Source: a virus
Length of the DNA stretch: 24,266 nt
IMG/VR virus record: IMGVR_UViG_3300035666_000157
Location: 1-24,266 of that record
Reading direction: 5' to 3' (one strand)
The notes beneath the pieces are model-generated. The model was not told the origin of the DNA, ran no database searches, and worked only from the letters and a program-made list of their open reading frames with translations. Of this stretch, positions 1 to 24,266 are shown one piece after another. How positions within the stretch are numbered: position 1 is the stretch's first letter; each line of letters begins with the position of its first letter. The position numbers and the translations under genes were made by a program.

Positions 1-41
1 GTCTGACCATCATCCAGGCAGGCGGCGGAGGGTTGGCATGA
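1..41 (+). CDS. 3' end of an upstream gene (partial)
   Basis: Reading from base 3 gives an open frame of 12 codons, ending with residues IIQAGGGGLA, that stops at TGA 39-41. This TGA overlaps the ATG of the next gene in an ATGA junction, the same tight coupling used elsewhere in this window, so it is probably the C-terminus of a protein whose body lies before the window. Too little is visible to assign a function. Confidence 0.5.
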   Translation, partial: LTIIQAGGGGLA

Positions 42-595
42 TTTCTACTGACATCACTGGTGGGGTTGGTGGAGATGCGGCACAGGTGTTCAACCTGTTG
101 GCAGTGGTTGCGAACCCGGATGCGTACGGTGCGAAACTCAAGGCTCTGGTAGAGGCCACCGAAGAGAACAAGAAATTTGTTGCTCTGGTGGCTCCTGCTT
201 CTGAAATCTTGAAGATCCGTGAGGACATCAAGACGGATCAGGCGCAGGCAAAGCAAGAGATTGCAGACGCCAAAGCCGAAGCCACAAAGATCAAGGCAGA
301 TGCCAAGGCTGCTGCCAAGGTGACGACGGACAAGGCCGACAAGGCGCTTGCTGACGCGCAGGAACAGGCTGCAAAGTTGATGGCAGAGGCACAGAAGGAA
401 CTGGCTGATGCCAAGTCTTCCAACGCTGCGCTGAAGGCCCAGACCGCCGCTGCGTCCGCTGCTGAGAAGTCCGCGCTGGCACGGGCGGATGAGTTGGCAA
501 AGATGGTGTCTGAGGCTCAAGCAGAGCGTGACGCTGCTGCGGCAGAACGCAAAGCACTTGCCGCCAAGGTTGAGGCGTTTGCCAAGGGGCTGTAA
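38..595 (+). CDS. Ala/Lys-rich coiled-coil protein, probably virion-associated
   Basis: 185 residues. I do not recognise a named family. After about 50 ordinary residues (VFNLLAVVANPDAYGAKLKA and following), residues about 60-180 are almost wholly Ala, Lys, Glu, Asp and Gln in a heptad-like pattern, predicting a long uninterrupted coiled coil. There are no Cys residues, no membrane segment and no catalytic motif. The start at ATG 38 is supported by GGAGG at 27-31, six bases upstream, and by the ATGA overlap with the preceding reading frame. It ends immediately before the next gene (TAA then ATG with no gap), so the two are translationally coupled. Coiled-coil proteins at this point in phage late operons can be scaffold, tail or fibre-assembly proteins; the sequence does not choose between these. 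A bacterial contaminant is unlikely given the context. Confidence 0.85.
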   Translation: MISTDITGGVGGDAAQVFNLLAVVANPDAYGAKLKALVEATEENKKFVALVAPASEILKIREDIKTDQAQAKQEIADAKAEATKIKADAKAAAKVTTDKADKALADAQEQAAKLMAEAQKELADAKSSNAALKAQTAAASAAEKSALARADELAKMVSEAQAERDAAAAERKALAAKVEAFAKGL

Positions 596-1585
596 ATGAC
601 GGGTATCGTTGATTTCCGTACCGAGTTACTTGACGAGGACGGCAATCCGATCACCGCCTCTAACCCGCTGCCTGTCACGGGCGGTGGGGGCGGGGGTGGC
701 AGCGCACTTTCTGACACTGTTTTTGTTGACTCCACGGGGCAACTGTTTGTCTACCGAGACACCGGCTCAGGTACGCCCAATGCCTATGAGATACCGGCCT
801 GGACCCTTTACACGCCGGTCGGGGCTGTTACAAGCGCATCAGCGGGTAACGCCGCCGCAAGCGCTACGGGTTCAGCAGTTCCGGGCTCTGCGGATTACGT
901 GGGCTTCAACTCTGGTGGTAACCTTGTTGGAGTAAGTTCGTCCAACCCGTTCCCTGTGACGGTTGGAAATTTCCCGGCTACGCAACCTGTCAGTGGGTCG
1001 GTGAGCGTCAGCAACTTCCCGGCTACGCAAGACGTAAACATCGTTGGCGGCTCAGGCGGCAACGCTGCGGCAAGCGCAACCGGCAGTGCAGTCCCTGCGT
1101 CCGCTGATTACGTTGGCTACAACAGTGGCGGCAACCTTGTCGGTGTGAGTTCTGCCACGCCGTTGCCGGTTAACGTGGTGGCGGGGTCTAGCGGCAACGC
1201 GGCGGCAAGCGCAACGGGCGCAGCGGTCCCTGCCTCGGCGGACTACATCGGCTTCAACGTCGGTGGAAATTTGACGGGAGTAAGCGAAACCACCCCCCTG
1301 CCTACGTCTGACGCAGCAGCGGAGGAAACCCGCCAAAGCATGTCGCTGCTGCTGGTGCGGATGTTGAACTACTTGAATGCCCCGATGGGGTATGACAAGA
1401 GTTTGCAGCGCCAGCGCGGTACGGTGGTGGTTGAAACGCTTCCGACATTGGCAGCAGTTACGACGGTCGCGACAGTCACCAACGTCACATCCCTGAACAA
1501 CATTGACACTTACAACGCCCGCATGACTGTGCTTGATGCCAACCGCGTAGCATGGGCGCAGTGTGTACGCGCAAGGATTACCTAA
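596..1585 (+). CDS. Repeat-bearing structural protein, putative fibre or baseplate-type
   Basis: 329 residues. The N-terminus (DEDGNPITASNPLPV followed by seven glycines) and the NFPATQ motifs (twice, residues about 125-145) are typical of phage virion proteins that bind or decorate the particle. Three copies of a 38-residue module (GNAAASATGSAVP-x-SADY and following) occupy residues 84-121, 155-192 and 200-237, separated by short linkers. The C-terminal third (about 245-329) is different: a short helix-like segment with RQSMSLLLVRMLNYL, then a Thr/Val-rich stretch. There is no signal peptide. ATG 596 directly follows the previous stop, with AAGGGG a few bases upstream as ribosome site. The repeats are Gly/Ala/Ser/Val-rich and probably form beta structure. 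The exact position in the virion is unknown. Confidence 0.85.
   Translation: MTGIVDFRTELLDEDGNPITASNPLPVTGGGGGGGSALSDTVFVDSTGQLFVYRDTGSGTPNAYEIPAWTLYTPVGAVTSASAGNAAASATGSAVPGSADYVGFNSGGNLVGVSSSNPFPVTVGNFPATQPVSGSVSVSNFPATQDVNIVGGSGGNAAASATGSAVPASADYVGYNSGGNLVGVSSATPLPVNVVAGSSGNAAASATGAAVPASADYIGFNVGGNLTGVSETTPLPTSDAAAEETRQSMSLLLVRMLNYLNAPMGYDKSLQRQRGTVVVETLPTLAAVTTVATVTNVTSLNNIDTYNARMTVLDANRVAWAQCVRARIT
845..1306 (+). repeat. Three copies of a 114-base coding module
   Basis: The copies are at 845-958, 1058-1171 and 1193-1306, each encoding 38 residues beginning GNAAASATG and ending near PFPV/PLPV. They are similar in protein but have many synonymous differences, so they are old duplications kept by selection on the protein rather than a recent DNA slippage. 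The linkers differ: 33 residues between copies 1 and 2 and seven between copies 2 and 3. Confidence 0.85.
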
Positions 1586-3211
1586 ATGGCAAACACGTTC
1601 AAAAAGGTCATTGACACGCTGGTGTGGCGGCAAGTTCCGCCGATGCCAAGCGCCCATGCGGCAGCGGTCAGTGTGTGCAGCGATCTGCGTTCTGACATCT
1701 CGCGGAATCCGTTCGTGTACCAATTGGTATCGGCGGCGATCCTGAACCGATTCAATATCGTCACCAAAGGATCTTCTTTTGTAGTCAACCCCGGCCTGGG
1801 CGGCACCTTCGGCGCTGGTGCAGCGTCGGCGTTTATTCCATCGTTTGGTTTGGTTGGAACGATTGCCGCTGGCGCTACGACAACTTCGGTGACGCTATCC
1901 ACCGCGCTGCCCACGGCACCCGGTTTGAATATGTTTGCCAACCGTGGAGGTTCAGGTGAGTATGGGTTCAAAATTCGCATCATTGACAATGGTGCGGGTG
2001 GGTCTGGTAAAACCGCAGAACGCTACATCACGGGTAACACGGCCAGCACCACACCGGTTATTACGGTGCTGTCGTCTTTTGGGTTTACCCCCGTTACGGG
2101 GTCGCGCTATGAGATTGTGGCGGGCCGGGTAGCGATGTTGTCTGCGGGTGCGCTGGCTGCAACGTCTTGGCGGTCGTTTGAAGTAGCGACCAATACCCTT
2201 GCGTCTATGACGCAGACCAACCTTCCGGCAACCATCGGTACGGACTCAAGCCTGATGGTGCTGGACGAGCAGTACACGCCTTACGACAACTCTCCCGGCG
2301 ACGGCATGATCAAGGGGGCGTACAACTACGACACGGGGGTTGTTTCTCGTTACGCCCTGACCGCCACGGCCACGGCAGCAGGCACGCTCACTGGTCAGGC
2401 TACGTTGGGTGATTCAGGCGTTGTTGCCAACGAGTACCGCAACTTCCAGATCAGAATTGTTGAGGACACCACCAACGTCACGGCTGTTGGTCAGCGCCGC
2501 ATCATCGCCTCGCACACCGCAGGACCGTCCCCTGTGTACACGCTGGGCAGCAACTGGACGGTCACGCCGAGCAGCACGGCAAAGTACGTGATTGAGTTGC
2601 CGAACCTTGTGTTGCTCCGCAGCACGGCTACCACCACGGTGTATACGTACAACTACACCGATGCCACGATCAACAACGGCACCAACAGCATCACAGCCAA
2701 TGCCTGGAGTACGACATACTTCGGCGCGGCTCCTGCGGCTAACGCTGCGGGCGGCATGTGGGCGCCGTCTTTTGGTATCCAGCCTGACGCAAACCGTTAC
2801 GCTCGACAGTCCTTCTGCTACTTCTTCCGAGGCGGTGCTGCTACGTTGGATGTGCTGGATATTGCAGCCAGTATCACCGGCACATGGACAGGAGCAATCA
2901 CTTACGACGGCTCACCGGGCGCATTTCCTGCCACGGGATCAGGCGGGTGCTACAGCCCGTTTGACAACGAGGGCCGCATGTTCTACATGAACCTGTACGT
3001 GGCATCGCAAATTTCGCAGATGTACCGCTTTGACGTTCAGAATCGCGTGATGTCAGCCTTTACGCCGACCGACTTTTTGCAGGCTGGCACTGCGGCGCTA
3101 GGGAATCGGGTGGCGTGTTACTGCGCCCTTGACGGCACGGACACTTACGACACGGTGTTCTTGCAGTCGCATCTTTCCACAATCGCACAAGAATGCGTGG
3201 TGCTGGTATGA
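1586..3211 (+). CDS. Large beta-rich virion structural protein
   Basis: 541 residues starting at ATG 1586, directly after the preceding TAA. The start LVWRQVPPMPSAHAAA and a body rich in Thr, Ala, Gly and aromatic residues are typical of phage structural proteins in environmental contigs; I cannot name a characterised homologue. Two related modules, residues 124-177 and 282-336, share the order Glu-Tyr, an IRI strand, an Arg-x-Ile strand, a TA..P turn and a final (Arg/Lys)-Tyr-x-Ile strand, indicating an internal duplication. The C-terminal half contains repeated Tyr/Asp/Phe segments (FYMNLYVASQISQMYRFDV) that would suit beta-propeller blades. No membrane segment, signal peptide or enzymatic motif is evident. 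It ends in an ATGA overlap with the next gene. A tail, fibre-anchor or capsid-surface role is possible. Confidence 0.8.
   Translation: MANTFKKVIDTLVWRQVPPMPSAHAAAVSVCSDLRSDISRNPFVYQLVSAAILNRFNIVTKGSSFVVNPGLGGTFGAGAASAFIPSFGLVGTIAAGATTTSVTLSTALPTAPGLNMFANRGGSGEYGFKIRIIDNGAGGSGKTAERYITGNTASTTPVITVLSSFGFTPVTGSRYEIVAGRVAMLSAGALAATSWRSFEVATNTLASMTQTNLPATIGTDSSLMVLDEQYTPYDNSPGDGMIKGAYNYDTGVVSRYALTATATAAGTLTGQATLGDSGVVANEYRNFQIRIVEDTTNVTAVGQRRIIASHTAGPSPVYTLGSNWTVTPSSTAKYVIELPNLVLLRSTATTTVYTYNYTDATINNGTNSITANAWSTTYFGAAPAANAAGGMWAPSFGIQPDANRYARQSFCYFFRGGAATLDVLDIAASITGTWTGAITYDGSPGAFPATGSGGCYSPFDNEGRMFYMNLYVASQISQMYRFDVQNRVMSAFTPTDFLQAGTAALGNRVACYCALDGTDTYDTVFLQSHLSTIAQECVVLV
1955..2593 (+). repeat. 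Two diverged copies of a ~55-residue module within one protein
   Basis: Copy A is 1955-2116 (residues 124-177) and copy B is 2429-2593 (residues 282-336). They share E-Y, IRI, an Arg plus Ile strand, TA-x-x-P, TP and (R/K)-Y-x-I at matching spacing. Identity is low, so this is inferred from the pattern and not from an alignment score. Confidence 0.5.
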
Positions 3212-3375
3212 CGCTGGCCGAACTGATTCAGTTGGTGAGCTACAAGTTGGCGGCGCTGAACTCAGCGCGTGCGTCAGCAGTAGCGGTAGGCGATCTGAAT
3301 CAGGTCGTGAACATTGACGCGCAGATCTCGCAGACGCAGATCACGCTGGATCAGTTGAGGTCGATCAATGGCTAA
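3208..3375 (+). CDS. Small conserved phage protein, helical, 55 residues
   Basis: I place the start at ATG 3208, giving MTLAELIQLVSYKLAALNSA, because this ATG overlaps the preceding stop as ATGA. A longer frame from ATG 3193 would add only MRGAG and overlap the previous gene by 19 bases. The protein is short, helical and amphipathic, with an AVGDLNQVVNIDAQISQTQ middle and a QLRS end. Similar 50-60 residue proteins are common beside structural genes in tailed phages, but no function is established that I know of. It overlaps the next gene by eight bases (3368-3375). Confidence 0.75.
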   Translation: MTLAELIQLVSYKLAALNSARASAVAVGDLNQVVNIDAQISQTQITLDQLRSING

Positions 3376-3622
3376 GACACCTGCTTGGACCCGCAAGGAA
3401 GGCAAATCCGAAGCCGGAGGCTTGAATGCCAAAGGCCGTGCTTCCTACAACCGCGCCAACCCTGGCAAACCTGGGCTGAAGGCCCCGCAGCCCGAAGGTG
3501 GCCCGCGCCGTGATTCATTTTGTGCCCGGATGAAGGGCATGAAGGCTAAACTCACCAGCGAGAAGACGGCCAAGGATCCGAACTCTCGTATCAACAAAAG
3601 CCTGCGGGCATGGAACTGCTGA
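3368..3622 (+). CDS. Small basic protein, DUF6321-like
   Basis: 84 residues, strongly basic. The ordered motifs PAWTRKEGKSEAGGLNAKGR, RRDSFCARMKGMK, and KDPNSRINKSLRAWNC match the pattern I know from phage proteins of the DUF6321 type, where essentially the whole protein is the domain. Two Cys (in SFCARM and at the last residue) could be a metal or disulphide pair, but this is not shown. The start overlaps the previous gene by eight bases. Such proteins recur in phage structural regions without a known activity; the high Lys/Arg content suggests binding to nucleic acid or to an acidic virion partner, which is inference. Confidence 0.8.
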   Translation: MAKTPAWTRKEGKSEAGGLNAKGRASYNRANPGKPGLKAPQPEGGPRRDSFCARMKGMKAKLTSEKTAKDPNSRINKSLRAWNC

Positions 3623-3623
3623 C

Positions 3624-3869
3624 ATGGAATCCTTGGTCTGGAACACAATTCTCACGGTCCTACTTGGCGTGGTGGCATATCTCATGATGTCAAAATTTGC
3701 TGAACTAGACAGGATCAGTATCCTGCTCAACAAGACGCGGGAAGAGATTGCGCGGGATCACATCACACGGGCAGAGTTCCGGCAGGACATGGGCAAGTTG
3801 TTCGACAGGTTCGACTTGCTAGAGAAGAAGTTGGATGGTCTGCGTGAACGCAGAGCGCCAGGGAACTGA
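3624..3869 (+). CDS. Small membrane-anchored coiled-coil protein
   Basis: 81 residues. Residues about 5-22 (VWNTILTVLLGVVAYLMM) form one clear transmembrane helix, followed by an Asp/Glu/Arg-rich helix to the C-terminus with heptad-like Leu/Ile spacing (RISILLNKTREEIARD, LFDRFDLLEKKLDGL). The start at ATG 3624 lies one base after the previous stop. The layout of one N-terminal anchor and a soluble coiled coil is found in accessory lysis proteins (for example XhlA-like proteins carry a similar combination in the opposite order) and in superinfection-related membrane proteins. It is distant from the lysis genes at 9805-11215, so I do not assign a lysis role. Confidence 0.75.
   Translation: MESLVWNTILTVLLGVVAYLMMSKFAELDRISILLNKTREEIARDHITRAEFRQDMGKLFDRFDLLEKKLDGLRERRAPGN
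3860..3864 (+). promoter_or_regulatory. Ribosome binding site deciding GTG start 3871
   Basis: AGGGA lies six bases before GTG 3871, inside the end of the upstream gene. It favours GTG over the in-frame ATG at 3835. Confidence 0.6.
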
Positions 3870-3870
3870 A

Positions 3871-4158
3871 GTGCCTATCAAGTCGGAAGCTCAGAGGCGG
3901 TTGATGTATGCTGCCATGAAAGATCCCAAGGGTACAGGCATCCCCCGTAGCGTTGCCGAGAAGTTTGTCGGGCCAAAGGCCCATAAGGAGTCTGATATGA
4001 AGAAACCTATGCCTGCCTTCCTGATGAAGAAGGACGACAAGAAGCCCAAGAAGATGATGGGCGGCGGCGCGGCCTACGCCAAGGGCGGCGGCGTGGAGTC
4101 CAAGGGCAAGACCAAGGGCAAGATGGTGAAGATGGCAATGGGCGGCAAAGCCTGCTAA
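3871..4158 (+). CDS. DUF3008-like basic protein fused to an AKGG-motif tail
   Basis: 95 residues from GTG 3871. That start gives (M)PIKSEAQRRLMYAAMKDP, the expected beginning of DUF3008-like small phage proteins, and is preceded by AGGGA (3860-3864) at six bases. The upstream in-frame ATG 3835 would add MVCVNAERQGTE, which overlaps the previous gene by 35 bases and has no family support. Residues 1-42 are the DUF3008-like part (GTGIPRSVAEKFV). Residues 43-95 are a separate, very Lys/Gly/Met-rich tail with AAYAKGGG and MAMGGKAC. An internal ATG at 3997 with its own strong ribosome site opens this tail (see the separate entry). The function is unknown; a virion or DNA-associated role is an inference from charge and position. 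Confidence 0.8.
   Translation: MPIKSEAQRRLMYAAMKDPKGTGIPRSVAEKFVGPKAHKESDMKKPMPAFLMKKDDKKPKKMMGGGAAYAKGGGVESKGKTKGKMVKMAMGGKAC
3985..3990 (+). promoter_or_regulatory. Internal ribosome binding site for ATG 3997
   Basis: A perfect AAGGAG lies six bases before an in-frame ATG within the DUF3008-like gene. It coincides with codons for the Lys-Glu region and may be chance, but its strength and spacing equal the best sites in the window. Confidence 0.5.
3997..4158 (+). CDS. Possible internal-start product, 53 residues, AKGG tail alone
   Basis: Translation from ATG 3997 would give MKKPMPAFLMKKDDKKPKKM and then the Gly/Lys tail, in the same frame and with the same stop as the gene from 3871. The evidence is the AAGGAG at 3985-3990 and the fact that the peptide resembles free-standing MKKPMPAF-type small basic proteins of other phages. 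If real, the locus makes two proteins sharing a C-terminus. Alternatively the site is left over from a fusion of two formerly separate genes. Neither can be settled from the sequence. Confidence 0.4.
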   Translation: MKKPMPAFLMKKDDKKPKKMMGGGAAYAKGGGVESKGKTKGKMVKMAMGGKAC

Positions 4159-4162
4159 GGAG
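4157..4162 (+). promoter_or_regulatory. Strong ribosome binding site before ATG 4168
   Basis: AAGGAG begins within the stop codon of the previous gene, five bases before ATG 4168. Confidence 0.6.
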
Positions 4163-4167
4163 TAGTC

Positions 4168-4698
4168 ATGAAGAAGCGTGGATTCCGGTACGACGAAGGC
4201 GGTGAAGTAGAAATGGAAGAGGGTTCTGGCGGCTACGGTGCGCTGTCTGAGCCTGAGCCTGCTGCCGAAAAACCCAAGTCTTTTAAGGAAGCCTTCGCAG
4301 AAGCGAGGGCCGCTGGCGACAAGACCTTCATGTTTGGTGGCAAGAAGTACACCACTGAAACTGCCGGGGGAAAGCGCTCTGAACCTGTTGGCCGCCCTCG
4401 CGGTGAAAGTGGGCCGGTTTCCACAACCCGACAGATGGCTGATCGCGCAGCAGCAGATACCCAGAACGCTCGGGCAGCTTCGGAGCGCCGTACGGCGGCA
4501 GCTAGGGAGGCGGAGTCTGAGCGTTCTCGTGAATCTCGTCGCGCAACCCCCCCGGGCACAGCGCAGAAGCGTGGAGTTGTGAGCATGGCGGGAGTAAACC
4601 CAAAGACGTTGTTGCCGGGGCAAGGCTACGCCAAAGGCGGCTCCGTCCGTGGCGACGGCTGCGCTCAGCGCGGGCACACCAAGGGTAAGGTGTACTGA
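4168..4698 (+). CDS. Mosaic small phage protein with RGDGCAQRGHTKGK C-terminus
   Basis: 176 residues in three visible parts. Residues 1-30 are acidic and glycine-rich (FRYDEGGEVEMEEG). Residues about 37-64 (SFKEAFAEARAAGDKTFMF followed by GGKKYTTE) form a compact motif often seen in phage proteins of unknown role. The middle (about 65-135) is Arg/Ala/Ser-rich and low-complexity, probably disordered. The last 23 residues contain YAKGG at 154-158, then SVRGDGCAQRGHTKGKVY, a C-terminal signature known to me from many phage proteins but without an assigned function. The RGD tripeptide here is likely incidental to that signature. The start has a perfect AAGGAG site, and the stop overlaps the next ATG by one base. 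It is likely virion-associated by context only. Confidence 0.75.
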   Translation: MKKRGFRYDEGGEVEMEEGSGGYGALSEPEPAAEKPKSFKEAFAEARAAGDKTFMFGGKKYTTETAGGKRSEPVGRPRGESGPVSTTRQMADRAAADTQNARAASERRTAAAREAESERSRESRRATPPGTAQKRGVVSMAGVNPKTLLPGQGYAKGGSVRGDGCAQRGHTKGKVY

Positions 4699-4892
4699 TG
4701 CGCGCAAGTAGGGGCATGGGAGCAATCAGGGATGAACTCAAACGTCCTAAGAAACTTGCCAAGGGTGGTGGACTGTATGAGAACATCCATGCCAAGCGTG
4801 CCCGCATTGCCGCAGGATCGGGCGAAGCCATGCGCAAGCCGGGTGCTCCCGGCGCTCCTACTGCCAAAGCGTTTAAGCAGTCTGCAAAGTAA
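4698..4892 (+). CDS. Small basic protein of the GLYENIHAKR type
   Basis: 64 residues, mostly Lys, Arg, Ala and Gly. The order LAKGG (20-24), GLYENIHAKRARIAAGSGE, MRKPGAPGAP and AFKQSAK is a recurring signature of small phage proteins, sometimes found as the C-terminal domain of longer proteins. No biochemical function is known to me. ATG 4698 overlaps the previous stop by one base (TGATG), showing translational coupling. It is among the carriers of the motif discussed in the findings. Confidence 0.8.
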   Translation: MRASRGMGAIRDELKRPKKLAKGGGLYENIHAKRARIAAGSGEAMRKPGAPGAPTAKAFKQSAK

Positions 4893-4895
4893 GCC

Positions 4896-5591
4896 ATGAC
4901 AACCTCCGGCACCGCTACGTTTAACATGGATCTTAATGAGATCGTCGAGGAAGCGATGGCGCGGTGTGGCGCAGAAATGCGCACGGGCTGGGATTTGCGT
5001 ACTGCACGAAATTCATTAAACCTTATGCTCATTGATTGGGCGTCGAGGGGAATAAATTTATGGTGCATTGAGCAAGGCTCACAAGTCCTAACCCCCGGTA
5101 CAAATACATACACCCTCCCTGCCGACACGGTAGATTTGCTGGAGCATGTGATTCGCACGGGCGCGGGGAATGTCTCCACGCAGACAGACCTGACCATTAC
5201 GCGGATCAGCGTTTCAACGTACTCCAGCATCCCGAACAAGCTCCAGTCCGCAAGGCCGATTCAGATCTGGATCAACCGCCAAGGCCCTGCTCCGCAGTTC
5301 ACGGTGTGGCCCACGCCTGACAATTCTCAGACCTACACGCTGGTGTACTGGCGCTTGCGCAGGATGCAGGATGCTGGTGCCGGTGGCACGTACACGCAGG
5401 ACATCCCGTTCCGCTTCTTGAACGCGCTGGTAGCAGGTCTTGCGTACTACCTGTCCATGAAGATTCCAGGCGCGATGGAAAGGATGCAGGTATTGAAGGC
5501 TCAATACGATGAGGCGTGGGACCTCGCCAGTTCCGAGGACCGTGAGAAGGCAGCGGTTCGCTTTATCCCAAGGCAGTTTTTTATTTCGTAA
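4896..5591 (+). CDS. Head-tail adaptor-like protein (T7 gp11 / P22 gp4-type)
   Basis: 231 residues. It has an N-terminal helical segment with LNEIVEEAMARCGAEMRTGW, then RTARNSLNLMLIDWASRGIN, a conserved strand TYTLPADTVDLLEHVIRT, a central beta region (QIWINRQGPAPQFTVWPTPD) and a C-terminal helical bundle LNALVAGLAYYLSMK with EDREKAAVRFIPRQ near the end. This order is the one I know from a widespread phage family modelled as connector or gatekeeper proteins sitting under the portal. The assignment is by sequence pattern, not a search. The length fits. The ribosome site before ATG 4896 is weak. The next gene is a homing endonuclease only three bases after its stop, so the adaptor gene flanks a recombination-active locus. 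Confidence 0.7.
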   Translation: MTTSGTATFNMDLNEIVEEAMARCGAEMRTGWDLRTARNSLNLMLIDWASRGINLWCIEQGSQVLTPGTNTYTLPADTVDLLEHVIRTGAGNVSTQTDLTITRISVSTYSSIPNKLQSARPIQIWINRQGPAPQFTVWPTPDNSQTYTLVYWRLRRMQDAGAGGTYTQDIPFRFLNALVAGLAYYLSMKIPGAMERMQVLKAQYDEAWDLASSEDREKAAVRFIPRQFFIS

Positions 5592-5594
5592 ACT

Positions 5595-6179
5595 ATGCCG
5601 CACAAAGATCCTGAAGCACGGAAAGCATACGTAAAGGCGTATGCGGAAAAACGTCGCTTGGAACTAAATGCGTATCGTAAAGAGTGGAAGGCCGCTAATA
5701 AAGACAAGATGGCTGTGTACGACAAAAAGTACAAAGAAAAGAAAGGCGAGGCTTTTGCACTGGAACAAAGATTGCGTACAGCTAAATGGCGTGAGCAAAA
5801 TTTGGAAAAAGTACGGGTTTCCAACAGAGAGCGCGCAGCTAAAAAGCGTGCGCAACAGCCTGAAAAAATTAAAGCGGCAAAAAAACTGTATGCCCAAAGA
5901 AACAGAGCTGTACTTAACGCCGCAGCAGCACGAAGGAAAGCGGCTAAGTTGAAACGTACCCCAAAGTGGCTTACAAAGTTTGACAAGCTAAAGATTAAGT
6001 GTGTTTACTCAATAGCAGCAATGCTTACTCGTGTAAACAATGAGCCGTGGCATGTAGACCATATCATTCCGTTGCAAGGAGATTTTGTCTCCGGTTTGCA
6101 TACGCCTTCAAATTTGCAAGTTATGCTCGGCGTTGAAAACGTACGCAAGCATAAGAAGTTTGAGGTAGTGCATGGCTAA
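5595..6179 (+). CDS. HNH homing endonuclease, free-standing
   Basis: 194 residues. Residues 1-120 are an extremely Lys/Arg/Ala-rich helix (PEARKAYVKAYAEKRRLELN), likely the DNA-contacting arm. The C-terminus carries the HNH core: WHVDHIIPLQG at 152-162 with catalytic His156 and metal-type Asp155, a second His at 169, Asn173 in TPSNLQ, Asn182, and a closing VRKHKKF (Lys185-His186). It would cut DNA, probably nicking a relative that lacks the insert to promote its own spread. It lacks a convincing ribosome site and is AT-richer than its neighbours: counted by hand, 5701-5760 is about 42% GC against about 65% in 5341-5400. It begins three bases after the adaptor gene and overlaps the zinc-ribbon gene by eight bases, fitting a mobile insertion between two structural genes. 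Confidence 0.85.
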   Translation: MPHKDPEARKAYVKAYAEKRRLELNAYRKEWKAANKDKMAVYDKKYKEKKGEAFALEQRLRTAKWREQNLEKVRVSNRERAAKKRAQQPEKIKAAKKLYAQRNRAVLNAAAARRKAAKLKRTPKWLTKFDKLKIKCVYSIAAMLTRVNNEPWHVDHIIPLQGDFVSGLHTPSNLQVMLGVENVRKHKKFEVVHG

Positions 6180-6603
6180 CAGGTTTGCAAACGGCGCTAA
6201 AGCATGGGGCGTATGCGACCGTTGCGGGTTCCGTTTTGATCTCAAGAAGCTAAAGAACGAAGTAGTCAAGACAAAACAAACGCAGATTCGTTCGTGCCCA
6301 GCATGTTGGAGTCCCGACCACCCCCAACTTCAATTGGGCATGTATGAAATTTCCGACCCCCAGGCCATCCGTGATCCAAGACCAGACACGAACACATGGT
6401 ACGCATCAGGAACGAATGGGCTGCAAACCTCTCCTACCTCCGGAACTGGGCCTGACCAAGAGGGTTTCCCGGGTGAGGGCAGCAGAACAATTCAGTGGGG
6501 CTGGAACCCTATTGGTGGCTCACAAAGTTTTGATGATGGGCTAACCCCCAATTGGTTGACTTCCCCAGGGGAAGTTGGTACGGTGACGGTCGTTGTGACC
6601 TGA
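6172..6603 (+). CDS. Zinc-ribbon phage protein, probable virion component
   Basis: 143 residues. Cys15-x2-Cys18 (VCDRCGFRF) and Cys42-x2-Cys45 (SCPACW) form a four-cysteine zinc ribbon. It is followed by a conserved DHPQLQLGMYEISDPQAIRD strand and PRPDTNTWY, then a Gly/Ser/Thr/Trp-rich tail. This layout is common in phage genes next to head-tail genes and I know no enzymatic function for it. The start ATG 6172 is inside the end of the homing endonuclease gene, using GAGGT there as ribosome site. The overlap means the endonuclease and this gene must be co-expressed or re-initiated. A role as a folding-stabilised virion or DNA-contact protein is inference. Confidence 0.8.
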   Translation: MANRFANGAKAWGVCDRCGFRFDLKKLKNEVVKTKQTQIRSCPACWSPDHPQLQLGMYEISDPQAIRDPRPDTNTWYASGTNGLQTSPTSGTGPDQEGFPGEGSRTIQWGWNPIGGSQSFDDGLTPNWLTSPGEVGTVTVVVT

Positions 6604-6608
6604 AGGAG
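6603..6608 (+). promoter_or_regulatory. Ribosome binding site for the 53-residue gene
   Basis: AAGGAG is two bases from ATG 6611 but five from the in-frame ATG 6614, so the second ATG is the likelier start. Confidence 0.55.
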
Positions 6609-6613
6609 CGATG

Positions 6614-6775
6614 ATGAAAGATGTTCACAAGCACGAGAAGGCAATGCACCCCGACAAGCCGCTGACCAAGTTGGCAAAGGGCGGCAAAGCCTACAAAAAG
6701 GGCGGTCCCACCACTGATGACCGCATGAAGATGGGGCGCAATATGTCCCGCGCCATGAACCAAAAGTCGGGGTGA
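6614..6775 (+). CDS. 53-residue basic AKGG-motif protein
   Basis: This frame is short, yet it has a perfect ribosome site, fits exactly between neighbours (stop 6773-6775, next ATG 6779) and carries recognisable motifs. The protein begins MKDVHKHEKAMHPDKPLTKL, continues with AKGG at 21-24 and AYKKGG, and ends in RMKMGRNMSRAMNQKSG. It is very rich in Lys, Met and Gly. ATG 6611 is possible and would add one residue. The same LAKGG motif sits at nearly the same position (20-24) in the protein from 4698, suggesting homology in their N-terminal halves. No function is known to me. Confidence 0.75.
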   Translation: MKDVHKHEKAMHPDKPLTKLAKGGKAYKKGGPTTDDRMKMGRNMSRAMNQKSG

Positions 6776-6778
6776 AGC

Positions 6779-6970
6779 ATGGGCAAGATCACAAAACTGC
6801 CGCCCGCCAAGCAGGCATACCCGCAGGAAGCGGAAAACCCGCGTGACCTCTGCATGGTGGTGGGCAACATCTCCAAGCATCCTGCTCCTGCGGCCAAGAC
6901 CTCGGGCATCAAGATGCGTGGTACTGGCGCTGCGACGAAGGGCACGATGGCCCGTGGGCCGATGGCGTAA
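6779..6970 (+). CDS. Small conserved phage protein, 63 residues
   Basis: The sequence runs MGKITKLPPAKQAYPQEAEN, then PRDLCMVVGNISKHPAPAA, and closes with IKMRGTGAATKGTMARGPMA. The C-terminal RGTGAATKG segment is a recurring ending of small phage proteins. A single Cys (residue 24) is present. The start is three bases after the previous stop, with GGGGTGAAG upstream. It is probably co-translated with its neighbours; the function is unknown. Confidence 0.75.
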   Translation: MGKITKLPPAKQAYPQEAENPRDLCMVVGNISKHPAPAAKTSGIKMRGTGAATKGTMARGPMA

Positions 6971-6973
6971 GAC

Positions 6974-7621
6974 ATGAACTACACCGAGTTGAAGACCGCC
7001 GTTGAAGATAGTACGGAAAATACGTTTTCCGCGACGGACTTCGCGCTTCTGACAAAATTGTCAGAGCAAAAAATCTACAACTCGGTGCAGCTTCCCAACC
7101 TGCGGAAAACGTCAAATTTAACGCTGACCATTGGCAACCCGCTGCTTGCGGTGCCTTCTGATTTCCTGTCGGCATTCTCATTTGGCGTGACTTCAGGAAC
7201 GACGTTCAGTTTTCTGCTGAACAAGGATGTGAACTTCATCCGGGAGTCTTTCCCCAACGCTGCCACGACGGGCACTCCGCAGTATTACGCGCTGTACGGT
7301 ACGCAGACAGGGACTCCGAAGATTCAGTCTTTCCTGCTGGGGCCGACGCCCGGTGCGGCGCTGACGGCGGAACTGAACTACTTCTACTACCCTGAGAGCA
7401 TCGTTACCGCTTCGACCACTTGGCTGGGTGACAACTTTGACTCTGTGCTGTTCAACGCAGTGATGGTGGAAGCAGCGCGGTTCATGAAGCAAGAGCAGGA
7501 TATTGTGGCGATGTACAACGATCAGTACGTCCAGTCACTGACGCTGCTGAAGAACCTTGGTGACGGAAAAGATCGCCAGGATAGTTATCGTTCCGGGCAG
7601 GTCAGAACAAAGGTGATTTAA
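6974..7621 (+). CDS. Second head-tail adaptor-like protein (SU10-adaptor-type)
   Basis: 215 residues. It has an N-terminal helix pair (LKTAVEDSTENTFSATDFAL, EQKIYNSVQLPNLRKTS), a beta insertion with VPSDFLSAFSF and LLNKDVNFIRESFP, then GTPQYYALYG, a LNYFYYPESIVT strand, and a C-terminal helix bundle with a YNDQYVQSLTLLKNLGDGK repeat-like end and RQDSYRSGQVR. I know this order from adaptor proteins of tailed phages (the family modelled on phage SU10). It lies three bases after the preceding gene. This genome therefore has two proteins of adaptor appearance, this one and that at 4896. They share the overall helix-beta-helix plan but not obvious sequence. Confidence 0.65.
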   Translation: MNYTELKTAVEDSTENTFSATDFALLTKLSEQKIYNSVQLPNLRKTSNLTLTIGNPLLAVPSDFLSAFSFGVTSGTTFSFLLNKDVNFIRESFPNAATTGTPQYYALYGTQTGTPKIQSFLLGPTPGAALTAELNYFYYPESIVTASTTWLGDNFDSVLFNAVMVEAARFMKQEQDIVAMYNDQYVQSLTLLKNLGDGKDRQDSYRSGQVRTKVI

Positions 7622-8050
7622 GTGTTGATCCAATGCGTCACCAATTCGTTCAGATCGGAGATGCTTCAGGCAATCCACGATCTCAGCACTGACACGCTCA
7701 AGTTGGCGCTCTACACGGGCTCTGCCAACCTGTACCCCACGACGACGGTTTACACCACGACGGATGAAGTTGTGGCGTCAGGCTACACCGCTGGTGGAGA
7801 AGTTTTGACGGGCGTGACGATTGCCACGGGTACTGCTTCAACCACAGAGCCTGCTGTCGTTTACATCACGTTTAACAACCCTTCGTGGACCGCTGCGTTC
7901 ACCGCTCGGGGCGGGCTGATCTACAACGCCAGCAAGGCGAATCGGTCAGTTGCCATCATTGACTTTGGTTCGGACAAGACTTCGACCACCACGTTCACTG
8001 TGCAAATGCCCGCGAACACCGCGACGGCAGCGCTGCTTCGTTTTCCTTGA
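7622..8050 (+). CDS. Small beta-rich conserved virion protein
   Basis: 142 residues from GTG 7622, directly after the preceding TAA. Motifs in order are VTNSFRSEMLQAIHDLSTDT, LKLALYTGSANLYPTTTVY, GYTAGGEVLTGVTI, TFNNPSWTAAFTARGGLIYN and NRSVAIIDFGSDKTSTT. Together they match a small, widely conserved structural-type protein in tailed phages, often placed between head-tail and fibre genes. It has no Cys pair, signal or membrane segment. A decoration or fibre-attachment role is plausible but unproven. The only practical alternative start is TTG 7625, which would change one residue. Confidence 0.75.
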   Translation: MLIQCVTNSFRSEMLQAIHDLSTDTLKLALYTGSANLYPTTTVYTTTDEVVASGYTAGGEVLTGVTIATGTASTTEPAVVYITFNNPSWTAAFTARGGLIYNASKANRSVAIIDFGSDKTSTTTFTVQMPANTATAALLRFP

Positions 8051-8059
8051 GGTAATTCC

Positions 8060-9490
8060 ATGCCATCGTCATATACCACCAGTCTTCGCCTGACGCTTCC
8101 TGCTACGGGCGAACTTGGAGGCCAGTGGGGCAACACCGTAAACACAGGCATTACAGAACTTCTGGATGCAGCGGTTGCGGGTACGGCGACAATTTCTACC
8201 TGGGGTGGCCCTGGGGTTTCGTACACCCTGAGCAACAATTCTGGCACTGCGGATGAAGCCCGCAAGATGTTCATCGTGGCAACGGGCACGCCTGGGGAAG
8301 CCAAGAACGTCATTTGCCCTGCTGTGAGCAAGATGTACGTGTTCAGGAATGACACGACTGGTGGGTATGCGCTGACGCTGAAAACCTCTGGCGGTACGGG
8401 TGTGTCCGTGCCTGCGGGCCAGTACAAGTTCCTGTACTGCGATGGGACCAATGTGGTGGAGGCGGTGAACTCCCTTGGCCCTGTGGCCGCGCTATCGACC
8501 TCGCAGGCGGTGTTTACGGACGGCTCCAAGAACTTGGTGTCCAACCCGATTACGGGCACGGGCAACGTGGTCATGTCGGCAAGCCCGACGCTGACAGGCA
8601 CGGTCGCTGGTGCTTCATTGCAGTTGTCGTCGCTGACCTCTGGGCGGGTAACTTACGCGGGCGCTTCGGGGCTGTTGCAAGACTCCACCAACCTGACGTT
8701 CGATGGGACGGCGCTGACCTTGGGTGGGAACCCAACGCTTTCAGCGGGCACCGCCAACGGCGTCCTGTACCTCAACGGCAGCAAGGTAGCGACGAGCGGG
8801 AGTGCGCTGACGTTTGATGGGAATACGCTGGCAGTAAGCCGCAACGCAAGCTCTGCAACGATAGACATTAATGCTTCGGATACTACATCCACTTCGTATC
8901 TGCGGCTGCAAGACTTTGGCACTACTCGCGCTTGGTTTGCAAGTTACCGTGACGGCTCAGGGAAAACAGAACTTCTTGGCAACGGATTTTTGCAGTTTTC
9001 GCTTGGCGGCGGCGCTTCTCCTTCCGAACAAATGTGCCTCACCAGCACCGGGCTGGGGATTGGGATGAGTTCGCCGGGGTACAAACTGGATGTAACCAAA
9101 GACGCCAACTCTTTTACTGGCGCACGTTTTAGAAACAACGATTCAGGCTCAAGTGCTTATTCGGGCGTTGTAGTTAACGCTTTTGGCAATAGTTGGGCCA
9201 TGCGGATGGGGTCAACTGCCGCAAACAGCAATGCACTTCAATTTGTACAGGACGCACTTGGCACACCTGTAGTGAGGGCAACGCTGGATACCTCCGGCAA
9301 CGTCATTGCAGGAGGCTCGGTAGCACTCGCCACCACCGCTACAGACGGCTTCCTCTACGTTCCCACTTGTGCGGGAACTCCGACCGGCGTGCCCACTGCC
9401 ATCACGGGCATGGCACCCATCGTGGTCAACACCACGAACAACAAGCTGTACTTCTACTCTGGCGGCGCTTGGCGTGACGCTGGACCCTAA
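8060..9490 (+). CDS. Tail fibre protein
   Basis: 476 residues. The N-terminus (SSYTTSLRLTLPATGELGGQ and WGNTVNTGITELLDAAVAG, residues 3-41) is the conserved virion-attachment start of many environmental phage fibres. The body is a long Ser/Thr/Gly/Ala-rich repetitive beta region with blocks like LTFDGTALTL, NGVLYLNGSKVATSG and LTFDGNTLAV. Residues about 335-355 contain LGIGMSSPGYKLDV, a motif found in many fibre proteins. The C-terminus has APIVVNTTNNKLYFYSGGAW, a common terminal module. The role is receptor binding. ATG 8060 has GAGGT seven bases upstream. Downstream follows a small protein that usually travels with such fibres. I see no chaperone domain or autoproteolytic motif. Confidence 0.85.
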   Translation: MPSSYTTSLRLTLPATGELGGQWGNTVNTGITELLDAAVAGTATISTWGGPGVSYTLSNNSGTADEARKMFIVATGTPGEAKNVICPAVSKMYVFRNDTTGGYALTLKTSGGTGVSVPAGQYKFLYCDGTNVVEAVNSLGPVAALSTSQAVFTDGSKNLVSNPITGTGNVVMSASPTLTGTVAGASLQLSSLTSGRVTYAGASGLLQDSTNLTFDGTALTLGGNPTLSAGTANGVLYLNGSKVATSGSALTFDGNTLAVSRNASSATIDINASDTTSTSYLRLQDFGTTRAWFASYRDGSGKTELLGNGFLQFSLGGGASPSEQMCLTSTGLGIGMSSPGYKLDVTKDANSFTGARFRNNDSGSSAYSGVVVNAFGNSWAMRMGSTAANSNALQFVQDALGTPVVRATLDTSGNVIAGGSVALATTATDGFLYVPTCAGTPTGVPTAITGMAPIVVNTTNNKLYFYSGGAWRDAGP

Positions 9491-9508
9491 CCCCTGAAAG
9501 GAAAAATC

Positions 9509-9832
9509 ATGCAATGGAAAATCAGTAGTTTGGACCACACTCTTCCCGAGTGCTGCGTAACCACTGCCCACTGGCGTGTATCAAAGACCGACGGCGCAGC
9601 CACAGGCAGCGTCTACGGCAAGATCTCGTTGCCCCACAAGGATCACGACGCCCCCGACTTCATTCCCTACGACCAACTCACCGAGGCGCAAGTCGTGGAG
9701 TGGGTCAAGGACGAGATGGGGGCGAACCAAGTCGCTGCGTACGAGGCCGCAGTGCAAGGGCAAATTGACGCTCAAGTCAACCCCACCAGCGCCGCTGGCG
9801 TGCCATGGTCATCCGCCCAGCAAGCGGCCTGA
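9509..9832 (+). CDS. Small fibre-associated protein, DUF7936-like
   Basis: 107 residues. The sequence HTLPECCVTTAHWRVSKTDG, VYGKISLPHKDHDAPDF, YDQLTEAQVVEWVKDEMG and a C-terminal IDAQVNPTSAAGVPWSSAQ follow the recurring phage pattern of a small beta domain followed by a helical half. In other phages such proteins sit just after fibre genes. The catalogue name DUF7936 is from memory and should be checked. The ribosome site AAGGA lies before ATG 9509. The last 28 bases overlap the next gene in another frame. Confidence 0.75.
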   Translation: MQWKISSLDHTLPECCVTTAHWRVSKTDGAATGSVYGKISLPHKDHDAPDFIPYDQLTEAQVVEWVKDEMGANQVAAYEAAVQGQIDAQVNPTSAAGVPWSSAQQAA

Positions 9833-10062
9833 CGGCTTGGGTGCTGCGCCGCACCGGCTTTGGTGGGGTCACCTTGCCGTGGGGCATTCGCATATTGCCT
9901 GAGCGGTTGCATGACGAGCCCCTGCGGCGGCATGAACTGGAACATGCGCGGCAGATTGAGCAGTACGGCGTGATCGGCTTTTACGCTCGGTATGCGTGGT
10001 ACACGCTGCGCCACGGTTACCGCAACAACCCGCTTGAAGTTCAAGCACGAACCAAGGAGTAA
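9805..10062 (+). CDS. Tiny putative zinc metallopeptidase-like protein (HELEH)
   Basis: 85 residues. RRHELEHARQIEQYGVIGFY contains HELEH at 43-47, the HExxH form of zinc metallopeptidases, and NPLEVQAR supplies Glu78 as a possible third ligand (gluzincin-like spacing of about 31 residues after the second His). The rest is aromatic-rich (YARYAWYTLRHGYR). The protein is far smaller than typical peptidases, so it may be a minimal domain or an inactive relative. ATG 9805 overlaps the preceding gene by 28 bases and has no clear ribosome site; GTG 9841 is an alternative in-frame start that would remove 12 residues and the overlap. It sits just before the holin and endolysin, so a lysis role is conceivable, but this is inference. 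Confidence 0.6.
   Translation: MVIRPASGLTAWVLRRTGFGGVTLPWGIRILPERLHDEPLRRHELEHARQIEQYGVIGFYARYAWYTLRHGYRNNPLEVQARTKE
10054..10059 (+). promoter_or_regulatory. Ribosome binding site deciding ATG 10067
   Basis: AAGGAG lies seven bases before ATG 10067 and overlaps the end of the previous gene. The upstream in-frame ATG at 9992 has no such site. Confidence 0.6.
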
Positions 10063-10066
10063 ACAC

Positions 10067-10237
10067 ATGAACCCCAACACCAAAATTGAACTCACCCTGG
10101 GCCTTGTGAACGGCATCCTGGGCTACCTCGGCACCCGTCCCTACGGCGAAGTGTTCCAGATCGTGCAGGAGATCCAAACGCAAGCCGCCCCGCAGGTGCC
10201 CACCCCGGACCCGGCCACCGAACCCGTGAGCAACTAA
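10067..10237 (+). CDS. 56-residue helical protein in the lysis region
   Basis: The start at ATG 10067 is chosen over the longer in-frame ATG 9992 because of a perfect AAGGAG and because the longer form would overlap the HELEH gene by 71 bases. The protein is MNPNTKIELTLGLVNGILGY, then LGTRPYGEVFQIVQEIQTQA and a Pro-rich acidic end (PTPDPATEPVSN). The first 35 residues are an amphipathic helix; there is no full transmembrane span, signal peptide or lipobox. Small proteins of this type recur before holin genes in related phages. The function is not known to me. Confidence 0.7.
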   Translation: MNPNTKIELTLGLVNGILGYLGTRPYGEVFQIVQEIQTQAAPQVPTPDPATEPVSN

Positions 10238-10238
10238 C

Positions 10239-10736
10239 ATGCTTGACATCCTCGGTGGGGGCCTGCTGGGCTCCATCTTCGGAGGGCTGTTCCGGCTGGC
10301 CCCTGAGGTGCTGAAGTTCTTGGACCGCAAGAACGAGCGTCTGCACGAACTCAAAATGTTCGAACAGCAGTGCCAACTGGAAAGCATGCGCGGGGCGCAG
10401 AAGTTGCAGGAGATTGGCGCTCAGCACGGTATGGCCGTGGATGTTGGCGTGTTGGACGCGTTCAAGTCAGCGCTGGACCAGCAGACCGAGATGGTCAAGG
10501 TCGCAGGCGGCTGGGTCGCTTCGCTCAGCGCTTCGGTGCGCCCGGTGGTCACCTACTGGATTCTGTTCATCTGGTCGTTCGTGCACATCTGGTTTGCCTG
10601 GAACGCTTGGCTGCAAGGCATGCCGCCAGTGGAAGTGTTCAAGACCGCCATGTCGCCTGACTTCTCAGCGCTGGTGGCGGGGACGATTAACTTCTGGTTC
10701 CTTGACAGGGCCTTGAAAGCGCGGGGGCTTGCGTGA
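10239..10736 (+). CDS. Putative holin, three-TM GTA-type
   Basis: 165 residues. A hydrophobic N-terminal segment (about 4-24, Gly-rich, LGGGLLGSIFGGLFRLAPEV) is followed by a charged amphipathic helix (30-80). A strong membrane segment follows at 101-125 (RPVVTYWILFIWSFVHIWFA) and a third hydrophobic stretch at 143-159 (SALVAGTINFWFLD) ending in the basic RALKARGLA. The RP..TYW..F and NFWF..R landmarks and topology match the 3-TM holin family described from gene transfer agents (GTA_holin_3TM). It would form inner-membrane pores that free the endolysin. It lies one base after the previous stop and overlaps the endolysin gene by four bases (GTGA), as lysis genes commonly do. I see no dual-start motif of the lambda S type. 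Confidence 0.7.
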   Translation: MLDILGGGLLGSIFGGLFRLAPEVLKFLDRKNERLHELKMFEQQCQLESMRGAQKLQEIGAQHGMAVDVGVLDAFKSALDQQTEMVKVAGGWVASLSASVRPVVTYWILFIWSFVHIWFAWNAWLQGMPPVEVFKTAMSPDFSALVAGTINFWFLDRALKARGLA

Positions 10737-11215
10737 ATCTCGACTTGGCCGTTGCGCTGTGCAAGCAGTTTGAGGGACTGCATCGGGTCGGCAAGGACGG
10801 CCTGATCTACCCTTACGTCTGCCCCGCAGGCTACCCCACCATTGGCTGGGGCACGGTTTACAAGCCGTCGGGCAAGAAGGTGACGATGGAAGACCCGCCC
10901 ATCACCCGTGAAATTGCGGACGCGTGGCTCATGGATGAACTCCAGCGGGTGTGCGCTTCGGCAGTGGTGCGGCAATGCCCTGAGTTGTTTGCCTGGAGCC
11001 TCACCAACGGCAACTGGCGTGCCTTCTGCGCCATCGCAGACTTCACCTACAACCTGGGGACAGGTAGACTCCAGACCTCCACCCTGCGGCGCAAGCTCCG
11101 CGCACTTGACTGGGAAGGTGCCAAGGAGCAACTGGCGCTGTGGGTGCGCGGTGGGGGCAAAGTACTGCCCGGACTTGTGAAGCGTCGTGCCGCAGAAGCG
11201 AAACTGTTGGGGTAA
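10733..11215 (+). CDS. Endolysin, GH24 T4-type lysozyme
   Basis: 160 residues from GTG 10733 in a GTGA overlap with the holin gene. Glu14 in FEGLH is the predicted catalytic acid. The loop YVCPAGYPTIGWGT supplies Cys30 where T4 lysozyme has Asp20, and Thr36. Replacement of that Asp by Cys is common in endolysins of this group, so activity is not necessarily lost. Further landmarks are the C-terminal helices with WRAFCAIADFTYNLGTG, the TLRRKL segment, and LPGLVKRRAAEAKLL, matching the usual end of the fold. It cleaves the beta-1,4 bond of peptidoglycan. I see no signal-anchor or signal peptide, so export depends on the holin. Length is normal for the family. Confidence 0.9.
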   Translation: MNLDLAVALCKQFEGLHRVGKDGLIYPYVCPAGYPTIGWGTVYKPSGKKVTMEDPPITREIADAWLMDELQRVCASAVVRQCPELFAWSLTNGNWRAFCAIADFTYNLGTGRLQTSTLRRKLRALDWEGAKEQLALWVRGGGKVLPGLVKRRAAEAKLLG

Positions 11216-11218
11216 GCC

Positions 11219-13081
11219 GTGCCACTCAAAAAGATACAACTTAAACCCGGCGTAAATCGAGAAAACACTCGATATACCACAGAAGGGGGGTGGTATGAAT
11301 GCGACAAAGTACGCTTCCGTTACGGCACACCTGAAAAGATTGGCGGTTGGGATCAGTTATCCAACTTTGCTACGTTTCAGGGGGTAGGCCGCACGCTGTG
11401 GCCGTGGTCTTCATTACTTGGGTTGGGAACCAACCTCAAGTTTTACATCATGTATGGGGCGGCGTACTTTGACATCACGCCCATTCGCACCACCACCGCA
11501 GCGGGGGACATCACTTTTGCTGCTACCAACGGCATCGCAACCATCACGGCAACCGACGTAGCGCACGGTGGCACAACAGGAGACTTTGTTACCTTCAGCG
11601 GAGCAGTCAGTCTTGGTGGGAATATCACCGCTACGGTGCTGAATCAGGAGTACCAGATTACGGTGCTCACGGCAGATACGTACACCTTCACCGCTACTGC
11701 TACTGCAAACGCATCTGATGTCGGTAATGGCGGCGCTTCTGTCGTCGGCGCGTATCAAGTCAACGTAGGTCCGGCCATCCAGACGCCGCTGTCAGGCTGG
11801 GGCGCAGGCCCGTGGGGCTCGGGCACCTGGGGGATTGGCTCCACATCGTTGGAATCCCTGCGGGTGTGGAACCAGCAAAACTTTGGTGAAGACCTGATCT
11901 TTGGGCCTCGTGACGGCCCGATGTACTACTGGGACAACTCCCTTGGCCTGTCCACCCGTGGCGTAAACCTGACTTCTTTGTCGGGCGCTACCGATGTACC
12001 TACGGTGCAGCGGGCCATGATGGTGTCTGACGCCTCGCGCTTTGTCTTAGCTTTTGGGTGCAATGACTACAATTCTGCCAATCAAAATTTGATGCTCATC
12101 CGGTGGTCGGATCAGGAAAGCGCGGTCAACTGGACTCCCGCAGCGACCAACCAAGCAGGAAGTCTGCAACTGTCGCACGGCTCAGAGATTGTTGGTGTGT
12201 TGCAGGTACGGCAGGAGATTCTTGTCTGGACTGATATTGCCCTGTACTCGCTTCAGTACCTCGGGCCTCCAATTGTGTGGGGCTCACAAATCCTTGCCGA
12301 CAACGTTACGATTATCAGCGACCGTGCCATGACCACCGCTGCGGGGGTCACCTATTGGATGGGGCAGGACAAGTTTTACGTCTACGATGGGCGCGTTCAA
12401 ACGCTTCCTTGTGATCTGCGGCAGTACGTGTTCGGTGACATTAACTCCACTCAGCCCGAGCAAATTTTTGCGTCAACGGTTGAGCAGTTTAATGAAGTGT
12501 GGTGGTTTTACTGCTCTGCGGACAACAACACTTCGTCGCCTGATCGGTATGTGGTTTACAACTACACCGAGAAAATTTGGTACTACGGTACGATGGATCG
12601 CACTGCTTGGCTGGATGCCAGCATCATCAGCCAGTACCCAATCTCTGCCTCGGATGGTCAGTTGTTGTACCAAGAGTCGGGTGTAGATGACAACTCCACA
12701 GGAACACCTGCGGCAATTGAAGCCTACATCACCTCGTCTGAATTTGACATTGACGACGGGCACAACTTTGCGTTTGTGTGGCGGGTGCTGCCTGACATCA
12801 CGTTCCGGGGGTCCACAGCAAACAACCCCAGCGCCACTTTGACGCTTCTGCCTTTGCAGAACTCAGGCTCAGGCTACAACAACCCTGCCTCTTTGGGCGG
12901 ATCAGACAACGGCGCAATCGTGCGCTCGGCAACGGTCCCGGTGGAGCAGTTCACGGGACAGGTGAATATCCGCATTCGTGGACGCCAGATGGCGATGAAG
13001 ATCGCATCCGATGGCGTAGGGGTTGCATGGCAGTTGGGCTCACCACGAATTGACCTGCGTCCTGATGGGCGTAAATCCTGA
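11219..13081 (+). CDS. Tail nozzle / stabilisation-like protein (P22 gp10-type)
   Basis: 620 residues from GTG 11219. The N-terminus (PLKKIQLKPGVNRENTRYTT, RFRYGTPEKIGGWDQL) is shared by a large family in environmental phages. Residues about 91-184 are a Thr/Ala/Gly-rich beta domain (ITATDVAHGGTTGDFVTFSG) that looks inserted. The central part contains a propeller-like series: LMLIRWSDQESAVNWTP, LVWTDIALYSLQYLG, GVTYWMGQDKFYVYDGR, EVWWFYCSADNN and YVVYNYTEKIWYYG. This is the pattern of nozzle proteins that close the tail of podoviruses (P22 gp10, T7 gp12). It supports a short-tailed particle. Its stop overlaps the next ATG by one base. The assignment rests on pattern memory, not a search. Confidence 0.65.
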   Translation: MPLKKIQLKPGVNRENTRYTTEGGWYECDKVRFRYGTPEKIGGWDQLSNFATFQGVGRTLWPWSSLLGLGTNLKFYIMYGAAYFDITPIRTTTAAGDITFAATNGIATITATDVAHGGTTGDFVTFSGAVSLGGNITATVLNQEYQITVLTADTYTFTATATANASDVGNGGASVVGAYQVNVGPAIQTPLSGWGAGPWGSGTWGIGSTSLESLRVWNQQNFGEDLIFGPRDGPMYYWDNSLGLSTRGVNLTSLSGATDVPTVQRAMMVSDASRFVLAFGCNDYNSANQNLMLIRWSDQESAVNWTPAATNQAGSLQLSHGSEIVGVLQVRQEILVWTDIALYSLQYLGPPIVWGSQILADNVTIISDRAMTTAAGVTYWMGQDKFYVYDGRVQTLPCDLRQYVFGDINSTQPEQIFASTVEQFNEVWWFYCSADNNTSSPDRYVVYNYTEKIWYYGTMDRTAWLDASIISQYPISASDGQLLYQESGVDDNSTGTPAAIEAYITSSEFDIDDGHNFAFVWRVLPDITFRGSTANNPSATLTLLPLQNSGSGYNNPASLGGSDNGAIVRSATVPVEQFTGQVNIRIRGRQMAMKIASDGVGVAWQLGSPRIDLRPDGRKS

Positions 13082-14436
13082 TGCCGTTCCTCACCACACT
13101 CATCAAGCGGTTCACCGCCCCGGCGCTACCTAACGCCACGCAGGAGTACGACCAGAGATACTTTGACAAGTTCAACTCCATCCTGCGTCTGTACTTCAAC
13201 CAGCTTGATCAACTTCTGGGGCAACTTGTGTCTACCTCCTCAACTGTTCCAGTTTCAATCGGCGGGACAAACGTAGATGCGTTCGGCCGCCTGCGGACAA
13301 GCTCTCCCTACACGCTGTTTGATTCTCAAAATCGTTACGAGAAGAACGATCTGTTTAGCGAGACCACCGCTACAGGCGGCACGGTCACATATGACGCCAA
13401 TGCAAGCACAGTTGAACTAAACGTCACAGCTACTTCAGGTAGCGAGGTTGTACGGCAAAGTTACCGCTCGTTCTCGTATCAGCCCGGTAAGGGCCTATTG
13501 GTGTTCAACACCTTTGTGATGGGCGCGGCCAAGACCGATCTGCGTATGCGGGTCGGTTACTTCAACACACAGAACGGCGTGTTCCTTGAGCGCTCTGGAA
13601 CGGACATCAAGATTGTTCGCAGGACTTACACCTCGGGCGCTGCGGTGGACAACCCTGTCCTTCAGGCAAACTGGAACGGCGACAAACTTGACGGGACCGG
13701 AGACTCTGCGATCACCCTTGATTTGACCAAAGCCCAGATCCTTTGGATGGACTTTGAATGGCTGGGGGTGGGATCTGTCCGGGTGGGGTTCGTGATTGAT
13801 GGGCAGTTCATCGTCTGCCACACCTTTGAGAACGCGAACAACCTGACCTCGGTCTACATGACCACCGCTATCCTGCCGGTGCGCTACGAGGTCACAAACC
13901 TCAACACAACGGCATCGGCCAGCACCTTTAAGCAAGTTTGCTCATCGGTCATCTCCGAGGGCGGATACGAGAAGAAGGTTGCGCCGTTTGTGGCCCGCAT
14001 GACCACGGTCAACTCAAGCATCGGCACAAGTTTTGTCCCCTTGGTTTCGATTCGCTTGGCATCAGGCAGGACTGGCGCAGTTGTCATTCCTGATGGATAC
14101 TCCGTGCTACCGACCTCTTCAGGTTCAACGACCTTTGAGATCGTGCTTGTCAAGAACCCGACCCTCACAGGAGCCTCCTGGGGCGCAACGGACTCCAACA
14201 ATGTCGAGCGCGATCTGTCAGCAACGTCCTTCACAGGTGGGACGATCATTGAGTCTCAGTACGTCTTGTCCTCAAACCAAGCGCGGGCGCTGGTTACGGG
14301 CGGGTCGGATTACAACTGGGACTTGCAACTCGGTGCCACCATCGGCGGAACGAGTGATATCTACACCGTGGCTGCGCGGACAACGAGCGGTACGCAGAAC
14401 GCTATCGCCAGTTTCTCTTTCTGGGATCTGACGTAA
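13081..14436 (+). CDS. Virion structural protein, beta-rich, 451 residues
   Basis: ATG 13081 overlaps the previous stop by one base (TGATG). The N-terminal 65 residues are helical (EYDQRYFDKFNSILRLYFNQ). A conserved junction NVDAFGRLRTSSPYTLFDSQ follows, then a jelly-roll-like beta domain with RQSYRSFSYQPGKGLLVF, GVFLERSGTDIKIVRRTY and QILWMDFEWLGVGSVRVGFV. The C-terminal half is Thr/Ser/Val-rich. This layout resembles phage proteins with lectin-like beta domains that decorate the capsid or tail; similar proteins in marine phages have been labelled only structural. No catalytic triad or membrane segment is seen. It is placed between the nozzle-like protein and the large internal-type proteins. 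Confidence 0.8.
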   Translation: MPFLTTLIKRFTAPALPNATQEYDQRYFDKFNSILRLYFNQLDQLLGQLVSTSSTVPVSIGGTNVDAFGRLRTSSPYTLFDSQNRYEKNDLFSETTATGGTVTYDANASTVELNVTATSGSEVVRQSYRSFSYQPGKGLLVFNTFVMGAAKTDLRMRVGYFNTQNGVFLERSGTDIKIVRRTYTSGAAVDNPVLQANWNGDKLDGTGDSAITLDLTKAQILWMDFEWLGVGSVRVGFVIDGQFIVCHTFENANNLTSVYMTTAILPVRYEVTNLNTTASASTFKQVCSSVISEGGYEKKVAPFVARMTTVNSSIGTSFVPLVSIRLASGRTGAVVIPDGYSVLPTSSGSTTFEIVLVKNPTLTGASWGATDSNNVERDLSATSFTGGTIIESQYVLSSNQARALVTGGSDYNWDLQLGATIGGTSDIYTVAARTTSGTQNAIASFSFWDLT

Positions 14437-16946
14437 TGGCAGCGCCTCTTTACACAACACTTACTTCTGGCTCATCTGCTGGTGATATTGCTGCTGCGTA
14501 CAACGATTTCATTTCTGGACGCGGTGGTGACACGCAGGCCAATCAAGCAGAAGCAATTAATTTTCTGCAAGGGCTTGGCATAACATCTGGAACGATTGAC
14601 TCTGCGTACGATATATACAAGTCATCATTTGGGGCTCCTGCCCCTACTGCGGCCCCTGCTCCGCCTCCTACCGATGCACCTGCCTATCAAGCCCCCGCCT
14701 ATCAGGAACCGACTTACCAAGACTACTACGACATAGACAGGTATCAACCGGAGACAAACTGGGACTACATCACTAACGTAGTCAACCCCACACTTGCTCC
14801 CACACCTGCTCCGACCCCGGCACCTACGGCGGCACCAACTGCCGCTCCAACTAGTCCGCAATTTGTATTTGCTGAAAACGCAGATCAGTTAGGTTTTTGG
14901 TCTCAGCCCGCAAGTTCTGAGACGGGAGAAGCCGCAAGTTGGCAACCAGGAGATGGTCAATGGCTACAAGAGACGCAAGCGGGCCTTCCAGCAGGGTTTA
15001 AGGCTGCGGTAAAACAAACTCCAGGAGATGGATACACCGATACAACATACGCAATTTTTGGGCCTGACGGCAAAAAAGTACAAGAACAAACAGTCAGGTA
15101 TGAGCAGCAAGGACTTGGGGGCCTGCTTCGGGAAAGCGCAAAAGATCTTGCGCCATTGGCGCTTATGGCGCTTGGTATGCCAGGGGCAGAAAGCCTTGGT
15201 GCAACGCTAGGTTCTTCAGTTGCCAACACCCTTGGTATTCAAGGACTTAGTGCGGCACAAACGGCGGCTCTTGGGTCAGCGGTAGGCGGTGCGGGTGTAG
15301 GGTTGGCGCAAGGCCAAGACCCGTTGGATGTGCTGAAAACTGCGGCGGGATCGTATTTGGGCTCCACACTGAGCAGCCTTGCGCCCACCAATATCACTGG
15401 TGTGCCTGTTGTGGATAAAGCACTGTCCGCCGCAGCGTCATCAGGGATAAAAGCAGCGGTAACTGGCGGCGATGCTGGGCAAGCGCTGATGAGTTCGTTG
15501 ACCGGCTCGTTGACTGGCGCAGCAAGCAATACCGTAGCAGATGTGCTTGGGATCGACCCAAAACTTCTGAATGCAGGCATATCGCTTGTACAGGCAGGAG
15601 AAAACCCACAGGCGATCTTCAATGCTATTGTCGGTACAGCAAAAGCAACGGGTATTGATAAGCCAGCAACCAAAGTTGCAGAAGCAGGACAAGGATCACA
15701 GGACTTTTACACAGCGTTGCTAGATGCTTTTGGTCAGCCACAAGATACTGGCGTTGATTCCGGTACGCAATATGCTTCGTCAGAGCCTATTGTTGTCAGC
15801 GGCGTGCCTATTGGTGCGTGGAATGCCTCAAAGATTGCACCGGACTTTGTAGCGCCCGCTGGCACACGTTTGGCTACCGTTGAAGAGTTTGAAAGTGGCG
15901 CTGCTAAGTACGATGCAGAGCGTGATGCGTGGCTCATGCCTACAACGAATACTATTCGTGATATTGGCAATGTCACCAAAATTGACCCCTCGACTGAGTT
16001 GACACTTTTATCTGGCATGACTCCAGAGGGTTTTTATCTGGAAGATACAGATGCAACTTTGAACGATATTCTGTCTAGTGTTCAGCCGACAGATCAACCT
16101 TTGCTGCAAACAGATCAATCGGATCTTGATGCGCTGTTGAATGCTGCGGCCAATATGGGTGCTTCAACCGGAGCGCCTGCCGACCAAGTTATCACAACAA
16201 CGGGGCGGAAAGACAACCTAGAAATTGATCCGTGGTTGCAACCGTTTGTTAGCGATCCACGGTATGTTCAAGTAACTGAAGGCGAAGTTCAGCAGATTCC
16301 TGTTACTGGAACAAAACTGAAAGAAGATGGAGTAGTCATACCGGAATGGGACATTCTTTCTGAGCCTGTACCAACCCCGGCTCCGACTCCCGCCCCAACA
16401 CCGGCCCCAACACCGGCACCGACCCCTGCTCCAACTCCGGCACCCACGCCTACCCCGACTCCCGCACCAACTGCTGCACCAACCGCTGCCCCAACACCGG
16501 CCCCGACACCTGCACCTACTCCTGCGCCCATTGCGCCACCACCCGGAGTAATTGAAGGGCCGTCAACTATTGAAGTGACTGGAACTCGGCCAACGCCTGA
16601 GCCCACGTTGCCTCCCGTCACTCCTGAACCTACGCCAGCCCCAACACCGGCCCCGACACCCGCTCCCACTCCTGCGCCTACGCCCGCTCCGACACCGGCA
16701 CCCACTCCGGCCCCCACACCGGCACCAACTCCGGCACCCACGCCAAGGCCCACACCGAAGCCCACAGCGGCACCGTCTCCGCAGATAATCCAAACAGGGG
16801 CACCAGGGGGGCCAACCGTCCACAACCCCATCATGGCGCAGGTGGACCCGTATGACTTAGACAGGTTGTTCTCACTGCTACCCAGAGAAACGACCTTGGA
16901 AGAACTGATGCAAATCATCCAGGCGGGTAACCGCCGTAGGAGTTAA
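14436..16946 (+). CDS. Large protein with two PTPA linkers, putative internal virion protein
   Basis: 836 residues, ATG 14436 overlapping the previous stop (TAATG). Residues 1-65 are helical ([20 protein letters not shown]). Residues 66-130 are Pro/Ala/Tyr-rich ([15 protein letters not shown], then PTPAPTPAP). About 220-410 is a Gly/Ala-rich hydrophobic helical region ([20 protein letters not shown]) with glycine-zipper-like spacing suited to membrane insertion. About 440-640 is a mixed domain. Two long PTPA-repeat blocks follow at 646-703 and 730-779, divided by TIEVTGTRP, and a short helical tail ([20 protein letters not shown]). VTGTK and VTGTR motifs flank the linkers. Given size, composition and position beside other such genes, it may be an ejected internal protein, but this is inference; a tail or fibre protein is the alternative. 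Confidence 0.7.
16371..16544 (+). repeat. PTPA repeat block 1 (12-base period)
   Basis: An in-frame repeat encoding Pro-Thr-Pro-Ala units, with a few variants (PTPT, PTAA). Codons within the repeat vary freely (CCA, CCG, CCC, CCT; ACC, ACT, ACA), so the amino-acid pattern is kept more strictly than the DNA pattern. It predicts an extended, protease-resistant linker of polyproline type. Confidence 0.85.
16623..16773 (+). repeat. PTPA repeat block 2 (12-base period)
   Basis: A second in-frame PTPA array, opening as PEPTPAP and closing with basic variants [11 protein letters not shown]. It is separated from block 1 by about 26 residues containing IEVTGTRP. It is the same kind of linker, with a slight positive charge at its C-terminal end. 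Confidence 0.85.
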
Positions 16947-16948
16947 AA

Positions 16949-18922
16949 ATGTCTATTACGTGGGATTCCGTATCCGAAGAGTGGATTGATAGCGGTGAAA
17001 ACTCCGAAGGGTATACAGGAGAAAGCCAGCAAACTTGGGTTTTCCCCCCAGGCGACAGCAACATTTCTGACTACGTTGTCACGGATACCGGCCTAATTCA
17101 AAGCCCTGGTGGAGATTTCGGCACGTTCAAGAACGGCACTTGGACTCCGTACACTGGCGGAGATATTGACACGTTTCTGTCTGGCTCATCGGCCCCAACA
17201 GGTGTAGCTCGCACTGCTGCCCAAAAAGCCAGTCAGTACATCAAAAAACTCTTCACTGGTGAAGGCTCAATGGCTGACTACGGCACTGCCATCGCGGGCC
17301 TCATGGGCTTGTACGAGCAGATGAACAAGGACCGCTCCCCCAAGATGTGGGAGGGCAAGGTTGAAAAGACGCCGTACACCGCTCCAACGGTCACGCCCCA
17401 GTACCAAGCGGCAATCCAGCAGCGCCCCTACGGTGAGCGCCTGATGGGGATGAACCCGTTCAGTTACACGGGCGGGATCGCCGCTGCGCCTGTTGCGCCG
17501 ACGAAGTCAATCTTTGCTGCTCCTCCTGAAGCAAAGCCTGATGAAACACCAGTAACCACAATGCCTGTGGCGCAGGAGCCTACGCCCGCTTCTGGAGTAT
17601 CAAAATTGTTGCCCGTGCCTGAAAATTACACTGCTGCCGCTGAAGGTGGACTGATGGGTTTTGCCCGTGGCGGTGCGATGCCGCCGCGCTATCTTCGTGG
17701 CAAAACTGATGGCATGGCAGACAAGATCCCGAGTAACATCGACGGCGTCCAACCTGCCAAACTGAGCCACGGAGAGTTCGTGATTCCTGCTGATGTCGTC
17801 TCCCATCTTGGCAACGGGAACTCCGATGCCGGGGCAAAGGTTCTGTACAAGATGATGGACCGTGTCCGTCAAGCACGTACCGGCACCAAGAAGCAGGGCA
17901 AGCAGATCAACCCCGAGAAATTTACGCCCGGTGGAATCGCTGGATATGCCGGTGGTGGAGCGGTTGCTTTCCAAACAGGGGGTAGTGCGGTCAACGCAAC
18001 AGGAACTGGTGGAACGCTTACGGGCGGCTTGTCTCCTTACATTGGCGACTACGTTGCCGGTCCCCAAGGCTATCTCAGCAAGGCTTGGGGGCTAAGTGAA
18101 AAGCCGTATGAAGCCTACCAAGGCCCCTTGACCGCTGGGCTTGCGCCCCTTCAACAGCAGGCGCTTGGTGACTACGGCAACCTGCAAGTTCCCGGCGCAA
18201 TGGGCGCAGCTACTCAGACTGCGGGGGATGTAGCCGGTAAATTTGGCAGCATGTCTTACAACCCTGTGGGAAGTATGTTTAACGCCCAGCAGGCACAGGC
18301 GTACATGAACCCGTACTTGCAGGCTGCGCTTGACCCGCAACTCAAGGAACTGACGCGGCAGTCAGACATCACTCGGATGGGGGATGCTGCACGGCTTGCT
18401 GGTGCTGGGGCTTACGGCGGTTCTCGACAAGCCATCATGGAAGCCGAAGGCCGCAGGAATCTGTTGAGCAAGCAGGCAGATGTTCTGGGCACTGGATACG
18501 CAACGGCCTACGACAAGGCCATGCAGCAGTTCAACGCAGACCAAGCCCGCAAGATTGGTGAAGCGCAGTACGGCGCTGACTACGGCATGAAGGCTTTGCA
18601 GAGTCAACTGGGCGCAGCGCAAGCGCAAAGCGGCCTCGCGCAGTCTGAATTTGATCTTGGTTTGAAGGGCTTGGCTGCGCAAATGAGTGCTGGCGATGTG
18701 CAGCGCGGAGCGGAGAAGGAATCCGTAGAGGCTGGTATCCGCCAGTGGCAAGAAGCCCAGAAGTATCCATATGAGCAGTTGAAGTTTGCTCAGAGCATGA
18801 TCCAGGGTTTGCCTGTTTCAACCAGTACGACCACGCCGACGACTTCGATGTTCAGTGACCTGACACAAGGAATCGGCGGGCTACTGGGCCTGTATCAGCA
18901 ATTGAGCAAGGTTGGTGGTTGA
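16949..18922 (+). CDS. Putative internal virion protein with DGMADKIP and HGEFVIP motifs
   Basis: 657 residues from ATG 16949, with TAGGAG seven bases upstream. An N-terminal Ser/Asp/Thr-rich part is followed by a helical segment (AQKASQYIKKLFTGEGSMAD, 90-125) and a Pro-rich linker (about 180-225). At 232-242 lies EGGLMGFARGG. The signature GKTDGMADKIPSNIDGVQPA, then KLSHGEFVIPADVVSHLGNG (about 251-290), is shared by many phage proteins of this genomic position. KQINPEKFTPGGIAGYA ends that block. The C-terminal 300 residues are Gln/Ala-rich helices (LGAAQAQSGLAQSEFDLGLK) suited to a rod or channel. By composition and neighbours it may be an internal/ejection protein; no enzyme motif is clear. 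Confidence 0.7.
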   Translation: MSITWDSVSEEWIDSGENSEGYTGESQQTWVFPPGDSNISDYVVTDTGLIQSPGGDFGTFKNGTWTPYTGGDIDTFLSGSSAPTGVARTAAQKASQYIKKLFTGEGSMADYGTAIAGLMGLYEQMNKDRSPKMWEGKVEKTPYTAPTVTPQYQAAIQQRPYGERLMGMNPFSYTGGIAAAPVAPTKSIFAAPPEAKPDETPVTTMPVAQEPTPASGVSKLLPVPENYTAAAEGGLMGFARGGAMPPRYLRGKTDGMADKIPSNIDGVQPAKLSHGEFVIPADVVSHLGNGNSDAGAKVLYKMMDRVRQARTGTKKQGKQINPEKFTPGGIAGYAGGGAVAFQTGGSAVNATGTGGTLTGGLSPYIGDYVAGPQGYLSKAWGLSEKPYEAYQGPLTAGLAPLQQQALGDYGNLQVPGAMGAATQTAGDVAGKFGSMSYNPVGSMFNAQQAQAYMNPYLQAALDPQLKELTRQSDITRMGDAARLAGAGAYGGSRQAIMEAEGRRNLLSKQADVLGTGYATAYDKAMQQFNADQARKIGEAQYGADYGMKALQSQLGAAQAQSGLAQSEFDLGLKGLAAQMSAGDVQRGAEKESVEAGIRQWQEAQKYPYEQLKFAQSMIQGLPVSTSTTTPTTSMFSDLTQGIGGLLGLYQQLSKVGG

Positions 18923-18924
18923 TC

Positions 18925-20691
18925 ATGATGCAAACACAAACTCAAGTTCCGCCCGCTCTTCAAGTGCTGATGAGCATGGGTGCGCAACCCACTGCTCCCG
19001 GCCCGATGGGGCAACCTATCCCTACGATTGCTTCACAAAAGGTAGAACAACAAGCACAAGGGCTTGAGGCTCTGATGCCGGGTGTTCGCCAGCAAGCGAT
19101 GCAAAGCGCACAGGCAGCGCAGCCTGTTACCCAGGCGCAACTTCAGCAAGCACTGCAACAGAGAGAACCTGTGATGGCGGCAGAAGGTGGGCTGATGCAG
19201 TTGCCTGCGCATAACATGCGGTTTGCCGAAGGCGGTGTGATTGGGTATGCAGAAGGAGGTACGCCAAGAACGTATGGTTATGCGCCTGACTACGAAGATG
19301 CTAGGCGCATGGGCATAAATTTGAGCCCGTACGACTCGCCGGAAGTTCGCAGAGAAAAACTTGAGCGCCTGCAAAAGATGCGAGAGTTTGAAGCGTCTCC
19401 AGATCGCGGTGTTGCCATTCCTACAGAAGCAAGCCAAGCAAACGAACAGGCATTGTCTCAAGCATTTAGCCCTGCTGCACAGCAAGCAAGAATGCGGGAT
19501 ATGCCGCAGCGTCCTGCGCAATCGGTGTCGTTGCCTAAAGCACAACCGCAACGCACAGGTATTGCTGCTGTTAGCCCCACCCGAACCCAACCCCGTGCAG
19601 AACCTTCCGCACCAGTAGAGATGCTTCCTGACACCCGCGAATCCACAGCGGTGAATCCGTCAGAGGCAGCGTTGATGTACGCAAAAACACAAGGGGCGAT
19701 CAAAGATCTTGGTGAGCGCTTGAGCAAACCTCGTGAAGAGTCACAGCAAGAAAAAGACTACCGTGCCGCCATGATGGGCGAGTACCAGCGCGGCTTGGGT
19801 TCGCTTGCTTCTTCGGAAGAACGGTTTGAGAAAGCCAAGCAAGAACGTCTTGCATCTCAACAAGGCAGAGGCTTGAGTGATCTTGCTTCCTTCCTTGCTC
19901 GCGCTGGCGGGGCTGGGTCGCTGTTTGGCGGGCTTGGCAAAGCACAGATTGGCATGGAGCCAATTTTGTCAGCGCGGGCTCAAGAGGAACAGAAGTTCCG
20001 TGAACAAGAATTGATGTTTAAGGACAAGTTGGATGAGCGCCGGGGTATTGTGGAGAACCTGAAACTCTCTACGATGCGCAATGATGCAGAGGCTCAACGC
20101 GCATGGGCTAATGAGTTGCGTAAGAACGATGCCGAAATGGCAAGACTTGGCATCACGCTTGGCACTGAGCGGATGAAAGAGTTGTCTACTGGTGAGCGTG
20201 AAGCAGCGAAGACTTCTGCCCAAGCCAAGGAAGGCGAACTCAATCGCGCAAATACCATTGAAGTTGAGCGTATGCGCCGCGCCACTGCTGATCGGCCTGG
20301 AGAGACGGAGCGCATCTTCAACAAGTTCAACGAACTCAAGGCCAAAGATCCTGCGGCGGCAGAGCAGTATCTGCAAAGCATTGAGCGCATCAAGGGGCTT
20401 GGTCGTGGCGTAGAGGAAAAGGCAGAGTTTGCGCGATTGCGGCAACAGGCTACCATGCTTCAGAATGAACTGAAGGCAGCAATGGAAACTGATCCACTTG
20501 GCAAATCGCCACGGATTGCAGATCTTCGCGCTAAGTTGGACGGGATCTACAAGCAGCTTGGTGGAGAATCCGCTCCTGCTGCTGGCAAAACCATGTCAAT
20601 GGCTGACGTTCAAGCAACTGCCAAGGCAAGTGGTAAGACTGTTGATGAAGTGAAGAAGGCCGCTGCTGCTGCTGGTTACACCGTTCAATAA
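18925..20691 (+). CDS. Coiled-coil putative internal virion protein with AEGG motifs
   Basis: 588 residues from ATG 18925; ATG 18928 and a TTG at 18919 overlapping the previous stop are alternatives. The GGTGG at 18914-18918 suits 18925. Residues 1-85 are Gln/Met/Ala-rich (MQSAQAAQPVTQAQLQQALQ). EGGLMQLP begins at 87 and FAEGGVIGYAEGG at 100-112. About 125-230 is Pro/Gln/Arg-rich and likely disordered. From about 250 to 550 a long charged coiled coil (EESQQEKDYRAAMMGEYQRG, RAQEEQKFREQELMFKDKLD) is broken by a Gly/Ala hydrophobic patch (LASFLARAGGAGSLFGGLGK). The C-terminus MSMADVQATAKASGKTVDEV is a small helical module found at the end of other phage proteins. The stop is nine bases before the polyvalent gene, so the two are likely co-translated and packaged together, which is inference. 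Confidence 0.7.
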   Translation: MMQTQTQVPPALQVLMSMGAQPTAPGPMGQPIPTIASQKVEQQAQGLEALMPGVRQQAMQSAQAAQPVTQAQLQQALQQREPVMAAEGGLMQLPAHNMRFAEGGVIGYAEGGTPRTYGYAPDYEDARRMGINLSPYDSPEVRREKLERLQKMREFEASPDRGVAIPTEASQANEQALSQAFSPAAQQARMRDMPQRPAQSVSLPKAQPQRTGIAAVSPTRTQPRAEPSAPVEMLPDTRESTAVNPSEAALMYAKTQGAIKDLGERLSKPREESQQEKDYRAAMMGEYQRGLGSLASSEERFEKAKQERLASQQGRGLSDLASFLARAGGAGSLFGGLGKAQIGMEPILSARAQEEQKFREQELMFKDKLDERRGIVENLKLSTMRNDAEAQRAWANELRKNDAEMARLGITLGTERMKELSTGEREAAKTSAQAKEGELNRANTIEVERMRRATADRPGETERIFNKFNELKAKDPAAAEQYLQSIERIKGLGRGVEEKAEFARLRQQATMLQNELKAAMETDPLGKSPRIADLRAKLDGIYKQLGGESAPAAGKTMSMADVQATAKASGKTVDEVKKAAAAAGYTVQ

Positions 20692-20700
20692 GAGGTATAC

Positions 20701-23700
20701 ATGGCTGGACGCGACTTCAGCGCTGAACTGTTTGGGCCTTCAGCGGGGCGAGACTTTAGTGCTGAGTTGTTCGGGGCTAAGCCACCTGAGAAACAAAGCG
20801 CCTTCCGTCAGATTGCAGACGTACCTCTCGGCATAGCCAAGGGTGCTGTCCAAGGTGTCCGCATGATTGCGGATGCTTTCGGTGCTGGGTCTGATACATC
20901 CAACACCATCAAGTCAGCAGAGACGTACCTTGCTGATCTGATGTCGGCCCAGGCTAAGAACGACCAGCAGGAAATCTCGCGCATCATGAAGGATGCCGAG
21001 GACAAGGGCGTGCTGGATCAGGTAAAGGCAGGTATCAAGGCGTTCACTGTCGCACCTGTAGATACGCTGTCCAGTGCTTTGGGGACTGCTGCGCCTGTTA
21101 TCGCTGGCGCTCTTGGGGCCAAAATTCTCGGTGCGGGTGCGTTGGTATCAACAGGGGTGAGTGCCCTGACTGGTGCCGGTATGGGCGCTGGCGTGGTCAA
21201 GGGTTCTATCTACGAAGAGACAAAACGCACACTGAAAGAAGCAGGCGCTTCTGAGCAGGACGCAGAGGCTCGTGCAAAACTTGCACAAGAGTACGGCGGC
21301 AAGAACCTTGACCAAATTTTGCTGGGCACGGTGCTAGGTGGTGCTGCTGCTGTTGGTCCTTTGGAAAAGGGTGCAGCGGGTATTCTTGCCCGCAGGATTC
21401 TTGGCAAGACCGAAGGTGCTGAGACTGTTGCGGAGCAAGCGGCCAAAGGTGCTGTGCGTAGGCGCTTGGAAGCCGGTGCGCTGGAAGCGGTGCCTGAAGC
21501 GGTGCAAGCAGGGCAAGAGCAAGTAGCACAGAACATCGCTCTTCAACGGGAAGGGTTTGATGTACCTACGTTCCGTGGTGCGTTTAGTTCTGCTACGTTG
21601 GAAGGTCTTGCTGGTGCTGGGCTTGGTGCTGCGGTTGGTGGTGGTAAGCCTGCTGCTGCCCCCGAGGTGCCGCCTGTTCCGCCTGTAGCTCCGCCTCCTG
21701 TAGCCCCGCCTCCTGCTGCGCCCGAGGCAGAAGCGCCTGTTGCGGCTCCGCCTGTTCCGCCTGCCGGTCCTACGCCAGAAGAATTGGCACGCATTCAAGA
21801 TGAGCATGAGACTGCCATCATCGAAGGTCTGATTGCCCAAGACGTTGAAATGGCGCGGGCGAAGCAGCTTGCAGAACAACGCGCTCAAGAACAAAGCGAA
21901 GCAGAGTTCCTTGAGTCTGGCATCAAAGAAACTGACCGCCGTGTCCGCGAAGGCCGCATCTTTGCCCGCGTGCAGGATTTGATTGACCGCAACATCCCGT
22001 TTGCCAGCACGGCCATCAATGACATCAACCAAAAATTTGGTGTCATCAACGAAGCCCCGCTGACCGAGGAAGAGCGGGCGCGTGTAGAAAACATCATGGG
22101 CATGGTGAGCACGTTCACTAATTTTGTGAATTTGCCTGTGCTTGCGCCTAAGCCTATGGACCCGTTTGCTGAGAACCAGCAGATGGAAGCCCTTATCAGA
22201 GAAAGGACAGAACGTGGACAAGCCCAGCCCGTACGAACAGCGCCTGCTGCGCCAAGCCCGAGCGTCCAAGAAACTCCCGTCAGCCAAGGAGTTGGCGAAG
22301 GTCCAGCCGTACGACCGCCGAGTGGCGTTGAGCCTAGCGTTGCGGAAGATAGTGAACTCGTAACTCCTGCTCCGGTGGTAGAAGCCGCTGCGCCTGTGGT
22401 GGAAGAGCCCTCAGTAGAAGCGCCTGCACCAAAAGTTGGTGATTTGGTAAAACTTACAGTCCCCGGCGTGGGTGGACCTATCGGTCGCGCAGGAAAGATT
22501 GAACGACTTTTGCCAAATGGTGATGTTGAGATAAGAACTCAACAAGGCGAGATTGTTAGTAAAACACCAGAACAGGTGACTGTTGTAACGCCCGCGCCTA
22601 CTGCGCCCAAAGCAGAAGCGCCTACGGCAAAGCCAGCAAAAGCTGCCGCTATCCGCAAGCAGCCTAATACTGTTATGGGCTCAACCATGCTGGCCGATGT
22701 CAGCAATCGGCTTGGCGGACTTGATCTGTCTCTGTTGTCTGAGTTCTCCACAAAATTTATCACCAAGCGCAAGGACAAGTACGGTCGCCCATTGACCATG
22801 TGGCGCAACCCGATGGTTTCAGGCGTTGGCACTCTGTTCCGCAAGGGAGGCGAGAGTGACTACGTTCTGATTGCCACCATGCTAGAAGAAGCCGGATACC
22901 TTGAGCCGGGTTCTGTTGAGCGTGATTACAAAGAAGCCGGTGAACGCGCCAAGGACATGATCAAGGCGGCGCTCAACCGCGAGGAAGTTTTAACGCTTGA
23001 GCAGCAAGAAAGTCAAAGGCAAGCCGACGAAGAAGCAAACCGTCAGGCTTGGCTTGAGCAACAAGAAGAACTAAAGGCTGAGCGTGACAACGCGGCGCGT
23101 GAAGCTGGCTTGACGCCCTATGAAGGTGACTTGCTTACGGATGAAGACATTGATGTGTTTGCGCCTGCTAAGCCGCAGACAGATGAGCAATACGCAGCAG
23201 CAATGCGTGGGCTTGGATTTGACGAAACGGAGATAGCAGATGCAGTCCAAAAGAAGCAAGAGAGAGAACGTGCTCAGAAAACTGCTCCAGGCCGACCCGC
23301 AGAAGCGAGAGCGGTTCCTAAAACTGGAGAGGGCACTGAGGGGCTTGAGAGATACACCGCCGAAGAAGTAACTCGTAAACAAGAAGAAGCTGAGAAAGCC
23401 GCTGCCGAGGAAAAGAAAGCCAAGGCCGCTGAGCAAGCACGCCTGCAAAAAGAGCAGCGCGAGAAAGAAGAGAAGACTCGTGCCGATGAGTCTTCGAAGG
23501 ACTTTGAGCTTGGCAAGAGCGCAGAAGAACAGATGACCGGCATGGGCGATCTGTTTAAGGGCGAGAAAAAATCTCTTGGCGGAGAGCGTGCGCAAGTACA
23601 AGCCTTTGAGCAGACCCTACGCAGTCTCCTGAACAAGTTTGGCCTGAAAGATGTGGGCCTGAAGATTCTGGACGGGATGACTGATTCCGGCTCCTATGCC

Positions 23701-24266
23701 GCGCAGATCGTCAAAATTGCCGCTGATGCCGCGAACCCCGTTCGGACTCTGCGCCACGAGGCCATCCACACCCTGCGAGAACTGGGCTTCTTCACTGATG
23801 CACAGTGGAAATCCCTGTCCAAGATGGCAAAGGGCAAGTGGATTGACCAGTACCTCAAGCAAAGGAACGTAGACGGCAAACCCCTGAAGGCAGGGGAAGA
23901 ATCCCGGTATGACGCTTACATGCGTGAGTACAACGGGGACATGGAGAAGATCACCGAAGAAGCGGTGAGCGATGCCTTTGCTGACTTCGATGCCACGAAG
24001 CCGCCCGCTGGGATGCTTCAGGCTTTGCTCAAGCGGATGAAGGACTTGTTCCAGTCCATCAAATCTGCGCTTACGAAGGTTGAATCACCTGAGCAAATCT
24101 TTGGCAAGGTTGAGAAGGGTGAACTAAAGGAAGGAGCACGCGAGGCCAAGGGCGAAGCAAAGAGCCTGCGTGACAGGGCTACCGCTAACTTTAAGCGCTG
24201 GTTTGGTGACAGCAAAGTAGTGGATGAGAAGGGTGAGCCGCTGGTGGTGTACCACGGGACGGATGA
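20701..24266 (+). CDS. Giant polyvalent protein: HEAIH metallopeptidase plus start of an ART domain (partial)
   Basis: At least 1188 residues, open to the window edge. ATG 20701 has AAGAGGT upstream. Tandem AGRDFSAELFG repeats are at 2-12 and 15-25. Hydrophobic Gly/Ala helices at about 113-165 and 205-225 may touch membrane. Pro/Ala linkers (about 320-360) and long Glu/Lys/Gln coils separate an SH3/KOW-like segment (VGDLVKLTVPGVGGPIGRAG, about 580-620), a helical domain with WRNPMVSGVGTLFRKGGESD (about 700-770), and a metallopeptidase-like part: RHEAIHTLRELGFF with HEAIH at 1019-1023 and EEAVSDAFADF at 1086-1096 as possible third ligand. FKRWFGDSKVVDEKGEPLVV and YHGTD (1164-1188) match the opening of the ADP-ribosyltransferase domain of polyvalent proteins (ART-PolyVal); its catalytic remainder is beyond the window. 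It is probably injected with phage DNA to modify or process host targets; the substrate is unknown. Confidence 0.8.
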   Translation, partial: MAGRDFSAELFGPSAGRDFSAELFGAKPPEKQSAFRQIADVPLGIAKGAVQGVRMIADAFGAGSDTSNTIKSAETYLADLMSAQAKNDQQEISRIMKDAEDKGVLDQVKAGIKAFTVAPVDTLSSALGTAAPVIAGALGAKILGAGALVSTGVSALTGAGMGAGVVKGSIYEETKRTLKEAGASEQDAEARAKLAQEYGGKNLDQILLGTVLGGAAAVGPLEKGAAGILARRILGKTEGAETVAEQAAKGAVRRRLEAGALEAVPEAVQAGQEQVAQNIALQREGFDVPTFRGAFSSATLEGLAGAGLGAAVGGGKPAAAPEVPPVPPVAPPPVAPPPAAPEAEAPVAAPPVPPAGPTPEELARIQDEHETAIIEGLIAQDVEMARAKQLAEQRAQEQSEAEFLESGIKETDRRVREGRIFARVQDLIDRNIPFASTAINDINQKFGVINEAPLTEEERARVENIMGMVSTFTNFVNLPVLAPKPMDPFAENQQMEALIRERTERGQAQPVRTAPAAPSPSVQETPVSQGVGEGPAVRPPSGVEPSVAEDSELVTPAPVVEAAAPVVEEPSVEAPAPKVGDLVKLTVPGVGGPIGRAGKIERLLPNGDVEIRTQQGEIVSKTPEQVTVVTPAPTAPKAEAPTAKPAKAAAIRKQPNTVMGSTMLADVSNRLGGLDLSLLSEFSTKFITKRKDKYGRPLTMWRNPMVSGVGTLFRKGGESDYVLIATMLEEAGYLEPGSVERDYKEAGERAKDMIKAALNREEVLTLEQQESQRQADEEANRQAWLEQQEELKAERDNAAREAGLTPYEGDLLTDEDIDVFAPAKPQTDEQYAAAMRGLGFDETEIADAVQKKQERERAQKTAPGRPAEARAVPKTGEGTEGLERYTAEEVTRKQEEAEKAAAEEKKAKAAEQARLQKEQREKEEKTRADESSKDFELGKSAEEQMTGMGDLFKGEKKSLGGERAQVQAFEQTLRSLLNKFGLKDVGLKILDGMTDSGSYAAQIVKIAADAANPVRTLRHEAIHTLRELGFFTDAQWKSLSKMAKGKWIDQYLKQRNVDGKPLKAGEESRYDAYMREYNGDMEKITEEAVSDAFADFDATKPPAGMLQALLKRMKDLFQSIKSALTKVESPEQIFGKVEKGELKEGAREAKGEAKSLRDRATANFKRWFGDSKVVDEKGEPLVVYHGTD
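20704..20775 (+). repeat. Tandem N-terminal AGRDFSAELFG repeat
   Basis: Two 33-base coding units at 20704-20736 and 20743-20775 encode the same 11 residues but differ at most third positions (CGC/CGA, TTC/TTT, AGC/AGT, GAA/GAG, CTG/TTG). The peptide is therefore conserved by selection rather than by recent duplication. Confidence 0.85.

What the first reader, a model, noticed from the sequence alone, without database searches (positions are those of the whole stretch)
9805..10062. 85-residue HELEH protein at the entrance of the lysis cassette
HExxH at 43-47 plus Glu78 makes a minimal gluzincin-like pattern in a protein far smaller than known peptidases. It precedes the holin and endolysin and overlaps the fibre-follower gene by 28 bases. 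If folded and zinc-binding, it could be a minimal peptidase acting on envelope or virion proteins. A second HExxH motif exists in the polyvalent protein of the same genome.
Basis: partly seen in the sequence, partly recalled or inferred. Interest (0 to 1): 0.5.

Follow-up and report, generated by a model that had tools for sequence, protein, structure and literature searches.

The report
Optional tiny zinc-enzyme gene in phages
A real 85-residue phage protein carries the conserved zinc-binding core of a very small metal-dependent peptidase, sits as an optional extra gene between tail-fibre and cell-lysis genes, and belongs to a widespread family whose function is unknown.

Summary
In detail: window 9805-10062 encodes 85 aa with HELEH at 43-47 and Glu78, overlapping the upstream gene by 28 nt. 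It is a real gene: dN/dS is about 0.1. His43, Glu44 and His47 are kept in 135 of 136 aligned sequences and Glu78 in all 136 (about 113 distinct). AlphaFold2 puts the HExxH on one helix and Glu78 at the start of the last; the nearest solved folds are mostly gluzincins, weakly matched.

It is PHROG 37302 (function unknown), a shortened relative of Pfam eCIS_core (DUF4157). The window protein alone misses that model; family members bridge to it. "Far smaller than known peptidases" is overstated: mini-gluzincin chains of 105-108 residues are solved.

An endolysin lies close downstream in 44 of 73 testable viral loci. But only 8 of 80 loci chosen by the next gene carry it, and in 37 of 53 the flanking genes sit together without it. 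So it is accessory.

Best guess: a late mini-metallopeptidase that reaches the envelope at lysis and cleaves a host protein. Zinc binding, activity, substrate and that role are inferred. Moderate-to-low interest.

The parts
9805..10062 (+). 85-aa mini-gluzincin-like protein (PHROG 37302; eCIS_core/DUF4157-related)
9931..9945 (+). HELEH: His43, Glu44, His47 (predicted zinc ligands His43 and His47, catalytic Glu44)
   Evidence: chemistry inferred from the zincin families
10036..10038 (+). Glu78 in GYRNNPLEVQAR, predicted third zinc ligand
   Evidence: kept in 136 of 136 aligned sequences; start of helix 76-83
9805..9832 (+). 28-nt out-of-frame overlap with the DUF7936 gene, consistent with translational coupling
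   Evidence: exactly 28 nt in 24 related loci and the window
9509..9832 (+). upstream gene, DUF7936 / phrog_7802, 107 aa
10067..10237 (+). 56-aa ORF (cluster c5), next downstream; the marker used for the empty-site comparison
10239..10736 (+). holin-like protein, phrog_6637
10733..11215 (+). endolysin, Phage_lysozyme (GH24 type)

Best explanation
The ORF encodes a mini-gluzincin: a single DUF4157/eCIS_core-related zincin domain cut down to a strand, a helix, a two-stranded element, the HExxH helix (ligands His43 and His47, base Glu44) and a C-terminal helix with the third ligand Glu78. It is an accessory late gene, placed seamlessly between the DUF7936 gene and the next small gene of a fibre-to-lysis gene row and probably translated with them. 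The mechanism I think most likely: it is made late without a signal peptide, crosses the inner membrane through the holin lesions together with the endolysin, and cleaves one or a few host envelope proteins so that lysis or release is faster or surer in some hosts. This would parallel VgrG2b/Tpe1-type DUF4157 peptidases, which are toxic only in the periplasm and showed no peptidoglycan hydrolase activity. Shown here by computation: gene reality, residue conservation, fold class, kinship, optional placement. Inferred: zinc binding, proteolysis, periplasmic site, role in lysis.
For: Purifying selection. HExxHxxQ and the later Glu kept in viral and cellular relatives, including 30 of 30 found by profile rather than by motif. 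Predicted fold with pLDDT 81.7; gluzincins lead the VIA-align list. Bridge to eCIS_core. An endolysin within 2.6 kb downstream in 44 of 73 testable viral loci, 7 of 11 lineages, of GH24 type in 37 and M15 type in 7. Precedent: the DUF4157-type domain of VgrG2b is a gluzincin, harmless in the cytoplasm, lytic in the periplasm, dependent on its HExxH (PMC6899460, passages read).
Against: 29 of 73 testable viral loci have no GH24 or M15 endolysin within 2.6 kb downstream by these profiles, and five lie beside terminase and/or connector genes, so a lysis role is not general. Most related lysis modules lack the gene. No signal peptide is evident (by eye), so export is assumed. For the M95 mini-Glu-zincin no activity was detected when it was described (PMC3890501). 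Foldseek finds no significant PDB match and the VIA-align Z values are 4.0 or less.
Confidence: 0.36

Rival explanations
1. It serves the tail fibre or virion: a processing peptidase or zinc-bound chaperone for the upstream fibre/spike, or an injected virion protein, in line with the loading, maturation or chaperone roles proposed for DUF4157 in contractile injection systems.
For: In the window it follows a fibre-like gene and DUF7936; tail spike/fibre genes lie directly upstream in L041 and L048/L049; in L074 and L077-L082-type loci it lies among tail genes without a lysis gene close downstream. DUF4157 chaperone/loading proposals: PMC8213781 and PMC11297309, passages read.
Against: Loci with the same fibre-DUF7936 arrangement mostly lack it; five loci lie beside terminase and/or connector genes instead.
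Confidence: 0.27
2. It acts in the cytoplasm on a host or competitor protein (host take-over, counter-defence or exclusion), and its place in the late region is just a tolerated insertion site.
For: Accessory, patchy distribution and several insertion contexts; no signal peptide evident by eye.
Against: Late-operon placement recurs; no match to PADLOC models for five family proteins, which hold defence, not counter-defence, families.
Confidence: 0.2
3. It binds zinc but is not a peptidase: a structural or binding protein.
For: No activity was detected for the first mini-Glu-zincin (PMC3890501); for one DUF4157 effector, Cgo1, growth inhibition was reported as independent of the metalloprotease motif (cited in PMC11297309). 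One relative, L092, has lost HExxH.
Against: Glu44, which is not a zinc ligand, is as invariant as the ligands.
Confidence: 0.14
4. The ORF is spurious and HExxH is a chance motif.
For: Short; HExxH arises in about 1% of shuffles.
Against: 228 viral stretches encode a relative, dN/dS about 0.1, invariant motif.
Confidence: 0.01

Closest known systems
PHROG 37302 (phage protein family, unknown function)
   Same: Window protein matches over residues 3-83, E 2e-15; 48 of 48 alignment members match at E <= 0.1.
   Different: Nothing; this is its family, but it has no assigned function.
Pfam eCIS_core / DUF4157 (PF13699)
   Same: HExxHxxQ helix and the strands before it; 16 of 48 members match at E <= 1, best 1.8e-9; L113 matches positions 1-76 at 41 bits; profile comparison probability 89 over 38 columns.
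   Different: The window protein itself has no match even at E <= 10; it is shorter before the HExxH and carries a GY..NP.E.EAR motif after it, beyond the end of the 79-position Pfam model. A profile of viral members only compares weakly (probability 19).
VgrG2b C-terminal domain / Tpe1 type VI secretion effectors (DUF4157-type gluzincins)
   Same: HExxH plus a Glu third ligand at the top of a later helix, small domain (PMC6899460, passages read).
   Different: No sequence match was found by me; those are delivered by T6SS and come with an immunity gene; ligand spacing differs (HExxH 935-939 and Glu983 there).
Mini-gluzincins abylysin (4jiu) and selecase (4qhi, 4qhj)
   Same: Minimal gluzincin scaffold, 105-108 residues; VIA-align Z 3.2 and 2.4.
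   Different: Archaeal, slightly longer, no sequence kinship shown; Z values low.
Gluzincin domains of anthrax lethal factor and BlaR1
   Same: Share the core fold weakly (Z 4.0 and 2.9).
   Different: Much larger proteins; resemblance of fold only, no kinship by sequence shown.

Membership tests
PHROG 37302 | Match to the family profile over most of its length | tested here: met
   positions 13-94 of 98, E 2e-15
Pfam eCIS_core / DUF4157 | Score of the protein itself above the curated cut-off (22 bits) | tested here: not met
   No match at E <= 10 for the window protein. Three of ten other proteins scanned singly pass it: L111, L093, L094
Pfam eCIS_core / DUF4157 | Kinship through intermediates | tested here: met
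   L113 spans both; hhalign A3 vs A6 E 2e-6, helped by the bridging members in A3; viral-only profile weak
Pfam eCIS_core / DUF4157 | Location in or near an eCIS operon | tested here: inconclusive
   No eCIS gene was recognised near the window gene in the genes scanned, but not every gene of the window was scanned and the contig is partial
Gluzincin, subclan MA(E) | HExxH with conserved Glu in the motif | tested here: met
   135 of 136 sequences
Gluzincin, subclan MA(E) | Glu as third ligand on a later helix | tested here: inconclusive
   Glu78 invariant and at the start of a helix in the model, but distances could not be measured
Gluzincin, subclan MA(E) | Zincin fold | tested here: inconclusive
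   Model with pLDDT 81.7; gluzincins lead VIA-align, Z 4.0 or less; Foldseek vs PDB not significant
Gluzincin, subclan MA(E) | Zinc binding and peptidase activity | not testable with these tools
   needs purified protein
VgrG2b/Tpe1 effectors | Periplasm-dependent, Glu-dependent toxicity with a cognate immunity gene next door | not testable with these tools
   The small gene downstream is common without this gene, so it is unlikely to be an immunity gene; toxicity needs a bench test

The most novel reading that the evidence does not exclude
Tailed phages carry, as an optional cassette at the fibre-lysis boundary and elsewhere, one of the smallest self-sufficient gluzincin peptidases (85 residues), which cleaves a host envelope protein during lysis: a lysis aid that is neither muralytic enzyme, holin nor spanin.
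Probability: 0.2. Interest if true: 0.65.

Novelty: new member of a known kind. Interest (0 to 1): 0.33.

Why it matters
If active, this would be among the smallest metallopeptidases and a handle on what DUF4157 domains do, which is an open question in contractile injection systems. Natural pairs of phage gene rows with and without the gene, at an otherwise matching junction, make its role testable by a simple deletion in a cultivable relative. If inactive, it is one more uncharacterised accessory gene.

Tried and rejected
Peptidoglycan endopeptidase role: thought unlikely, because an endolysin of GH24 (37 loci) or M15 type (7 loci) lies within 2.6 kb downstream in 44 of 73 testable viral loci and VgrG2b showed no peptidoglycan hydrolase activity in its authors' assays; not excluded. 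Spanin substitute as a general rule: rejected, because Rz-like genes co-occur in 14 of 80 viral loci. Peptidase-immunity pair with the 56-aa next gene as a general rule: rejected, because only 8 of 80 loci chosen by that gene show the peptidase gene (six of the 80 hold under 400 nt upstream, so a few absences are untestable). Core lysis or fibre gene: rejected for the same reason; of 53 loci where both DUF7936 and the 56-aa gene were placed, 7 have the gene, 37 lack it with a gap of -16 to +52 nt, and 9 lack it with a larger gap.

Sequence searches of the PDB with family profiles or members gave no relevant match. Foldseek against the PDB gave no match at E <= 0.001. VgrG2b was not among the rows, which excludes nothing. 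Isolated phages: 2 records with the window protein; with three other members the same 2, plus 2 weak uncultured records in one search. Plasmids: 4 weak matches, E 0.004-0.7. NCBIfam: nothing convincing. PADLOC: none for five members at E <= 0.1. Papers: no paper holds phrog_37302 and none holds HExxH, phage and 'lysis cassette' together; DUF4157 with phage gave 21 papers, of which I read passages in four. Alignment A5 was wrong for two reverse-strand rows and was replaced by A6.

Limits. The viral relatives are the best 80 of 228 and the c5 loci the best 80 of 420, so proportions describe those samples, which hold repeats: 136 aligned sequences give about 113 distinct stretches, and the 80 viral ones 58. 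At least three of the 30 profile-found cellular matches repeat genes of the other cellular set (L124/L093, L125/L094, L138/L111). Relatives were confirmed by tblastn with the window protein, which itself favours a kept motif. Gene picking was greedy and missed or mis-called some short genes (in the window it put a reverse-strand ORF over the holin and endolysin); conclusions rest on the profile searches. Endolysin profiles covered GH24 and M15 only. dN/dS used 25 sequences of one lineage, first ten codons left out; the largest of 262 pair values was 0.47. The group labelled 80 shows 81 because L089 fell into it too; L007, L008 and the window are in none of its groups and were read.

Full report
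What is there. ORF 9805-10062 (+) encodes 85 residues from an ATG. HELEH is at residues 43-47 and Glu78 at 10036-10038. The start lies inside the end of ORF 9509-9832, overlapping by 28 nt. That upstream gene is DUF7936/phrog_7802 and follows a 476-aa gene (8060-9490; phrog_31104, unknown function) whose blastp cluster includes a protein with tail-fibre matches (L028). Downstream are a 56-aa ORF (10067-10237), a holin-like protein (10239-10736, phrog_6637) and a GH24-type endolysin (10733-11215).

Is it more than chance. On its own HExxH is weak: about 1% of shuffles of this protein contain it (2294 of 200000). But the protein has many relatives: 228 viral stretches encode one, of which the best 80 were kept, and 23 loci come from cellular genome contigs. 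Within the window's lineage dN/dS against the window is 0.07-0.12 where dS is not saturated; the median over 262 pairs is 0.14, the largest 0.47 (25 sequences). Because one of the two scan patterns contained HExxH, I looked at two sets less open to that bias. Of 68 loci whose sequence matches only the other pattern, 67 keep HExxHxxQ; the exception is L092. Of 30 cellular matches found by profile in genomes without names, all 30 keep it, at least three of them repeating genes of the other cellular set. Over 136 aligned sequences (about 113 distinct) His43, Glu44 and His47 are kept in 135 and Glu78, Gln50 and Tyr72 in all (window, L007 and L008 read).

Fold. AlphaFold2 with the 48-row alignment A3 gives mean pLDDT 81.7 and pTM 0.66: strand 3-5, helix 9-17, strands 21-24 and 27-30, helix 38-54 with the HExxH, helix 56-70, helix 76-83 with Glu78 near its start. 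Foldseek against the PDB finds nothing at E <= 0.001. The VIA-align second look over 78 chains is led by gluzincins: the lethal factor catalytic region (Z 4.0, 80 residues, rmsd 4.3), abylysin (3.2, 59 residues, 2.9), BlaR1 (2.9, 65 residues, 3.1) and selecase (2.4, 72 residues, 6.4), with ArdC at 3.2. The tool warns that Z values this low can mean only a common arrangement, so I rest the fold class on these together with the conserved residues. In BFVD the best match is an 81-residue phage protein named DUF4157 domain-containing (E 5.7e-7, TM 0.83, 42% identity). Side-chain geometry could not be measured.

Kinship. The window protein belongs to PHROG 37302, unknown function, and has no Pfam match at E <= 10 and no NCBIfam match at E <= 1 by itself. 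Of 48 family members, 16 match Pfam eCIS_core (DUF4157) at E <= 1, best 1.8e-9, and three of ten proteins scanned one by one pass its 22-bit cut-off (L111, L093, L094). A Methylotenera protein (L113) is a bridge: it matches eCIS_core positions 1-76 at 41 bits and continues with GYQNNPYEIEA as this family does. Profile comparison of A3 with seven classical eCIS_core proteins gives probability 89 and E 2e-6 over 38 columns, helped by the bridging members in A3; with a viral-only profile it is weak (probability 19). So this is a diverged, shortened relative of DUF4157 rather than a textbook member. Matches to A3 were found in 32 of 99 and 24 of 101 genomes around two cellular genomes that have one, so the family is not mainly viral.

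Genome context. In the window's lineage the order fibre, DUF7936, HELEH gene, 56-aa gene, holin, endolysin recurs, with the 28-nt overlap exact in 24 related loci; in 21 further loci the overlap with the upstream gene is 4 nt. Of 80 viral loci, 73 could be judged for an endolysin within 2.6 kb downstream: 44 have one, in 7 of 11 lineages, and 29 do not by the GH24 and M15 profiles. In L053, L054, L058, L059 and L085 the gene is near terminase and/or head-tail connector genes, and in others it lies among tail genes.

The decisive comparison is the reverse one. Choosing loci by the 56-aa downstream gene (best 80 of 420), only 8 show the HELEH gene, all on contigs already found, while 63 show an endolysin, 60 a holin-type gene and 54 DUF7936. 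Six of the 80 hold under 400 nt upstream. Of 53 such loci where both DUF7936 and the 56-aa gene were placed, 7 have the HELEH gene, 37 lack it with a gap of -16 to +52 nt between the two, and 9 lack it with a larger gap. These look like natural empty sites: in six of the seven the HELEH gene accounts for 228-234 nt between the two flanking genes (911 nt in L155, which holds more). Hence neither lysis nor fibre assembly in these phages depends on it in general. Which state is ancestral was not tested.

How it most likely works. Conservation of Glu44 together with the ligands argues for catalysis. No signal peptide or membrane helix is evident by eye, so if it acts in the envelope it must leave through the holin lesions, as the endolysin is expected to do. 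A well characterised DUF4157-type domain, the C-terminal part of VgrG2b, is a gluzincin with Glu983 as third ligand, is harmless in the cytoplasm, toxic in the periplasm in a Glu-dependent way, and showed no peptidoglycan hydrolase activity, though no substrate was identified (PMC6899460, passages read). I therefore favour a lysis-time envelope peptidase (0.36), with a fibre/virion role (0.27), a cytoplasmic role (0.20) and a non-catalytic role (0.14) as rivals. In eCIS the DUF4157 role is itself unsettled; toxin loading, maturation, trafficking or chaperoning have been proposed (PMC8213781 and PMC11297309, passages read), and in Streptomyces a DUF4157 protein is a CIS effector whose toxic activity maps to another domain (PMC11126660, passages read).

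Compared with what is known. The claim that it is far smaller than known peptidases needs trimming: mini-gluzincin chains of 105-108 residues are, and Trame et al. (PMC3890501, abstract and passages read) describe the mini-Glu-zincin and mini-zincin scaffolds, adding that no activity had been detected for the former at the time. This protein is roughly 20 residues shorter. It is a new, functionally open member of a known kind.

Noticed in passing
window 10067-10237; loci L153-L232: The 56-aa gene (c5; 420 viral relatives) is a common, unnamed part of a DUF7936-c5-holin-endolysin module in many phages; no family match above chance was found for it.
   Followed up: partly
window 23755-23769 in ORF 20701-24264 (runs off the contig): HEAIH motif followed by a Glu-rich stretch in the long polyvalent-type protein; not compared with the 85-aa protein by profile.
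   Followed up: no
window 5595-6179: 194-aa ORF ending in an HNH-like stretch (HVDHIIPLQGDFVSGLHTPSNLQVML), apparently a homing-type endonuclease within the structural genes; label recalled, not searched.
   Followed up: no
window 14436-16946: 836-aa ORF with long runs of APTP repeats.
   Followed up: no
L089 and L090: Nearly identical family proteins and gene neighbourhoods in contigs filed under a Bacteroides MAG and an Azovibrio MAG, probably a binning error in one.
   Followed up: no
L092 (Amnimonas aquatica), 224-469: The one relative that has lost HExxH (AAKMKR in its place) while keeping GYRNHPYEVEAR.
   Followed up: partly
L095-L109: In Nitriliruptoraceae the domain sits at the C-terminus of longer chromosomal proteins with hydrophobic N-terminal stretches, near genes whose products look like a tRNA synthetase and DivIVA/SepF-type division proteins (labels by eye).
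   Followed up: no
L093, L094, L098: Gemmatimonadota relatives follow a shared 778-aa-type gene (cluster c61), of ComEC-like look by eye.
   Followed up: no
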